From positions 62,001 to 126,000 of the forward strand of contig NZ_NFJH01000006.1 in assembly GCF_002159765.1 (NCBI RefSeq): DNA of 64,000 nucleotides, written 5' to 3'. Made by a program: the position numbers and the translations under genes. The notes under the pieces are model-generated. The model did not search any database, was not told the DNA's origin, and saw only the letters and a list, made by a program, of their open reading frames with translations. This document shows, piece by piece, positions 1-64,000 of this stretch (position 1 is its first letter; each line of letters starts with the position of its first letter). This DNA comes from Collinsella sp. An268. Its GTDB lineage: Bacteria; Actinomycetota; Coriobacteriia; Coriobacteriales; Coriobacteriaceae.

Positions 1-1
1 T

Positions 2-547
2 CCTGGCGTGTCCGAAGATGTGCAATATACGTATGATGATCGCGGCAACGTAACAGGCATCTCCTACGATATGGCTAACGGTGCCGGTTCGTGCGCTGTT
101 TTTCTGTGGACCGGCGCTAATGCCGAGGGCTCAAACGTTTCCTATTTGGGTTGCACCACCTCGTCAAGCAACGAAGCTGTGGTGAAGGTTACACGGGACG
201 ATACTTACGGAGTCGACCGTCTTGAGTTCGTGGGAGTCGGAACGGCTACGGTGACCTTGGTGGGTACCTTCTCCGTCGATAACGGTGTGACTCGAAGCGG
301 CTCAAGTGAAACGCGAACCGTGACGCGCACCATTGCGGTTACGGTGACCGATTCCTCTGCGCCGGCTGAGACCGAGCAGCCGAAGGACGAGCAGAAGCCC
401 CAGGATACGACGGACAACAAGAACAAGTCCGATGGCGAGGGGCTGCCCGAGACGGGTGACCCGGCATTTGTCGCGATGGGGATCGCCGGCCTCGCGGGCG
501 TCGGTGCCGTGGCTGCGGGCGTGCGCTCGCGCCGTCGTGAGGACTAG
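2..547 (+). CDS. C-terminal part of an LPXTG cell-wall-anchored surface protein (5' end outside window)
   Basis: The reading frame is already open at the first base, so only the C-terminal ~180 residues of a larger surface protein are seen. They are Ser/Thr/Val-rich with beta-type alternation resembling a bacterial Ig-like domain. Next comes a charged Pro/Glu/Lys/Asp wall-spanning linker. The end is a classic sortase signal: LPETGD, a hydrophobic Ala/Gly-rich helix, then the basic tail RSRRRED. By family knowledge, sortase cleaves between T and G and links the protein to the cell wall. The GTG at 8 is probably not the real start. Ligand and function cannot be told from this fragment. Confidence 0.88.
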   Translation, partial: PGVSEDVQYTYDDRGNVTGISYDMANGAGSCAVFLWTGANAEGSNVSYLGCTTSSSNEAVVKVTRDDTYGVDRLEFVGVGTATVTLVGTFSVDNGVTRSGSSETRTVTRTIAVTVTDSSAPAETEQPKDEQKPQDTTDNKNKSDGEGLPETGDPAFVAMGIAGLAGVGAVAAGVRSRRRED

Positions 548-581
548 CGCGGTCGCATAACGCGCAGGCAAGTCTGCATCG

Positions 582-610
582 GGTGGGGTTCCGGGTAACC
601 GGGCCCCGCC
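582..610 (+). terminator. Probable terminator hairpin after the LPXTG gene
   Basis: GGTGGGGTTCCGG and CCGGGCCCCGCC flank a short GTAA loop, giving a GC-rich stem with some imperfect pairing. It lies 35 nt after the surface-protein stop and 24 nt beyond the stop of the convergent Nudix-Vsr gene, so it may serve both. There is no clear T-run. Confidence 0.4.
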
Positions 611-633
611 TGTTCGCTACCGAGTCGTCTTTG

Positions 634-1476
634 CTACCACGCCGCGCGAACCTGCTCGAGCACGCGCTCCATCGTCTCGTCGATCTTCTTGCGCTTGAGC
701 TCGCACTCCCAGATGGTGATAACGGCCCATCCGGCTTCCTCGAGCGCCGCGACCGCCGCCTTGTCGCGCTCGACGTTGCGGCGGAACTTCGCCTCCCAAA
801 ACTCGGTGTTGCGCTTGGGGACGCTCGGGTGGCAGTGGGGGCACCGATGCCAGAAGCAGCCGTTGATGAAGATCGCTATCTTGCGTCCGGGAAAGGCGAT
901 GTCGGGGCGTCCCGGCGCCTTGGCCCACTGTAGGCGGTAGCCAGTGTATCCGGCGGCGCGTAGGCGCTGACGCACCAGAAGCTCGGGCTTGGTGTTGGCA
1001 CGCTTGTTGCCCTGCATGGACTTGCGGATGGCAGCCCGGCGACGCACCAGCTCCGCTTCGTCATCGTGCGCGGGAGCCGCGGCCAACGCCTCGACCAGCC
1101 CCTCGTCTGCCGGCATCCAGGCAAGACTTAAGAGCTCCCCGCGACCGACCCAGCGCAGGTCGAGCTGGCGGTCGGAGCGGGTGGGCTCGCCTGTGGCGAG
1201 GCGGCAGAAGAAGCACTCCATCGAGAGGTGGAAATCGGGATAGTCGTATTCGACGGTATAGAAGGCGCGGAGGTGCTCGACCGTGATACCGAGCTCCTCG
1301 GCGAGCTCGCGCTGGCAGGCGTCCTCGGCGGTCTCGCCGCGCTCGACCTTACCCCCGGGAAACTCCCAGAGACCGCGCATGTCACCGTAGCCGCGCTGCA
1401 CCGCAAGCACCTCGCCGGTGGCTGTGCCATCTTCCATGCGGCGGATGATGCCCGCTGCCACATGTACGGTTTTCAA
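634..1476 (-). CDS. Fusion of a MutT-like Nudix hydrolase with a Vsr-type mismatch endonuclease
   Basis: This is a 280-aa protein from a TTG start at 1476, chosen because GGGAGGTG sits just upstream and the Nudix fold begins there. The longer frame to 1602 has no support. Residues ~1-135 carry a full Nudix box (GX5EX7REXXEEXG, seen as GKVERGETAEDACQRELAEE), typical of MutT enzymes that hydrolyse oxidised nucleotides. Residues ~150-280 match Vsr, the endonuclease that nicks at T:G mismatches made by deamination of methylcytosine: the segments NTKPELLVRQ, GRPDIAFP and FINGCFWH are visible. Vsr is usually a separate ~130-150-aa protein beside a cytosine methylase, and none is seen here. Both halves suggest genome sanitation. 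Confidence 0.85.
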   Translation of the reverse strand: MKTVHVAAGIIRRMEDGTATGEVLAVQRGYGDMRGLWEFPGGKVERGETAEDACQRELAEELGITVEHLRAFYTVEYDYPDFHLSMECFFCRLATGEPTRSDRQLDLRWVGRGELLSLAWMPADEGLVEALAAAPAHDDEAELVRRRAAIRKSMQGNKRANTKPELLVRQRLRAAGYTGYRLQWAKAPGRPDIAFPGRKIAIFINGCFWHRCPHCHPSVPKRNTEFWEAKFRRNVERDKAAVAALEEAGWAVITIWECELKRKKIDETMERVLEQVRAAW

Positions 1477-1706
1477 GGCGCACCTCCCATGCCGTGCGAC
1501 CGCCGCCGCAATCCGTCCGTCTCGCGTGCGCGCACGCCTCGCCTCACGCCGCATAGCTGTCCGCGCCCGCCAGCGCACTATGCTAGCAAAAGCACAAGCC
1601 AACGTTCAGGTTTTCTGTCCGGGCGAACCGGTATGATAGGGCGTAGACATTTCTGTGGCGTCGGCGCTGCTGGGGCGCCCGGCGCCTCTGCGAGAAAGGC
1701 TACGCG

Positions 1707-4205
1707 ATGGCTGCGCAAGAAAAGAAGCTCCCCCTGGTTTGCCATGCCATGCATCTCGATCCTCTGCCGCTGCAGGCGGCAGGCGCGCGCTATGCCGTGT
1801 GCTGGGGCGGCGGCATGCCCGAGCCCGAGGGGAGCTTGGGCTACCTCATCTCGTTTACCGGCAAGCGCACAGGGTACGTGATTGGTTGGGTGCGCGACGG
1901 CGGGTATGTCTACGCTTGCGACGATTATCTGACCGACGTTCCCTCAGACGCCCCCATTATCTCCGCCGCACGGTGGAGCGATAACCCCACGGCAGGTCGC
2001 CTGAGCGTATGCGGGAAGGCCGCCAGCGAGGAGCGCATGGTGAGCGAATACCGCTGTGAGAAAGCGGACGCCTATGTGCTGGTGGACCCGGTGAGCGATG
2101 TGGGGAGCTACCGAGGGCGCGCGCTTTCGCTGCGCGGGCTTCTGGCCGTTGCCTACCTGACGTTCTACTATCTGCCCGTACGCGTACGGGCGACCGACGT
2201 TCCCGGCAAGACCATGGGCGATGTGGTGGCGGCGTTTTTGGACCTTCCGCCCGCCGATGCCGTTGACGGCCTTATCGGCGAGGTGCGAAGCGGTGCGCGC
2301 ACGTCGGGGTTCGAGCGGTATGCGGCGCGCATCTTGGGCGATGCGAACCCGGTGGCCTTCCGCAGCTTTGCGGCGCGCCACGAGCCGACGCTCCGCCGCT
2401 TGGGCTCGACCAAGCTCTTCTGGATCGCCTGCGACCTTTCTGAGGTGCGCGAAGAGGAGTTCGATACGCTCATGGCGATGGAGGGCGCGCTCAACCGCCT
2501 CGCGCTCATTGCCGACCGCGCGCGCGAGAACGGTGCGGATGCTCTCTCCGCAACCTCCGAGGCGTTCTGCGCCGACGAGGACTGGCATGCGCTGCGTGCC
2601 ATCACCGACCAGACGGCGTCGCTCCTCAAGCGTTTGGCCCAAACGGAGAATCCCCTCCTTCAGATTTATGGCGCCACGGGCGCGCGCGGTGGCGAGTGGG
2701 ATGTGCGGACCCGCCTGACGGGTATTCTGGAGCGCTTGGTGCTGCCGTACCGTCTGACGTATCGCATCGCGGTAAACGCGGCCGCCGGCACGGTGACCAT
2801 CGCCGCCAAAACGCCGGGCGCGCAGGCGATGCCGCGCTGGGTGTGCGACGCGCAATCGGCCAAAACGGAGCAGCTCGCCCCCTGCGCCGACCATGCCGAG
2901 GTTGCCGCCAGCGCCTACGCGTTGCGTCTCGCCGCCGCGCTGGCAACGGCGGGTTTCTCGGCGGGCGCGGGCGTGAGCCATGTTGAGGTGCGCCTTTTTG
3001 AGGACCGTGCCTTTGCGCGCCCCCTCGTGGTGCTCGACGTCGACCGTCAGGCGTTCATCATGTCGCTCTTCGATGAGGTGCGTAAGGGCCGGTTCTCTGA
3101 ACAGAGACTCACTTGGGGCGTGAGCGGTCTCCGCAAGCTTCTGGAGCCCGCGCAGCTCACCTGCTCGCTGGGGCCGCGTTTGGGCCTCAAGCCACTTGAG
3201 GGCGCTGCGGCGGACCTCCCCGATCCCGATCCGGTGCGCACGCAGCCCGTGTGGGAGGACGAGCGCGCGCTTACGCCGGAGCTTGCCGAGCTCTTGCGGG
3301 CCGACCGGGTCTGCGAGCTTGATGTCTACCATCTGGGCGAGGACCCCTTTGCCGACCGGTTGCGGGAGGCGATTAAGCATGCCGGGAGTAATCCCGCGGA
3401 GGCGGCCCAACAGCTATCCGACCTGCTGGGTGTGATGGATTTGGTGGACGATGGCGGGCTCGACGCCGCGTCGGATGCCGAGGCTGGCTCCGCGCCGGAC
3501 GCCGCCCCCGCGCGCCGCCCACTGTACTGCTCAAGCGGTCTGGCCCGCCTCGCCATGGCGCTCGTGGACGAGGACACCTCCGCACGCTACCGCTATGTGT
3601 ACGATTCGCGCTTCGATGTTCTCATCTCGCTTGCGAATCTGTGCACCGACAACAATGACGCCGAGCATGGGCTGGCCTATGCGCGCCAAGCCCTCGACCT
3701 TGGGCCCACGTCGCCGCACGCCTACGTGACGGCCGCCTCCGCCGAGAGCGAACTCGGCGAATACGAGCAGGCGGCCGAGCTCTTAAAGGACGCTCTCGCC
3801 TACGACGCGGAGCCGGCGTCGTACACCTACACGTATTACCGCTTGGCGTATGCGCTCTGGCGCGCCGGCGACCCCTTGGCGGGACTTGCGTGCTACCAGC
3901 GGGCAGTTGTCAATCCGCGCCTGCGCGACATGGCGCAGGAGGAGATGGAAGCCCTCATGCGCGAGCTGGGTATGACCGAGCCCCTCGACGATGGGCGCGC
4001 TGCTGAGGCGCTCGATGAGGCGGGCGTGGTCATCGCGCCGGACGATGAGCTTCTCGCCCTCGCGGCGCGGGCGCTTATCACTGCGGCGGATGCCGGCTAC
4101 CTCAACCTCGCCTATGCTTTTGGTTCGGTGCTCGAGCGCGTGGTGCATAACGATGCGTTTGCGACGGCCCTTCAGTCGCTCAAGCCGTGGGCGGGCGTCT
4201 CATAG
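1707..4205 (+). CDS. Large protein of unknown function with C-terminal TPR repeats
   Basis: An 832-aa protein, ATG at 1707 preceded by AGAAAGG. No signal peptide or clear membrane helix is seen. The N-terminal ~580 residues belong to no family I recognise. An acidic Ala/Asp-rich linker at ~585-605 separates them from a C-terminal helical region. Residues ~635-740 hold tetratricopeptide-like repeats, including the stretches AEHGLAYARQALDLGP and YEQAAELLKDALAYDAEP, which usually mediate protein-protein contacts. The gene stands alone between the divergent Nudix-Vsr gene and a terminator. A cytoplasmic scaffold role is an inference from the TPRs only. Confidence 0.75.
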   Translation: MAAQEKKLPLVCHAMHLDPLPLQAAGARYAVCWGGGMPEPEGSLGYLISFTGKRTGYVIGWVRDGGYVYACDDYLTDVPSDAPIISAARWSDNPTAGRLSVCGKAASEERMVSEYRCEKADAYVLVDPVSDVGSYRGRALSLRGLLAVAYLTFYYLPVRVRATDVPGKTMGDVVAAFLDLPPADAVDGLIGEVRSGARTSGFERYAARILGDANPVAFRSFAARHEPTLRRLGSTKLFWIACDLSEVREEEFDTLMAMEGALNRLALIADRARENGADALSATSEAFCADEDWHALRAITDQTASLLKRLAQTENPLLQIYGATGARGGEWDVRTRLTGILERLVLPYRLTYRIAVNAAAGTVTIAAKTPGAQAMPRWVCDAQSAKTEQLAPCADHAEVAASAYALRLAAALATAGFSAGAGVSHVEVRLFEDRAFARPLVVLDVDRQAFIMSLFDEVRKGRFSEQRLTWGVSGLRKLLEPAQLTCSLGPRLGLKPLEGAAADLPDPDPVRTQPVWEDERALTPELAELLRADRVCELDVYHLGEDPFADRLREAIKHAGSNPAEAAQQLSDLLGVMDLVDDGGLDAASDAEAGSAPDAAPARRPLYCSSGLARLAMALVDEDTSARYRYVYDSRFDVLISLANLCTDNNDAEHGLAYARQALDLGPTSPHAYVTAASAESELGEYEQAAELLKDALAYDAEPASYTYTYYRLAYALWRAGDPLAGLACYQRAVVNPRLRDMAQEEMEALMRELGMTEPLDDGRAAEALDEAGVVIAPDDELLALAARALITAADAGYLNLAYAFGSVLERVVHNDAFATALQSLKPWAGVS

Positions 4206-4239
4206 ATGTAAAAGGTCGAAGAGGAGCTAAAAAGACCGC

Positions 4240-4266
4240 TTAACGGGCCGTCAAGCGGCCCGTTAA
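4240..4266 (+). terminator. Terminator hairpin after the TPR gene
   Basis: A perfect 11-bp inverted repeat, TTAACGGGCCG / CGGCCCGTTAA, with a 5-nt loop, 34 nt after the stop. It is followed by a T-containing but not pure T-run. Confidence 0.65.
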
Positions 4267-4370
4267 GGCATTCTTTAGCCAACCTTACAAAACTGCAATG
4301 CGCCTGTAAGGCAAATCGATGGCTGCTCCACGTGCATCCTGCCACTATAGTGGGCGGAGGTGTGGTACCC

Positions 4371-4568
4371 ATGGCAATCAGAACAACCTGCCCCCTGGGT
4401 GAGACCATGACGAAGCGCAACCCGTATGACCCCGAGCCCGAGCCCGCCCGCTCCCACAACCCGCTGGTGCGCGCGGGCATGTCGGTGGCAGAGATGGTGG
4501 TCTGGCTCGTCATCATGGCGGTGCTCGCCCTCGGCATGATCGCCCTGTTGTGGAACGTCAACAAATAG
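4371..4568 (+). CDS. Small single-pass membrane protein (65 aa)
   Basis: ATG at 4371 was chosen because GGAGGTG lies 8-9 nt upstream; a later in-frame ATG at 4407 is possible. The protein has a short soluble N-terminus with a PDPEPEPAR-like acidic/proline patch. It ends in one strong hydrophobic segment (~35-58) with a two-residue charged end. Only 62 nt separate it from the following ABC transporter gene, so co-transcription is likely. No family is recognised; it could be an accessory peptide of the exporter. Confidence 0.6.
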   Translation: MAIRTTCPLGETMTKRNPYDPEPEPARSHNPLVRAGMSVAEMVVWLVIMAVLALGMIALLWNVNK

Positions 4569-4630
4569 TGCAGTTCAAGCGGCGGGCCGACGCTCTGGTG
4601 CGGCCCGCCTGTCAGATGGGAAGGAATCGC

Positions 4631-5476
4631 ATGCCCGCATTTGCCCAAGCCCCGCGCCCGGCGCACGCCGCGCCCGGCAAGCTCTCTCAGGTCCAAGCCC
4701 AGGCTCCGGCTGCGCCCGTGTTGGAGGCGCGCCATATCGAGAAGGTGTACGGCAGCCGTCAAAACGTGACGCGCGCCCTGAACGACGTCTCGTTTACCGT
4801 CGAGCGCGGCGAGTTCCTCGGTATCATGGGCGCATCGGGGTCCGGTAAGTCGACGCTGCTCAACTGCGTGTCGACTATCGACGCCGTCACCTCGGGCGAG
4901 GTCCTCATCGGCGGTGTCGACGTCACGCGCATGAAGCCCGCCAAGCTCACGCGTTTCCGCCGCGAGCAGCTGGGGTTCATCTTCCAAGACTCCAACCTGC
5001 TCGATACGCTTACCGCGCGCGAGAATATCGCCCTGCCGCTCACCATCAGCCGCGTACCGGCCAAAGAGGTGCTGCGGCGCGTGGACGAGGTGGCCGGGCG
5101 CCTCGGCATCCACGAGATTTTGGAGAAGTATCCCTATCAGATGTCCGGCGGCCAGCAGCAGCGTGTCGCCGCGGCCCGCGCGCTCGTGACGGAGCCCACC
5201 GTCATCATGGCCGACGAGCCCACCGGCGCCCTCGACTCCAAAAACGCCCGCCTGCTGCTCGAGAGCCTGGAGACCATGAACGAGCGGTTGCAGGCGACGG
5301 TGCTCATGGTCACGCACGACAGCTTTGCGGCGAGCTACACGCACCGCGTGCTCTTTATTCGCGACGGCAGGATCTTTACCGAGCTCAGGCGCGGTGACTC
5401 GACCCGACAGGCGTTTTTCGAGCGCATCATGGAGGTCGTGGCGATGATGGGCGGTGAGGGCTCCGATGCTCTGTAA
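4631..5476 (+). CDS. ABC transporter ATP-binding protein, BceA/YxdL-like
   Basis: A 281-aa protein from ATG 4631 with GGGAAGGA upstream. A Pro/Ala-rich N-terminal extension of ~35 residues precedes the nucleotide-binding domain. The Walker A motif is GASGSGKST, the signature is MSGGQQQRV, and Walker B ends in [10 protein letters not shown]. This set is typical of MacB/LolD/BceA-class ATPases that drive FtsX-type permeases. The stop overlaps the start of the permease gene, so the two form a translationally coupled pair. Family knowledge points to antimicrobial-peptide sensing or export, but no adjacent histidine kinase/regulator pair is present as in Bacillus Bce modules. Confidence 0.9.
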   Translation: MPAFAQAPRPAHAAPGKLSQVQAQAPAAPVLEARHIEKVYGSRQNVTRALNDVSFTVERGEFLGIMGASGSGKSTLLNCVSTIDAVTSGEVLIGGVDVTRMKPAKLTRFRREQLGFIFQDSNLLDTLTARENIALPLTISRVPAKEVLRRVDEVAGRLGIHEILEKYPYQMSGGQQQRVAAARALVTEPTVIMADEPTGALDSKNARLLLESLETMNERLQATVLMVTHDSFAASYTHRVLFIRDGRIFTELRRGDSTRQAFFERIMEVVAMMGGEGSDAL

Positions 5477-7664
5477 GATCGCGTGGGGCAACGTGCGGCG
5501 CGCTGGACGGGACTATCTCGTCTACCTGCTCACGCTCACGTTGGCCGTCACCGTTTTCTATGCGTTCAACACCATCTCCATCCAAGTGGACATCGCCGGC
5601 GTGACCGCGCAGAACGACGGCATGGGCGAGCTTCTCGGCAGCATCATCGCGGGCCTCACGGTGTTTCTTGCCGTGGTGATGGGCTTTCTCATGGTCTATG
5701 CCAACAACTTCATCATGAAGCGCCGTAAGAAGGAATTCGGCCTCTACCAGGTGCTCGGTATGGGGCGCGGCCAGGTGTCCGTTATCATGGCGCTCGAGAC
5801 CCTCTTTGTGTCCGGTGCGGCCCTCATTCTCGGCCTCATCCTCGGCCTCGCGCTCTCGCAGCTCATGGTGTTCTTCACCGCGTCCCTCTTCAAGACGCAG
5901 ATCAGCGACTTCCATTTCTTCTTCTCGCTCGGCGCGTTTATGCAGACGGTCGGGTGCCTTGTGGCGATCTTTCTGGTCACGCTCGTTTTCAACCTGCGCG
6001 TGGTGCGCCGCGCGCGCATCGTGGACCTTATGAGCGCGAACCGTCAAAACGAGACCGTCAAGACGCGCAACCCCTGGATCTCGGCGGCCATCTTTGTGGT
6101 GGGCCTCGGGGCGATTATCGTGGCGTACGCGCGCCTGCTGCACGACGGGTTGCCCTACGACGGCCAGCCCGAGGCGATGGGGGCCTTCTTTATCACCACC
6201 GCCATGGTGGTTGCGGGCACGATCCTTTTCTTCTTCGGTCTTGCCGGTTTTCTGCTGAAGGCCCTGCAGAGCGCCCGGGGCGTGTACTGGCGCGGTCTCA
6301 ACATGGTGACGCTCCGGCAGCTCTCCGCGAAGGTCAACACGGTCAGCTTCTCGATGGCGATGATCGCGATGATCCTCTTTTTGGCCATCACGTCGGTGAC
6401 CACGGGCATGTCGCTCGCAGACACCATGAACAACTCGGTCGAGCGCGGCACGCCCGTGGACTATACGCGCTGCCTCGTGTACTGGGGGCCGAGCGTGGTG
6501 GACGAGATGAACGCCGACGCGGCCGCGGATGACGCCGGGATGCGCTATGCGGTTGCCGACGGTCCGGTCGATATGATGGCTGCGAGCTCGAGCGACGTCA
6601 TTGATCCCGGGACGGGTGAGACACACCCGTTCGATCTTGCCGCCATTGCCGGCGACTATATGCAGGTTGATACGTTCGATTCCACGCCGCGCGGGGCGAG
6701 CGAGCCCGTGGTGAGCCTCGTCGACCTGTGCGATGCTGTGGACATGCCGCTGCCGGCAGGGGTCGATGCGTCCAATCTGTCGTCGCTCGGCCTCGCGGTT
6801 ATGACCGAGAGCAACTACAATGCCTACCTGCGGTTCCGGGGGATGGAGGAGATCGACCTCGGGAAGAGCGGCTATACCATCACGTCCGATATGGGCGCCT
6901 CGGTAAACGACATCTACAACGCGGTGCTCGGCCAGGGGGTTGCGCTTGAGATTGGCGGGCGCACGCTCACGCCGGTGCAGAGCCGCGTGCCGGAGGACGC
7001 GAGCACGTTCCAGAACGCCATGATGGGGATGAACGCGGGCACCATCGTGCTGCCCGACGACCTGGTGGCCTCGCTCGACCTCGCACCTTACTACAGCTAC
7101 CTCATGGTCAACTACGCAGATGGTATCTCGACCGAGGAGGGCGATGCGTACATCGGCGAGTACCGCGTATACGGCGACATCACCAACGACGCGGGCGAGA
7201 GCATCGCCAGCTGGGGCTCAGAGGCCACGCGCACCACGACGTACGAGAGCACGGACTCCATGAACGGCCTCATCAGCTACCTCGCCATCTACATCGGCTT
7301 CGTGCTGGTGGTTGCCTGTGCGGCGATCCTCACCATCCAGCAGCTCTCGGGCGTGGCGGACGCCGGCAAGAACTACCGCATCTTGGCGGAACTCGGCACC
7401 CGGACCGGCGAGATCGCGCACTCGGTCCTCGTGCAGCAGACGGTGTTCTTCCTGTTCCCGCTTATGGTGGGCGTCGCTCACTCCGCCTGCGCGCTCAGCG
7501 TGATCATCAAGCTCGTGGCGCTCTTTGGCGGGCTTACCATCGGCGGCACGGTGGGCATCACGGGTCTCATCTTTGTGGTGGCCTACGGCGGTTACTTCTG
7601 CGTGACCTACCTTATGAGCAAGGGCATGGTGCGCGACTTTGTGCGAACAAGGGTTGCGGCATAA
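5466..7664 (+). CDS. FtsX-type ABC permease, BceB/YxdM-like
   Basis: A 732-aa protein. ATG 5466 is preferred over the GTG at 5454 because GGTGAGGG precedes it. It overlaps the ATPase stop by 11 nt. About ten membrane helices are visible: an N-terminal group, a pair near 60-200 containing the FtsX-like helix bundle, then further helices. A large extracytoplasmic domain (~325-600) follows, with a final three helices. This architecture matches BceB-class permeases, whose big external domain binds peptide antibiotics. It is followed by a terminator and then a YxeA-like gene, the same order as in Bacillus yxdLM-yxeA. Confidence 0.88.
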   Translation: MLCKIAWGNVRRAGRDYLVYLLTLTLAVTVFYAFNTISIQVDIAGVTAQNDGMGELLGSIIAGLTVFLAVVMGFLMVYANNFIMKRRKKEFGLYQVLGMGRGQVSVIMALETLFVSGAALILGLILGLALSQLMVFFTASLFKTQISDFHFFFSLGAFMQTVGCLVAIFLVTLVFNLRVVRRARIVDLMSANRQNETVKTRNPWISAAIFVVGLGAIIVAYARLLHDGLPYDGQPEAMGAFFITTAMVVAGTILFFFGLAGFLLKALQSARGVYWRGLNMVTLRQLSAKVNTVSFSMAMIAMILFLAITSVTTGMSLADTMNNSVERGTPVDYTRCLVYWGPSVVDEMNADAAADDAGMRYAVADGPVDMMAASSSDVIDPGTGETHPFDLAAIAGDYMQVDTFDSTPRGASEPVVSLVDLCDAVDMPLPAGVDASNLSSLGLAVMTESNYNAYLRFRGMEEIDLGKSGYTITSDMGASVNDIYNAVLGQGVALEIGGRTLTPVQSRVPEDASTFQNAMMGMNAGTIVLPDDLVASLDLAPYYSYLMVNYADGISTEEGDAYIGEYRVYGDITNDAGESIASWGSEATRTTTYESTDSMNGLISYLAIYIGFVLVVACAAILTIQQLSGVADAGKNYRILAELGTRTGEIAHSVLVQQTVFFLFPLMVGVAHSACALSVIIKLVALFGGLTIGGTVGITGLIFVVAYGGYFCVTYLMSKGMVRDFVRTRVAA

Positions 7665-7672
7665 CGGGAACG

Positions 7673-7706
7673 AAGCGGGCCGGTCGACGTTGTCGCCGGC
7701 CCGCTT
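7673..7706 (+). terminator. Terminator between the permease and the YxeA-like gene
   Basis: An 11-bp perfect inverted repeat, AAGCGGGCCGG / CCGGCCCGCTT, with a 12-nt loop, starting 9 nt after the permease stop. It would reduce but not necessarily abolish read-through into the next gene. Confidence 0.6.
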
Positions 7707-7775
7707 GCGTAACGGGTGCCGTGGGAACCTATGGAGACGCGCTTTTGCGCGATCGAGGCGGAAAGGAGACGCAAG

Positions 7776-8159
7776 ATGATGAAGCGTGCGGTGAAGGTGC
7801 TGGTGGTGCTCGCTCTGATCGGGGTCGCCGCCGTGGGCGCCTGGTGGGGTTACAACCAGATGTTCGGCGCGGGCGAGGCCTGGTACGTGCAGGTGGACAA
7901 CACCCGGCTCACGCAGGCGGGGGAGAACAACAACGATTTCCCGTATCACTACGACCTGCCGGCGGTGGACGCCGCGGGCGCGGAGCGCGAGCTCGGCTTC
8001 GACACGAGCCGCGAGCTGCGCGAGGGGGCGTATCTGCACCTCACCACGCTCGCGCTGCGCGGCGTGGTGCGCTGGGAGGAGGTTGCATGGGAGGAGATCC
8101 CTGCTCCCGCGCAAGAGAAGCTCGCGCCGCCTGTTGAGGGGAGCGGCGATGCTGCGTAA
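7776..8159 (+). CDS. YxeA-family (DUF1093) exported protein
   Basis: A 127-aa protein from ATG 7776, with GGAAAGGAG upstream. A basic start (MMKR) and a hydrophobic segment at ~5-25 form an uncleaved signal or anchor. The outside part opens with WYVQVDN and contains FPYHYDLPAVDAAG, then ends in a small beta-rich domain, as in YxeA proteins. In Firmicutes this family is encoded next to yxdLM/bceAB-type transporters, as here. Its biochemical function is unknown. The last 11 nt overlap the next small gene. Confidence 0.78.
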   Translation: MMKRAVKVLVVLALIGVAAVGAWWGYNQMFGAGEAWYVQVDNTRLTQAGENNNDFPYHYDLPAVDAAGAERELGFDTSRELREGAYLHLTTLALRGVVRWEEVAWEEIPAPAQEKLAPPVEGSGDAA

Positions 8160-8268
8160 CGTGCACGGCGCCATCGCGGTGGTCACCGATTTTTGGATGC
8201 CGCTGATAGGCTGGCTCGCTGCCGCGGGCGTGGTGTGGCTCATCTGGCGCGCCTACCGCGACCGATGA
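8149..8268 (+). CDS. 39-aa single-helix membrane peptide
   Basis: ATG at 8149 has TTGAGGGGAG upstream and overlaps the end of the YxeA-like gene, implying translational coupling. The peptide is almost entirely one hydrophobic helix (~12-33) with a basic C-terminus (RAYRDR). It has no recognisable family. Overlap, ribosome site and composition argue that it is translated. Confidence 0.5.
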   Translation: MLRNVHGAIAVVTDFWMPLIGWLAAAGVVWLIWRAYRDR

Positions 8269-8325
8269 GGCGCGCCGTTGCGGGCGCGCCGCGTGCCTTT
8301 GCGGCGGCGGCGCGCCCGCGGCGCA

Positions 8326-9969
8326 TCAGAACATGAGGCGCGTCCGGCGGCAGGCACGCGTGAAGACAAGCCAGCCGGCGCCGGCGAGCAGCAGGCCCAG
8401 GGCAAGGATGGCGAGGCTTGCCACGAGGGGTGTGGTTGCCATCGAGAGCGCGAACGTGGCCATGGCGCCGACGGTCACGGCTGCGAGCCCACCCAGCACG
8501 ACGACCATGATGGGGAAGCCGCGCTTGACGACGTCGTTGGGCGTGGCCCACGTGAGGTTGGGTTTGCGCGCGTCGCTTGCGAGTCCGATGGTGACGAAAA
8601 GGAAGAACACGCCAAAGCCGACGACCACCACGTTGATAGCTCCGAGCACGTCGATCTGGCCCGTTGCGAGCATGATCACGGCCGAGATGGCGAGCGTGGC
8701 GGCCACGGGCACCGCGTTGGCGGCGAGCTTGGCGCCCAGGATGGTCCGCGCGGGGAGGGGCAGCGTGGAGGTGACCCAGGCGCTACGCCCCTCGATGGAT
8801 ACGGAGCACGCCGCGCTCGGGCAGGTGATGGCGCAGAATGCGAAGACCCAGGGGAGCAGGTTGGCGACGAGGCCTGAGGCTGAGGCGTACTGATCGGCCG
8901 AGATGTCCACGCCGTTGATAGCGCCTGAGGTCACCACGGTATCGAGCCCCACCACCGAGATGGCGACCGCTATGATGAGCATGAGAAGGTAGCCGAACAG
9001 GCAGTTGAACGCATACGAGGGGATGCCGATCTGCGTGCGGTACTCCTTCATGATGAGCGCGGCGATGGGCGCGCTCGTGCGGCCCGTGCGGTCGCGGAGC
9101 TCGCGCGCGGTGAGGGCGCGCGCCCGGGCGCGCCCGGCAAGGGCCGCATTGATGGCGAGATAGTTGCGCTGCATGATCTCGAGGGCGATGCCGGGAATGA
9201 CAAGCGAGAGGGCGACAAAGGCCGCAAGCGCGCCCAGCGAACGGTCCGCGACGGCGGAGCCCATGAGCGCTGCGGGTGGCCACCCACGGGAGAGCAGGTC
9301 GCTTGCAAACGCGATGCCACCCTCCATCTGCGCGGCCGTGATGCTGTCGCTTTGCGCCTGCGCCCAGAACGAGAAGCCGTACAGGCCGATGAAGAGGGCG
9401 CTGAACCCCACGAGCGAGACGATGAGGTAGACGAGGTTCGCATGGCGGAAGCGCGAGGCGACGGCACTCACCCCGAACGCGACAAACGTGGCGATGGCGG
9501 TGGGGATGGCGGGCGCCAGAAGGACGCTTACCACCATGCCGACGAAGCTCATCACGCTAAAATCGACGAGCGCAAGGTAGACCGCCCACAGCGGCGCGGC
9601 GAGCAGGGCACCGAGGAGGGTGGCGCTCGCGTAGAGCGCGCTCACGCGGGCGGCTACCACGATGCGGCGCGGGATGGGGAGCGCCATGACGAGGTCGAAA
9701 TCGGCGAGACCGAAGAGGGTGCCGTTTGCCTTGAGAAACGTAAAGACCACGCCTGCGAGCGCGCCGATGAGCACGGCAAAGCCGGGGATGGCGTTGGCAA
9801 GCCCTATGCTCACGAGCCCTATGGCGACAAGCCCCATATAGAGGAAGATGATCAGGGCGAGCACGATCCCGGCAATGACGGCAAGGGCGCCGCCTGAGCG
9901 ATTGCCCGGCTTGAGCGAGTGGGAGAGGGCGAGCAGCTGCACTCGCAGCAGGATGAAGAAGTTACGCAT
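8326..9969 (-). CDS. ABC-2 type transporter permease
   Basis: A 547-aa protein from ATG 9969, overlapping the ATPase stop by 8 nt. Around a dozen hydrophobic segments are spread over the whole length, with little soluble sequence apart from a basic loop near 280-315 (GRARARALTARELRDR). It is the membrane half of an exporter powered by the upstream ATPase. The reading frame continues upstream to 10239 but only as the shadow of the ATPase gene. The exported substrate is unknown. Confidence 0.87.
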   Translation of the reverse strand: MRNFFILLRVQLLALSHSLKPGNRSGGALAVIAGIVLALIIFLYMGLVAIGLVSIGLANAIPGFAVLIGALAGVVFTFLKANGTLFGLADFDLVMALPIPRRIVVAARVSALYASATLLGALLAAPLWAVYLALVDFSVMSFVGMVVSVLLAPAIPTAIATFVAFGVSAVASRFRHANLVYLIVSLVGFSALFIGLYGFSFWAQAQSDSITAAQMEGGIAFASDLLSRGWPPAALMGSAVADRSLGALAAFVALSLVIPGIALEIMQRNYLAINAALAGRARARALTARELRDRTGRTSAPIAALIMKEYRTQIGIPSYAFNCLFGYLLMLIIAVAISVVGLDTVVTSGAINGVDISADQYASASGLVANLLPWVFAFCAITCPSAACSVSIEGRSAWVTSTLPLPARTILGAKLAANAVPVAATLAISAVIMLATGQIDVLGAINVVVVGFGVFFLFVTIGLASDARKPNLTWATPNDVVKRGFPIMVVVLGGLAAVTVGAMATFALSMATTPLVASLAILALGLLLAGAGWLVFTRACRRTRLMF

Positions 9970-10741
9970 GGCGGCCGTCCTCTGAGGATGCGCGGTCGGG
10001 GGCGGCGGCGTCGACCTCGGCGAGCTCCAGGAACACGTCTTCGAGCGAGTCGTCGCCGCGGACCTCATCGGTGGTGCCGGCGCGCACCAGTTCGCCCTTG
10101 CGGATGATGGCGACCTTGTTGCAGAGCTTCTCGACGACCTCGAGCACATGCGAGGAGAAGAAGACCGCACCGCCACGCGCGGCATGCTCGTGCAGGATCT
10201 CTTTGAGCTCGTGCGAGGCGACGGGGTCGAGGCCGACAAACGGCTCGTCGAGGATCAGGAGCTTGGGCTTGTGCAGGAGCGCGCCGATGACGACGAGCTT
10301 CTGCCGCATGCCATGGCTGTAGCTGCCGATGGGGCTCGCGAGGTCATCGAGGATGCCGAGGCGCCCGGCGAACGAGGTGATGCGCTCCTCGCGGACGTCG
10401 CGGGGCACCTCGAAGACATCTGCCATGAAGGTCAGGTACTGGATGCCCGTCATGAACGTGTAGATATCGGGATTATCCGGCACGTAGGCGAGCTGTCGCT
10501 TGGCGGCAACAGGGTCGGCGGTTACGTCGACGCCGCACACGCCGATGCTCCCGCCCTCAAAGGGCTGCGCTCCCACGATAGAGCGGATGAGCGTGGTCTT
10601 GCCGGCACCGTTATGGCCGATAAAGCCGTAGATATCGCCCGCCTCGACGGTGAGTGTGAGATTGCGCACGGCGACCTTGTCGCCATAGCGCTTTTCGAAG
10701 CGGTCCACGGTGAGAATAGGGGTTTTGCGGGTTAGAGGCAT
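9962..10741 (-). CDS. ABC transporter ATP-binding protein (ABC-2 family)
   Basis: A 259-aa protein from ATG 10741, with AGGAGG 5-6 nt upstream; the frame extends to 10852 without support. Walker A is GHNGAGKTT and Walker B ends in LILDEPFVGLD. The signature is the variant SHGMRQK, common in ABC-2/YhaQ-type exporters. The C-terminus is acidic. It forms a two-gene operon with the permease. Confidence 0.9.
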   Translation of the reverse strand: MPLTRKTPILTVDRFEKRYGDKVAVRNLTLTVEAGDIYGFIGHNGAGKTTLIRSIVGAQPFEGGSIGVCGVDVTADPVAAKRQLAYVPDNPDIYTFMTGIQYLTFMADVFEVPRDVREERITSFAGRLGILDDLASPIGSYSHGMRQKLVVIGALLHKPKLLILDEPFVGLDPVASHELKEILHEHAARGGAVFFSSHVLEVVEKLCNKVAIIRKGELVRAGTTDEVRGDDSLEDVFLELAEVDAAAPDRASSEDGRHA

Positions 10742-10828
10742 GGGTCCTCCTATCAAAGGACGGTGGGTGGGATCGGGGGCGAGCGCGTCGCCGGGACATT
10801 GGGGGCCGATGGGAGCCGACGGGCCGCG

Positions 10829-10866
10829 GGCAACCCCCTGAGGAGACGGCAACCCCCTGAGGAGAC
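10829..10866. repeat. 19-nt tandem direct repeat, two copies
   Basis: Unit GGCAACCCCCTGAGGAGAC occurs twice head to tail (10829-10847, 10848-10866), followed by GG and then the first base pairs of palindromic element A. It lies in the 5' leader of the ABC ATPase gene. Confidence 0.85.
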
Positions 10867-10868
10867 GG

Positions 10869-11006
10869 TTCGAGACTCAAATGTGCATCAAATGCGAGAA
10901 GTGCCGTCTAGACCATGATGCATGGAAGGGGTTGCGTGCTGATATGCGGGCGCCGAAGGAGGGTATAGGAGGCATCTGCGACATTTGATGCACATTGAAG
11001 GCGCGA
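10869..11006. repeat. Palindromic-ended intergenic element, copy A (~138 bp)
   Basis: Left core TGTGCATCAAAT (10882-10893) and right core ATTTGATGCACA (10983-10994) are exact reverse complements. The left end starts TTCGA-GACTCAAA; the outer right arm is degraded. Core-to-core span is 113 bp, nearly the same as copies B (112) and C (114). The interior is not conserved between copies. Confidence 0.75.
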
Positions 11007-11095
11007 GGTCTCTGTTGGGCCGTGTCGCGGGGTTTAGGATGCGGGCGTTATTCCGGGAGCGGTGCTCATAGACGATGCGGTTTCGCGGCTGACGG

Positions 11096-11278
11096 CTAGG
11101 AGCGCTCGTCATCCCGGTGCTTTTCTTCCCGTTTGGGCAGGCGCCCGGCCCGCTTGAGCGCGTCGCGCAAGATCCACTCCACCTGCCCGTTGGCGCTGCG
11201 CATCTCGTCGTCGGCCCAGCGCTGTACCGCCTCCCATACGGCGGGATCGATACGGAGGGGATATTGCTTGCGCGCCAT
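11096..11278 (-). CDS. Small ribbon-helix-helix (Arc-like) protein
   Basis: About 60 aa from ATG 11278, with AAGCAGGTG upstream; the frame reaches 11344 but the fold starts at MARKQYPLRID. A beta strand (QYPLRI), a helix (PAVWEAVQRWADDE) and a second helix (NGQVEWILRDALKRAG) fit Arc/MetJ-type dimeric DNA-binding proteins. The Arg/Lys-rich tail is probably disordered. It follows the SPFH gene with a hairpin between, so it may be its downstream operon partner. It could be an antitoxin-like repressor, but no toxin gene is adjacent. Confidence 0.72.
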   Translation of the reverse strand: MARKQYPLRIDPAVWEAVQRWADDEMRSANGQVEWILRDALKRAGRLPKREEKHRDDERS

Positions 11279-11389
11279 GGCGGTCACCTGCTTGAAGGGG
11301 GCGCTTGGATCTGCCGAGTCGCGGTGCAGGTCCAAGCGCGGCATGAGTCGATAGGCCTAGGTTTATCGTGAGAGGCCGATCACGGTGGC

Positions 11390-11427
11390 GCCCGGCACGC
11401 TCATGGCGACGCCGTCGCGTGCCGGGC
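11390..11427 (-). terminator. Hairpin between the SPFH gene and the ribbon-helix-helix gene
   Basis: Perfect 11-bp inverted repeat GCCCGGCACGC / GCGTGCCGGGC with a 16-nt loop, just after the SPFH stop. There is no T-run, so it could act as a partial terminator or RNA-stability stem. Confidence 0.5.
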
Positions 11428-11438
11428 AACGGGCTGCG

Positions 11439-12470
11439 CTAGTACAGCGAGCCGGCGTTGACGATGGGGTGCGCCTCGCTCTCGCCGCAGAGGACGACCA
11501 TGAGGTTGGAGGCCATCTGCGCCTTGCGCTCCTCATCGAGCTCGATCTTGCCGTGCTGCCCCAGCTCGTCCACGGCCATCTCGACCATGGTGACGGCGCC
11601 CTCCACGATCTTCTTGCGCGCGGCGATGACCGCCTCGGCCTGCTGACGGCGCAACATCGCTTGGGCGATCTCGGGCGCGTAGGCGAGGTGCGTGAGGCGC
11701 GCGTCGTCCACCGCGACGCCGGCGGGGGAGAGGCGCTGCGTCAGCTCGTGCTTGAGCGCCGTCGAAACCTCCTCGATATTGGAGCGCAGCGTGATGGAGT
11801 CCATGGAGTCGCTCGAGTCCTCGGCATGGTCGTAGGCGTAGATGCTCGCCACGTGGCGAAGCGCCGTCTCGGCCTGCGTAGCCACGAACTGCTCGTAGTT
11901 GTCCACGTCAAAGAGGGCTTTGGCGGTATCGGCCACGTGCCACACCACGACGTTGGCGATCTCGATGGGATTGCCCATCTTATCGTTGACCTTCAGGATC
12001 TCGCCGTTGAGCGTGCGTGCGCGGACAGAGACCTTGGTGGAGAGGGCCTTGGTCGCCTTGGTGGCCGTCTCAATCTGCTTGCCGAGCGAGAGCCCGGACT
12101 TGCTGATGACCTCTGCCGTGGCGTTCTCGGCGGTGCCGTCGGAGCCCATGGAGCGGCTGTAGAAGGGGTTCGCCCAGCGGAAGCCCTCGTCGCGGACGGT
12201 GCCCTTGTAGTCACCGAAGAGGATGCAGACGCGCGCCTGGCCGGGCTGCAGCGTGAAAAAGCCGGAGACGAGGATGCACCAAGCGATGAAGAGGACGACG
12301 CTTGCGATGACCATGATGACGGGGAGCGTGGCGGACTCGCCGGAATCCTCCGTGGCGACGGCGAGCACGATGCCGCCGACGAACAGGGCGATAACGGCCA
12401 CGATCCCAACGAGGCTCGCCGCAAGCATGCCCCAACCGGACGCAGCTTTGATCTTCTTCTCGGTACTCAT
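11439..12470 (-). CDS. SPFH/Band-7 domain membrane protein
   Basis: A 343-aa protein from ATG 12470, with AAAGGA upstream. Two hydrophobic helices (~14-37 and ~50-72) form an N-terminal membrane hairpin. A stomatin/prohibitin-like domain follows ([26 protein letters not shown]) and then a long charged helix rich in Glu/Ala/Arg ([19 protein letters not shown]), the usual SPFH coiled coil. Such proteins oligomerise on membranes and organise proteases or lipid microdomains; the partner here is unknown. A TGTGATATCACA palindrome lies ~145 nt upstream. Confidence 0.9.
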
Positions 12471-12777
12471 GAGAGTTCCTTTCTCGCTATCGGTCGCGCG
12501 GTGCGGCCCGTGCCGCGCGGGGCGCCCTGCGGTCGCCCGACGGCAGAACCCCTGATTTGGTGGCGGGGGGGGGTGCTCCCCGAGCGAACACCCCGATGGC
12601 GTTCGTTGATTGCATTGTGATATCACATTGAGTTCACGTCAACTACCGTTCACCGAAAGCCGAGCGGTATCGCCGCCCCCTATCTCCTGCGACCGTTTTG
12701 GTACCGCAGAGCTGCGGGACCGGGCTTTACCGGCTGGGTACAATGGGGCCAATGAGGAGTGAGAGGAGCCCTATCCC
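12471..12777. other. 307-nt divergent intergenic region (SPFH / dha operon)
   Basis: Contains a GC-rich leader of the SPFH gene with a run of G (12567-12575) and an AT-rich patch with the TGTGATATCACA palindrome. On the dha side TACAAT (12739-12744), preceded by TGGG, is a possible -10. GAGAGGAG precedes the dhaKL ATG. No gene seen. Confidence 0.5.
12616..12627. promoter_or_regulatory. Candidate operator palindrome TGTGATATCACA
   Basis: A perfect 12-bp palindrome in the only AT-rich stretch of the SPFH/dha divergent region. Its symmetry suits a dimeric repressor. Whether it controls the SPFH operon, possibly through the ribbon-helix-helix protein encoded with it, or the dha genes is inference. 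Confidence 0.5.
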
Positions 12778-14535
12778 ATGAAGAAATTCATCAACAGGCC
12801 GGAGGATGTCGAGCGTCAGGTGGTCGACGGCTACGTAAAGACCTACCCGGGCATTATCGCCAAGGCGGCTGACGATATCGTGGTGCGAGCGCGCCGCAAG
12901 ACCGGCAAGGTCGCCCTCGTTTCCGGTGGCGGCATGGGTCACGAGCCGGCTCATTTGGGGTATGTGGGCGAGGGCATGCTCGATGCCGCTGTGGGCGGCG
13001 CCATCTACACGTCGCCGGCCGAGGATCGCGTAAAGGCCGCCATCGACGCGGTGGCGCCGGGTGCGACCGGCGTGCTTCTGATTGTCAAGAACTATACCGG
13101 CGACGTCGTCAACTTCAAGATGGCGGCCTCGGAGGCGGCGGAGGAGGGCGTCAACATCGCTTACGTGGTGGTGGACGACGATGTCGCGGTCGACGGCTCG
13201 TCGTTTACCGTCGGGCGCCGCGGCGTGGCGGGAACGGTCTTCGTGCACAAGTGCGCGGGCGCGGCGGCGGAGGCGGGCGCGGACCTCGCTGGGGTCGAGC
13301 GCGTGGCGAAGAAGGTCATCGCCAACGTCCGCACCATGGGTGTCGCCATCGAGCCGTGCACGGTGCCGGCGGCGGGCAAGCCCGGTTTCACCCTTGCTGA
13401 CGACGAGATGGAGATGGGTGTCGGGATTCACGGCGAGCCGGGGGTGCGCCGCGCCGCGATGGAGCCGGCGGACGCTATGGTGGACGAGATACTTGAGAAG
13501 ATTCTCGGCGATCTCGACTACGCGAACGCGCGCGTGGCGGTGCTGGTAAACGGTGCGGGCGGCACGCCGCCCTACGAGCTCGCCATCGTTTCGAACCGTG
13601 TGCACGACGTGTTGGCATCCCGCGGCATCACGGTGGTGCAAAGCTATATGGGTTCCTATATGACCTCGCTGGAGATGCGCGGGTTCTCGATCTCCGTCCT
13701 GCGTCTAGATGAGGAGCTCGAGCACCTGCTCGCCGCCCCGGCGCATGCCGTTGCCTGGCGGGAGGGGGCGGCAGCGCCCGCCAAGGAGGTTGCCGCACCC
13801 GCGCCGGCCTCTGCTGGCGCGGTGCCTGTTGCGTCGGCGCGCGCGGGCGAGACGCGCCCCGAGCCCTCCGGCGCCTTAGACCCGGCGACGGAGCGGGTCG
13901 CCCGCGTGCTCGCGGCGGTGGCGGATACCCTGGATGCGCATAAAGACGAGCTGACGGAGCTCGACATGCCTATCGGCGACTCCGATCACGGCATCAACAT
14001 GGCGCGCGGCTTCGATGCGGTGCGCGCGCAGCTGCCCGAGCTTGGCACAGGTGATGCGGCGACTCTGCTCCGCAAGGCAGCGATGACCATCATCTCCAAG
14101 GTGGGAGGCTCGTCCGGTCCGCTGTACGGCACGCTGCTGCGCAAGCTCTCGGTTGCGGTGAAGCGCGCGGGCACGCTCTCACTTGCCATCTTTGCGCAAG
14201 GGCTCGAGGAGGGACTTGCCGGCATCGAGGAGCTAGCGGGCGGTGCTCCGGGTGACAAGACGATGATCGATGCGATGGTGCCGGCGCTCGCGTCGCTAAA
14301 GGATTCGCTCGCGGCGGAGGTGCCGGCTGCCGAGGCGCTGTCGCGAGCGGCGCGGGCGGCGGCGGACGGTGCCGAGGCAACCATTCCGCTCGTTGCGCGC
14401 AAGGGCCGCGCGAGCTATCTGGGCGAGCGCTCGGCGGGGCACAAGGACCCTGGTGCCGCCTCGTTTGCCTACTGTTTGGACGCGGTTGCCAAGGCTGTGG
14501 CGGCTGAGGGTACTCGTTCCGACGCTGCCGCTTAG
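12778..14535 (+). CDS. Dihydroxyacetone kinase, fused DhaK-DhaL subunits
   Basis: A 585-aa protein from ATG 12778, with GAGAGGAG upstream. Residues 1-~330 are DhaK: SGGGMGHEP holds His55, and GIHGEPG holds His218, the residue that in DhaK forms the covalent hemiaminal with dihydroxyacetone. An Ala/Pro/Arg-rich linker (~325-365) leads to DhaL, whose LDMPIGDSDHGINMARGF keeps the metal-binding aspartates and whose GGSSGPLYGT loop binds the nucleotide. The enzyme makes dihydroxyacetone phosphate. In PTS-dependent systems DhaK and DhaL are usually separate, while in ATP-dependent kinases they are fused. A dhaM gene follows, so phosphate from the PTS is likely. Confidence 0.92.
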   Translation: MKKFINRPEDVERQVVDGYVKTYPGIIAKAADDIVVRARRKTGKVALVSGGGMGHEPAHLGYVGEGMLDAAVGGAIYTSPAEDRVKAAIDAVAPGATGVLLIVKNYTGDVVNFKMAASEAAEEGVNIAYVVVDDDVAVDGSSFTVGRRGVAGTVFVHKCAGAAAEAGADLAGVERVAKKVIANVRTMGVAIEPCTVPAAGKPGFTLADDEMEMGVGIHGEPGVRRAAMEPADAMVDEILEKILGDLDYANARVAVLVNGAGGTPPYELAIVSNRVHDVLASRGITVVQSYMGSYMTSLEMRGFSISVLRLDEELEHLLAAPAHAVAWREGAAAPAKEVAAPAPASAGAVPVASARAGETRPEPSGALDPATERVARVLAAVADTLDAHKDELTELDMPIGDSDHGINMARGFDAVRAQLPELGTGDAATLLRKAAMTIISKVGGSSGPLYGTLLRKLSVAVKRAGTLSLAIFAQGLEEGLAGIEELAGGAPGDKTMIDAMVPALASLKDSLAAEVPAAEALSRAARAAADGAEATIPLVARKGRASYLGERSAGHKDPGAASFAYCLDAVAKAVAAEGTRSDAAA

Positions 14536-14571
14536 GGTGCCGAGGTGTAGACACGCGATAGGAGGATGCCC

Positions 14572-14952
14572 ATGGTAGGCACGGTCCTGGTTTCTCATTC
14601 CCCTGCGCTTGCCGAGGCGCTGGCGGATTACGTCAAGATGATGGCGCCGACGGCGCCCGTTGCCTGTGCGGGCGGGCTTGAGGACGGCTCGTTCGGCACG
14701 AGCTATGAGGCCATCGAGACGGCGATTGATACGGTGGACGGCCCGGACGGCGTGGTGGTCATCGTCGATATGGGGTCGGCTGCGCTCACGGCCAAGATGG
14801 TGCTCGAGGATCGGGACGATGCGCGCGTGCGCCTTGCGGACTGTCCTTTTGTGGAAGGCGCCGTCGAGGCAACGGTGCGCGCACAGGCGGGTGCCGGCCT
14901 CGATGATATCGTGGCAGCGCTTGCCGAGGTGGCGGCAAAGCCCAAGGTATAG
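14572..14952 (+). CDS. dhaM: PTS phosphotransfer subunit DhaM (EIIA-Man-like domain)
   Basis: A 126-aa protein. The second ATG (14572) is chosen because AGGAGG is 7-8 nt upstream; the ATG at 14566 is too close. It begins GTVLVSHSPALAEAL, with His9 as the expected phosphorylation site, and contains VVIVDMGSAALTAKM, typical of EIIA-Man/DhaM. Single-domain length matches the short DhaM type without fused HPr or EI. It would re-phosphorylate ADP held on the DhaL part of the upstream fusion, using phosphoenolpyruvate through the PTS. Confidence 0.9.
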   Translation: MVGTVLVSHSPALAEALADYVKMMAPTAPVACAGGLEDGSFGTSYEAIETAIDTVDGPDGVVVIVDMGSAALTAKMVLEDRDDARVRLADCPFVEGAVEATVRAQAGAGLDDIVAALAEVAAKPKV

Positions 14953-15066
14953 CACGCTTTCTGGGAAGCTGGCGGCAGGTGCGGTCGACAGGCGGACCGT
15001 GATGAGACTGCTGCCCTCCTCTCATATCATGAACGGGAAAGCCACTGGAGTGAGAAAGAGGCTGCT

Positions 15067-15957
15067 TTGTTCTGCTCTGCATGCGGCGCCAAGGTGCGCG
15101 ATGCAGATTCGTATTGCTGGAAGTGCGGCGCCAAGGTCGGCGCCCCCGATGAAGCGGGGTCGGAGGATGCCATACCTGCTGAAGCTGATGCATCGCAAGC
15201 AGATGGGTCGTTGTTGAAGTCTGCCATTGGGGCTTCCACTGAGGGGCGGCATCAGGTTCTTTTCGTACATGAGGACGGAACCATACAGGAAAAGGGTCCC
15301 AAATACGCCTTCGGGGATGATGACATATCGACCCCCAAGGTGCAGCAGGCATGCATCGATCCTTCGGTGTACACGGGGACGTGGTTTGATGTTCATCAGG
15401 CGGTGCTTGCCACGGGTTTCACCTTCGAGGGGCTCGATCTCTACGGAGAGACCCCAAAGCTGATCTATCGCGTCAACCCCGCGCTATTTCCCTTTGTCCC
15501 ATACGGAACATCAGAAGATTGTCTTGCCGTTGACATTGCGGGAATCAATGTTTCGTCGGTGCGAACGCTCGATGATATTCCGTATCAGCTCAAGGTCGGC
15601 TCGCTGCAGCTCTTCCTACCTAACGTGGACACCCATGTTGACACTTCGACGTTGGTCAAAATGGTGCAAGTGGCGGCGCACCACGTTGGTTTTGCTCCTC
15701 GGACGATTTACGAGGGCGTCGTAGGGAACCACAACCTGACCGATGCACTGGCTTCCGCATTTGGGCTTGCGGGCAAAACGACGATCGTTGGCGAAGCCTG
15801 GGGTTCGAGCGCTGTTCAGTATTACGACAAGCGCAAGGATACGTGCCAAGGATATGGCCTCAAAGCGCGCCTACTGGATTATGTCGGTCATCCCTACGCA
15901 GTCTACAAGGCCTCCTTGGATGTTGGATACGGCATCAATCTTGTGACCTGCGCGTGA
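15067..15957 (+). CDS. Zinc-ribbon protein of unknown function at the edge of the type VII/Ub-like locus
   Basis: A 296-aa protein with a TTG start at 15067, which puts the first zinc-ribbon Cys at residue 3; GAAAGAGG precedes. Residues 1-25 hold two CxxC pairs (CSACG, CWKCG). An Ala/Glu/Asp linker follows, then LFVHEDGTIQEKG, a weaker form of the PDGTIHV motif in the facing operon. The remaining ~210 residues form an unrecognised alpha/beta domain. It points towards that operon and is less GC-rich by eye than the flanking genes. It shares zinc ribbon and motif with the protein at the other end of the locus (26337-27170). Confidence 0.75.
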   Translation: MFCSACGAKVRDADSYCWKCGAKVGAPDEAGSEDAIPAEADASQADGSLLKSAIGASTEGRHQVLFVHEDGTIQEKGPKYAFGDDDISTPKVQQACIDPSVYTGTWFDVHQAVLATGFTFEGLDLYGETPKLIYRVNPALFPFVPYGTSEDCLAVDIAGINVSSVRTLDDIPYQLKVGSLQLFLPNVDTHVDTSTLVKMVQVAAHHVGFAPRTIYEGVVGNHNLTDALASAFGLAGKTTIVGEAWGSSAVQYYDKRKDTCQGYGLKARLLDYVGHPYAVYKASLDVGYGINLVTCA

Positions 15958-15975
15958 GGATGTTAGGAGCTGAGC

Positions 15976-16452
15976 CTAGCTCTTATCGATGAAGAATTGG
16001 ATATAGATGAAGCATACGATGAATACGACGACACCGAGGATGGGAAGCCCGAAAAGCCCGCCGCCAAGCGCCATCGCTACGCCGCCCAGTAATGCGGAGG
16101 CTATGATGTTGGCGAAAAAGTTGAGGCAGCCCGTTGCCCCCTTGCTCTCTGTATCCTGCGTTTGCGTTGACGCTGGTGTTGCTTGCGTGTTCCTGAATTC
16201 CGTTCCCCGGGGGCTGTTGTCGTTCGATTGACGGGCCGAAGTGCGCGCACCGGATTTTTTATCTTTGGATTTGGACGTGGTAGGTTGTGATTTCTGTCGT
16301 GCGCGCGGACCGGTAGAGGAGCCACTGTTGCTTACATGGATGGTCCCGTCTGAGCCGATTTTGGTGCTCGAGACATCGGGCTTCTCTTCCTCGTCTACGC
16401 GGATGGTCCCGTCTGGGCCGATGGTTATCTTGGGTTTGTTTTTGTCGGGCAT
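15976..16452 (-). CDS. Small membrane protein with two DGTI[HR]V motifs
   Basis: A 158-aa protein from ATG 16452, with AAGGAA upstream. The N-terminus has ITIGPDGTIRVDEEEKP and then KIGSDGTIHVSNS. A long Ser/Thr/Lys/Gln-rich, probably disordered linker (~45-105) follows. The C-terminus has two hydrophobic helices (LNFFANIIASALLGGVAMAL and LFGLPILGVVVFIVCFIYI). It is the last gene of the operon. No known family. The repeated motif suggests a binding tag or small beta unit on the cytoplasmic side, but that is inference. Confidence 0.72.
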   Translation of the reverse strand: MPDKNKPKITIGPDGTIRVDEEEKPDVSSTKIGSDGTIHVSNSGSSTGPRARQKSQPTTSKSKDKKSGARTSARQSNDNSPRGTEFRNTQATPASTQTQDTESKGATGCLNFFANIIASALLGGVAMALGGGLFGLPILGVVVFIVCFIYIQFFIDKS

Positions 16453-16513
16453 AATGTGTTCCTTGTTGTCGTACCTCTCGATTGGGGGCGTAGGGGGAGA
16501 TATTGTTCATGTG

Positions 16514-16882
16514 TTACAGATCGAGCCAAACGCCAATGAAGTAAAGGGCGGCGCCGAATAATAACACCGGCATGGTTATGAAGGGGGCTCCAAGTGCTGC
16601 GGCAATGAAGATGAGAAGAGCCACGCCTACAAGAAAATATGTCAACTTGGACGGTTCAGATTCCTTCTGCTGAAGGTCGCTGGGTGCTTTCTTTCGTTGT
16701 GATGCCGTACTTGCTCGAGGTGATGTCACTGCTGGCGTCTTTTGGTTGCCACTGGTTTTCTCTGACGCTTTCTTGCTCGACGTGTTGAGTTTGTTGCTAG
16801 CGGGTGCGGCGGGCTTCTCTTTATCGTCCACGTGGATGGTACCGTCGGGATCGATGGTTATCTTTGGTCTCTTCACTGTCAT
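16514..16882 (-). CDS. Small membrane protein with one PDGTIHV motif
   Basis: A 122-aa protein from ATG 16882, with AAGGAA upstream. It opens with ITIDPDGTIHVDDKEKP, then a Lys/Ser/Thr/Gln-rich linker, then two C-terminal hydrophobic helices (YFLVGVALLIFIAAALGA, ITMPVLLFGAALYFIGVWL). The same layout as its two neighbours indicates gene duplication with divergence of the linker and helices. Confidence 0.72.
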   Translation of the reverse strand: MTVKRPKITIDPDGTIHVDDKEKPAAPASNKLNTSSKKASEKTSGNQKTPAVTSPRASTASQRKKAPSDLQQKESEPSKLTYFLVGVALLIFIAAALGAPFITMPVLLFGAALYFIGVWLDL

Positions 16883-16937
16883 GAGAATTCCTTATGATGC
16901 TTGCAGTGCGCAGAAGACGGCGGTATTTCGATGTCTT

Positions 16938-17372
16938 CTATTTAAATAGAGCTTTGATGAAAACCACAACTACCCATAAACCGAACGCCATGCCTGCCAG
17001 ACCGATTATGGGGATGCCGAGGCCGAACTGAGCGTAGGCGGCGGCCGCAATAAAGGCGATGAAGATAATGCAGCCGAGGCATCCCCCAGAGTCGCTGGAG
17101 TCATCGGAGCTCTGCGATTCATCGCCATGTTTTGTCGCGCCTGCTTCTGCGGATGCGTTGACCGTGGGGTTCTTGTTCTCCTGCTTGGCCTTCTGCTTTG
17201 ACGACTTATCGGGTTGTCTGGTAGACGTTTCGGGTTTGCGTTCTTCGCCATGTATATGGATGGTTCCATCGGAATCAATTGATGTGTCGGACGAAGCTCC
17301 GGGCTTCTCTTTATCGTCCACGTGGATGGTGCCATCGGGGCCGATGGTTATCTTGGATTTCTTTTCTGCCAT
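16938..17372 (-). CDS. Small membrane protein with two DGTIH motifs
   Basis: A 144-aa protein from ATG 17372, with AAGGATCCC upstream. It starts with ITIGPDGTIHVDDKEKP, then SIDSDGTIHIHGEERKP. A polar, Lys/Asp/Ser-rich linker precedes a Cys-containing helix (GGCLGCIIFIAFIAAAAYAQ) and a final helix (IIGLAGMAFGLWVVVVFI). The first motif is nearly identical in protein and DNA to that of the neighbouring gene (16514-16882), pointing to recent duplication or selection on the motif. Confidence 0.74.
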   Translation of the reverse strand: MAEKKSKITIGPDGTIHVDDKEKPGASSDTSIDSDGTIHIHGEERKPETSTRQPDKSSKQKAKQENKNPTVNASAEAGATKHGDESQSSDDSSDSGGCLGCIIFIAFIAAAAYAQFGLGIPIIGLAGMAFGLWVVVVFIKALFK

Positions 17373-17407
17373 GGGATCCTTGCTTTCAGGGTGGTGTGGT
17401 TAGTAGG

Positions 17408-18250
17408 TTATGAGCGCTTGCGGCGCACCTCGAGCGGGAACTTCTGATGGCATTTCCCGCAGGTGACGCTTACCTGGCAATCGGCGTTGGGCACGGTCAC
17501 GCGCACTTTGACGCCGCAATGGGGGCAGGTGCAGACGGCTTTGGCGCGCGGTCCCTCCACGTGGTCGAGCGGAACGGTGCGAGGTTGCGGTGCGGGCTCG
17601 GGTTCAGGAGTCGCGTGCGATGGGGACGAGGGTTGCGTTGCCGGCGCCGAGGTCCTCTCTGCCCGAGGTGCCCGCGCCGGATTGGGTGCGGGTCGCGGTG
17701 CCGGCGCCGGTCGCGGCGCCGGAGCGGGCTGCGGTGTCGATTGCGGCTGCGGCGCGGATGCCTGAGCCGGTCGCGGCGCCGGCGCCGGCGCGGTGGGCCT
17801 CACGGCGCCGCTTTGCACCATATCGATCGCCTGCATCACCACCTGGCCCATGTCCTCGTAGTACATCTCCTGCTGCTGTGCCTTGCTGGCGTTGAGCATG
17901 CGGGTGACGCCCGATAGGATGGCGTGATCGCGCCGTGTCATCTCGGCAGAGCGCATATTGCGGGTGTATTTGTCGGTGCCCACGTAGTAGACCATGAGGC
18001 GGGTCGAGAGCCCCGAGCCTTCTTGCGTCAGCACCGCCTTCGAGTATTTGCGCGGCTCCGTGGCGTGCGTGATGACGAGCCCCTCGACGGAATCTCTCAG
18101 AAAGCCGGCGGGTTTGACCTCGGTTACCTCGACCACCATGGGCAGGCCGTGGGTGCCCACCAGCTGCTCGATGGCGGTTTTAAGCGTGGCGAACGAGAGG
18201 GCGCTTCCTATGTTGATGCGCTCGGCGGGGGTATCGGGTAGCTTGATCAT
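17408..18250 (-). CDS. Protein with Pro/Ala-rich linker and C-terminal zinc ribbon, unknown function
   Basis: A 280-aa protein from ATG 18250, with AAAGGAG upstream. Residues 1-~150 form an unrecognised alpha/beta domain (VEVTEVKPAGFLRDSVEGLVITHA). Residues ~152-225 are a low-complexity linker of Pro/Ala with repeated PAPRPAPAPRP. The C-terminal 45 residues carry CPHC...CGKC, a zinc ribbon. It is encoded between the WXG-like/coiled-coil pair and the small membrane proteins. It may be an adaptor that bridges complexes, an inference from its layout. Confidence 0.75.
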   Translation of the reverse strand: MIKLPDTPAERINIGSALSFATLKTAIEQLVGTHGLPMVVEVTEVKPAGFLRDSVEGLVITHATEPRKYSKAVLTQEGSGLSTRLMVYYVGTDKYTRNMRSAEMTRRDHAILSGVTRMLNASKAQQQEMYYEDMGQVVMQAIDMVQSGAVRPTAPAPAPRPAQASAPQPQSTPQPAPAPRPAPAPRPAPNPARAPRAERTSAPATQPSSPSHATPEPEPAPQPRTVPLDHVEGPRAKAVCTCPHCGVKVRVTVPNADCQVSVTCGKCHQKFPLEVRRKRS

Positions 18251-18271
18251 GGCCGGCTCCTTTGGCGATCG

Positions 18272-18796
18272 TTAGAGGTGCTTGGTGTTGACGGAGACGT
18301 CGACGGCGTAATACTCGTCGAGGGCGCGCTCGAGCTGGGCAACGGAGAGGCCGAGGGTCTCGGTGTAGCGGTTGCCCGGCCCCTCCAGAATCTGCGTCAC
18401 CTTGAAGACGGCGTCGTCAAACTCCCGCTTGCGCTCGATGAGCTGGGCCTCGTAGTCTGCGGCGCGACGGGCGCGCATCTCGGCCTCCGCCTTGGCCTCG
18501 GCGAGCAGCACCGCCTGGCGGCGGGTCTCCTGCCAGTAGTCGAGCCGCTCGTCATCGGAATGCGCATAGCGCACATCGTGGTCGATGTGCCACAGCTTGT
18601 CCTCGGCCGTGCGTGCGGTCGCCTCGGCCTCTTCGCGGAGCCCCCGTACCTCGCGGATGCGGTCCTCCATCGTCTGCTGCAGGTCACACATGATGCGCTC
18701 GATGATGCGGTCCTGCTCGCGCATCACGCTGTCGAGCCGCTCGGCGCTCGCGCGAAAAGCGGCAAGTTCTTCCACATCGCGGGCCACGCCCACCAC
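18272..18796 (-). CDS. Coiled-coil protein in the type VII-like operon
   Basis: Up to 174 aa. The start is one of several in-frame GTGs (18796, 18793, 18787) below an AAAGGA; the longest is listed. Almost the whole chain is charged helix with heptad character (MREQDRIIERIMCDLQQTM, RREAE/AEMRARRAADYEAQL-type stretches). No membrane segment. It sits directly downstream of the WXG-like gene and may be its partner or a larger helical substrate/chaperone. Confidence 0.68.
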   Translation of the reverse strand: MVGVARDVEELAAFRASAERLDSVMREQDRIIERIMCDLQQTMEDRIREVRGLREEAEATARTAEDKLWHIDHDVRYAHSDDERLDYWQETRRQAVLLAEAKAEAEMRARRAADYEAQLIERKREFDDAVFKVTQILEGPGNRYTETLGLSVAQLERALDEYYAVDVSVNTKHL

Positions 18797-18823
18797 GTCC
18801 TTTCAGATAGTGCGCCCGGGCCG

Positions 18824-19099
18824 CTATACGCGAATGCTCAGGTAGTCCTCAAGCGCGCCGCGCAGCAGCTGCACGCGTGTGATGCACTCGTGGATGTCGG
18901 TGTAGGGCGCCTGGATCTTGGCGGTGATATCGCTGATGACGCGCTGGAGCTCTCGGCACTTCTCGTCGTCCCACTCGTCCTGCACGGTGGCGTACGCGCG
19001 GACGAGGTGCTCGCTCGTCTCCTTCTGCATCTCGAGTACTTTGAGGAGCTCTTTGACCATGTCGTTCATGGCCTCTACTGCTTGCTGTCCTCTTGCCAT
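18824..19099 (-). CDS. WXG100-like helical protein
   Basis: A 91-aa protein from ATG 19099, with GAAAGGAA upstream. It is all helical with a central turn at VQDEWDDEKCRELQ, where W-D-D takes the place of the W-x-G turn of WXG100/ESAT-6 proteins. Length, acidic/amphipathic helices and position next to an FtsK/EssC-like ATPase support assignment to the wider WXG100-like group. The strict WXG motif and the C-terminal YxxxD/E secretion signal are not evident. It may be a secreted partner or a structural hairpin protein. Confidence 0.62.
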   Translation of the reverse strand: MARGQQAVEAMNDMVKELLKVLEMQKETSEHLVRAYATVQDEWDDEKCRELQRVISDITAKIQAPYTDIHECITRVQLLRGALEDYLSIRV

Positions 19100-19141
19100 G
19101 GTGTTCCTTTCGTCGGGGTGGGGTGGCAGATGCGGGGCGGG

Positions 19142-22100
19142 TTACCGCGCGGAAAGCGGTGGTAGGTTCTCCGCGTCGATCAGATAGGGTTTGAAGACGA
19201 GGGGCGGGTGTGCGCCGTCCCACATAACGGCGGTGTTGTCGCGCAGGGCCGCCGGGTTGATGTCGGGGATGATGAAGTGGCATTGGTTGTCGGAGAGCCC
19301 GTGCACCACGCGCCACGCCATCTTGGGCAGGGTCTCGTAATGCATCTCCTTGACGGCGAGGTAGTCCGTGTTGAAGAGCGCGCAGGCGATGCCGCGCGTA
19401 TGGCCGTATTCCGTGAGGTCGCCAAACGTGCGCCTGTCGGCGAGAACCGGCGGTGCGGCCATCGCGTCTTTCGCGCCCGCCGGGGTGGCCGCGTCGCGCG
19501 GGGCTCCCCCGCCCGCCGTGTCGGCGGTGTGGGCGGTGTCGTCTGCGTACGTATCGTTGAGGGCGTTGATCTTGGCGAGCATCTCCTCAAAGGAATCGAG
19601 GTGCGGGATGCCCGGGGCGCTGGTATCGGGCGAGGGCCGGCTCGCTGGCGGCGCCGGTTGGTGCGAGGGCTTGTCGGCCGGGGCAGATGCGACCGGCGTG
19701 GCGGTGGGGGACGTCTGCCGCCACGTGCCGAGGTCGCGTCCCGCCACAAAGGCGGCGAGGGGTTCGGCGAGCTGATGGTCTCCGACCACGGCGAAGAGCA
19801 TCTCTTTGCCGGCCGCGCCCATCGCGCGCTCTTTGAGCTCGCGGGCGATGCCGTCGAGCGCCTCGACCATCTCGGCCCATGTGCGCGCCACGCGCACGCG
19901 TCCGCCCGCCCACCGGCAGACGGCCTCGGTCGCGGTGCGGGTCCCGTCGCCGGCGGCAAGGTGGGCGTCCAGCACGTAGACGTTGGCGCCCGCGCCCGGC
20001 GTGGCGGCTACGGCGCCGGCGATGTAGGCTGCCTCAAGACGGTCGACCATGTCGGATGAGACGGAGGTGGCGATGAGGGTGGAGCGGCGCGTGGGGCTGA
20101 TCTCGAGGGAGCTCGCCTGACCCATGCGCGCGGGCTCGCCCAGGGCGATGCGCAGGGGCGCGCCGACGGGGGTGCCCGGCGCGGCGGGTGTGCTCGCGGC
20201 GGCAAAGGCCGCGCACGCGCTCAGGCGCGGTATGTCCATGCCACGGTAGACAAAGGCAGGCTCCGCGTCCATGCTGGCATAGCGCTCCTCAACGGCGCGG
20301 AGCACGCGCTCCTTCTCGGCATCGTCGCAATAGACAAAGCGGAAGGAGCGGAGGTCGGGCTCGGCGGCATCCTTGTCAACGAGGTAGACGCCGGAGCCCT
20401 TCTCTTTGCCGAGCAGGCGGCGCGCGTCGGCGGCGATGCGGTCGCCAAAGAGCTTCGCAAACTCGGCCTCGGAGTTGTTGAGGGCGATGCGCACGTTTAC
20501 CTGCGAGAGGTCGCGGTCGCTCATGCTGCAGCCCAGGTTGAGCGAGGCGAGTGCCTGTGTGGAGAGGATGAAGTGCATGCCAAAGGCGCGCGCCGTCTGG
20601 AAGAACGTGCGCAAGACGGCTGCGGCGCGATTGGCGGCGCGTCGGTCGGTCGCCTCGTTGAGGAGAACCTGGAACTCATCGAGCACCACGAGATAGCGGG
20701 GGAGCGGCGACGGCGAGGCGCGGCGCGCGGCGGCGTAGCTGGTCACCCCGAGCTCCTGGTAGAGCTTGGCGCGCCGCTGCAGCTCGGTGTACAGCTCCTC
20801 GAGCACGCTCGCACCAAACGCCTGGTCGGCGTCGAGGGCGACGACGCGCAAATGGGGCAGGCGGTACTGCGCGTACACCTCAAACTCGACGCCCTGCTTG
20901 AAATCGAGCAGGTAGAGCCTGAGGTCGTCGGGCCCATAGGTGGCAAGGCCGGAAAGGATGATGGCATGCAGAAGCGATGTCTTGCCCGTGCCGGTGGTGC
21001 CGGTGGCGAGGGCGAAGTGCGAGAGGCCGTCGGCCACCGCATCGCCGAACTCCAGCGCAAGCGGCGCCCCGTCGGGCATGAAGCCAAAGGGGATGGAGAG
21101 CTTGTCGGTGGGGTCGCCCGCGCCCATGCGCTCGGCGGGCACCAGGCCCGCGAGCCCGCGGTAGCGCGCCGCCGCGGCCGCACGCTCGCCGGCAAGCGCC
21201 TGCTGGATGCTCTCGAGCGACGTCCAGCTCGTCTCCTCGCAAAAGAGCTTGGTGCCCCAGACCCGATAACCGTCGTCGGCGCAATCGATGATGAGGTTCT
21301 CCTCGGGCAGGCTGGCGAGCAGGTTGTACGTGCCGCGCCACACCTCGCCCTCGGCCGGGGGCAGGGTGTTCATCAGCAGGTTGACGCCGGCGTGGTGGCC
21401 GTGCGTGGCGATGTTGACGAGCGCCTCGGCCCAGCTCTCGTCCACGGCCGGCGGCATGTTGATGGCGATGACGGTGAGGAGCGGCGCGTGGTTGCCGGCC
21501 ACACCGCCCGTCTGCTCCACCATGTCGAGCGTGGTGGCGTAGCCCCCCTGCATGACGGTGGCCAGCACGTCCCGTAGTGCGTGCAGCGCCTCTTGCGGGT
21601 CAGAGATGACATCTGCCTCCAAGAGCTCGGGGCACGTGCGGATAAAGGGCAGGTCGATCTCAAGCCCCGTTGCCGCGCCGGAGAGGTCGATGACGAGGAA
21701 CCGCTGGCGCCCGGCGCGCGTCCCGGCGAGCTCTTGCGCGGCGATGAGGCTCATGAGGGGGAGCGCCTGCGAACGGTTGCCCACAACCGTGCACGAGCAG
21801 TTCTCGCTGCGGTCCAGCAGCTGGGGGACGATGAGGTAGTCGCCATCGAGGCGCTCCGCGTAGCACGCGCGATACGCCGCCGGGATATCGAGTAGGGCGG
21901 GCGTGTCATCGGTGAACTCAGGCGTGAAGGGGCCGTCCGGCAGCTGGTAGGCGAGCCAGCCGAGCATCAGGAAATCGCAGGTCTCCCGCGCGGGGGTCTT
22001 GAGGGCGTCGAGCGCGAGGTTGGCGAGCGTGTCGAGCAGCTCGACCTCCTGGGGTGCGAGGATCTGGGCAAAGCCCTCCCCCGCGGCGCGGGCACGGGCG

Positions 22101-22762
22101 CGCTCGCGCCGCTCAGCCTCCGCTTCGAGTTCGTCGAAGCTGGCGTGCTGCGGGGCGCCGCCCAGGGCGGGGTCGTTTGCGAGCCGCGTGGCGATGCGGT
22201 CACATTCCCGCTGGATAAACGGGTTCCTCAGACCCGTGTAGAGGGCTTTTGCCTGCTCGATCACCTGGCTGAGCTGCTGGCAGGGGACCCCGTCCTGCAG
22301 CAGGCGCGGCAGCCGCGCGCTCGCGGCGATCTGGTCGCGCAGACGCTCGGCGGAGGCCAGGCACCCCTGCAGGGCGCTCACCACGTCGGCGAGTGTGTTC
22401 GAGGGGTCGAGCTCGGTCTCGTACCCGGCCTGCCAGGCATCGCCTACGTCGAGCATCCCGCTGCGCTCCTGCCGATAGAGCGAGCTGATGGAGCGCACGT
22501 AGGCGTCTACGTCGTCGATGCGATGGGCCAGGTGGTCCGCCTGCCCCAGGAGCGGTTTGATGGCGCGGTCGAACTCCGCGTCGATCGCCTCTTTGAAGCG
22601 CCGGTCGCGCTCCTCAAAGTGCGCGAGGTCCTCGCTCGCTATGGTCGAAAGCTCCTCGGCGGTGTCGGACGCGATTTTCAGGATGTCGCGCGCGGCGTCG
22701 AGGGCTGACTGGCCGAGCTCGTGGAGGCGTTCGTCTACGCGGTGCAGGTGGGGGATGGGCAT
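19142..22762 (-). CDS. Soluble FtsK/SpoIIIE (EssC-like) multidomain ATPase
   Basis: A 1206-aa protein from ATG 22762, with TTAGGT upstream. Residues ~1-270 are helical/coiled. The central FtsK domain has Walker A GTTGTGKTS (Lys594) and Walker B YLVVLDEFQ (Asp695/Glu696), with a FILSTQ motif after. A degenerate ATPase-like module precedes it (~320-530; VGNRSQA at the P-loop position) and another follows (~860-1010). This tandem layout resembles EssC/EccC of type VII secretion, but no transmembrane helix or N-terminal FHA domain is visible. A Pro/Ala linker (~1035-1085) leads to a C-terminal domain of ~100 residues. It is the likely motor of this locus. Confidence 0.9.
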   Translation of the reverse strand: MPIPHLHRVDERLHELGQSALDAARDILKIASDTAEELSTIASEDLAHFEERDRRFKEAIDAEFDRAIKPLLGQADHLAHRIDDVDAYVRSISSLYRQERSGMLDVGDAWQAGYETELDPSNTLADVVSALQGCLASAERLRDQIAASARLPRLLQDGVPCQQLSQVIEQAKALYTGLRNPFIQRECDRIATRLANDPALGGAPQHASFDELEAEAERRERARARAAGEGFAQILAPQEVELLDTLANLALDALKTPARETCDFLMLGWLAYQLPDGPFTPEFTDDTPALLDIPAAYRACYAERLDGDYLIVPQLLDRSENCSCTVVGNRSQALPLMSLIAAQELAGTRAGRQRFLVIDLSGAATGLEIDLPFIRTCPELLEADVISDPQEALHALRDVLATVMQGGYATTLDMVEQTGGVAGNHAPLLTVIAINMPPAVDESWAEALVNIATHGHHAGVNLLMNTLPPAEGEVWRGTYNLLASLPEENLIIDCADDGYRVWGTKLFCEETSWTSLESIQQALAGERAAAAARYRGLAGLVPAERMGAGDPTDKLSIPFGFMPDGAPLALEFGDAVADGLSHFALATGTTGTGKTSLLHAIILSGLATYGPDDLRLYLLDFKQGVEFEVYAQYRLPHLRVVALDADQAFGASVLEELYTELQRRAKLYQELGVTSYAAARRASPSPLPRYLVVLDEFQVLLNEATDRRAANRAAAVLRTFFQTARAFGMHFILSTQALASLNLGCSMSDRDLSQVNVRIALNNSEAEFAKLFGDRIAADARRLLGKEKGSGVYLVDKDAAEPDLRSFRFVYCDDAEKERVLRAVEERYASMDAEPAFVYRGMDIPRLSACAAFAAASTPAAPGTPVGAPLRIALGEPARMGQASSLEISPTRRSTLIATSVSSDMVDRLEAAYIAGAVAATPGAGANVYVLDAHLAAGDGTRTATEAVCRWAGGRVRVARTWAEMVEALDGIARELKERAMGAAGKEMLFAVVGDHQLAEPLAAFVAGRDLGTWRQTSPTATPVASAPADKPSHQPAPPASRPSPDTSAPGIPHLDSFEEMLAKINALNDTYADDTAHTADTAGGGAPRDAATPAGAKDAMAAPPVLADRRTFGDLTEYGHTRGIACALFNTDYLAVKEMHYETLPKMAWRVVHGLSDNQCHFIIPDINPAALRDNTAVMWDGAHPPLVFKPYLIDAENLPPLSAR

Positions 22763-22771
22763 AGTGGGTAC

Positions 22772-23062
22772 CTAACAGACGAGGGGGTGGGAGGGGTCGC
22801 GCGCCGCGCGCTCGTCGCGGGCGGCGTCGTCGCTCACCTCGTAAAACCGGTGCGCTGCCTTGCGCATGGCATCGAGGGCCTCGATGAGCGCCGTCTGGGA
22901 GCGGAGCATGGGCTCGATGTAGGCATCCTGCAGATCGGGCACGTGCGGGTCGCCCGCCATGTTCTGCTTGAAGGCGCCCCAACGCGTGCCAAACGTGGCG
23001 GAGGCGTCGGCGATGGCGGCGAGGCTCGCGCGGATGCTCGCTTCAGACTGGTACGCGTCCAT
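22772..23062 (-). CDS. Second small helical protein, WXG100-like in size
   Basis: About 96 aa. ATG 23062 lies 1 nt after the stop of the E1-like gene; an alternative start at 23080 would overlap it. The sequence is helical with a central TRWGAFKQNMAGDP segment, containing W-G rather than W-x-G, and a second helix LRSQTALIEALDAMRKAAHRFYE. Only 9 nt separate it from the ATPase gene. By size, fold and place it is a candidate EsxA/EsxB-like partner, but similarity is weak. Confidence 0.55.
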   Translation of the reverse strand: MDAYQSEASIRASLAAIADASATFGTRWGAFKQNMAGDPHVPDLQDAYIEPMLRSQTALIEALDAMRKAAHRFYEVSDDAARDERAARDPSHPLVC

Positions 23063-23063
23063 G

Positions 23064-24356
23064 TCACGCACCCCGCTCATAGGTGCACGGCGGGCAACCG
23101 TCGCGGAAGCCGACCATGAGCGACGTGGTGACCTGCAGGGGATAGCTGAAGATCTCGGCCATCTCGCCGCCCACGGCGGGGTCGTTGGTGTTGCACACGA
23201 GCGTGTACTGGGTGAGGTGGGGGAGCAGACGCTGGGTAAAGCGCGGGTTGCCCTCGTTCAGGATGTCGAGGGCGAGCTTGATACCGATGATGGTGACAAA
23301 GTTGATGTCGATGGAGATGCCGGGCTCAAAGTTGACGGCGGCGAGGTCCGCCTGGTCGGAGTAGATGTGGTGGTTCGCCTCCACGCGCTGGGAGATGCCG
23401 TCTTCGCCCGCCCCGAGGGCGCAGCGGTAACAGGGCTCTCGGCGCCCGGGCAGCCAGTAGAAGATCTCGCCCGCAAAGGCGCGCTCCCAAAATCCGATGG
23501 AAAGGTAGGGTACCTGGTAGAGCACGGCGATGCTGTTGCCGTACGCGTCTGCCGCCCGCCCGTCGGCGCAGCCCATGAGGAGGGTCTCGCCGGGTACGAT
23601 CCACCGGTCGAAGACGTCTTTGGCGACCTGCTCCGCGGTGGTGCGGGCCGCCTCCACATGCGCGCAGGGGTTGATGGCGAGGATGCGGTCGCGCACGGCA
23701 TCGACCTTGTAGCGGCCCACGTCCTCCACCCCGCACTGGTGGCGGCAGATGTTGTGGTACTCAAAGATGTCGGCGTCCACGAGCAGGAAGTTGCCCACGC
23801 CGGCGCGCGCGAGCTCCAGCACCACGAGGCTCCCCACCGAGCCGCATCCCAGAACGGCGACGCGCTTGGCGGCCATAAGGTCGGTCTCCAAAATGCCGGT
23901 GTTGCGCGAGAACACATCGCGGTGCAGGTCGTAACGCTCGACGGCGTAGCGCCCGCCCGGTCCCACGCAGACGAGCTCGGGCTCCGCCGCGTCCGTCCAG
24001 TAGAGACAGAACCCCTGAGGCTCCTCATGCGCGACGGGCGCGTCGTCAACGTGCGGCGCGTCCGCCTCCCCCTCGGCAGGGCCCGCGCCCTTGATCAGCG
24101 CCAGAAGGTCCCGCTTGCTCGCGGGGCGGGTGCGTCTGTCCAGATCGCGCGCCCAGGCGGGCGCATCGGCAAGGGTGGGGTAGATGCGCCCGACCTCACG
24201 GGCCCGCTCCGCGTGCGGCGTGCCGGGGGCGAGCACGTTCAGCACGCCGGTCTCGGCGTGATAGATACCGCGCACGGCGCCGGTGGCGCGGGCGTCGATG
24301 AGCGAGCCGGGGACGAGCGCCCGCAACGTGGTGGCGGCGGTGGTGCCAAAAGCCAT
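23064..24356 (-). CDS. ThiF/MoeB-family E1-like adenylyltransferase
   Basis: A 430-aa protein from ATG 24356, with AAGGGAGGA upstream. An N-terminal domain (~1-150) precedes the Rossmann-type adenylation domain. The nucleotide loop is GCGSVGS (170-176), followed by VDADIFEYHNICRHQCG with the Asn, Arg and Gln that E1 enzymes use to bind ATP, and by GCADGR. CYRC (in PCYRCALG) and CPPC near the C-terminus are a likely structural zinc pair, as in MoeB/ThiF. E1 enzymes activate the C-terminus of a ubiquitin-like protein. With E2-like and JAMM genes next door, it should start a conjugation pathway. Confidence 0.9.
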   Translation of the reverse strand: MAFGTTAATTLRALVPGSLIDARATGAVRGIYHAETGVLNVLAPGTPHAERAREVGRIYPTLADAPAWARDLDRRTRPASKRDLLALIKGAGPAEGEADAPHVDDAPVAHEEPQGFCLYWTDAAEPELVCVGPGGRYAVERYDLHRDVFSRNTGILETDLMAAKRVAVLGCGSVGSLVVLELARAGVGNFLLVDADIFEYHNICRHQCGVEDVGRYKVDAVRDRILAINPCAHVEAARTTAEQVAKDVFDRWIVPGETLLMGCADGRAADAYGNSIAVLYQVPYLSIGFWERAFAGEIFYWLPGRREPCYRCALGAGEDGISQRVEANHHIYSDQADLAAVNFEPGISIDINFVTIIGIKLALDILNEGNPRFTQRLLPHLTQYTLVCNTNDPAVGGEMAEIFSYPLQVTTSLMVGFRDGCPPCTYERGA

Positions 24357-24371
24357 GATGGTCCTCCCTTG

Positions 24372-25580
24372 CTAGGAGACGGTGACGCAGGCGGGGTGCG
24401 GGGCGCCGTGCGCGTCGAGTGCCCGGGTGATGGCGCCCGTCCGCAGCAGTATGGTGGCATCTGCCGCGGGAAGGCGGAGCGCAAAGGTAGCACTGCCATT
24501 TGCCTGCGGTAGCTTGCCGATTACGCCGAGCACGCGCTCTGCGTGCCCGTCGGTTGCAACGAGGCGCAGGCGTTGCTCGCGGTCGAGGGAGAGCTCGAGC
24601 TCGACGCCGCGGGCGGCAAGCGCCGCGCCGTCGGCTTCGGTGATGTGCACGGCTTGCGCGAGCTCGTCGTCGGTCCAAAGCGCGGTGTCCCAGACCGGCT
24701 CCGCCCCGTCGAAAACGGGGCGGTCATGGGATGCCTGGCGTGAGACGGCGTCCTCCCAGAGCTCGGCGAGTTCGGTCAGGCTGAGCGCCGGCGCCGCCGG
24801 CGCGGGAGCTGCTCCGGCGTGCAGGGCGCGCTTGTTTTGCGCGGCGAGCCGGCGCATGAGGGCGTCCGGCGCGCAAAGGGGCGCCTGAGCGAGGCTTTCC
24901 TCCCATGTGAGAACGGTAAAGGGGACGCGGGTGTAGCCGCAGGTCTGCCCGTCGACGTGGAAGAGCGTGAGGCGCGGCTCGGGGTCGATGTTGACAAGGC
25001 CGCTTAAGGACCCCCAGGGGCTCAGCTGCGCGTAGCGCGCGTTGGTGCCGTCGTCGGTGTTGCTGAAGCGGTCAAAAGACCCGGGGTGGCGGTGCCAGAG
25101 GCCGATGACCTCGAGCGGGCGCTCGTACAGGCGCACGATGCGGTTGGCAAGGTGGTTCACATAGGGCTGGTCGTACTCGAAGAAGGCGAACTCAAACACC
25201 GAGTTGGGGCCGGGGTCGATGGACTCCGCCACCAGCCAGTCGTCGCCATCGCGGTAGCCCAGAAGGATGCCGCCCGTCTCGGTTGCCACCTTATACAGGG
25301 TCTCGCTCAAAAGCGAGACCCAGGCGCGCTGGGTAAAACGCACGTGGAGGTGCTCCGGCGCAAACGGAGGGACGGGCCGCTGCGGCGGGGTGTCGCGGTC
25401 GTCCAGGTGCGTGGCGGCAGCGCCCTCGGCCGCGTACGCGTCCGCCTCATCATCGGCGCCGTACCGGTCTTGGCGGGAGCCGACGCTTGCGCGGGGACGC
25501 GACGCCCGCCGCGGCGTGGGTCGCTCCCCCGGCAGCGAGATCAAGCGGCGCAGCAGGTCGCCCCAGATCCTAATACACAT
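24372..25580 (-). CDS. JAB/MPN (JAMM) metalloprotease, predicted deconjugase or modifier-processing enzyme
   Basis: A 402-aa protein from ATG 25580, overlapping the E2-like gene by 11 nt. After a ~65-residue basic/disordered N-terminus comes a JAB domain. Glu101 in TETGGILLGY and the run H163-R-H165-...-S173-N-T-D176 match the JAMM consensus HxHx7SxxD exactly, so a zinc isopeptidase should be active. The C-terminal half (~250-402) is an unrecognised domain rich in short beta strands. JAMM enzymes trim or remove ubiquitin-like proteins. The E1/E2/JAMM set resembles bacterial Bil/Bub-type and CBASS Cap2-Cap3 chemistry. Confidence 0.9.
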   Translation of the reverse strand: MCIRIWGDLLRRLISLPGERPTPRRASRPRASVGSRQDRYGADDEADAYAAEGAAATHLDDRDTPPQRPVPPFAPEHLHVRFTQRAWVSLLSETLYKVATETGGILLGYRDGDDWLVAESIDPGPNSVFEFAFFEYDQPYVNHLANRIVRLYERPLEVIGLWHRHPGSFDRFSNTDDGTNARYAQLSPWGSLSGLVNIDPEPRLTLFHVDGQTCGYTRVPFTVLTWEESLAQAPLCAPDALMRRLAAQNKRALHAGAAPAPAAPALSLTELAELWEDAVSRQASHDRPVFDGAEPVWDTALWTDDELAQAVHITEADGAALAARGVELELSLDREQRLRLVATDGHAERVLGVIGKLPQANGSATFALRLPAADATILLRTGAITRALDAHGAPHPACVTVS

Positions 25581-26061
25581 CGGCAAAGACCTCTCTCGTG
25601 GGAAGCTCGCCCTCGAGCCATTCCTCGACGATGAAAATCCACTTGGCAGCCCAAGCGAGCGACGAGGCGGCTGAGGTCGCCTCATATTCCTTCTTGCCCC
25701 CGTGCAGGCCCTCTTTGACGTACTGGCGGTCGCTCGTGCACATGTAGTAGTGGTTCGCCTCATCGACGAGGACGTGCGGCAGGCTGCCCGCCGCACGGCA
25801 GAGCTCGTCGAGGTCGGGCTTGATGGAGTAGATGCGCACCGACGAGCCGTACCGGGCATCGTTATTGGGATGATCGTGCTGGTAGATGGCCATGAGCGTC
25901 CATGTGCCGCCCGCCTTGCCGCGCGGATTCAGCGTACCCACCCAATAGAGGCGCCCGTCGTCGAGCGTCTGCAGCTTGAAGTGGGGGAAGAACTGCTGCA
26001 TGGCAGCCTTCTCCGCCTGAAGCAGCTCGGGGTTGCGCTCGTACCAGTAGAAGGACGCCAT
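25570..26061 (-). CDS. E2-like (ubiquitin-conjugating fold) protein
   Basis: A 163-aa protein from ATG 26061, 1 nt after the previous stop. The central part, LPHVLVDEANHYYMCTSDR, aligns by eye with the PHV....G.LCL region around the active cysteine of prokaryotic E2-like proteins, making Cys108 the candidate catalytic residue. The C-terminal AASSLAWAAKWIFIVEEWLEG gives the alanine/tryptophan-rich helices typical of that group. Size (~160 aa) fits an E2 core. The assignment rests on motif and context, not on a search. Confidence 0.7.
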   Translation of the reverse strand: MASFYWYERNPELLQAEKAAMQQFFPHFKLQTLDDGRLYWVGTLNPRGKAGGTWTLMAIYQHDHPNNDARYGSSVRIYSIKPDLDELCRAAGSLPHVLVDEANHYYMCTSDRQYVKEGLHGGKKEYEATSAASSLAWAAKWIFIVEEWLEGELPTREVFADVY

Positions 26062-26062
26062 C

Positions 26063-26287
26063 TTACGCGAGCACCCCCTTGGGAACGAAGACCTCGACCT
26101 CGCCGTCGACGACCTCCTCTACGGGCGTGCCGTCGGGCGTCTCGTTGGCGCTGTGGACCGTGCCCGCGTGCGAGACGTTGATGGGCTCGTTGTTGCGGAG
26201 CATCTCGGCGATGCGTCGGCGCTGCGCCGCGGCGGCGTTGTCGTCGTTGGACGGTGCGGCGGTCATACCTGCGGGAATGTGGGACAT
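26063..26287 (-). CDS. Small 74-aa protein; possible modifier candidate
   Basis: ATG 26287 is chosen because TAGGAGGTACCCC precedes it; the frame goes on to 26428 without support. Residues 1-30 are Ala/Asn/Arg-rich and probably helical or disordered. The rest has short beta-like stretches (PINVSHAGTVHS, GEVEVFVPKG). The chain ends KG-VLA: if the neighbouring JAMM protein cut after Gly71, a Gly C-terminus would be exposed, as in a pro-ubiquitin-like protein. No ubiquitin fold is recognisable, so this is only a candidate based on place and size. Confidence 0.65.
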   Translation of the reverse strand: MSHIPAGMTAAPSNDDNAAAAQRRRIAEMLRNNEPINVSHAGTVHSANETPDGTPVEEVVDGEVEVFVPKGVLA

Positions 26288-26336
26288 GGGGTACCTCCTA
26301 GTCTTCGGTGTGCAGGATGGTTGTTCGCACTTTGTT

Positions 26337-27170
26337 TCAGATCGCCTCAGAAGCCGGCGCCTCGTAGGCGAACGCGACGCTGAGCTCCGATGTGCCGTCA
26401 TGGGCCAGGTATTTGATGGTGTACGCATCGCCGCACGAGGTCGATCCGCTCACGGCGGCGCCCGTGCAGGGGGCGGCCGAGGCGTCGGCGCGCCACAGCT
26501 TCTCAGCCGCGCCCGATGGGTGGATGAGGGCGGCGAAACGTTTCCTCGCGTCCGCGATGAGCTCTACCGAATCGCTGGCGAGCAGCGTGATGGCGTCGAG
26601 GTGCGCGTGGTCGAGGACGGCGCCTATCACCGCCAGGGCGTCGATCGCTTTGCTCGGGATGGAGATGAAAGCCCACGCGCTCGCTATGCGGGTGTTCGCG
26701 GGGATGGCATCGAGGGGGATCCAGCCGTTCTCTTCGGGCAATGAAGCGACCGGTGCAAGAAAGAGGGTCGCGTCCAGAGGGGCGCGGACCAAGCCAAAGG
26801 GCTCAGGGAGGGTGCTTCCTCCTCCCCTTGCGAGGACCGCGATCTCCATCGGGCGGTCGGATGCGCCGCGCGCGGCTTTCAGCCGGCATCCGAGCTGCTC
26901 GAGGTCTCGTCTGACCTGACCGAAGGGGCGTTGGAAGAAGGCGGGGCTGTACCAGGCGCAGGGACCGTCTGCCGGGGATGCCGTCGTGTTCGATTTAGGG
27001 TGCTCGACGTGGATGGTGCCGTCTGGCGAGATGAGCACCTTGCCGACGCCTTTGGTGCCCGCGGGTCGGTTTGCGGACGATCTGCTTGCATGGCTGTCGA
27101 GCGCCGAGCCGCAGGACCAGCAGAACTTCGCACCGTCGTCCAACGCGGCGCCGCACTGCGAGCAAACCAT
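26337..27170 (-). CDS. Zinc-ribbon protein with PDGTIHV motif, first gene of the type VII/Ub-like operon
   Basis: A 277-aa protein from ATG 27170; a GTG 12 nt earlier is possible. CSQCG and CWSCG (residues ~2-24) make an N-terminal zinc ribbon. KVLISPDGTIHVEHPKS (~45-60) carries the motif shared with the small membrane proteins. The remaining ~210 residues form an alpha/beta domain that is not recognised, equal in length and layout to that of the 15067-15957 protein. The two are probably distant paralogues that bracket the locus. The 49-nt spacer to the next gene contains AGGAGG. Confidence 0.74.
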   Translation of the reverse strand: MVCSQCGAALDDGAKFCWSCGSALDSHASRSSANRPAGTKGVGKVLISPDGTIHVEHPKSNTTASPADGPCAWYSPAFFQRPFGQVRRDLEQLGCRLKAARGASDRPMEIAVLARGGGSTLPEPFGLVRAPLDATLFLAPVASLPEENGWIPLDAIPANTRIASAWAFISIPSKAIDALAVIGAVLDHAHLDAITLLASDSVELIADARKRFAALIHPSGAAEKLWRADASAAPCTGAAVSGSTSCGDAYTIKYLAHDGTSELSVAFAYEAPASEAI

Positions 27171-27576
27171 TGCCGCCCCCACACTCTCAGCAGATTACCG
27201 GTAGATAGCACAAGGGTACGGCAGCCGCTTTGCCAGAAAAGACGTTCTGCAGATTAGGTAGCTCCTGCAGCAGAATTGGAAGCCGGCGCCGCGGCGGGAA
27301 ACGCAGCGGTGCGCATCGGGGATGCTGCGGTGCGGGTGCTCATATCTAGTTTGCTATAGGTAACTTGTGAACCTCTCACCAATCGGTAGACGGCCTCGGT
27401 TGGCGCGGGGTCCCTATGATATGCTATCCACCCAGATAAAATTCCCGATAAGCTGCGGAAACTGTGAAATGGGACGCACATTTGCCCGACGATGTGTCGT
27501 CCCCGTCAGGTTCCGCGCCCGTCGGGACGACCCGCCTGGTTCCAACGTCCGGACAGGCGATAAGGAGCGTGGTTTC
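27171..27576. other. 406-nt divergent intergenic region (type VII/Ub-like operon / pflB)
   Basis: No gene is supported; a minus frame at 27254-27481 lacks a ribosome site. GCAGATTA occurs twice, at 27190-27197 and 27249-27256, on the operon side. AT-rich TATGAT (27415-27420), overlapping TATGCT (27420-27425), is the best -10-like patch on the pflB side, without a well-spaced -35. A leader hairpin lies at 27471-27503. Confidence 0.5.
27471..27503 (+). promoter_or_regulatory. Leader hairpin upstream of pflB
   Basis: GGGACGCACAT (27471-27481) pairs with ATGTGTCGTCCC (27492-27503) with one bulged T and a 10-nt loop. It would lie in the 5' leader of pflB, ~74 nt before the start codon. Function unknown; mRNA stability is one option. 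Confidence 0.45.
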
Positions 27577-29673
27577 ATGCAGGCTGCTTGGGAGGGCTTC
27601 GCGCCCGGCACGTGGACCGACGAGGTCGACGTGCGCGACTTCATCCAGCGCAACTACACCCCCTACGAAGGCGACGAGTCGTTCCTCGCCGGCCCCACCG
27701 AGCGTACGCGCGAGCTGTGGGATACCGTTATGGGCCTCCTCACCAAGGAGCGCGAGCAGGGCGGCGTGCTCGACATGGACACCAAGACCGTGACGGGCAT
27801 CGTGGCTCACCCGGCAGGCTACATCGACCCCGCGCACCCCGAGCGCGAGACCATCGTCGGCCTGCAGACCGACAAGCCGCTCAAGCGCGCGCTGCACGTC
27901 AACGGCGGTATCCGCATCTCGGTGCAGGCCGCCGCGCAGCACGGCTACCAGATCGATCCCGACGTTGTCGAGACCTACACCTATCGCCGCAAGACCCATA
28001 ACGCCGGCGTCTTCGACGTCTATACGCCCGAGATGCGCGCCTGCCGCTCGTCGCACATCATCACGGGCCTCCCCGACGGCTACGGCCGCGGCCGCATCAT
28101 CGGCGATTACCGCCGCGTGGCGCTCTACGGTGTCGACTACCTCATCAAGGACAAGGAGGCCCAGAAGGCCTCGACCCCCGTCGTCATGACGGAGGAGAAC
28201 ATCCGCGACCGCGAGGAGCTCACCGAGCAGATCCGTGCGCTCGGCCAGCTCAAGATGATGGCCGACTTCTACGGCTTCGACATCTCCGGCCCGGCGACGA
28301 ACGTCCAAGAGGCCATCCAGTGGATGTACTTCGCCTACCTCGCCTCCGTGAAGGACCAGAACGGCGCCGCCATGTCCATGGGCCGCACCTCGACCTTCAT
28401 CGACATCTACGCCGAGCGCGACCTCGCCCGCGGCACGTTTACCGAGGAGCAGATCCAGGAGTTCGTCGACCACTTCATCATGAAGCTCCGCATGGTCAAG
28501 TTCGCCCGTACGCCCGAGTACCAGAACCTGTTCTCCGGCGACCCGCAGTGGGTGACCGAGTCCATCGGCGGCATGGGCGTCGACGGCCGCACGCTCGTCA
28601 CCAAGACGGCGTTCCGCTACCTGCACACGCTTGAGAACATGGGCACGAGCCCCGAGCCCAACCTGACGGTGCTCTGGTCGACGAACCTGCCCCAGAAGTT
28701 CAAGGAGTTCTGCGCCAAGGCCTCGATCGCGAGCTCGTCCATCCAGTACGAGAACGACGATGTCATGCGGGTCTATCACGGTGACGACTACGCCATCGCC
28801 TGCTGCGTCTCCTCCATGCGCGTGGGTAAGGAGATGCAGTTCTTCGGTGCCCGCGCCAACCTCGCCAAGTGCCTGCTCTACGCGCTCAACGGCGGTGTGG
28901 ACGAGATCACCAAGAAGCAGGTGGGCCCGGCGTACCGTCCCGTGGTGGGCGACACGCTCGATTACGATGACGTAATGGCCAAGTTCCGCGACATGATGCG
29001 CTGGCTCGCCGGCGTGTACGTGAACGCCCTCAACATCATCCACTACATGCACGACAAGTATTGCTACGAGGCCATCCAGATGGCGCTGCACGACAAGCAC
29101 GTCAAGCGCTGGTTCGCCACGGGCATCGCCGGCCTCTCCGTGGTGGCCGACTCGCTTTCTGCCATCAAGTACGCCCGTGTGCGCCCCATCCGCGACGAGC
29201 AGGGCGTCATCGTGGACTTTGAGATCGAGGGCGAGTTCCCCAAGTACGGCAACGACGACGATCGCGTGGACACCATCGCGCACGACATCGTGCACGAGTT
29301 CATGGAGTTCATCCGTATGAACGATACGTACCGCAACTCGATCCCCACCACGTCGGTGCTCACCATCACCTCCAACGTCGTGTACGGCAAGAACACCGGC
29401 GCCACGCCGGACGGCCGCAAGAAGGGCGTGCCGTTCGCCCCGGGCGCGAACCCCATGCACCAGCGCGACACGCACGGCGCCATCGCGAGCCTGAGCTCTG
29501 TGTCCAAGCTGCCCTTCCGCGACGCGCAGGACGGTATCTCCAACACGTTCTCCATCATCCCGGGCGCGCTCGGCAAGGAGGACGAGGTGTTCTTCGGCGA
29601 CCTCGACCTCGACAGCCTCGACTTCTCGACGGCGGAGTTCTCGGTCGACGCACCGGAGTGCGCCGACTGCTAG
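27577..29673 (+). CDS. pflB: Pyruvate formate-lyase catalytic protein lacking the C-terminal glycyl-radical domain
   Basis: A 698-aa protein from ATG 27577, with AAGGAG upstream. It covers the PFL barrel of formate C-acetyltransferase, including the adjacent catalytic cysteines Cys409-Cys410 in [20 protein letters not shown]. It converts pyruvate and CoA to acetyl-CoA and formate. E. coli PflB is ~760 aa and ends in a glycyl-radical loop. Here the chain stops after [18 protein letters not shown] and an acidic tail, so the radical Gly is absent. The missing C-terminus is supplied by the next gene. This is a clean split with its own stop, spacer and ribosome site, not a frameshift. Confidence 0.95.
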
Positions 29674-29690
29674 GTGATTCATTTGGGGAC

Positions 29691-29729
29691 GGGGTCGAAA
29701 TATGGCATCGCAGTTGTCGCTTCGATCCC
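29691..29729 (+). other. Hairpin in the pflB-grcA spacer
   Basis: GGGGTCGAA (29691-29699) can pair with TTCGATCCC (29721-29729), allowing one G-T pair, with a 21-nt loop. No T-run follows. It may set the relative expression or stability of the two halves of the split enzyme. Confidence 0.4.
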
Positions 29730-29763
29730 GGCCCAGATGTCGCAACTAGGCGGTTGCCAAAAA

Positions 29764-29772
29764 TGCTATGAT
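29764..29772 (+). promoter_or_regulatory. grcA: Possible extended -10 promoter for grcA
   Basis: TGCTATGAT matches an extended -10 (TGnTATnAT) ~38 nt upstream of the grcA start. No good -35 is seen. It would allow the glycyl-radical subunit to be made in excess of PflB. Confidence 0.35.
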
Positions 29773-29810
29773 TGCGCTAACAGATAGCGCGCCTTCCGAA
29801 AGGAGTTCCC

Positions 29811-30062
29811 ATGCAGGTCAAGGATGTACCCCAGGCCCAGGCCGATAACCTCGTGCAGATGCTCGACGCGTATGCCGAGAAGGGCGGCCATCATCTGAAC
29901 GTCAACGTGTTCAATCGCGACACGCTGCTCGATGCGCAGGCGCACCCCGAGAAGTACCCGCAGCTCACCATTCGCGTGTCGGGCTACGCGGTCAACTTCC
30001 ACAACCTCACGAAGGAGCAGCAGGACGAGGTCATCAGCCGTACGTTCCACCAGGCGATGTAG
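29811..30062 (+). CDS. grcA: Stand-alone glycyl-radical subunit of pyruvate formate-lyase (GrcA/YfiD-like)
   Basis: An 83-aa protein from ATG 29811, with GAAAGGAG upstream. It corresponds to the last ~80 residues of E. coli Pfl[16 protein letters not shown], then [15 protein letters not shown] with Gly58 as the radical site, then [19 protein letters not shown]. In E. coli the similar GrcA/YfiD rescues oxygen-cleaved PflB. Here the adjacent PflB lacks this domain altogether, so the small protein must be an obligatory subunit rather than a spare part, unless a second intact PFL exists elsewhere. PflA, encoded at 33911-34714, would install the radical. Confidence 0.95.
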
Positions 30063-30110
30063 GTTGATCCCTGTATAAGGCAACCTCCGCCTCGCGCGGG
30101 CGGAGGAGAT

Positions 30111-30146
30111 ACCGGCCATGGCTTACATGCAGCCATGGCCGGTTTT
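30111..30146 (+). terminator. Intrinsic terminator of the pfl genes
   Basis: Perfect 12-bp stem ACCGGCCATGGC / GCCATGGCCGGT, 9-nt loop, followed by TTTT; 48 nt after the grcA stop. Confidence 0.85.
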
Positions 30147-30164
30147 GTGTTGAAGGGGAGTAAA

Positions 30165-30218
30165 GAAATCGCGTTCAGGCCCGTATTCGGTCCCCTGAGG
30201 GGGCCTAAGCGCGATTTC
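30165..30218 (+). other. Second large hairpin downstream of the pfl terminator
   Basis: GAAATCGCG (30165-30173) pairs with CGCGATTTC (30210-30218), and inside it AGGCCC (30177-30182) pairs with GGGCCT (30201-30206). This coaxial stem of 15 bp has a small internal loop. It is followed by CTTTGT. It may be a second terminator or a structured RNA in the MFS gene leader. Confidence 0.5.
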
Positions 30219-30444
30219 CTTTGTAGGGCGGAATCGCGAGGCTGGTCCGGGGTGCCCGCCCGGGTCTGTCCGGGGGCCGGCACGCCCCCAGAGTCACCCA
30301 CTGCAGCGACGGATGCGCAAACCGTGAATTGATCGAAGCACGCGTCCGCGGGTCGGTTTTGGGTTACCATTCCCGACTTGTGCGTACATCTAGCGCGGTT
30401 GCCGGAGCCGCCGGCGACCGCCTCGGGGGGATGGGATTACTACC

Positions 30445-31656
30445 ATGAAGCATGAGGAGACGCCCAGCCAGCATCGCGGCGGCATGACGAGGGCGCAGTG
30501 GCTGCCGCTTCTGGGCATGACGCTACTCGCCTTTGTGTTCAACACCTCGGAGTTCATGCCCGTCGGCCTGCTGACGAGCATCGCCGCGTCGTTCTCGCTC
30601 TCCGAGGCGACGACCGGCCTCATGATCTCCGTCTACGCGTGGGGCGTCATGCTCCTGTCGCTTCCGCTGATGGTTGCCGCATCGCGCTTCTCGTTCAAAC
30701 CGCTGTTGCTTGCGGTGGTGGCCGTGTTCGCGCTCGGCCAGCTGTGCGCCGCCGTCGCGCCCACCTTTACGTTGCTGACGGCCGCGCGTCTGCTGGTGGC
30801 TGCCGCGCACGCCATCTTCTGGTCGATCGCACCGGTGGTCGCCACGCGCATCGCGGGCGACCGGCATGCGGCCCTCGCCCTCAGCATGGTCGCCACGGGC
30901 ACCTCGATCGCCTCGGTGGTGGGTATGCCCCTCGGTCGCGCCATCGGCCTCGCGGTGGGCTGGCGCATGACGTTTGCCTGCGTGGGCGTCATCGCGGTGG
31001 CGCTCGTCATCTATCAGGCCGTCGTGTTTCCCTCGCTGCCGGCAACCGAGCGCTTCACCCTCAAGCGTCTGCCCGGCCTTGCCAAGAATCGCGTGCTGGT
31101 GGGCATCTACGTAGTCGTTGTCTGCCTTTCGATGGGGTTCTACGTGGCCTATGGTTACATCGAGCCGTTTCTGGGTCAGGTGGGCGGCTTCGACGACGGC
31201 ACGACGACCTTGCTGCTCACGATCTTTGGCGCGGCCGGTCTGGTGGCGAGCTTCCTGTTCGCTCGTTTGTTTGATGGGCATCGGTTCGCGTTTTTGGGCA
31301 CGGTCATCATCGGTTTCACGGCGGTGCTCTTTTGCCTGCAGGCGGCCTCCGCGTCGTTTGCCGCCATGGTTGCCGCCTGTCTTGTCTGGGGCATCTGCGG
31401 CACCGCCTTCAACATGGCGTTTCAGTCCGAGCTCATGAAGGCAGCCTCAGCAGACGACGCGACGGTTGCCATGTCCATCTACTCGGGCCTCTTCAACTTT
31501 GGCATCGGTACCGGCACCGCCGTGGGCGGCATGGTGGTATCGGGCATCTCCATTGCGGCCATCGGGTACGTGGGCGGTGCGCTGGCGCTTCTGGGGACCT
31601 TGCTCGCCTTTGGCTGGCTGTTCCGGCTGATGCGCGCGCCGCGCGTGACGGCCTGA
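30445..31656 (+). CDS. MFS exporter, SotB/YdeA-like
   Basis: A 403-aa protein with 12 predicted membrane helices. FNTSEFMPVGLL in helix 1 is characteristic of the SotB/DHA1 sugar- and drug-efflux group of the major facilitator superfamily. Other features are RLLVAAAHAIFWSIAPVVATRI in helix 4-5 and a basic loop between helices. It uses the proton gradient to export a small molecule; the substrate (sugar or drug) is not clear. GGGGGATGGGA lies upstream at a slightly long distance. Confidence 0.87.
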   Translation: MKHEETPSQHRGGMTRAQWLPLLGMTLLAFVFNTSEFMPVGLLTSIAASFSLSEATTGLMISVYAWGVMLLSLPLMVAASRFSFKPLLLAVVAVFALGQLCAAVAPTFTLLTAARLLVAAAHAIFWSIAPVVATRIAGDRHAALALSMVATGTSIASVVGMPLGRAIGLAVGWRMTFACVGVIAVALVIYQAVVFPSLPATERFTLKRLPGLAKNRVLVGIYVVVVCLSMGFYVAYGYIEPFLGQVGGFDDGTTTLLLTIFGAAGLVASFLFARLFDGHRFAFLGTVIIGFTAVLFCLQAASASFAAMVAACLVWGICGTAFNMAFQSELMKAASADDATVAMSIYSGLFNFGIGTGTAVGGMVVSGISIAAIGYVGGALALLGTLLAFGWLFRLMRAPRVTA

Positions 31657-31692
31657 GGCGACGGCGGCGGCACTCGCAGCAACTGCCCAGGG

Positions 31693-32607
31693 CTAATAGG
31701 AGCTCTCGATCTCGCGGATGCGCTGGTAGAGCCACGTGTTGGTGGGGACGAGGATATCGTGCTTGGCGGCGAGCCGGCAAATGGTGCCCGCGAACTCCTC
31801 AACCTCGGTGGTGCGCCGCGCGATGCGGTCTTGCGCCATCGAGGGCATGCCGGCGGGATCGAGACCGGCGATGAGGCGTGCCATCGCGGTGAGGTCCCCC
31901 TCGTCCATCTGCACGCCCTCGGCCTGTCCGACGGCGAGCGCCTCGCGCATGGCGGCGATAAAGCAGCGGTTCTGCTCGCTGCCCGCCTCGCTCGCGCTGC
32001 CGTAGGTGCCGCCATATGCCATGCACGTCTGGTTGATGCCCACATTGAGCATGAGCTTCACCCACATGCGGCGGCGGGGGTCCGACTCGACCACATGGGG
32101 GATGCCCGCGCGGGCGTAGAAGTCGGCAAGAGCCTCAACCACGCCGGCCTCCGTTTCCGGCGCCGCGCCAAAGCGGATCTCGCCCGCGTGCGTATAGGTG
32201 AGCGCGCCGGCGAGGTACACCGCGTCCATACCCTGGCAGATGCCGAGGACCGTGTGCGCCCAGCCGTAGCGCGCCGCGATGCGCTCCTCGCTCGTAATGC
32301 CGTTGAGGAGCGACACGATGGTGGTCTTGGGCCCGATAAGCGGCGCCATGCTGTCGATGGCGGCGTCGAGACCGCCTGCCTTGACGGCGAGGATGACGAG
32401 GTCGACGGGCTGCGCCTCGCTCATGGGAATCGTCGGCACGGCGAGGGGCGCGCCGTTGACGGTGACGTCCTCGTCCGCATGGCGGCGGAAGCGTGCGTCG
32501 TCCATGGCAAACACGACGGATCCGGGTGCGAGGTGCGCGGCCATGATGCTGCCGTACATGAGGCCCACGGCCCCACGTCCTACGATAGCGACGCGCTCGA
32601 TGTGCAT
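31693..32607 (-). CDS. Ketopantoate reductase-like protein (ApbA/PanE family)
   Basis: A 304-aa protein from ATG 32607, with GAGGAG upstream. The N-terminal Rossmann motif VAIVGRGAVGLMYG binds NADPH (GxGAxG). ILAVKAGGLDAAI contains the conserved Lys region and LLNGITSEERIAARYG the NG motif. The C-terminal helical domain has KLMLNVGINQTCMAYGGTYG. These are the marks of 2-dehydropantoate 2-reductase. Many paralogues act on other 2-oxo acids, so a role in coenzyme A synthesis is not assured. No pan genes are adjacent. Confidence 0.85.
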   Translation of the reverse strand: MHIERVAIVGRGAVGLMYGSIMAAHLAPGSVVFAMDDARFRRHADEDVTVNGAPLAVPTIPMSEAQPVDLVILAVKAGGLDAAIDSMAPLIGPKTTIVSLLNGITSEERIAARYGWAHTVLGICQGMDAVYLAGALTYTHAGEIRFGAAPETEAGVVEALADFYARAGIPHVVESDPRRRMWVKLMLNVGINQTCMAYGGTYGSASEAGSEQNRCFIAAMREALAVGQAEGVQMDEGDLTAMARLIAGLDPAGMPSMAQDRIARRTTEVEEFAGTICRLAAKHDILVPTNTWLYQRIREIESSY

Positions 32608-32657
32608 ACCGATCTCCTCACTCGCCGATGGCGTAGTCTGATGACGTTGGGCTTACC

Positions 32658-33482
32658 TTACTCCTCGATCGGGCAGATGGCAAAACAGCGCGCCGGGTAG
32701 CCCACGCCGTCGAGCAGCTTGGGGAAGGCGCAGACGATGATCGCCCCCGTCTCGGGCACCTCATCCAGATGGTCCATCACCTCGATCTGATAGCGGTCCT
32801 CGGCAAGGATGTACTGCTCGGCAGGGTAGGGGTAGAAGCCCTCGCGCGTGGTGACGCGAGCCGGGTCGGTGTCTGCGGGCTCATGTCCGATGGCGGCGAT
32901 GTTGCGCTCGTGCACGAGCCAACGGATGGCGTCGAGGCTCCAGCCGGGGTAGTGCGGCTGGCCGCTGGCATCCTTGTTCTCGAGGTCGGACTTGCGCGAC
33001 CAATCGGAGCGAAACGCCACGAACGAGCCTTCCGGGATGCGCCCGTGCTCGTCTTCCCAAGCGGTGAGGTCGTCGGTGGTGAGCACGTAGTCGGGATCTG
33101 CCGCGCATTCCTCGTGCCGGTCGATGACGCACAACGGCATGACGAGCTCGCTCGGGCCGATGGCGTCGAGTGCGCGCCCCGTGGCCCAGAAATGCCGCGG
33201 CGCGTCGACGTGCGTGCCGTACTGCGATGCGACGGAGTATTCGTAGCAGCGCATCGGCGCGGCCATGGCATCGGGGGTGCCTGGCAGGTAGTCAAAGAGC
33301 AGTTTGCTCGCGAAGGGGCTGAAACCGTACCAGTGCGGTGTCTGGGCGGAGAGCGTGTGGGTGAGGTCGACCCAGCGGTAGCGCTCTCCCTTGAGCTCGG
33401 TGACGAGGCCCCAGAGCCCGCGGACGGCGGTGCGGGAGCGGGCGGTCGACGTGGTGTGCGTGGACGGGCTGGTGGCAGACAT
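32658..33482 (-). CDS. Cyclase-family metal-dependent hydrolase (KynB-like)
   Basis: A 274-aa protein from ATG 33482, with AAGGGA upstream. VDLTHTLSAQTPHW and YGTHVDAPRHFW give the HxDxxxH metal motif of the cyclase/arylformamidase family. A second conserved region is AIGHEPADTD. Related enzymes hydrolyse N-formylkynurenine, isatin or acyl lactones. No tryptophan-catabolic genes are close, so the substrate is unknown. Spacing to the PanE-like gene downstream is 50 nt, and the two are probably co-transcribed. Confidence 0.82.
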   Translation of the reverse strand: MSATSPSTHTTSTARSRTAVRGLWGLVTELKGERYRWVDLTHTLSAQTPHWYGFSPFASKLLFDYLPGTPDAMAAPMRCYEYSVASQYGTHVDAPRHFWATGRALDAIGPSELVMPLCVIDRHEECAADPDYVLTTDDLTAWEDEHGRIPEGSFVAFRSDWSRKSDLENKDASGQPHYPGWSLDAIRWLVHERNIAAIGHEPADTDPARVTTREGFYPYPAEQYILAEDRYQIEVMDHLDEVPETGAIIVCAFPKLLDGVGYPARCFAICPIEE

Positions 33483-33910
33483 GGCGATTCCCTTCTCGAG
33501 ACGTGCGTTGGGCCTGGGTAGCGGAGCGAGGAGGCGGCCAATGCGCCGCGGGGCGATGGGACGGCCCTATGCTCCGCGTCCCGTTGCGGCCCATCGTAGG
33601 GGCGGAATATGTCGGGCTCTTTACCGCCGCGTTGCGTCTTGAATGGAAATCGCTTGGCAAAGGCCCAGATATGATTCGGAAACCCGGGCGACATAAACGC
33701 TGGGGCTGAGGTAGGGGCGCGGACGGGACGGCTGAGGCGCCTTGTGTGCCGATTCGAGCGCCATGCAGGGCTGCCGGCCGCCCCTCGGACCTGTCGCGCC
33801 GCCATGCGGGATGGTGGTAGCCGTGTTGGCGCACGGCCACATTCAGCCCCGCTCTGCGCATGGACTACAATACTGGTGCGGGCGCACTCGCGCCTGCGGA
33901 AGGGGTAGCC
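33483..33910. other. 428-nt intergenic region upstream of pflA
   Basis: No gene seen. AT-rich TATGAT (~33670) and TACAAT (~33866) are -10-like; neither has a good -35. The ATG at 33860 is in the pflA frame but lacks a ribosome site. Confidence 0.45.
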
Positions 33911-34714
33911 ATGGCTCGTATCCAACTCGATGCTCACGACGACATCCAGACGTCGCAGTTTGCCCGCGGACGCATCCACTCGGTGGAGACCATGGGGACG
34001 GTCGACGGTCCGGGCATCCGCTTCGTCGTCTTCACCCAGGGCTGCCCGATGCGCTGCCTCTATTGCCACAACCCCGATACGTGGGAGACGGGTGCGCACG
34101 CCGGCACCGAGGTGACGGTCGAGCAGCTGGTCGGGGAGTTCGAGAGCAATCGCCAGTTCTACCGAAACGGCGGTATCACGGTATCGGGCGGGGAGCCGCT
34201 CCTGCAGCCGGAGTTTCTGGCCGACCTCTTTACCGCGATGCATGCGCGGCCGGCGGGGCGGGTCCACACGTGCCTCGACAGCTGCGGGTACGCCTTCGAT
34301 CCCGAGCATCCCGAGCGGTGGGCGCGCTCTCTCGATGAGACCGATCTGGTGCTGCTTGACATCAAGCATGCCGATCCGGAGGGGCATCGCGCGCTCACGG
34401 GGCGCGACCCTGCGCGCATTCTCGCCTTTGGCGACGAGTTGGCGCGGCGCGGCATCCCAGTGGTGATTCGCCATGTGATCGTGCCGGGGCACACCGATAC
34501 GACGGACGAGTGCGAGGCGCTCGGGCGCCTGATCGCCCCGTGGCGCAACGTAGCGGGGCTTGAGATGCTGCCCTACCACACTCTCGGCGTCGCCAAATAC
34601 GAGCAGCTGGGCATCGCCTATCCGCTCGCCGGCGTGCCGGAGATGGACAAAGCGCGCATCCCGGAGCTTCGCCAAGCGGTTCTGCGCGGCATGAAGGCGG
34701 CGCGCGGGCGGTAG
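33911..34714 (+). CDS. pflA: Pyruvate formate-lyase activating enzyme
   Basis: A 267-aa protein from ATG 33911, with GGAAGGGG upstream. VDGPGIRFVVFTQGCPMRCLYCHNPD contains the CX3CX2C radical-SAM cluster (Cys45, Cys49, Cys52) and matches PflA. SGGEPLLQPEF and LLDIKHADPEGH are further conserved blocks. The enzyme uses a 4Fe-4S cluster and SAM to create the glycyl radical on PFL, here on Gly58 of the separate GrcA-like subunit. It is unlinked to pflB by ~4 kb. Confidence 0.95.
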   Translation: MARIQLDAHDDIQTSQFARGRIHSVETMGTVDGPGIRFVVFTQGCPMRCLYCHNPDTWETGAHAGTEVTVEQLVGEFESNRQFYRNGGITVSGGEPLLQPEFLADLFTAMHARPAGRVHTCLDSCGYAFDPEHPERWARSLDETDLVLLDIKHADPEGHRALTGRDPARILAFGDELARRGIPVVIRHVIVPGHTDTTDECEALGRLIAPWRNVAGLEMLPYHTLGVAKYEQLGIAYPLAGVPEMDKARIPELRQAVLRGMKAARGR

Positions 34715-34739
34715 GTGGTCGGCGCGGGCGGTACGGCTC

Positions 34740-35921
34740 CTACGCCACCCGCCGCACACGCCCCACGGCAAGTCCAGCGGCCGCGATGGTCGCGGCGAAG
34801 AGCACCACCAGTCCCACGTCTGCCAGCACGGACGCAACCAGCTCGCCGGACACGCTGGTGGCGCGCACCAGCTCCTGCATGCCGCTCACCGCCCAGTACC
34901 CGGGGGTGAAGCGCGCCACGGCCGTGACCGCTTCCGACATGTTGTCGAGGGGAATCCACGTGCCGCCCAAAAACGCTACGATCATCGCGGCGATGTTGCA
35001 GATGGCGTGGATGAGCTCATGGCGCACGTTGAGCTGCCATACCAGAAACCCAAAGGCCATGCCCACCAGCATGAGCGCGAGCAGGATTACCAACATGAGC
35101 TGCACAAACAGGGTCGGTACGGTGCTGAGCGCATCGCGGTACAGCACGAGTCCCACGCAGGCGTTGATGGCCCACACTACTACCCCGCAGAGGGCGATCG
35201 CTCCCACCACCTGGGCGTCGAAGTGCGTCTGTGCCACGCACGAGACACCGATGCGCTGCCTGATTTCGGTTTGACGCAAGCTGAAGAGTCCCGTGCCCAC
35301 GATCGCCGCAATCCCTCCAAACAGCGCGTAGAGGGCAAACTGACAGTACACGAGATAGGTGATGGGCAGACCCGTCTCCTCGGTGGGGACGCTTTCGACG
35401 GCGACGCCGGTCTCTTGTGCGGTATCGACCATCTGCACGAGTTCCGACACGGACGCACCGCGGGCAGCGGCGAGCGCGTAGAGCTCCTGGGTCCAAGCGC
35501 GCACGCGCTGGTCGACGAGCGCGCCGGAAGCGTTCATATAGCTCACGATGCACGAGAGATCGGGTGCGTCACGCCCCGCACGTGCGGCGTCGACGAGGTC
35601 GCTACCGTAGTCCTCGGGGATAATCAGCACGTAGTTGGCTAAGTTGTTGGCAGCGGCCTTTTGCAGGGCGGGGACGGTGTCCTCGATTTCGACGGTCTCC
35701 CCGGTGCCAGCGAGGTACGACGCGAGCGCTTGCGAGACGGCGCTCTCGTCGCGGTCGATGACGGCGATCGTGGGCCGCGCCGACACATAGCCTGCAGCGG
35801 TGGCCGAGGATCCAAGGCTCCCCGCCGCAAAGGCTCCGAGCAGCGAGAACAGCAGCACGTAGACGGCAAAGAGCATGCGGTGCTCGCGGACGAGCCGGCA
35901 GGCGATTCTAACGATAGGCAT
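34740..35921 (-). CDS. ABC-2 type permease (second of pair)
   Basis: A 393-aa protein from ATG 35921, overlapping the previous permease gene by 14 nt. One N-terminal helix (~16-38) is followed by an external domain (~45-195, IAVIDRDESAVSQALASYL) and then five to six helices in the C-terminal half. This is the ABC2_membrane_3 layout of YhgE/DrrB-like exporters. It forms a heterodimer candidate with the permease upstream. Confidence 0.87.
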   Translation of the reverse strand: MPIVRIACRLVREHRMLFAVYVLLFSLLGAFAAGSLGSSATAAGYVSARPTIAVIDRDESAVSQALASYLAGTGETVEIEDTVPALQKAAANNLANYVLIIPEDYGSDLVDAARAGRDAPDLSCIVSYMNASGALVDQRVRAWTQELYALAAARGASVSELVQMVDTAQETGVAVESVPTEETGLPITYLVYCQFALYALFGGIAAIVGTGLFSLRQTEIRQRIGVSCVAQTHFDAQVVGAIALCGVVVWAINACVGLVLYRDALSTVPTLFVQLMLVILLALMLVGMAFGFLVWQLNVRHELIHAICNIAAMIVAFLGGTWIPLDNMSEAVTAVARFTPGYWAVSGMQELVRATSVSGELVASVLADVGLVVLFAATIAAAGLAVGRVRRVA

Positions 35922-37155
35922 GGCGGGTCCTCCTCATGCAAAGCACGGAGCCGGCGGCGAACACCGCGGCGATGGCGACGAGTGCGGCAAGGGCCTGGGC
36001 AAACGGCACGAGCGAATCGTAGAAGGTGAGGGCAAACAGCGCCTCCGACGCCTGCGTAGCCGGGTTGACGAGTTGCAGCAGCGGGACGTTTTGCGTAAGC
36101 CAGTTTCCGAGTTCCACCGCGGGCTCGCCAAAGAGACCGGCCGGGAGCGAGAGTCCGAGCGTGCAGATGGTGACGAGCGCGTCCTTCACGCGCGGGGTGG
36201 CGCCGGGCAGCGACCCGATGAGCGCACCGAACGCGCACGATACCAAAGAGATCGCGGCGCATGCCACCGGGGTCAGCCATATGCGCCCGCCGAACGATAC
36301 GCCCGCCACGAGCCACAGGTAGGCAACGGTGGTGAGCGTGCTCGCCATCACGATGAGCCAGCTCGCCACGAGGGCGGCCACAAGCTGTCTGCCCGGCGGG
36401 GTGGCGCTCACCTGGCAGCGGTCTCCGAGGGCAGAGGCGCCGGAGCGCGTGCGCTCAATGAGCGTCTTGGCCACGTCGGCGCACATGATGCATGTGTACC
36501 CCAGCAGTGCGTAGTAATAGCGTCCCATCTCTTGCGGCGGTTCGCGGAGAAGGTCGAGCTCGGAGGTACCGGCGTTGGAGCCAGAGAGATTCTGGGAGAG
36601 CGCAGCGACGGCGCTGGGCGAGGCGAGCGCTGCGGGGTCCCGCTTGGCAAGGTCTTGGGCGATGGCCTCGCCCTGCAGATAGCGGTCGAGCACAACTTGG
36701 ATGATGGCCTGGCTGGTGGTTCCCGTCTCGCTGGGGGAGACAAAGAGCGCAGGGACGCCGTTGCTGTCCACCGCGAGGTAGGCCGCGACCTCGCCGGCGA
36801 GCACGGCGGAGCGGGCCTCGTCGGACGAAGCGTAGCGAGTGAGCTCGAAGAGCGCTCCGTCATCGGTCTCGGCGGGTTCCTCGGGGCTACCGCCCGCGCC
36901 GTCGGTCTCGGCGCTGCCCTCGCCGGAGTTCTCCTCAGAAAGGCTCTCGACCAGCGTGCGCAAACCCGTGGCGCGCGACCAGTTGGTATCGGTGACGACC
37001 CCAAGCGCGATACCGCTCGTGTACTGCGAGCTGGAGAAGTTGGAGAACATCGTCATAAAGATGGTCGCCATGATGAGCGGGAAGAGAAACGCCCAGATGA
37101 CGATGCTTGTGTTGCGCAGGCTCGTGCGTATGTCGCAGGCGATGAGCGAGAGCAT
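35908..37155 (-). CDS. ABC-2 type permease (first of pair)
   Basis: A 415-aa protein from ATG 37155, with GGGAGGTGAGG upstream; a GTG at 37164 is less likely. It has one N-terminal helix (FLFPLIMATIFMTMF), an external domain of ~180 residues with an acidic Glu/Gly/Asp-rich insert, and a C-terminal set of helices. It has the same plan as its partner permease, suggesting ancient duplication. Translationally coupled to the ATPase upstream. Confidence 0.86.
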   Translation of the reverse strand: MLSLIACDIRTSLRNTSIVIWAFLFPLIMATIFMTMFSNFSSSQYTSGIALGVVTDTNWSRATGLRTLVESLSEENSGEGSAETDGAGGSPEEPAETDDGALFELTRYASSDEARSAVLAGEVAAYLAVDSNGVPALFVSPSETGTTSQAIIQVVLDRYLQGEAIAQDLAKRDPAALASPSAVAALSQNLSGSNAGTSELDLLREPPQEMGRYYYALLGYTCIMCADVAKTLIERTRSGASALGDRCQVSATPPGRQLVAALVASWLIVMASTLTTVAYLWLVAGVSFGGRIWLTPVACAAISLVSCAFGALIGSLPGATPRVKDALVTICTLGLSLPAGLFGEPAVELGNWLTQNVPLLQLVNPATQASEALFALTFYDSLVPFAQALAALVAIAAVFAAGSVLCMRRTRHAYR

Positions 37156-37160
37156 GCTCC

Positions 37161-38234
37161 TCACCTCCCGCTGCGCCGTAGAAGGCGGGCTACAAGGCCG
37201 GGCGCCTCTTCCGCCCCCGCCGCTCCGTCTTCAGTCGCGGCTCTGGCATCGGCGCCCGGTGCGCCGTCGCCGTCGCGCAGGTCGCTACCGGTCATCTCGA
37301 GGAAGACATCGTTCAGCGTCGGGGGCTCAGAGAACACGCGGACCGGCTCGATTCCCGTGTCGGCGAGCACACCGAGCACCTCGGCGAGGTGCCCCTGCCC
37401 CTGCCCGCATGCCACATGCAGCTCATGGCCTCGGTAGGTTGCCCGCAGCACGCAGGGAAGGTAGCGCACGGCTTCGAGTGCGCGATCGGGCAGGTTGGGA
37501 ATCTCGGCAGCGATCTTCTCGCCCACATCGATCATGCCCTTGAGCTCGCCGACCGTCCCCTCGGCAATGGCGCGCCCACGGTCCATGATCATCACGCGCC
37601 CGCAAATCTGCTCGACCTCTTCCATGTAGTGGCTCGTATAGACCACGGTAGCGCCCTCGTCTACCAGGCGCAAGATGCCCTCGAGGATGGCGTTGCGGCT
37701 CTGAGGATCGACGGCAACGGTGGGCTCGTCGAAGAAGATGAGCTCGGGGCGGTGCGCGATTCCGCAGGCGATGTTGAGGCGCCGGAGCAGGCCACCGGAG
37801 AGCTTGCGAGGCCGGAAGCGCCGAAAGCGCTCGAGACCGGCGAAGGCGATGGCGTCCTCTACGAGCGTGCGGCGGAGCGCGCGGTCGGATACGTAGAGCG
37901 AGCAGAAGGCGTCGATGTTCTCGGTGACGGTGAGCTCGTCAAAAACGGCCACCTGTTGGGGAACGATGCCGATGCGCCGCTTGAGGTCGTACCGTCGCGG
38001 GCTCATGGCTTCGCCGAAAAGCTCGATTGAGCCCTTCTGGTAGCTGAGGAGCTGAAGCATGCAGTTGATTGCCGTAGTCTTGCCGCAGCCGTTGGGGCCG
38101 AGGAGGCCGAAGATCTCCCCGCGCCTGACGGTGAGATCGAAGTGGTCGAGTGCGGTGAGATCGCCGTAGCGCTTGACGAGCTGTCGGACGGAGATGACGG
38201 GCGCGGTGCCCTGGGCTTGGTGCTGCGCGGACAT
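37161..38234 (-). CDS. ABC transporter ATP-binding protein (drug/antibiotic exporter type)
   Basis: A 357-aa protein from ATG 38234, with AAGGGAG upstream. Walker A is GPNGCGKTT, the signature LSGGLLRRL, Walker B IFFDEPTVAVDP. A C-terminal extension after residue ~230 has the accessory domain of DrrA/CcmA-like exporters and ends in an Ala/Asp/Gly-rich tail. First gene of the exporter operon, divergent from the kinase/regulator pair at 38454, which probably controls it. Confidence 0.9.
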   Translation of the reverse strand: MSAQHQAQGTAPVISVRQLVKRYGDLTALDHFDLTVRRGEIFGLLGPNGCGKTTAINCMLQLLSYQKGSIELFGEAMSPRRYDLKRRIGIVPQQVAVFDELTVTENIDAFCSLYVSDRALRRTLVEDAIAFAGLERFRRFRPRKLSGGLLRRLNIACGIAHRPELIFFDEPTVAVDPQSRNAILEGILRLVDEGATVVYTSHYMEEVEQICGRVMIMDRGRAIAEGTVGELKGMIDVGEKIAAEIPNLPDRALEAVRYLPCVLRATYRGHELHVACGQGQGHLAEVLGVLADTGIEPVRVFSEPPTLNDVFLEMTGSDLRDGDGAPGADARAATEDGAAGAEEAPGLVARLLRRSGR

Positions 38235-38453
38235 GGGACTCCCTTCAGACGCTGCATGATTGCAGTATCGGCCGCAAGGCGCCGCGGCGGAAGTGAGGTT
38301 TGTCACGAGTTCTGCGGCGATGGGCGCCAGCTACGGTGCCCGTGGCGCCATCGATCTCGGTTGGACATGACATTTGTCACGAATTGGGTGCAAGGCTGGC
38401 CGGAGGGAGGCATCGCACGAAGTGCGGCGCGGCTCGTGCGCTAGACTTGCCTC

Positions 38454-39860
38454 ATGGAACGATTGACTGACAAGCTGATGCTCTTTGCATGCTGCCTCGC
38501 CGCCGCCATCGCCTTCGCCCCGCGTGCGGCGACGGTTGCGGTGCTGCTCGTATGCGCTACCGCGGCGATTGCGGTTGAGGTTGCGGACATGGGTTCCGGG
38601 TGCGATGACGCCGCTGGCGTTATGGGCGATGACGCCGCTGGCGAAATCGCGGGCAGCAGATCCCTTCGAGGCAGTTCCGTCGGCGGGGCGGTTTCCGTGC
38701 TGAGGCAGTGCGTCCCCACGGCGCTCCCGCTCGCCTGCTGCGCGCTTGCCCTGGCGCTGCCGGAGACGCTCCTTGCCCTACCGCTCGCAGCGTATGATTT
38801 GGCGCGCCGTCCTCCCCGCGCTCTCATCGCCGTTCCGTTCACTATGCTTCTCGTTGGCATCAATCGGGCGGGCCTCGATGTGCTTCCCATCGTATTTGCG
38901 GCATTCTTAAGCGCAGCCGCTGTGGTGCTCGCTCGCCGTACCGATCAGACCCGTCGTCAGCGCGACCGCAACCTGCGCGAACGCGATCGCCTGCGGGAGC
39001 GCTCCTTCAAGCTTGAGGCCCAGAACCGCGATCTTGTCGATAAGCGCGAGCTTGCCGTGCGCGTGGCCGTACTCGAGGAGCGCACCCGCATCGCGCGCGA
39101 GATACACGATAACGTTGGCCATCTTCTCACGAGGACGCTATTGCAGGCTAAAGCCTATGAAGTCGTGTTCGCCTCGGACGAACGCGCTCGCGCGGCGTTC
39201 TCGGCGCTCGCGAACGATGTGGACGAAGCGCTCGGTACGGTGCGTGCGAGCGTGCGCGACCTGCACGAGGATCGTATCGATGCGGGTGCTCAGGTGGCTC
39301 GCATCGCCGCGGAGGCTCCGGTGCCCACGCATTGCACAACCGATGTCGCTGCGGCCCCGCCCGAGGTCGCGAGCTGCTTGGCGGCGGTGACGCGCGAGGC
39401 GCTCTCCAACGTCGCGCATCATGCGGGGCCCGCCGCGCGCGCCGAGGTGAGCTTGGTCGAGCATCCCGGTTTCTGGCAGCTGACCGTCACGGACGATGGT
39501 GGCGCAGCCCCGGGCGTCGAGAATCGGGCGGCCGTCTCGTCTGAGGCGGGCGCGCCTGCCACGGCTTCCGGCGATGCGGTGCGCAATGCCCCTTTGCCAG
39601 AGGGGCGCCCGCCCGCCACAGCGCCCTATGTTGGCCGCGGTTTGGGCCTGACTTCCATGGAGGAGCGGGTGGATGCGCTCGGCGGCACGTTTCGCGCCGG
39701 CCCCGATGCCGCGGGGTATGGCTGGCGAGTGTTTGCGAGCATCCCCAAACCGCGCGGCGCGACCGTCGGGGGCAATGCCGCCCCACGTGGCGACGCGGAG
39801 CCGGCAGATTGGGCCGACGTGTTCCCAAACGACTCGTGCACGACGGGAAACAGCAGGTAG
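38454..39860 (+). CDS. Sensor histidine kinase (NarX/DesK-type, HisKA_3)
   Basis: A 468-aa protein. Hydrophobic N-terminal segments (~5-42 and ~85-160, with a glycine/aspartate-rich loop between) form the membrane sensor. A coiled linker of RxR-rich helix follows, then REIHDNVGHLL with His218 as phosphorylation site, and an ATPase domain: TREALSNVAHHA (N box), VTDDGGAAPG (G1) and GRGLGLTSMEERV (G2). Only 12 nt before the regulator gene, so the pair is one operon. A role in controlling the divergent ABC exporter is inferred from position. Confidence 0.88.
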   Translation: MERLTDKLMLFACCLAAAIAFAPRAATVAVLLVCATAAIAVEVADMGSGCDDAAGVMGDDAAGEIAGSRSLRGSSVGGAVSVLRQCVPTALPLACCALALALPETLLALPLAAYDLARRPPRALIAVPFTMLLVGINRAGLDVLPIVFAAFLSAAAVVLARRTDQTRRQRDRNLRERDRLRERSFKLEAQNRDLVDKRELAVRVAVLEERTRIAREIHDNVGHLLTRTLLQAKAYEVVFASDERARAAFSALANDVDEALGTVRASVRDLHEDRIDAGAQVARIAAEAPVPTHCTTDVAAAPPEVASCLAAVTREALSNVAHHAGPAARAEVSLVEHPGFWQLTVTDDGGAAPGVENRAAVSSEAGAPATASGDAVRNAPLPEGRPPATAPYVGRGLGLTSMEERVDALGGTFRAGPDAAGYGWRVFASIPKPRGATVGGNAAPRGDAEPADWADVFPNDSCTTGNSR

Positions 39861-39872
39861 AAAGGGGCAGGC

Positions 39873-40511
39873 ATGCGCATTGCCATCATCGATGACGATC
39901 GTCTTATCTGCGATTCGCTCAACATCATCTTGGGCAACGAGCCCGATATTGACGTCGTCGGCATCGGGGGCGATGGGAACGACGCCGTGCGCCTTGCGGC
40001 TGCCGAGCGCCCCGATATCCTGCTCATGGATATCCAGATGCCCGGACGCGACGGCCTTTCGGCGGCGCAGGAGATCCTCGCATGCGATCCAGCTGCCCGC
40101 ATCGTGTTTCTCACCACGTTTTCCGACGACGAGTACATCGTGCGCGCACTGGCGCTCGGAGCGCGCGGATACCTCATCAAACAGGATGTCGGCACTATCG
40201 CGCCGGCGCTCAGGGCGGTTATGAGCGGGCAGAGCGTACTCGAGGGGGAGGTGCTGGCGCGCGTTTCACACCGTGGCGGCGCGCCGGTGGAGGCCTCGGG
40301 CGCCGGACGCGCTGCATCCGATCCGTTTGCCTGCCTGACCGAGCGCGAGCGCGAGGTGGCCGAACTTATCGCCGAAGGGCTCGACAACCGCGAGATCGCG
40401 GCGGCTGCGTATCTCGGGGAGGGGACCGTCCGCAACCACATCAGCTCGATTCTCGCGAAGCTGCACCTCAAGAACCGCACGCAGATCGCCATAGCCTACT
40501 GGCGCCGGTAG
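39873..40511 (+). CDS. NarL/LuxR-family response regulator
   Basis: A 212-aa protein from ATG 39873, with AAAGGGGC upstream. The receiver domain has the acidic pocket IIDDD and Asp53 (LLMDIQMPGRDG) as the phosphorylation site. The C-terminal helix-turn-helix (LTEREREVAELIAEGLDNREIAAAAYLGEGTVRNHISSIL) is of LuxR type. Partner of the preceding kinase. Confidence 0.93.
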   Translation: MRIAIIDDDRLICDSLNIILGNEPDIDVVGIGGDGNDAVRLAAAERPDILLMDIQMPGRDGLSAAQEILACDPAARIVFLTTFSDDEYIVRALALGARGYLIKQDVGTIAPALRAVMSGQSVLEGEVLARVSHRGGAPVEASGAGRAASDPFACLTEREREVAELIAEGLDNREIAAAAYLGEGTVRNHISSILAKLHLKNRTQIAIAYWRR

Positions 40512-40824
40512 GGCGCGGGCTAGGTGCGCCCTGTTTTGGGCGGCTGCCGGTGGCAAGGGGGCGCGCGGGACGCCGCGAAAGGCGGCTTTCGGTAAGTTCG
40601 AGCCTCCCCTGTGCACCAAATCGCCAAACGGTGGAGTAGCCGCCCTCCATCGCCGGCAAAGGGGCAGGTCGTTGGAATCGCATGGCTGAGTCTATCCGGC
40701 TCGTTTCGAATTTGATGCACAGATGAGCCCCGAACTATCGCAAGTGCCAGGAGAGTCCGGGGAGGTCGGCCAACGTGGCGCGTTTTTTGGTATCGTGGGG
40801 CGTGACCAAACCGAGGAGGCCATC
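40512..40824. other. 313-nt intergenic region holding palindromic element B
   Basis: No gene seen. Apart from the element at 40597-40734 it holds only the mtnN leader with GAGGAGG. Confidence 0.6.
40597..40734. repeat. Palindromic-ended intergenic element, copy B (138 bp)
   Basis: Left core TGTGCACCAAAT (40610-40621) and right core ATTTGATGCACA (40710-40721) are inverted with one mismatch. The outer ends TTCGAGCCTC and GAGCCCCGAA also pair roughly. Core-to-core span is 112 bp. It sits between the response-regulator stop and mtnN. Confidence 0.78.
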
Positions 40825-41646
40825 ATGACGCCAACCATTGCCATCATCGGCGCGCTTGAGAAGGAAGTGCGCCAGATCTATACCGAAGTCGACAACGGGA
40901 CCGTTACCGAGGAGGCCGGGCTCAAGATTGTCGGCGGTGCGTACCACGGGTTCAACTTGGTCGCCACCACGGCGGGCATGGGTACCGTTAACGTGGCAGC
41001 CGCCACGCAGCATCTCATCAGCGTGTACGGGGCAAACGCCGTCATCTTCTCCGGCATCGCGGGCGGTCTCAACCCGGCGCTCCATATCGGCGACATCGTG
41101 GTGGGCGCGCGCCTGCGCTATCTCGATACCGATACGGCCCTCATCGCGGAGTCCGCTCCGTCGCTCGAGGAGTTCGCCTCGACCGATTATCTCGTCGACG
41201 TCGCGGAGGAGACCCTTAAGGCATGGGGCTTCGTTTCCGCCGAGCTTGACGGCGACGCCCTCGATGCCGCCCTCGAGACCGCCGGCAGCTCCCCGTTTGC
41301 GCGCTTCCGGCGCGAGGGCGAGTCTGCCGACCCTAGGCGCTACCTGCGCGGCACCATCGCCACGGGCGACCGTTTCTGCACGGGCGCCGCGATGCGAGCA
41401 GAGGTCATCTCCGCCACACAGGCGGACTGCGTCGAGATGGAGGGTGCGGCCGTGGCGCACATCGCCGCCAAGAACGGTGTCGATTGCCTGGTGCTGCGCG
41501 CCATCAGCGATAATTGCGACGAGGAGTACGATGCCTTCTGCGAGCGCACGTTTGACCTCGATGAGTACGCGCGCACCGCAAGCTCGCTGACGCTGGCCAT
41601 CGTGCGGCGCGTCGCCGCCCGCCTCGGTCTTTCGCGCGAAGGGTAG
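40825..41646 (+). CDS. mtnN: 5'-methylthioadenosine/S-adenosylhomocysteine nucleosidase
   Basis: A 273-aa protein from ATG 40825, with GAGGAGG upstream. IGALEKEVRQI at the start, TTAGMGTVNVAAATQ, FSGIAGG and CVEMEGAAVAH are the conserved blocks of MtnN/Pfs. The Glu of VEMEG and the Asp of AISDN are the catalytic positions. It cleaves adenine from methylthioadenosine and S-adenosylhomocysteine, recycling methyl-donor by-products. It is ~40 residues longer than E. coli Pfs, with an insert at ~130-190. Confidence 0.87.
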   Translation: MTPTIAIIGALEKEVRQIYTEVDNGTVTEEAGLKIVGGAYHGFNLVATTAGMGTVNVAAATQHLISVYGANAVIFSGIAGGLNPALHIGDIVVGARLRYLDTDTALIAESAPSLEEFASTDYLVDVAEETLKAWGFVSAELDGDALDAALETAGSSPFARFRREGESADPRRYLRGTIATGDRFCTGAAMRAEVISATQADCVEMEGAAVAHIAAKNGVDCLVLRAISDNCDEEYDAFCERTFDLDEYARTASSLTLAIVRRVAARLGLSREG

Positions 41647-41651
41647 ATGCT

Positions 41652-42242
41652 ATGGCAGATTCCATCAATTACCAGCTGGCTCATTTTGTGGCGAGCTACG
41701 GCGCGGTCTCTCAGATCCCCGAGTCGACCTGCCCCGAGGTCAGCTTTGTCGGTCGCTCCAACGTGGGCAAGTCGTCCATCATGAACAAGCTCTTTGGGCG
41801 CAAGGGCCTCGTGAAGGTGTCGAGCACGCCGGGCAAGACCGCCAACATCAACTTCTTCGAGGCGGACGGCGTGCACTTTGTGGACCTGCCGGGCTACGGT
41901 TTTGCACGGCGCTCAAAGGCCGAGCGCGACCGCTGGGCCCGTCTCATCGGCGACTTCTTTGAGAGCGAGCGGAGCTTCAACCTTGTGGTGTCCCTCGTGG
42001 ACATCCGTCACGATCCGAGCGCACTCGACCACCAGATGATCGAGTACCTGCAAGAGAACGAGTTCACGTTCATCGTCTGCCTCACCAAAGCGGATAAGCT
42101 CAGCCGAGGGAAGCGCGCGCAGCAGGCCGCCGCCGTCCGCCGTCAGCTCAATGTGCCCGCCGAAGACATCATCGTCACGTCTGCTGAGGATGGTACAGGC
42201 ATCGACGAGCTCAAGCGCGTTATCGCCGAGCGCTGTCTGTAG
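41652..42242 (+). CDS. engB: Ribosome biogenesis GTPase EngB/YsxC
   Basis: A 196-aa protein, 5 nt after mtnN, with GAAGGGTAG upstream. G motifs: GRSNVGKSS (G1), SSTPGKT (switch I), VDLPGYGFA (G3), LTKADKLSRG (G4). Needed for assembly of the large ribosomal subunit in bacteria studied. Co-transcription with mtnN is likely. Confidence 0.95.
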   Translation: MADSINYQLAHFVASYGAVSQIPESTCPEVSFVGRSNVGKSSIMNKLFGRKGLVKVSSTPGKTANINFFEADGVHFVDLPGYGFARRSKAERDRWARLIGDFFESERSFNLVVSLVDIRHDPSALDHQMIEYLQENEFTFIVCLTKADKLSRGKRAQQAAAVRRQLNVPAEDIIVTSAEDGTGIDELKRVIAERCL

Positions 42243-42286
42243 GGGAGAGCACGGCGGCCGGAGCTTAAGGTTTACCCGGCAACCTG

Positions 42287-44515
42287 CTAGCCGCGGTGAC
42301 CGCCGCGGTTGGCCTCGCGGCCTTGGCCTGCTCGGTTGCGGCCGGCTGCGTAGGCACCGCGTTTACCGGAGCTGTTGCCACCCGCGTTGCCGCGCTTGTC
42401 GCCGTTGCGGTTGCGACCCTGTGCGTTGCCGCCGGAGCGCCCGCCGCCCTTGCCGGATGCCACGCCGGCGCTCGCACCGCGCCCGCCGCCGGTCCCCGCG
42501 CCGCCGGCGTGCTTTCCGCTTCTCACCCCGTGGGGCGGAACGGGGCGGATAAGGCACTTCGGTCCGTAGCCGATGAGGTCCGTGCGCCCGGCCCGCTCCA
42601 GCGCCTCGCGCACGAGCGGGTAGTTCTCGGGCTTGCGGTACTGGATGAGCGCGCGCTGCAGCGCCTTCTCATGCGCCGAGCGCGGCACGTACACCGGCTG
42701 CATCGTACGCGGGTCGACGCCGGTGTAATACATGCAGGTCGACATCGTGCTTGGCGTGGGGTAGAAATCCTGCACCTGCTCGGGCATGTACCCCGTGTCG
42801 CGCACCGCCTCGGCGAGCTCCACCGCCTCCTTCAAGGTGGAGCCGGGGTGGCTGCTCATGAGGTAGGGGACGAGATACTGCTTTTTGCCGAGCTCGCGGT
42901 TGATGGCGCGGTACGTCTCGACAAAGCGGTCGTATACGGCGCGGCTGGGTTTGCCCATGACAGAGAGCACGGCGTCGGAAACGTGCTCCGGGGCCACTTT
43001 GAGCTGCCCGGAGACATGATGGGCGCAGAGCTCGCGCAGAAACGTGTCGTCCGCATCGGCGAGGGCGTAGTCGAAGCGTATGCCGCTGCGCACAAAGACC
43101 TTCTTGACGCCGGGCAGGGAGCGCAGCTCGCGCAGGAGCGCCACGTAGTCTGTGTGGTCGACTGTCATGCTGCGGCAGACCTTGGGCCACAGGCACCGCT
43201 TGCGCAGGCACGCACCGTGCTTGAGCTGGTTTTTGCATGCGGGTTGACGGAAGTTTGCCGTGGGGCCGCCCACGTCGTTGATGTAGCCCTTGAAGTCGGG
43301 CTCAGCGCAGATCTTGCGCGCCTCGGCGATGAGGCTCTCGTGGCTGCGCGCCTGCACGATGCGCCCTTGGTGGAACGTGAGCGCGCAGAACGAGCACTCG
43401 CCAAAGCAGCCGCGGTTGGAGATGAGCGACATCTTTACCTCTGCCAAGGCGGGGATACCGCCTGCCACCTCGTAATCGGGGTGGTAGGTGCGTGTGTAGG
43501 GGAGGTCGTACGCCTCGTCGAACTCCTCCTGCGTGAGCGGGCGCGCCGGCGGATTCTGCACAACATAGACGTCATGCGGGTACGGCTCGACGAGCCGTCC
43601 GCCGCGGATGGGGTCCATGTTCTCGTACTGGGTGTTGAAGCTCCGTGCGTAGGTGAGCTTATCGGCCAGAAGCTCGTCCCAGCTGGGCAGCAGCGTGTAA
43701 TCGTATACCTCGTCGAGCGAGCGCGTGCGAAAGACCGTGCCGTCGATGTAGGTGAGCTGCTCGGCCGGCAGACCGGCGGCGAGCGCGTCGGCGACCTCCA
43801 CGATGGCGAGCTCGCCCATGCCGTAGATGATAAGGTCGGCGCCCGCGTCGAGCAGGATGGAGCGCTTGAGCTTGTCCGACCAGTAGTCGTAGTGGGCGAG
43901 GCGGCGGAGCGACGCCTCGATACCTCCGAGCACGATGGGCGTCTCCTTGTAGGTACGGCGGATGAGGTTGCCGTACACCACCGCGGCGTGATCGGGCCGG
44001 TGCCCCGCCTCGCCGCCGGGGGTGTAGGCGTCCGTGCGCCGGCGGTGCTTGCTCACGCTGTAGTGATTCACCATGGAGTCCATGTTGCCGGCCGAGACGA
44101 GAAAAGCGAGGCGCGGCTTGCCGAGGACAGTTACGCTCGCGGGGTCGCGCCAGTCGGGCTGCGCGATGATGCCCACACGGTAGCCGTGGGCCTCGAGCAG
44201 CCGCACGATGATGGCGCAGCCAAAACTCGGGTGGTCCACGTAGGCGTCGCCGCACACATACACAAAGTCGCAGGCGTCCCAGCCGCGCGCGTCCATGTCG
44301 GCACGTGTGGTGGGCGGAAAGTCCGCGCGGGTAAAGCCGAGGGCCGTGGGTCCGGTGGGGTCGAGCTGGGGCTTTATCTTGCGTGTCGAAGACTTGGGGT
44401 GCGCTCGTCTGCGTGTCGAGGGACTTGACTGCACTGGCTTCGGCGACGAGCCTCGCGTGCCGGTCATGTGTGACGCGGCTTGATGTTGGGAACGTTCGCG
44501 GTGCGATGATGCCAT
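42287..44515 (-). CDS. ygiQ: YgiQ-family radical SAM protein with Gly/Arg-rich tail
   Basis: A 742-aa protein from ATG 44515, with AGGAGAGCC upstream. Residues ~60-330 contain the UPF0313 N-terminal region (FVYVCGDAYVDHPSFGCAI). NRGCFGECSFCALTFHQGR carries the CX3CX2C iron-sulphur site of radical-SAM enzymes. YLVPYLMSSHPGS and GKKQYLV belong to the conserved C-terminal domain. After ~670 comes a ~70-residue low-complexity tail of Gly, Arg, Asn and Ser with RGG-like repeats, like RNA-binding tails. The family's reaction is unknown. Confidence 0.92.
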   Translation of the reverse strand: MASSHRERSQHQAASHMTGTRGSSPKPVQSSPSTRRRAHPKSSTRKIKPQLDPTGPTALGFTRADFPPTTRADMDARGWDACDFVYVCGDAYVDHPSFGCAIIVRLLEAHGYRVGIIAQPDWRDPASVTVLGKPRLAFLVSAGNMDSMVNHYSVSKHRRRTDAYTPGGEAGHRPDHAAVVYGNLIRRTYKETPIVLGGIEASLRRLAHYDYWSDKLKRSILLDAGADLIIYGMGELAIVEVADALAAGLPAEQLTYIDGTVFRTRSLDEVYDYTLLPSWDELLADKLTYARSFNTQYENMDPIRGGRLVEPYPHDVYVVQNPPARPLTQEEFDEAYDLPYTRTYHPDYEVAGGIPALAEVKMSLISNRGCFGECSFCALTFHQGRIVQARSHESLIAEARKICAEPDFKGYINDVGGPTANFRQPACKNQLKHGACLRKRCLWPKVCRSMTVDHTDYVALLRELRSLPGVKKVFVRSGIRFDYALADADDTFLRELCAHHVSGQLKVAPEHVSDAVLSVMGKPSRAVYDRFVETYRAINRELGKKQYLVPYLMSSHPGSTLKEAVELAEAVRDTGYMPEQVQDFYPTPSTMSTCMYYTGVDPRTMQPVYVPRSAHEKALQRALIQYRKPENYPLVREALERAGRTDLIGYGPKCLIRPVPPHGVRSGKHAGGAGTGGGRGASAGVASGKGGGRSGGNAQGRNRNGDKRGNAGGNSSGKRGAYAAGRNRAGQGREANRGGHRG

Positions 44516-44583
44516 GGCTCTCCTGCTTCGAATCGTTTTGCATCCATCCTAGCAGAGGTTTGGGGGGAGGCGGTTTGCCTGGC

Positions 44584-45072
44584 ATGGACCATCGCAGCGG
44601 ATGGGGGTGTTCCGAGAGTTCAGATGACACGGCGCTTCCCAAGCCTCTGTTCAGGTTTGAAAAGACGCCCCATTACTGGGCGGGGTGGGTTGCGGCATAC
44701 GTCCAGTGGCGTCTGGCGCTTTCCTTCGACGAGCTGTTTCGCGTTATGCCCTACGACGAGCTCGTTGCACGGTACCATCCCTGGCACGAAGCGTCTGAGG
44801 AGCGCTTCTGCGAGCTCTTTGCCGAGGTGGCGCGAGATAGCGAGGCGAGAGTTCCCACGCGGCTCGCCGTCTCGCGCGGCGCCCTGCGCCTCTCGCAACG
44901 CGAACTTGCGCACCGATCACGTGTGGGCCTGCGCTCCATCCAGATGTACGAGCAACGCAGGAAGGATATCAACAAAGCCCAGGCTCAAACGTTGCAGAGC
45001 CTCGCCCGTGTCCTCCATTGCGCGATAGAGGACCTCTTGGAACCGGTGTTCACGCTAGACGAAGTGGTGTGA
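44584..45072 (+). CDS. XRE-type helix-turn-helix protein
   Basis: About 162 aa from ATG 44584; GGGGGAGG is 13 nt upstream, and an in-frame TTG at 44575 is an alternative. The N-terminal part has KTPHYWAGWVAAYVQWRLALSFDEL, a stretch I associate with a family of small HTH proteins found beside toxin-like genes in Firmicutes. The C-terminal part is a Cro/C1 helix-turn-helix (LRLSQRELAHRSRVGLRSIQMYEQ). No toxin gene is adjacent, so it could be an orphan antitoxin or a regulator. It converges with thrB, 7 nt apart. Confidence 0.7.
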   Translation: MDHRSGWGCSESSDDTALPKPLFRFEKTPHYWAGWVAAYVQWRLALSFDELFRVMPYDELVARYHPWHEASEERFCELFAEVARDSEARVPTRLAVSRGALRLSQRELAHRSRVGLRSIQMYEQRRKDINKAQAQTLQSLARVLHCAIEDLLEPVFTLDEVV

Positions 45073-45079
45073 GCGCGCG

Positions 45080-45961
45080 TTACAGGTACTCGATCTGCGC
45101 GCCCTCGGTGTCGCAGGTGAGGATATGTGTCTCGCAGGCGGGGAACGCCTCGCGCAGCCGCACCTGGAGGAACTTCGCCACGATGGTGTCGTCGGTCACG
45201 GCCATAAGGGTGGAGCCGGAGCCCGAGATCCAGAGCGTTTTGGCCCCTCCCTTAAGGCACGCCGTGCGGATGGCGTCGTAGTCGGGGATGAGCGCCCGGC
45301 GGTAGGGCTCCTGCAGGCGGTCGTCGTTGGCGGCAGCAATGAGCGCCGTGTCGCCCGTTTCGAGCCCGCGAGTGAGGCCGGCGATGCGGCCCATCTGCCA
45401 TACGGCCGTGTTGAGCGGCACCTCTTGGGGCACCACCTTGCGGGCGTCTGCGGTGTGGACCTCGTAGGGCGGGATGATGGTGATGAAGCGCAGCCGCGGG
45501 GAGACGTCGTAGCGAAGGCATCGTGGCAGCTCGCCTGTGGGCGTGAACGAGCATACGGCCGCGCCCAAGATCGCGGGCGCGACGTTGTCGGGGTGGCCTT
45601 CGAGGGCGGTGGCGAGCGCCACGAGCTCTTCGCGGGTGACGGTGTGGTTGGTGAGCGCGGCGGCGCCCATGATGCCCGCGACCACAAGCGTCGAGCTCGA
45701 GCCCAGGCCGCGCGCGACCGGCACCTCGGTTTCGATGTGAATGGAGACGGGGAAGGGCTTCTCGCCCCACGTCTCAAGGGCGTAGAGGAAGGCCTGGTAG
45801 ACCATGTTATCGGCGTTGCGGAACGCCTCGGGGCAACCGGTAATGGCGAGTTCGCTCGCGCGGTCCATCGTGACGTGCGCATAGAGCGACACCGCCATAC
45901 CGAGCGTGTCGTAGCCGATGCCGAGGTTCGCGCTCGTTGCCGGTACGGTGATCTTGATCAT
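45080..45961 (-). CDS. thrB: Homoserine kinase
   Basis: A 293-aa protein from ATG 45961, with AGGAGGAG upstream. It is a GHMP kinase: PATSANLGIGYDTLGMA near the N-terminus, PVARGLGSSSTLVVAGI as the ATP-binding loop and ISGSGSTLMAV near the C-terminus. It phosphorylates homoserine for threonine synthesis. Its leader carries a large hairpin repeat ending ~15 nt before the start codon. thrC lies 3.1 kb away on the same strand, separated by a transporter/glycosidase pair. Confidence 0.95.
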   Translation of the reverse strand: MIKITVPATSANLGIGYDTLGMAVSLYAHVTMDRASELAITGCPEAFRNADNMVYQAFLYALETWGEKPFPVSIHIETEVPVARGLGSSSTLVVAGIMGAAALTNHTVTREELVALATALEGHPDNVAPAILGAAVCSFTPTGELPRCLRYDVSPRLRFITIIPPYEVHTADARKVVPQEVPLNTAVWQMGRIAGLTRGLETGDTALIAAANDDRLQEPYRRALIPDYDAIRTACLKGGAKTLWISGSGSTLMAVTDDTIVAKFLQVRLREAFPACETHILTCDTEGAQIEYL

Positions 45962-45975
45962 GGTCTCCTCCTGGT

Positions 45976-46061
45976 CGATGTGCCCATTCCCTTCGCTGCT
46001 CAGACAGTCCTCGCTCGCTTCGCTCGCTGCGGAACTCGCGACGAAGGGAATGGGCACATCG
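45976..46061 (-). repeat. Large hairpin in the thrB leader containing composite repeat copy 1
   Basis: The outer arms CGATGTGCCCATTCCCTTCG (45976-45995) and its perfect reverse complement (46042-46061) form a 20-bp stem. Inside, on the minus strand, TCGCGAGTTCCGCAG (46041-46027) and CGAGGACTGTCTGAGCAG (46013-45996) flank a short GCGAGC-rich hairpin. Both inner arms are identical to those at 49017-49076 on the opposite strand. The stem ends just before the thrB ribosome site, so it could influence translation, or terminate transcription from the upstream glycosidase gene. Confidence 0.85.
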
Positions 46062-46260
46062 CCTCTGGCGAATGTATGCTCATGCGCGGAGCTGTCATGC
46101 GTCTTTATCCTAACAGGGGCACGGCGTGCGCGCCCCTGCGCGTGAAACGGAAACAGTCGCGCGGCCATCGCCCGGTTGGCGGGACGCTTGGCTCAAATCG
46201 GCCCCGTTGGTGGCTCGACCTGGGGCGTAGCCGCGCAGACTTCGCGAAGACTCCGCCCGG

Positions 46261-48704
<2,444 letters not shown>

Positions 48705-48794
48705 AATACCCCTTTCCCGGTACGCTGGGTACCGTCGTTCGCGTGAGAACGGGGTGGTGGCATGCACGATGCGCTTTACCTACGCACAGAAAAA

Positions 48795-48824
48795 GCCACG
48801 CAACCGCGTTCCCGGTTGCGTGGC
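48795..48824 (-). terminator. Terminator/attenuator hairpin in the EamA-glycosidase leader
   Basis: Perfect 12-bp stem GCCACGCAACCG / CGGTTGCGTGGC with a 6-nt loop. On the minus strand it is followed directly by TTTTT. It lies ~90 nt before the EamA start codon, and thrC already has its own terminator further upstream, so transcription of the EamA operon must pass through it. Confidence 0.75.
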
Positions 48825-49016
48825 AAAAAGGTGACCTATCGTCCAGAAAAGTCCACGCGCTTTTTAAGCACGTCAAAGGTACGCGAACAAGGCGCGCACG
48901 GTCAAGAGCCCGGCTGCGGCAGGGGGATTCTCCGCAAGCCCTACACGGCTTCTATGCGGTTGCCGCCGGCGCGCATGGGAGGAAGGGGTCGCTCGAGGAG
49001 GCGCGCGCACCGTCCG

Positions 49017-49076
49017 TCGCGAGTTCCGCAGAAAAAGGAGCCCAACGGGCTCCTTTTTCGAGGACTGTCTGAGCAG
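49017..49076 (-). terminator. thrC terminator embedded in composite repeat copy 2
   Basis: GGAGCCC-AAC-GGGCTCC (49037-49053), flanked by AAAAA and TTTTT, is a bidirectional intrinsic terminator 34 nt after the thrC stop. It is set between TCGCGAGTTCCGCAG (49017-49031) and CGAGGACTGTCTGAGCAG (49059-49076). These two arms occur identically, in opposite orientation, in the thrB leader (46041-45996). Confidence 0.9.
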
Positions 49077-49109
49077 AGGATGGTAGGGGCGCCTCCCGCC
49101 CGAGCGTGC

Positions 49110-50621
49110 CTATAGCCTGAGCGCCGCATCCTCCACGTAGGCACCCATGCCGGGGACATCGACCACGTCGGAGAACCGCTCATGTGCGGTCTCGAGCGCA
49201 GCGAGCTGCGCCGGCGCGCAGGTGCCGGTGACCTCCTCCAGCTTGCGCATGCAGGCAAAGTCATCTGCGGGAACGTCCTCGCCCAATGCCTCGAGCACGG
49301 CGCGCGGGAACTTGTAGGGGCTCGCAGTGGAGAGGAGCATACGGGCGGCGCTGCCCGCGGCGGCGGGAAGCTTCTCCAACACGTGGTAGCCGCAGGCGGT
49401 GTGCGGATCAATCAGATAGGCGTTCTCGTGCCAGCTTGCGGCGATGGCGCCGGCAACCTCGTCCTCGTCCGCCCAGCCGCAGGCAAACGTCTCCTGAATC
49501 TTGGCAAGAAGCTCGGCAGGCACCTCAAAACGCCCGGTCTCGGCGAGGTCTGCCATAAGGTGGGCGATGAGCTCGCAGTCGCCGTCCGAGACGTAGTAGA
49601 GCATGCGCTCCAGGTTTGACGAGATGAGGATGTCCATCGAGGGCGATGTGGTGGTGAAAAACGGGCGATTGCGGTCGTAGACGCCCGTGGTGAGAAAGTC
49701 GAAGAGCACGTTATTCTTGTCGCTCGCCACCACGAGCTTGGAGACGGGGAGTCCCAGCATCTTGGCGTAGTAGCCGGCGAGCACGTCGCCGAAGTTGCCC
49801 GTGGGCACGCAGAACTCGACCGCATCGCCCGCCGCGATGGCGCCTGCGCGCATGAGCTGGGCATAGGCGGCGAAGTAGTACACGACCTGCGGCACGAGCC
49901 GGCCGACGTTGATGGAGTTCGCGCTCGAGAGCACGATGCCCGCCGCGGCCAGGCGCTCGGCGAGGGCGCGGTCGGCGAAGATGCCCTTCACGGCGCTCTG
50001 CGCGTCGTCGAAGTTGCCGCGCACGGCGGCGACGGCCACGTTTGCCCCCGCCTGCGTGGTCATCTGCAGCTCCTGCACGCGGCTGACCTTGCCTTCGGGG
50101 TAGAAGACGGTGATGCCGCACCCCGGGGCGTCGGCAAAGCCGGCGAGCGCCGCCTTGCCCGTGTCGCCCGAGGTGGCGGTCACGATCATGATCTTCTCGC
50201 CCGCGCCGGCAGATGCCTGGGCGCGCGCCATCAAGCGCGGCAGCATCTGCAGGGCGACGTCCTTGAACGCGCTCGTGGGGCCGTGGTAGAGCTCGAGCAC
50301 GTGCGCGTGCGGGCCTGCAGCAGCGCCCGGTGCCTTTGTGAGCGGGACAACGGGCGTTACCTCGGGGCTCGCAAACGTGCCGGTATACGCTTCGTTTACG
50401 CATGCGGCAATCTCGTCTGCTGTGTAATCAGGTAGTAACAAACCGAGCACCGCACGTGCAATAGCAGCATAATCAAGCTCAGCGAGCCCATCTACGTCGA
50501 CTTTCGCCGAGCCGAGCTCGTCGGAAACAAAAAGCCCCCCATCGGGCGCAAGGCCCCGCCGGATGGCTTCCTTGGCCGAGCACTCCTCGGCGCGCGAACG
50601 TGTGCTATGGTACAAACTCAT
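49110..50621 (-). CDS. thrC: Threonine synthase
   Basis: A 503-aa protein from ATG 50621, with AGGAGC upstream. YHSTRSRAEECSAKEAIRRGLAPDGGLFV at the N-terminus and ELYHGPTSAFKDVALQ with Lys120 as the PLP-binding residue are diagnostic. SGDTGKAALAGF and PTGNFGDVLAGYYAKMLGLP follow. Length matches the long, E. coli/yeast-like class. It converts O-phosphohomoserine to threonine. Divergent from lysC, 102 nt apart. Confidence 0.95.
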   Translation of the reverse strand: MSLYHSTRSRAEECSAKEAIRRGLAPDGGLFVSDELGSAKVDVDGLAELDYAAIARAVLGLLLPDYTADEIAACVNEAYTGTFASPEVTPVVPLTKAPGAAAGPHAHVLELYHGPTSAFKDVALQMLPRLMARAQASAGAGEKIMIVTATSGDTGKAALAGFADAPGCGITVFYPEGKVSRVQELQMTTQAGANVAVAAVRGNFDDAQSAVKGIFADRALAERLAAAGIVLSSANSINVGRLVPQVVYYFAAYAQLMRAGAIAAGDAVEFCVPTGNFGDVLAGYYAKMLGLPVSKLVVASDKNNVLFDFLTTGVYDRNRPFFTTTSPSMDILISSNLERMLYYVSDGDCELIAHLMADLAETGRFEVPAELLAKIQETFACGWADEDEVAGAIAASWHENAYLIDPHTACGYHVLEKLPAAAGSAARMLLSTASPYKFPRAVLEALGEDVPADDFACMRKLEEVTGTCAPAQLAALETAHERFSDVVDVPGMGAYVEDAALRL

Positions 50622-50723
50622 ATCGGTAGCTCCTAAAATGCCTCGAGCCCGCGGAAACGTACGCCCATGGTATCAGAGCCGCCGCGCTCAACGTGCCCTA
50701 CCCGGAAAGGTAACCACCTCGTC

Positions 50724-52112
50724 ATGATTAAGATCGCGAAATTCGGCGGCTCCTCGGTTGCGGACGCCGAGCACTTCAAGAAGATCCGCGCCATCGTGGA
50801 GGCCGACCCCGCGCGCCGCTTTATCGTGGTGTCGGCGTGCGGCCGCCGCTTCTCGGGCGACGCCAAAGTCACCGACCTGCTCTACTTGGTCGCCGCCCAT
50901 GTGCGCTACCACGTGTCGTGCGACGACCTGCTGGCCGATATTGGCGCGCGCTACTTCGCCATCGCCGACGAGCTCGGCCTCGCCTATCCCATCCGTGACG
51001 AGTTTGCCGCGTTTGCCGAGAAGGCCAAGGCGGGCGCCCTCTCCACCGAGGAGCTCGTCAGCCGCGGTGAGTACTTTACCGCCCAGCTTATGGCCGAGTA
51101 CCTGGGGCTGCCGTTTCTCGACGCGGCCGATGTGGTCGCCTTCCATCACGACGGTACGCTCGCCATGGGTCGCACGCACGAGCTCATCCAGGAGCGCGGC
51201 ATCCCCGGGGGCTTCGTGATGCCGGGCTTCTACGGCGCCACGCGCGAGGGCCGCATCTTGCTCCTTGACCGGGGCGGCGGCGACATCTCGGGCGCCATCC
51301 TCGCGCAGGCGCTCGACGCCGACCTGTACGAGAACTGGACGGACGTGTCGGGCTTCCTCTCGGCCGACCCGCGCATCGTGGAGAACCCGCAGCCCATCAG
51401 CCGCATCACCTATTCGGAGATGCGCGAGCTCTCCTATATGGGCGCGAGCGTGCTGCACGAAGAGGCCGTTTTTCCCGTTATGGAGGCGGGCATCCCCATC
51501 GCGGTGCGCAACACCAACCGCCCCCAGGACCCCGGCACCATCATCTCCGACCGCGAGGACTACGTGGAGGACGAGCCCATCATCACGGGCGTCACGGGTA
51601 AGAAGAACTTCGTGGCGGTGCACGTCCTCAAAGACCACATGTCCAACGAGGTGGGCATCATCCGCCGCACGCTGACGATCTTCGAGCGCTACCACGTGTC
51701 GGTCGAGCACATCCCGTCGGGCATCGACAGCTTTGCCGTCGTGGTGCAGGGCGACGACGTGAAGGACTGCATCTGGTCCATTGTCGCCGATATCAAGACC
51801 GAGGTCGCGCCCGATGCCATCAAGGTGGTCGACGACCTCTCGCTCATCTCCACCGTCGGCCGCAACATGATCGGTCGGCCGGGCATCTCCGGTCAGCTGT
51901 TCGCTGCGCTCGGCAACGAGGGTATCTCCATCCGCATGATCGCCCAGGGCTCGGACGAGATCAATATCATCGTCGGTGTGCACCGGGATGACTTCGAGCA
52001 TGCCATCCGCGCCATCTACCGCGCATTCTCCGATGGCGACCACCTGCTGGAGCTGAAGGACCTGAAGAAGACCGCGGACGAGTCCCGGCCGCATGTTGTT
52101 GACGACAAGTAG
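50724..52112 (+). CDS. lysC: Aspartate kinase
   Basis: A 462-aa protein from ATG 50724; GGAAAGG is ~15 nt upstream, and 50667 is an unlikely longer start. KIAKFGGSSVADAEHF is the catalytic N-terminus. Two C-terminal ACT domains begin near FVAVHVLKDHMSNEVGII and LSLISTVGRNMIGRPGISGQLFAAL, implying feedback control by lysine and/or threonine. Makes aspartyl phosphate, the first step to lysine, threonine and methionine. asd follows by 42 nt. Confidence 0.93.
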   Translation: MIKIAKFGGSSVADAEHFKKIRAIVEADPARRFIVVSACGRRFSGDAKVTDLLYLVAAHVRYHVSCDDLLADIGARYFAIADELGLAYPIRDEFAAFAEKAKAGALSTEELVSRGEYFTAQLMAEYLGLPFLDAADVVAFHHDGTLAMGRTHELIQERGIPGGFVMPGFYGATREGRILLLDRGGGDISGAILAQALDADLYENWTDVSGFLSADPRIVENPQPISRITYSEMRELSYMGASVLHEEAVFPVMEAGIPIAVRNTNRPQDPGTIISDREDYVEDEPIITGVTGKKNFVAVHVLKDHMSNEVGIIRRTLTIFERYHVSVEHIPSGIDSFAVVVQGDDVKDCIWSIVADIKTEVAPDAIKVVDDLSLISTVGRNMIGRPGISGQLFAALGNEGISIRMIAQGSDEINIIVGVHRDDFEHAIRAIYRAFSDGDHLLELKDLKKTADESRPHVVDDK

Positions 52113-52154
52113 GCGCGCGCAGGGAGCGGCGCCCGCTGGGGAGAGGGAGGACCT

Positions 52155-53180
52155 ATGAAGGAGTACACCGTCGCCATCTTGGGAGCAACGGGTGCCGTGG
52201 GCACGCAGATGCTGCAATGCCTCGAGGAGCGCAGCTTCCCCGTGGGCAGGCTCAAGCTCCTGGCGAGCGCGCGCTCGGCTGGCAAGACCATGGCGTTTCG
52301 CGGTGAGGATATCGTGATCGAGGAGGCGACGCCCGCCTCGTTCGAGGGGTGCGACATCGTGCTCGGCGCGGCAGACGATGCCATTGCCAAGGCGCTTCTG
52401 CCCTCAGCGGTCGATGCGGGGGCGACGGTCGTCGACAACAGCCACGCCTTCCGCATGGATCCGGATGTGCCCCTCGTCATCCCCGAGATCAACGGCGGCG
52501 ACATCGCCTGGCACAAGGGCATCATCGCCAATCCCAACTGCGCGACCATCATCGCGCTCGTGCCCACGTGGCCCATCCATCAGCTCGCCGGCGTGCGCCG
52601 CATGATCGTGTCGACGTATCAGGCGGCCTCGGGCGCCGGAGCGCCGGGCATGGCCGAGCTGGTGGCCCAGATCGAGGCAATGGGCAAGGGGGAGCCCCTG
52701 CCGGAGCCCCGTGCCTTTGCCGCGCAGCTCGTGAGCAACCTTATTCCGCAGATCGGCGGGTTTAACGAGGAGGGCTACACCTCTGAGGAGATGAAGCTCC
52801 AAAACGAGGGTCGCAAGATCATGCATCTGCCTGAGCTCGCCGTGTGCTGTACGTGCGTGCGCGTGCCGGTGCTGCGTTCGCACTCCGAGAGCGTCACGCT
52901 TGAGCTGGAGCGCCCGGTCACGCTTGAGGCGGTGCGTGAGGCGCTTGCCGCAGCACCCGGCGTGAAGCTTGTAGACGACCGCGCTGCCGAGAGCGCGCAC
53001 GACCGTTACCCCATGCCGCTCGACACCTCCGACCAGGACCTCATCTGGGTCGGACGCGTGCGGCGCGACATCTCCAACCCGGATGTGGCGCGCGGCATCA
53101 CCTTCTGGTGCTGCGGCGACCAGATTCGCAAGGGCGCAGCGACCAACGCCGTGCAGATCGCGGAGCTGCTCGCCCGGTAA
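52155..53180 (+). CDS. asd: Aspartate-semialdehyde dehydrogenase
   Basis: A 341-aa protein from ATG 52155, with GGGAGGA upstream. VAILGATGAVGTQML binds NADP. ANPNCATI holds the catalytic Cys129, and EEMKLQNEGRKIMHLPELAV and CVRVPVLRSHSESV are the family's conserved regions. Reduces aspartyl phosphate from LysC. No homoserine dehydrogenase gene is in the window. Confidence 0.95.
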   Translation: MKEYTVAILGATGAVGTQMLQCLEERSFPVGRLKLLASARSAGKTMAFRGEDIVIEEATPASFEGCDIVLGAADDAIAKALLPSAVDAGATVVDNSHAFRMDPDVPLVIPEINGGDIAWHKGIIANPNCATIIALVPTWPIHQLAGVRRMIVSTYQAASGAGAPGMAELVAQIEAMGKGEPLPEPRAFAAQLVSNLIPQIGGFNEEGYTSEEMKLQNEGRKIMHLPELAVCCTCVRVPVLRSHSESVTLELERPVTLEAVREALAAAPGVKLVDDRAAESAHDRYPMPLDTSDQDLIWVGRVRRDISNPDVARGITFWCCGDQIRKGAATNAVQIAELLAR

Positions 53181-53226
53181 GCCGGCGTCCTCATCAAACG
53201 AGCTTTCATTCTCAGATGGGCTTGCC

Positions 53227-53271
53227 GCCCGCCCTTTCGCCGTCCCGCACGGTGCTGGGGGCGGGCCTTTT
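53227..53271 (+). terminator. Terminator of lysC-asd
   Basis: GCCCGCCC (53227-53234) pairs with GGGCGGGC (53259-53266), followed by CTTTT; 47 nt after the asd stop. Confidence 0.7.
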
Positions 53272-53328
53272 GCATGTCAAGGCGGGATGAGAAGGACGTC
53301 TTCTCCGTTTTTCACGGTCACAGCTAGG

Positions 53329-53468
53329 TTCGACGCTCAAATGTGCACCAAATCCGCGAAAGGGTGCGTATACGTTCCGTCCCGGGGATGCGGAACGTGC
53401 ATCTTTCTACGCGCGCCGGCCAGGGCTGCCGGGGGCATGCGGAATTTGATGCACATTCGAGCGTCGAA
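53329..53468. repeat. Palindromic-ended intergenic element, copy C (140 bp)
   Basis: The best-preserved copy. The left 25 nt (53329-53353; TTCGACGCTCAAATGTGCAC...) and the right 25-27 nt (53442-53468) are inverted repeats with only two or three mismatches. Core span TGTGCACCAAAT to ATTTGATGCACA is 114 bp. Interior unlike copies A and B. Confidence 0.85.
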
Positions 53469-53610
53469 GGGAAAACGTGCCCCGCGCCCGCACCCGATGG
53501 CGGCCCATATGCTGCCGCTCACGGCAAGGGGCACCGCGCTCGGAATCGCCGCCAGGGTATTCGCTACCATGGGGGAGCGTCATCCGTCCGCTCCATAGAA
53601 AGAGGTCACC

Positions 53611-54531
53611 ATGAACATGCAGGAAATCGGCCAGACAGGTGTCCAGGCTTCGCGCGTGGCGCTGGGCGTCATGCGCTTTGCGGGCCTGTCGCCCGCGGAT
53701 GCGACGGCTTCTATCGCCGCGGCGCTCGAGGCGGGCATCGACTTCTTCGATTCCGCAGACATCTACGGCGGCGGCAAGAGCTCCGAGGTGCTCGGAGCGG
53801 CGCTGAAGGAGCTCGGGGTTCCGCGCGAAGAAGTGGTCCTGCAGACCAAGGCGGGTATCGTGCCGGGCGAGCGCTACGACTTCTCGCGGGCGCATCTCGA
53901 GGCGGCGCTTGATGCGGAGCTCAGGCGGCTTCAGACCGATTACGTCGACTTCTTCCTGCTTCACCGCCCCGACCCGCTCTTGGATATCGATGAGCTCTCC
54001 GAGACGCTCGGCGCCATGGTCGAGTCGGGTAAGGTGCGCCATCTCGGCGTGAGCAACATGAACCCCTGGCAGATCGACCTGGTGCAGGCGGCAATCGATG
54101 TGCCGCTCGAGGTCAACCAGCTGCAATTCGGCCTTGGCCACACGCAGCTCATCAGCAGCGGCCTGCATGTCAACATGGACGATGACACCGCCGCCGAGCG
54201 CGGGACGGGGCTTATCGAGTGCGCGCGCCTCTACGGCATGACCATTCAGGCGTGGAGCCCGTATCAGTTTGGTACGTTTGCGGGATGCTTCATCGGCCAC
54301 CCCGACTTCCCCGAGCTCAATGCCGCGCTGGCCGAGGTCGCGGACGAGGTGGGTTCCACGCCTACGGCGGTGGCGACGGCTTGGATCCTGCGGCATCCTG
54401 CCGAGATGCAGGTTATCTGCGGTTCGACCTCGCCCGCGCACATTCGGGAGGCGGCAGCCGGTGCCGACATCGAACTTACGCGCGCGCAGTGGTGGAAGCT
54501 TTACCGAGCGGCGGGCAACGACCTGCCGTAA
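53611..54531 (+). CDS. Aldo/keto reductase
   Basis: A 306-aa protein; AGAAAGAGGTCACC lies upstream of ATG 53611. The catalytic tetrad is Asp47, Tyr52 (FFDSADIYGGG), Lys80 (QTKAG) and His118 (LLHRPDPLLD). GVSNMNPWQ and SPYQFG belong to the barrel. It resembles YdhF-like NADPH-dependent oxidoreductases. Substrate unknown; no operon partner. Confidence 0.9.
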   Translation: MNMQEIGQTGVQASRVALGVMRFAGLSPADATASIAAALEAGIDFFDSADIYGGGKSSEVLGAALKELGVPREEVVLQTKAGIVPGERYDFSRAHLEAALDAELRRLQTDYVDFFLLHRPDPLLDIDELSETLGAMVESGKVRHLGVSNMNPWQIDLVQAAIDVPLEVNQLQFGLGHTQLISSGLHVNMDDDTAAERGTGLIECARLYGMTIQAWSPYQFGTFAGCFIGHPDFPELNAALAEVADEVGSTPTAVATAWILRHPAEMQVICGSTSPAHIREAAAGADIELTRAQWWKLYRAAGNDLP

Positions 54532-54573
54532 GCGGGCGGCGGGGGACGGCCCTGTTTTCGAGCTTGTGGGGAG

Positions 54574-54587
54574 CATGTGGGGACGGG
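54574..54587. repeat. 14-bp direct repeat, left of the TIR-methyltransferase gene
   Basis: CATGTGGGGACGGG, identical to 56162-56175 in the same orientation. The two copies bracket the TIR-methyltransferase gene. Confidence 0.8.
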
Positions 54588-54671
54588 CGGGAGATGCCGC
54601 GTCCCGTCCCTTGGGCAGATTTCGTCGTGGCCGAGGACGGATTTCTCCGCAGGCTTGTTTTGCCTGCGGCT

Positions 54672-54699
54672 TTGAACGTCTTTCCGTTCGTCTTACAAT
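54672..54699 (+). promoter_or_regulatory. Promoter candidate of the TIR-methyltransferase gene
   Basis: TTGAAC (54672-54677), 16-nt spacer, TACAAT (54694-54699), 46 nt upstream of the start codon. One of the better sigma-70-like matches in the window. Confidence 0.6.
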
Positions 54700-54745
54700 T
54701 GACTCGGACGCCTTCTGAGGAGCGCAGCTTGAGAGGTGGGTTCGC

Positions 54746-56155
54746 ATGGACACGTTCGATGTTTTCATCTCTTTTAAGAACACGGGCGACGATGGCCGTC
54801 GTGCCGACGATGCGATGCTGGCCGAGCTCGTCTACAAGGAGCTTTGCGCGCGCAAGATCCCTACCTTCTACAGCAATGTGACCTTGCTTCAGCTTGGCGA
54901 GAGCATCTACAAGCGCTCGATCGACGGCGCGCTTGATACGGCGAAAGTACTCGTCGTGATAGGTACGCGGCTCGAGTATATCGAGTCACGCTGGATTGGC
55001 TACGAGTGGCAGAGCTTCCATTCCGATCTGCTCGACGGAGTCAAGCCGGATGGCGAGATCATTACCTATACGCGCGATATTGACCCGCGTGCCCTGCCGC
55101 GTGCGTTGAGGAGTTACCAGAACTGCAATGCGGCCGAGATGAACGTCGACGCATTCTGCGATTTTGTAGAGCAGGCGCTCCGGAAACTCGAAAAGCCCGC
55201 GGTTGCACCAGATCTTAAGATGCCGCAGCCCGTGGATGATCTCGATGTCCATGATCCGTTCTCCAATGTGTTTCTCGAGGCCAAGCGGCACCGCAAATCA
55301 GCGTATTCCTCGACGTACCACCATGAGGCGTCGCGCCTCAAGGTCCAGGCGTCGAATTCGCGGTCTTCGGATGAGCTTGCGCTCGACTTCATCGAGCGCT
55401 CAGGCGGTTTGCCCGAGCATGCCGTGGTGCTTGACGCGGGTTGTGCATATGGGTATGTGGCCGAGGACCGTTTTGGCAACATGGACCGTGTCGATACGAT
55501 TCTTTGCATCGACAACAATGCCGAGGTCATCGAGCAGGCGCGCAAGATGCACGACAACCCCAAGATGATTTTTGAGGTTGTGGATCTTGAGAGCGAGCGC
55601 TTCTCCGAGGAGTTTCGCGCCGTGCTCGACGCGCACGGCCTCGATGCGATCGACGTGCTCTTCTCGGCGCTTACCCTGCATCATCTCAAGAACCCGCGTA
55701 AGGTGCTGCGTCAGCTCCGCAAGTTTGTGTCACGGGACGGCTGGATCATCTTGCGCGGGTCCGATGATGGCAGCAAGCTCTGCTACCCTGACCCCCATAA
55801 CCTCATGAAGCAGATCATCGAGAAGAGCCTCACCGCCGAGGGCGTCTCGGACCGTTTGAATGGCAGGAAGCTCTTCACCCAGCTGGCCGATTCTGGCTTT
55901 CACGATATTCGCGTGTTCAGCAACATGAAGGACCTGAGTGCAATAGACTACGATGATCGCGAGGCGCTTTTTGAGGAGAGCTTTGCGTATCGGAGCGATT
56001 ACTTTCGGAAGGCGTACGAAAAGGATCCGACCGACTTGGCGCGTAGGAACGACTATGAATGGATGAGAGCGGCGCTCGAACTATTCGAGCAGCAATTTTG
56101 CGAGCGAGCTTTCTGGTATTGCGAATATGACTACATTGCGGTCGCGCGTCGGTAA
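54746..56155 (+). CDS. TIR domain fused to a SAM-dependent methyltransferase
   Basis: A 469-aa protein from ATG 54746; GAGAGGTGGG is upstream. Residues 1-~150 form a TIR-like domain: FDVFISFKNTG at the first strand, IPTFYSNVTLLQLG, AKVLVVIGTRLEYIESRWIGYEW with Glu87 at the place of the catalytic glutamate of NAD-cleaving TIRs. Residues ~215-400 are a class I methyltransferase: VVLDAGCAYGYV (SAM loop, Asp230), CIDNNAEVIEQA, ALTLHHLKNPRKVLRQL. A helical C-terminus follows. TIR domains in bacteria often act in anti-phage defence. No partner defence gene is adjacent, and direct repeats flank the gene, suggesting a mobile single-gene cassette. Confidence 0.85.
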   Translation: MDTFDVFISFKNTGDDGRRADDAMLAELVYKELCARKIPTFYSNVTLLQLGESIYKRSIDGALDTAKVLVVIGTRLEYIESRWIGYEWQSFHSDLLDGVKPDGEIITYTRDIDPRALPRALRSYQNCNAAEMNVDAFCDFVEQALRKLEKPAVAPDLKMPQPVDDLDVHDPFSNVFLEAKRHRKSAYSSTYHHEASRLKVQASNSRSSDELALDFIERSGGLPEHAVVLDAGCAYGYVAEDRFGNMDRVDTILCIDNNAEVIEQARKMHDNPKMIFEVVDLESERFSEEFRAVLDAHGLDAIDVLFSALTLHHLKNPRKVLRQLRKFVSRDGWIILRGSDDGSKLCYPDPHNLMKQIIEKSLTAEGVSDRLNGRKLFTQLADSGFHDIRVFSNMKDLSAIDYDDREALFEESFAYRSDYFRKAYEKDPTDLARRNDYEWMRAALELFEQQFCERAFWYCEYDYIAVARR

Positions 56156-56437
56156 AGTGCACATGTGGGGACGGGTTCAATTCGTGCAATACGTGCGCGC
56201 AGCGGGATTTGGCCTCGCGCCGTTCGCCGAGCAACTCAGATCAGGAGGAAGGCGGCGCCCAACCCGAGCCGCCGGGTAGACGGTTCTGCTCGACCACACG
56301 CGAGTTGCACCTTTACCCGTGGGACCGCTGTATTTGCCGGATAAGCCCCCTGTCACGAGGGCTGATGCCATCAGACAACGGCGACGCAATCTGTCTGCGA
56401 TGATCGCGTCGCCGCATTTGGTGGGGTATCTTGGGCG
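56156..56437. other. 282-nt intergenic region after the TIR-methyltransferase gene
   Basis: Holds the right 14-bp direct repeat, AGGAGGAAGG-like sequence without a following gene, and an inverted repeat CGGCGACGC / GCGTCGCCG (~56378-56414) that could end transcription of the minus-strand ABC permease. A 70-codon minus frame (56177-56389) looks like non-coding sequence. Confidence 0.45.
56162..56175. repeat. 14-bp direct repeat, right of the TIR-methyltransferase gene
   Basis: CATGTGGGGACGGG, matching 54574-54587 exactly; starts 6 nt after the stop codon. Confidence 0.8.
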
Positions 56438-59400
56438 CTACTCGGCGCTCTTGAGCGCCTCCACCATCACCACGCGGTCGAGCATGCGGTTACAGATCCT
56501 GCTCACGGCGATGGCGAAGACGGTCGAGAACGCCGCCGCGAGCGCATAGCACCATGGGTCGACCACCACATCGAAGTAAATCGAGGGCATCTTGAGGATG
56601 ACCGTGAAGCTCTCGGAAAGCGCCCATCCGGCGGGGAGCCCCACCAGAATGCCCAGGAGCGTGAGCACGAGCGTCTCCTTGTTGATGTAGGTGCGCACCT
56701 CGCGCTTGCGGAATCCGAGCACCTTGATGGTGGCGATCTCGCGCTCACGCTCGCCGATGTTGACGGTCGAGAGCGTGAAGAGCACTACGAAGGCGAGCCC
56801 CGCCGCTAGGGCGATGACCACGTAGACCACCACGTTGATGAGTGTGAAGCTCTGCTCAAACTGCTCGTGCATCTTGGCAACGCTCGTGATGGAGAGCCAC
56901 TGCTCCTCGCCGTCGAGCGTGTCGGCAAAGGCCGCCTGCTCATCGTTGGTGCCCGAGAGGTGGCAGAAGAACCCGTTGAACTCGAGCGGGCCAAAGAGCT
57001 CCTCATAGGCGTCCTCGGTTAGGTAGACGGCGTTGCCGAGGTAGTTGCGCGTGATCGCGGTAAGTGCGACGTCGGCCTCGTCGAGCGCGCTCGTGGTGAT
57101 GCGCGCCGTATCGCCCTCGACAAGCCCGAGCACCGTGGCGGCGTTGTTGGTTATGACCGCACCGGCCTCCTCGAGGTCGATCGCGGCTCCGCCGAGCTCC
57201 TCGAGCGAGACGTAATCGGTAATCGAGGCGCCGCGCGGAATCACGTAGAGCTGCATGCTCTCCTTGGCGCCCGCGTACTCCACGGTGATGGTGTCGACGC
57301 CGATGGGCTGGATGCTCGTGACCTCGGGCGCGTCCTCGAGCTCTGCCAGGCAGGATGCGTAGTCGCCGGTGGTGGTCGCCGCCATGAGGTCGTAGCGGTA
57401 GATTTGCTCGTACTGGCGGGGCGCCAGCGACTCGACGGTGTTCTTGATGGCAAAGCCGCAGATGAGCAGTGCCGTGCAGCCCATGATGCCAAAGACGGTC
57501 ATGGCGAGGCGCTTCTTGTAGCGGAAGAGGTTGCGCGCCGTCACCTTGTTGAGGAAGCCCATGCGGCGCCAGATGGGGCCGATGTGCTCGAGGAAGATGC
57601 GCGACCCGGCGCGCGGGGCCTTGGGTCGCATGAGTGTGGCCGGGGTCTCGCGCAGGTCGGCGCGGCAGCTGAGAAACGTCGAGCCGCCGATGCCCACCAC
57701 AAAGGCAAGGATGCCGAGCGCCGCGTAGAAGGCGCTGAAGTTGAGACTGAAGAGCGGCAGCAGGTACATCGCCTGGAAGATGTAGTAGAGGATGTAGGGG
57801 ATGAGCACAAAGCCCGCGATATCGCCGATGATGCCGCCGATGAGCGCCGCGGAGACGGTGTAGACGAGGTACTTGGAGAGAATCCGCGCCTTGGAGTAGC
57901 CGAGCGCCTTGTACAGGCCGATGAGCCCGCGCTCCTCGTCCACCATGCGCGTGGCGGTGGTGAGGCTCACGAGGATGGCGACCACATAGAAGATGACGGG
58001 GATGATGCGCGCGATGGCCTCGATGGAGGACGCATCGGAGTCGACGCTCGAGAAGCTGCCGAGCCCCGAGCGGTCCTGCACGTACCACGTGGCGTTCTCC
58101 ACCTCGGACACCTGCTGGCGCGCGTCGGCGATCTGGTCGGCGGCGTTCTGGCGCTCCTCCGCGAGGGTGGCGCGGCCGTCGTCGATCTCTGCCTGACCGT
58201 CGGCGATCTGGGCGAGACCGTCCTCGAGCGTGGCACGGGCATCGGCGAGCTGGGCGAGGGCGTCGGCGCGGCGCTGGTTGAGCTCGGCCTGGCCTTGAGC
58301 GAGCTCGGTCTGGCCGGCGGAGATGGTTGCGGCGTTGGCGTCAAGAAGCTGCTGCGCGGCGACGAGTTGGTCGTAGGAGTCCTGCAGCGCCTGCCACCCC
58401 GCGTCGATCTCGGCCTGTTGCGTGGAGAATTCCTGTTCTGCGACGCGTATGGCCTGCTCGAGGGCTGCAGAAAGCAGGGGGAGGGCGCTCTCGGCTTGGG
58501 CGAGCCCCGATGCCGCTTCGATGCGGCCGTTGGCGAGAACGGCGGCGTTCTCCTCGCGTGCGGGATCGGCAAGGCCGGAGAGCTTCTCGCTGAGGTTGCT
58601 CAGGCCCTCTTGGAGAACGTTGAGTCCGTTGAGGGTGGCTTGAAGTTGTCCGAGGTCGGCTGCTAGGGCGTCGCGCTGTTGCTGCGTGCTAGTCTGCTCG
58701 GCGCGTTTCTGCACGAGTGCCTCGGTGAGCTCAGTACGCTTCGCCTCAAGCTCGGTTCTGGCGGGGTCATCCGCAGGGATAGTTTCGAGCTTGGCATTGA
58801 CCTCATCGAGCTCGCTTTGCGTGGCGTCGATGTCATCGGCGAGCGTTTGCAGTAGCTGGTCGAGGGGGGCAAGGTCGGCCTCCGCCTTCGTGATGCCGGC
58901 TTCAACCTGCTGGGTCTTGGTGTTGAGCGCGCCAGCAATCTCCGGCTCCGCTTGCTCGATAACGGTATTCGCTTCGCTCACGGCTTGGACAAAAGCTTGC
59001 GCCGCTTGGTCGGCGGCGGCCGTTTCCGGGGAGTCCACGGTCTTGACGGCATCCCATGCGGTGCTGATGCTCGTCGCCTCACCGCGGAGCTGCGCGGTGA
59101 GGCCTGTGAGCATGGTGGATACGTCGGAATCTGAGCCGGAGCCGGTTGTGCCGTCGTCCGTCCCACTTGAGGCTTCGATTTGCTCTAGTCCGTCGGCGAG
59201 TTGCGTCAATCCATCGGCCAGCTGTGTCACACCGTTGTCCATCTCGTCAATTTGCGCCGGCAGCGTGTCGACAACTGCCTGCGCCTCGTTGCGCTTTGCC
59301 TCGAGGTCGGCAATGGTCGTGTTGTAGAAATCTTCTCGTGCGGCATCGAGCTGCGCCTGCCCATCTTCAAGCTTTTGTTTGGCTGCGGGGAGCGCGGCGT

Positions 59401-60526
59401 TGTAGGCGGTGATACCCGCCTCGAGGTCGGCGCGCCCCTGCTCGAGCTGCGCCAGGCCCTCGGCGAGGCTCGTGCGATTGGTATCGATCACCGCTTGGGC
59501 GTCGTTGAGCTGGGTGAGCGCATCGGCCTCCTGACGGTCGAGCTCGGCCTGTCCGTCGAGCGCTTCGGCCAGACTCTCGTCGAGCGTGGCCTGCGCATCG
59601 TCCAGTTCGCGCTCCGCGTCGGCGAGCTGCTGCTCGGCATCGGCCTCGCTTTCGGCGATGGTATCAAGCGCATCGGCCTTGAGCTCGTCAGCCCGTGCGC
59701 GCTCGCGCTGCGGCGCGAGCTCCTCCACACGGTCTTGCACCTCGTCAACGCGCGCCTCGTACTCCTCCGAATAGGCGGAGAGCCCCTCGGCGCCCGAAAC
59801 GCGCAGGTACGCGATGGTAAAGGCAGCGTCATCAGACACCGCATCGCGGCTCACAAAGAAGGTGTAGTCCGATGAGGTTGCAGCGCGGAAGGCAACCGGC
59901 CCCTCGGGCTGCGTGATGTTGGTGGGATCGATGACGGACCCCACGATGGTGTAGGTGCCGCTCGGGATGGTGGGGTCGGTGGCGCCGTCGCTCGAAGAAT
60001 CGTCCTCGGCCGTATCTCCGCTCGCGGTGTCGCCGATATCGGAGAGGCCGGTCGGGTCGTCCTGGGGGCTGCTCTCAAACGTGAGCGTGTCGCCGACCTG
60101 CTTGCCCGTTGCGTGGAGGTAGTTCTCCGTTACCGCGACCTCGCCCTCGCCCTCGGGGAGGCGCCCCTCGCTCACGTACGGCTCGTTGATAGAGGAGTCT
60201 AAGAGCGCCTTGACGGAGACCGTGGCGCGCGAACCGTCCACGCGCGTGTAGGCCTCCTGCTCATAGCCGCCCTCGGCAGCCGAAACGCCGTCGATGGCGG
60301 CGAGCTCGTCCACATCGTCTTGCGTGAGGCCGTAGGTCGACTGCACCGAGATGTCAAAGAGATTCTGGCGGGCGTACAGGGCGTCCGCTGCCTCGCGCAA
60401 ATCGAGGCATGCCATGGAGAGGCCCGTGAGCATGGTGGCGCCGAGCGCCGTGATCGCGGCGATGGAGATGAAGCGCTTCTTGGTGTGGCGGATGGTGCGG
60501 ACGATGTCCTTGGTGAACGCGTTCAT
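56438..60526 (-). CDS. Giant FtsX-type ABC permease with extracellular coiled-coil repeats
   Basis: A 1362-aa protein. One N-terminal helix (~18-42) is followed by an external region to ~860. Its first part (~55-270) has beta-rich domains. From ~280 to ~850 it is charged heptad-type helix with many copies of short units such as LADAERELDDAQATL and AQLEQGRADLEAG, and one break near 450-500. Then come two FtsX modules, four helices (~870-1020) and, after another external domain, three more near the C-terminus. The layout matches a family of Firmicute/Actinobacterial exporters working with LolD-like ATPases. The long coiled coil could span the cell wall. The ATPase gene is 12 nt upstream. Confidence 0.88.
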   Translation of the reverse strand: MNAFTKDIVRTIRHTKKRFISIAAITALGATMLTGLSMACLDLREAADALYARQNLFDISVQSTYGLTQDDVDELAAIDGVSAAEGGYEQEAYTRVDGSRATVSVKALLDSSINEPYVSEGRLPEGEGEVAVTENYLHATGKQVGDTLTFESSPQDDPTGLSDIGDTASGDTAEDDSSSDGATDPTIPSGTYTIVGSVIDPTNITQPEGPVAFRAATSSDYTFFVSRDAVSDDAAFTIAYLRVSGAEGLSAYSEEYEARVDEVQDRVEELAPQRERARADELKADALDTIAESEADAEQQLADAERELDDAQATLDESLAEALDGQAELDRQEADALTQLNDAQAVIDTNRTSLAEGLAQLEQGRADLEAGITAYNAALPAAKQKLEDGQAQLDAAREDFYNTTIADLEAKRNEAQAVVDTLPAQIDEMDNGVTQLADGLTQLADGLEQIEASSGTDDGTTGSGSDSDVSTMLTGLTAQLRGEATSISTAWDAVKTVDSPETAAADQAAQAFVQAVSEANTVIEQAEPEIAGALNTKTQQVEAGITKAEADLAPLDQLLQTLADDIDATQSELDEVNAKLETIPADDPARTELEAKRTELTEALVQKRAEQTSTQQQRDALAADLGQLQATLNGLNVLQEGLSNLSEKLSGLADPAREENAAVLANGRIEAASGLAQAESALPLLSAALEQAIRVAEQEFSTQQAEIDAGWQALQDSYDQLVAAQQLLDANAATISAGQTELAQGQAELNQRRADALAQLADARATLEDGLAQIADGQAEIDDGRATLAEERQNAADQIADARQQVSEVENATWYVQDRSGLGSFSSVDSDASSIEAIARIIPVIFYVVAILVSLTTATRMVDEERGLIGLYKALGYSKARILSKYLVYTVSAALIGGIIGDIAGFVLIPYILYYIFQAMYLLPLFSLNFSAFYAALGILAFVVGIGGSTFLSCRADLRETPATLMRPKAPRAGSRIFLEHIGPIWRRMGFLNKVTARNLFRYKKRLAMTVFGIMGCTALLICGFAIKNTVESLAPRQYEQIYRYDLMAATTTGDYASCLAELEDAPEVTSIQPIGVDTITVEYAGAKESMQLYVIPRGASITDYVSLEELGGAAIDLEEAGAVITNNAATVLGLVEGDTARITTSALDEADVALTAITRNYLGNAVYLTEDAYEELFGPLEFNGFFCHLSGTNDEQAAFADTLDGEEQWLSITSVAKMHEQFEQSFTLINVVVYVVIALAAGLAFVVLFTLSTVNIGEREREIATIKVLGFRKREVRTYINKETLVLTLLGILVGLPAGWALSESFTVILKMPSIYFDVVVDPWCYALAAAFSTVFAIAVSRICNRMLDRVVMVEALKSAE

Positions 60527-60538
60527 GGGGCCCTCGCG

Positions 60539-61240
60539 CTACCACTCGATGTCGGCGATGGGCGTCGGTGCGGGGTTGAGGCTCATCTCCGTGACCTTGC
60601 CGCTCTTGAACCGGATGAGGCGGTCGGCCATGGGGGCGAGCGCCGAGTTGTGCGTGATGATGATGACGGTGATGCCGTCGCGCCGGCAGGTGTCCTGCAA
60701 GAGCTGCAGAATCTGCTTGCCGGTCTGGTAGTCGAGCGCGCCCGTGGGCTCGTCGCAGAGCAGGAGCTTGGGGTTTTTGGCGATGGCGCGTGCGATGGAG
60801 ACGCGCTGCTGCTCGCCGCCCGAGAGCTGGGCGGGGAAGTTGCCGAGGCGGTCGGCGAGCCCCACCTTGGTCAGGGTCTCTGCCGCGTCGAGCGCGCCGG
60901 GGCAGATCTGGCTCGCGAGCTCGACGTTCTCGAGTGCGGTGAGGTTGGGGACGAGGTTGTAGAACTGAAAGACGAAGCCCACGTCGGTGCGCCGGTACTC
61001 AACGAGCTCGGCCTCGCTGGCATGCGAGATGTCGCGCCCATCGACCCGGACGGTGCCGGAGGTGAGGGTGTCCATGCCGCCGAGGATGTTGAGCGCGGTG
61101 GTCTTGCCCGCGCCCGATGCGCCGAGGATGACGGCGAGCTCGCCGCGCTCCACCTCAAAGCTTGCGCCGTCGAGGGCGTGGATGAGGGCCTCGCCCGATC
61201 CGTAGGCCTTGACGACGTCCGTGAACTCGATATATGCCAT
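60539..61240 (-). CDS. LolD/MacB-like ABC ATP-binding protein
   Basis: A 233-aa protein. Walker A is GASGAGKTT, signature LSGGEQQRV, Walker [12 protein letters not shown]. It pairs with the giant permease by position and class. Divergent from the TetR gene. Confidence 0.92.
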
Positions 61241-61296
61241 GGGCCACCTGCCCGCTCGTTGTCGGGGCGCTGCGCGGGGCAGCCGCCGGGTTGATT

Positions 61297-61382
61297 ACTC
61301 GACATCGTGTTGTCTACCCAGTATAGTGGGGGCATCGTCCGCTCACGGGGGAGACTCGACACCGGTCGCGTAATTGTCGAGT
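61297..61382. promoter_or_regulatory. Candidate TetR operator half-sites ACTCGACA
   Basis: ACTCGACA at 61297-61304 and 61354-61361, and its inverse TTGTCGAGT at 61374-61382, lie in the 237-nt region between the divergent ABC operon and the TetR gene. The last two form an inverted pair 12 nt apart. TATAGT and ACTATA near 61321-61327 may be part of the divergent promoters. Binding by the TetR protein is inferred. Confidence 0.5.
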
Positions 61383-61477
61383 GGACGCGCGGGCGTTCCC
61401 GTCTGCGCGCATGAGCGGGCGGGCGTGTCCGTCGCCGCGGCGATGCGGGCGCGGGCTGTGCGAGGGGAGCGTGCACG

Positions 61478-62038
61478 ATGAAGAAGCAGCCGCAGGTTAC
61501 CGAGCAGACGCGGGCCAACCTTACCCAGGCGTTCTGGTCGCTCTACCTCGAGCGCCCCATCGAGAAGATCACCGTACGCGAGATAACCGAGCGCGCCGGC
61601 TACAACCGGGCGACCTTCTACCTCTACTATCACGATGTGTACGATCTCTTCGAGCAGCTGGAGCGCGATATCCTCACGCAGGTGCAGGTGCTCGTGGACG
61701 AGCACCTGCTCGCGGGAGACACCCTCGACTTCTCTCAGCATATGGGGCTTATCGTGGGGATGGCGCAGCGTTTCGATGGATTTATGCCGCGCCTTATCGC
61801 AGGGGACCCGACCTTCGGCGAGCGGCTCAAGCGCATCATCGCCCCGCTGCTCGACCGCTTCATCATTCCGGAGCGTGGGCTCAATGCGCCCGAACAGGAG
61901 ATTCTGCGCGAGTTTTACCTGTCGGGGCTGCTTGCCGCCATCAACACCTGGATGGGGCAGGAGGACCGCATGCCCATCGATCGGCTTATCTCGCTCGTAG
62001 TTGCCGTCGCGCTGCCGAGCGAGGTGCGGCAGGCGTAG
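61478..62038 (+). CDS. TetR/AcrR-family regulator
   Basis: A 186-aa protein from ATG 61478, with GAGGGGAGCG upstream. The N-terminal helix-turn-helix (ITVREITERAGYNRATFYLYYHDVYDLFEQLE) is typical TetR, and the C-terminal helical domain is unlike any I recognise. It probably represses the divergent ATPase/permease operon. Confidence 0.9.
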   Translation: MKKQPQVTEQTRANLTQAFWSLYLERPIEKITVREITERAGYNRATFYLYYHDVYDLFEQLERDILTQVQVLVDEHLLAGDTLDFSQHMGLIVGMAQRFDGFMPRLIAGDPTFGERLKRIIAPLLDRFIIPERGLNAPEQEILREFYLSGLLAAINTWMGQEDRMPIDRLISLVVAVALPSEVRQA

Positions 62039-62040
62039 GT

Positions 62041-62412
62041 CTAGCTGAAGCGCTTCTCGGCCTCGAGCATGTTGCTGTAGTTCTCAATCTTGTGGTTGAG
62101 CCGGTCGAGTCCCGCCTGCATCTCGGCGATGCGCGCCTGAGCGATGCTGCGCTGCTCCTCGAGAATCGCCTTGCGCTCGGCAATGGTGGTATCGCCCAGG
62201 TCGAGCAGGCGCATGTACTCCTGCAGCGCCTCGATCGAGACGTTGGCGCCGCGCATGCACTTGATGAACTCGATGCGCCCGCAGTCGGCCTCCGAGTAGT
62301 CGCGCACGCCGCTGGCGGTGCGCTTGATGCGGGGCAGCAACCCGATGCGCTCGTAATACCGCAAGGTGTCGGGGGTGATGTCAAACTGCTGGGCTACTTC
62401 GGCGATGCGCAT
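62041..62412 (-). CDS. MerR-family transcriptional regulator
   Basis: A 123-aa protein from ATG 62412, with GGAAAGGA upstream. The N-terminal winged helix (MRIAEVAQQFDITPDTLRYYERIGLL) is followed by a long dimerisation helix (ERKAILEEQRSIAQARIAEM). There is no Cys-rich metal site in the short C-terminus, so an organic or oxidant signal is more likely than a metal. The gene is preceded by a 19-bp-spacer promoter, so it is probably autoregulated. It converges with the TetR gene, 2 nt apart. Confidence 0.9.
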   Translation of the reverse strand: MRIAEVAQQFDITPDTLRYYERIGLLPRIKRTASGVRDYSEADCGRIEFIKCMRGANVSIEALQEYMRLLDLGDTTIAERKAILEEQRSIAQARIAEMQAGLDRLNHKIENYSNMLEAEKRFS

Positions 62413-62439
62413 GAGGATCCTTTCCACGCTGCTGTGTAA

Positions 62440-62470
62440 GGTATAGCGCATCGAGCACGCTCAATGTCAA
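62440..62470 (-). promoter_or_regulatory. MerR-type promoter with 19-bp spacer
   Basis: On the minus strand TTGACA (62470-62465) and TATACC (62445-62440) are 19 bp apart, the over-long spacing that MerR regulators correct by DNA distortion. The spacer contains the near-palindrome GAGCGTGCTC. Confidence 0.7.
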
Positions 62471-62508
62471 GATGCTGGCGGTAAAGAAACGGGCATGAAA
62501 GAAAGTAA

Positions 62509-62559
62509 GGCCGCAGGACCGGGCGACACGTGAGAGAGGTGCTGCCCGGTCCTGCGGCC
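62509..62559 (-). terminator. Terminator of the phosphofructokinase gene
   Basis: Perfect 16-bp stem GGCCGCAGGACCGGGC / GCCCGGTCCTGCGGCC with a 19-nt loop. On the minus strand it is followed by TTACTTTCTTTC. A second stem CCTCATGC / GCATGAGG (62566-62596) lies between it and the gene. Confidence 0.8.
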
Positions 62560-62642
62560 GGAGCCCCTCATGCTCAGGCAGCTGCAGGGCATGAGGCGGC
62601 TTGAGGGGCGAGTCGCAAGGCCGCGGGTGTGCCGAGGGGCGC

Positions 62643-63722
62643 CTACTCGTCGCCGAAGCTGATGCCGAGCGCCTTGGCCTCGCGCACAAGATCGCTCTTG
62701 GGGTCGACGTACTTGAGCTTGCCGGCGACCTCCTCGAGCGGTACGCGGCACATCTTGCCGTCGACCTGGGCGACCATGAAGCCGTACTCGCCGTCGAGGC
62801 AGCCGAGCGCGCCCTCCACGCCGCACTGCGTGGCAAAGACGCGGTCCTGCGCATCCGGCGCGCCGCCGCGCTGGGTATGGCCGGGGATGGCCACGCGCGT
62901 CTCGCGCCCGGTCTTCTCTTCGATCTCGCGGGCGATGTCGTAGACGATCGACGGGCTCGTGCGCTCGGCGACCTTCTTCTTGTACTCCTTCTTGGAGAGC
63001 TTCGCGTCCTGCTTGGAGATGGCGCCCTCGGCCACCGCGATGATGGTGAAGCGGCTGCCGGTCTTCATGCGCTTCTCGATGGTCGCGATGACGTTCTTCA
63101 TGTCGTAGGGGATCTCGGGGATGAGGATGACGTCCGCACCGCCAGCGACGCCGGCGTACAGCGGGATCCAACCCACCTTGTGACCCATGATTTCGATCAC
63201 AAAGACGCGCCCGTGGCTCGATGCGGTGGTGTGGATGTCGTCGATGCACTTGGTGGCGACCTCCACGGCGCTCGTGAAGCCGAAGGTCATGTCGGTGCCC
63301 CAGGTGTCGTTATCGATGGTCTTGGGGAGGGCGATGACGTTCAGCCCCTCCTCACGCAGGCGATTCGCCGTCTTGGTGGAGCCGTTGCCGCCGAGCATGA
63401 AGAGGCAGTCGAGCTCCAGCGACTTGTACGTCTTGATCATGGCGGGGACCTTCTCCACGCCGTCGGCCTCAGGGATGTCGAGGCGCTTGAATGGCGTGCG
63501 GCTGGTGCCCAAGATGGTGCCGCCGCGCGTCAGGATGCCGCTGAAGTCGCGCGCGGTCATGCGGCGGTAGCGCCCGTAGATGAGGCCCTGGTAGCCGTTC
63601 TCAAAGCCGTAGATCTCCACGGGTTCCTTGCTTTTGTTGATGAGGGTCTTGACGATACCACGCATGGTGGCGTTGAGCGCCTGGCAGTCGCCGCCGCTCG
63701 TGAGCAGGCCGATTCGCAACAT
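62643..63722 (-). CDS. pfkA: 6-phosphofructokinase
   Basis: A 359-aa protein from ATG 63722, with AGGGGGAA upstream; the frame runs on to 63851. LTSGGDCQALNA binds the nucleotide. GGNGS at 111-115 replaces the common GGDGS, and PKTIDND at 133-139 carries the catalytic Asp. Lys rather than Gly before TIDND occurs in PPi-dependent and some atypical enzymes, while the Gly after Asn113 speaks for ATP, so the phosphate donor is not certain. GHTQRGGAPDAQDR is conserved. Central glycolytic step. Confidence 0.9.
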   Translation of the reverse strand: MLRIGLLTSGGDCQALNATMRGIVKTLINKSKEPVEIYGFENGYQGLIYGRYRRMTARDFSGILTRGGTILGTSRTPFKRLDIPEADGVEKVPAMIKTYKSLELDCLFMLGGNGSTKTANRLREEGLNVIALPKTIDNDTWGTDMTFGFTSAVEVATKCIDDIHTTASSHGRVFVIEIMGHKVGWIPLYAGVAGGADVILIPEIPYDMKNVIATIEKRMKTGSRFTIIAVAEGAISKQDAKLSKKEYKKKVAERTSPSIVYDIAREIEEKTGRETRVAIPGHTQRGGAPDAQDRVFATQCGVEGALGCLDGEYGFMVAQVDGKMCRVPLEEVAGKLKYVDPKSDLVREAKALGISFGDE

Positions 63723-63886
63723 ACGGTTCCCCCTAAAGGACAGAAGATGCAGATGCGAAAAGTATAGTCCTCCCGCGCGGGCGGGTGCGCGACGCTGCCG
63801 GGACGGGGACGATTTATGCGCTCCCCTCGATTTGTGCGATACTGACGGCACGCAAGAGAGGCTTTACGCACTAAAGGAGCTATCCG

Positions 63887-64000
63887 ATGGACATCATCCC
63901 GTACAACCGCGCCGACGGGCGCGCCGCCGACGCCTTGCGGCGCGTCACCCTCACCCGCGACGTGCTCAAGCACGCGCTGGGGTCGTGCCTTGTGACCTTC
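63887..64000 (+). CDS. rph: Ribonuclease PH, N-terminal part (cut by the window end)
   Basis: ATG 63887 follows AAAGGAGC at good spacing. The first 38 codons include RADGRAADALRRVTLTRDVL and KHALGSCLVTF, close to the conserved R-DGR-D-LRP-T-E---KHAEGS start of RNase PH, which trims the 3' ends of tRNAs. Divergent from pfkA. Only the start is visible. Confidence 0.8.
   Translation, partial: MDIIPYNRADGRAADALRRVTLTRDVLKHALGSCLVTF

Follow-up and report, generated by a model that had tools for sequence, protein, structure and literature searches.

A 64,000-nucleotide stretch of the Collinsella sp. An268 genome (NZ_NFJH01000006.1, positions 62,001 to 126,000; hereafter the window) carries an operon in which genes for ubiquitin-type conjugation stand beside a gene for an FtsK-family ATPase, raising the question of which protein is conjugated, to what, and how the ATPase is involved. 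The host is a gut bacterium. An earlier note on this DNA had proposed a protein-modification system coupled to a motor.

Gene content of the locus

Thirteen minus-strand genes occupy positions 15976-27170 of the window, and the spacing between neighbours ranges from -17 (overlap) to +61 nt (Table 1). This agrees with the close same-strand spacing described earlier, and the zinc-ribbon proteins were found as well, as were the three small membrane proteins. The first gene, g01, has no counterpart in the sister locus L003 (related loci are referred to by L numbers). It is matched over its ribbon and tag by a convergent plus-strand gene (BLASTP 4e-7), which is probably a further client.

Table 1. 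Features of the Collinsella sp. An268 locus (window positions)
Gene	Position	Strand	Assignment	Evidence
g01	26337..27170	-	zinc-ribbon protein with DGTI tag (26985-27044); rest of body without assignment	Pfam Zn_Ribbon_1 8.5e-7; tag profile 8.4e-9
g02	26063..26287	-	74-aa proposed modifier; helix, hairpin, C-terminal tail FVPKGVLA	RBS AGGAGGT; unit family alignment
g03	25570..26061	-	E2/UBC-fold conjugating enzyme; active-site candidate Cys108 (25738-25740)	PADLOC E2 3.7e-10; model and fold match
g04	24372..25580	-	JAMM metalloprotease, long C-terminal extension; motif GLWHRHPGSFDRFSNTDD	Prok-JAB 2.6e-7; PADLOC JAB 9.1e-11
g05	23064..24356	-	ThiF-type E1, N-terminal domain family-specific	Pfam ThiF 2.5e-24; PADLOC E1-E2 1.1e-28
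g06	22772..23080	-	102-aa helical protein, WXG-like position; putative family link	positional equivalents in other loci
g07	19142..22762	-	EccC-like FtsK-family ATPase, soluble; one Walker A/B pair	FtsK_SpoIIIE 1.6e-20; T7SS EccCa 4.1e-28; PDB EccC 4nh0 5.7e-24
g08	18824..19099	-	91-aa WXG100-like protein (W-x-D)	family alignment; sub-threshold WXG100 matches
g09	18272..18796	-	coiled-coil protein	99% identity to L003 counterpart; no family match
g10	17408..18250	-	280 aa: conserved N-terminal domain, Pro-rich linker, C-terminal zinc ribbon	homologues in L005, L007, L009, L057
g11	16938..17372	-	small membrane protein; two DGTI tags (17298-17357, 17232-17291)	tag profile 1.2e-9, 4.4e-7; two hydrophobic helices
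g12	16514..16882	-	small membrane protein; DGTI tag (16811-16867)	tag profile 4.7e-10
g13	15976..16452	-	small membrane protein; two DGTI tags (16378-16434, 16312-16368)	tag profile 4.1e-9, 3.4e-7
convergent gene	15067..15957	+	zinc ribbon, DGTI tag (15253-15309) and unrelated body, g01-like	tag profile 8.1e-7

E1, E2 and JAMM enzymes

The ThiF-type E1, E2-like protein and JAMM protease claimed for the locus were all identified, g05 and g04 by Pfam profiles and g03 by PADLOC models, an invariant cysteine and a predicted structure of the UBC fold. The E..HxHP..S..D residues of the JAMM protein are invariant in an alignment across 17 relatives, and the sole PDB match to the JAMM profile was Rpn11-like (0.009). 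Alignment of 16 E1 sequences revealed that Cys204 and Cys208 of g05 are kept in 15, the divergent E1 of L023 missing both; the two are at best candidates for the catalytic cysteine.

The E2 had no Pfam match, and a PDB sequence search with its profile gave no useful match. It matches PADLOC CBASS-E2 models at 3.7e-10, and Cys108 is invariant among aligned relatives. Its AlphaFold model (mean pLDDT 81) returned nothing below 0.001 in Foldseek, where UFC1, UEV and UbcH7 head the list; in VIA-align the best 50 rows were all E2/UEV folds, with the CBASS CdnG-E2 (8yjy, Z 9.7) at the top. It is this VIA-align result that settles the fold of g03, Foldseek alone being insufficient. An E1, an E2 with a candidate active-site cysteine and a JAMM protein are thus encoded together, the gene content by which the E1-E2-JAMM conjugation class is recognised.

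A probable modifier and a tag confined to the locus

The gene directly preceding the E2 gene, g02, was overlooked in the earlier note and, judging from its sequence family, probably encodes the modifier. Members of the family, hereafter units, have a PxGKLA tail and span 47-52 aa between junctions (about 47-75 aa overall). In each of 17 genomes they occupy a single locus, and g02 is the sole copy in its own. In other loci the E2 carries one unit, or several in tandem, at its N-terminus, joined at the tail Ala, and such fusion is the unit's commoner form. The Ala is invariant in the unit alignment partly by construction, since we set the ends of the fused rows there; the free units (n=11) all end in Ala, ten in [LF]A and that of L053 in LAA. 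In the fusions the E2 follows the Ala directly, at the point that corresponds to the start codon of free E2 genes, and the same junction is followed by other sequences in L007 (a DnaJ-type zinc finger) and in L008. Where units stand in tandem (five loci), their codons diverge largely silently, with 9-20 nucleotide differences against 0-3 in residues; in 2000 random placements per locus the residue differences were never so few. No Pfam or NCBIfam match to the unit was found. Its model contains one helix first and little else, at low confidence (pLDDT 35-71 there), suggesting a short, helix-first form unlike the beta-grasp.

Variable proteins of the locus, most of them membrane proteins, carry a second motif, [IV]xxDGTI, which had likewise escaped notice earlier. 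In a genome-wide profile search this DGTI tag, a motif defined after inspection of these same loci, was confined to the present locus in its own genome; in three further genomes, searched with a profile from other loci, all matches below 0.01 fell inside their own loci. From this confinement we would guess that the tagged proteins are the conjugation targets. Comparison of g12 with its L003 counterpart showed 22/26 identical positions in the tag and only 32/120 in the body, which has diverged. The L055 unit reads NNDGTIVNPG in its hairpin, and tag and hairpin look related.

The unit might instead stay unconjugated, as an E2-attached adaptor docking the enzyme on the E1, the motor or the tagged membrane proteins, with the true modifier being another protein, perhaps a tagged client, or one encoded elsewhere. 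Prevalence of the E2 fusion would suit such a part, as would the hairpin likeness in L055 if the unit were a binding module; purifying selection is expected for tandem docking modules too, and the CBASS modifier is itself a client protein (cGAS). In contrast, the Ala that ends a free unit is exactly the residue after which a fused one runs on, sequences found beyond this junction are unrelated, and a C-terminal Ala fits the substrates of CBASS-type E1 enzymes. None of the tagged proteins in the window has a C-terminal Gly or Ala, and no small conserved protein other than the unit accompanies the core. We consider an unconjugated unit rather unlikely, and g02 as modifier is the reading carried forward below.

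Comparison with known conjugation systems

In CBASS a protein without beta-grasp fold is conjugated via a Gly/Ala at its C-terminus, the position at which Cap3 cuts a tandem fusion (PMC10097602). The locus resembles type II CBASS in that the closest PADLOC defence-model matches of its E1, E2 and JAMM are of the Cap2/Cap3 type and all 11 free units have a C-terminal Ala, a likeness that is no proof of membership. It differs in encoding E1 and E2 as separate genes, in having a small dedicated unit rather than cGAS, in adding an EccC-like motor, WXG-like proteins and tagged membrane proteins, and in lacking a CD-NTase, none being found when the ten main proteins of the operon were compared with Pfam.

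The CBASS match and the sparse distribution (8 carriers among 398 Coriobacteriia) would both accord with a defence against phages in the manner of CBASS, Bil or Bub: during infection the modifier would be placed on phage or host proteins, and the motor would serve as effector. However, no cyclase, effector or defence-gene neighbourhood was found among the scanned proteins, and the tagged membrane proteins would be left without explanation. Phage records gave no match and only two IMG/VR contigs were found, arguing against this role; cargo of a phage was rejected on this basis, and cargo of a plasmid because the plasmid matches were generic ThiF proteins with at most 52% of the query covered. 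An anti-phage system of this kind is possible in our view, though doubtful.

Bub pairs an E1-E2-JAMM operon with a beta-grasp modifier. Bil, whose BilC processes BilA according to a review, and operon types 6a-6e (Iyer 2006) likewise encode E1, E2 and JAMM in a single operon, and the tandem Ubl repeats of type 6e can have an E2-like domain joined to them. The modifiers of all these systems are beta-grasp proteins, mostly Gly-ended, and an FtsK-type motor is not described there. The closest description found in the literature is that of FtsH/vWA-MoxR conflict systems with Ubl conjugation (Kaur 2020, PMC7159879), which share with the locus separate JAB and E1 genes and a modifier-E2 fusion; their JAB is proposed to free the Ubl, and their modifier and effector share a short adaptor domain, EAD. 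The locus has an EccC-like motor and the DGTI tag instead: Pfam recognised no vWA, MoxR, FtsH, RING or EAD in the ten main operon proteins, and the caspase-like parts of those systems were not recognised at the locus.

Pup is a short, largely disordered helical modifier. PafA ligates it by the side chain of a C-terminal Glu, and E1, E2 and JAMM take no part. The unit appears to share this short, helical and largely disordered character and differs in its proposed ligation chemistry; PafA/Dop ligase and ARC/proteasome were not among the family matches of the operon proteins.

A soluble EccC-like ATPase near the conjugation core

The soluble EssC/FtsK-like ATPase of the earlier note is g07. Neither it nor the ATPases of the other motor-bearing loci (15 in all) has a hydrophobic 19-residue stretch above 1.5, and hence none has a membrane helix. 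A search of the Collinsella genome for EssC gave none above the cut-off. Of the two proposed WXG100-like partners, g08 is a tentative one, with WXG100 matches that stay below threshold in 5 of 7 relatives (best 0.0064) and in 6 of 6 Bacteroidales counterparts (best 3.4e-5), and an hhalign value of 78% against the Bacteroidales WXG-like set. The other, g06, gave nothing significant with any profile, including the Bacteroidales WXG-like one, and has positional equivalents in L005, L007, L009, L023, L053 and L057.

An EccC-family ATPase with WXG100-like neighbours, together with membrane proteins in every well-covered locus, might mark a true, undescribed type VII variant: its channel would be built from the small membrane proteins, and conjugation would do no more than control the export of substrates that are WXG-like or tagged. 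The EccC/EssC proteins of T7SSa-j are membrane-bound (T7SSd occurring in Olsenella), whereas those of 15/15 loci here are soluble, and E1/E2/JAMM belong to no T7SS type in that survey (PMC11217815). Pfam and NCBIfam gave no match to EccB/D/E, EssA/EssB/EsaA or YukD among the ten main proteins of the operon, where the noted absence of EssB-, EsaA- and mycosin-type parts was borne out, and no LXG or RHS-type substrate was recognised among the scanned proteins; the small membrane proteins may hide analogues of the channel partners. Because the ATPase is soluble and a channel partner was not recognised, we place the machine outside type VII secretion: 'type VII-like' holds for the ancestry of the ATPase. 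A type VII variant is improbable, the more so as 13 of 28 loci have the core but no such motor.

These 28 loci, all those with enough sequence, come from four bacterial phyla and have E2, JAMM and E1 adjacent in the same order. The EccC-like motor lies near the core in 15 (window counted), and in L008 a TrwB/TraG-type motor takes its place. The 13 without it, at least three of which are on short contigs (L004, L022, L056), indicate that the motor is dispensable for the conjugation core. The proposed coupling thus recurs across phyla with the motor as an optional part. Although the motor is not universal, a chance neighbourhood of unrelated genes is ruled out by this survey, since the core order is fixed in all 28 loci and the motor accompanies it in 15. 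Radical SAM genes near some loci were weighed as peptide maturases and lie outside the core.

Proposed mechanism and implications

Taken as a whole, we slightly favour, at somewhat better than even confidence, a reversible conjugation pathway with a short non-beta-grasp modifier ending in Ala, coupled to a soluble EccC-like motor. The modifier is encoded free, as by g02, or as a tandem E2-fused precursor. By the precedent of Cap3, the JAMM protein would cut precursors after the terminal Ala and later strip the modifier from its targets. The E1 would adenylate the terminal Ala and hand the modifier over to the E2, where Cys108 would hold it as a thioester; the folds and conserved residues of both enzymes are in place. 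The E2 would then attach the modifier, most likely to the DGTI-tagged, mostly membrane proteins, and in the roughly half of carriers that have it nearby, the ATPase with its WXG-like partners could act at the membrane on proteins that are modified or tagged, leading to export, assembly or removal.

A role in conflict, either competition or defence, would fit better than housekeeping because carriers are sparse and scattered across phyla and the tagged proteins change fast; a role in defence or in export is a guess. No description of an E1/E2/JAMM operon with an FtsK or type VII motor was found in the openly licensed literature. Tentatively, and short of even confidence, we suggest a new class of modifier: about 50 residues, mostly unfolded, with a C-terminal Ala, made free or as an E2-fused polyprotein, matured and removed by JAMM, and marking DGTI membrane proteins for a soluble relative of the type VII motor.

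The system is open to experiment, since isolate-level carriers exist (Olsenella sp. KGMB02461 and Prolixibacter bellariivorans ATCC BAA-1284). If the proposal is true, ubiquitin-type conjugation would extend to a dedicated modifier without the beta-grasp fold, the precursor logic of polyubiquitin would operate with a short peptide, and covalent protein tagging would be linked to an EccC-type motor, apparently for the first time. The locus would also offer a means to study how E1, E2 and JAMM recognise a bare peptide tail, and a soluble relative for study of the type VII motor.

Operon layout and enzyme identities

The thirteen ORFs (g01–g13) lie in series with intergenic gaps of −17 to +61 nt, in an assembly of 26 contigs and 2.37 Mb from a member of the Coriobacteriaceae that is congeneric with Candidatus Coprousia avicola. 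Family scans assigned g05 to ThiF, g04 to Prok-JAB and g07 to FtsK_SpoIIIE, the last also matching EccCa, and the CBASS models of PADLOC for E2, JAB and E1 were matched by g03, g04 and g05, respectively. Among these assignments the E2 call needed proof most. It is based on the PADLOC match, on Cys108 of g03, invariant among 25 aligned E2 sequences, and on an AlphaFold model of g03 (mean pLDDT 81) whose best 50 structural alignments were all to E2/UEV folds, with a CBASS CdnG-bound E2 at the top (Z 9.7). Family scans, E2 fold match and gene spacing thus bear out the operon described in the earlier note, an E1-E2-JAMM set joined to an FtsK-like motor; its only weak point was the WXG100-like label on two small proteins, which is soft.

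Table. Coordinates of the operon and associated features (each within its own sequence)
Locus	Coordinates	Strand	Feature
Window	27170–15976	−	Thirteen-gene operon
Window	15067–15957	+	Convergent zinc-ribbon gene; ribbon-plus-DGTI-tag front like g01, unrelated body
L016	7508–8068		Four-helix membrane protein starting NIPAGKFA, a leader shared with the L016 unit-E2 polyprotein
L016	6117–7511		Second E2-like protein adjoining active E2
L019	7526–7969		Second E2-like protein adjoining active E2; YxCT motif missing
L008	805–2076		TrwB/TraG-type coupling ATPase upstream of unit-E2-JAMM-E1
L005	15439–16803		Coiled-coil protein next to WXG-like gene, HExxH (QHELGHF)
L023	13230–14150		Coiled-coil protein next to WXG-like gene, HExxH (FHEARHA)
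L009	6711–8132		Radical SAM
L057	18071–19366		Radical SAM
L052	18315–19001		Radical SAM
L011	11949–13115		Radical SAM
L009	16087–18384		Sel1-repeat protein
L012	12074–13036		Sel1-repeat protein

Recurrence of the conjugation core

An E1 search recovered 21 loci, and genome and viral-contig searches supplied others. The resulting 28 (the window counted, L059 left out since its contig stops after E2), which contain two near-duplicate pairs (window/L003 and L054/L056), are distributed over Coriobacteriia, Bacillota, Bacteroidota and Treponema. The order E2, JAMM, E1 is kept in 28/28. The EccC-like ATPase is present at 15, usually with WXG-like neighbours, and is not found at 13, at least three of which sit on short contigs and one of which (L008) has a TrwB/TraG-type motor in its place, as if one motor had been replaced by another. 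What is conserved is therefore the conjugation core, which the motor often accompanies.

Carriers are sparse (8/398 Coriobacteriia genomes; 2/393 in a Bacteroidota sample, both previously recognised). The E1 tree groups by phylum, except for two MAGs titled Clostridiales/Clostridium (L019 and L020) within the Bacteroidota clade, which may represent misnamed bins or transfer.

Several loci have Radical SAM or Sel1-repeat genes nearby (Table), the latter being absent from the window operon. The second E2-like protein of L019, lacking YxCT, is probably inactive. The HExxH motif of two coiled-coil proteins is as in zinc metalloproteases.

A probable small alanine-ended modifier

The putative modifier g02 (74 aa) is encoded immediately upstream of the E2 gene with a strong ribosome-binding site. 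Members of its family, here called the unit, are acidic at the start and share a helix (DAAAAKRREIAERL), the hairpin [IV]x[IV]xxxGx[IV] and the tail PxGKLA. In an alignment of 21 units, whose ends we placed ourselves in the fused rows and in L053 (GKLAA), invariance is limited to the hairpin glycine and the final alanine. Coriobacteriia and some Bacillota encode the unit as a free protein, ending in [LF]A in 10 of 11 cases and in LAA in the other; elsewhere it is fused to E2, with units in tandem at at least nine loci. In fused forms E2 begins directly after the unit alanine, at the start-codon residue of free E2 genes, and at L007 and L008 the junction is continued by a DnaJ-type zinc finger and a helical extension, respectively. 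Tandem units at five loci differ by 9 to 20 nucleotides but by only 0 to 3 amino acids, so few residue differences as random placement of the changes never reached; this is the polyubiquitin pattern. Of the 17 genomes searched, 16 carry the unit family at a single locus, whereas the seventeenth (G403, Lentimicrobiaceae) has it at two separate loci (L014 and L011), each beside its own E2-JAMM-E1 set. Since the unit has 47–52 residues, helix first, a beta-grasp fold is not expected, and the structure model contains a single helix and little besides.

In type II CBASS a cGAS-like protein is conjugated via its C-terminal residue, a conserved Gly or Ala, after which Cap3 also cuts a tandem cGAS-cGAS fusion (PMC10097602). 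That modifier is not beta-grasp, as is expected of the unit. Because of this precedent and the matches of the window E1, E2 and JAMM to CBASS models, the best-supported candidate mechanism is one in which an Ala-ended modifier would be activated by E1, carried on E2 and released by JAMM.

A tag on variable, putative client proteins

The motif [IV]xxDGTI occurs in one or two copies each in g01, g11, g12, g13 and the convergent gene, which lies beyond the operon limits of the earlier note and probably belongs to the set. A genome-wide profile, built mostly from window-locus sequences and hence informative chiefly for absence elsewhere, hit seven places, all at the window locus (E 4.7e-10 to 8.1e-7; next E 1.66). 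With a profile from L016, L018 and L021 in five genomes, every hit below 0.01 (three genomes) fell within their own E1-E2-JAMM loci, and two matches near 0.03 lay outside such loci. The motif, defined after inspection of the loci, is found in the first 60 residues of 34/229 nearby same-strand genes versus 2/148 others (Fisher 1.9e-6).

Most of the proteins that carry the tag are small membrane proteins, and beyond it their bodies are unrelated. The machinery is 93–99% identical between the window and its sister locus L003; g12 shares 22/26 residues in the tag region and 32/120 in the body, and L003 holds no full-length counterpart of g13 and none of g01. GC falls to 54–58% over the tagged membrane-protein genes (15000–18000), against 65–69% around them, and on this fall and the greatest divergence from L003 we read the region as variable, perhaps exchanged. 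The L055 modifier itself holds NNDGTIVNPG and an L012 membrane protein combines a unit-like helix with the tag, which hints at a relationship between the tag and the hairpin of the modifier. We infer that the tag is the signal through which a conserved machine recognises variable client proteins.

The motor

The Walker A site, of FtsK type, is intact in all fifteen ATPases (one frame is truncated), and none of them has a membrane helix, whereas EccC/EssC of T7SSa-j are membrane-bound (PMC11217815). A search for EssC in the operon's own genome gave nothing above cut-off. The motor would act at the membrane, probably handling modified or tagged proteins through small membrane partners, whether for export, assembly or removal.

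Relation to known systems

E1-E2-JAMM operons are already known (Iyer 2006), including CBASS (PMC10097602) and Bil, and in conflict systems with FtsH and vWA-MoxR a JAB protease accompanies a Ubl fused to E2 (PMC7159879). The EccC-like motor, WXG-like proteins and putative non-beta-grasp mini-modifier appear in no description of E1-E2-JAMM systems that we found; relative to those descriptions they are what is new around a known core, and there is a fair chance that the modifier represents a new class.
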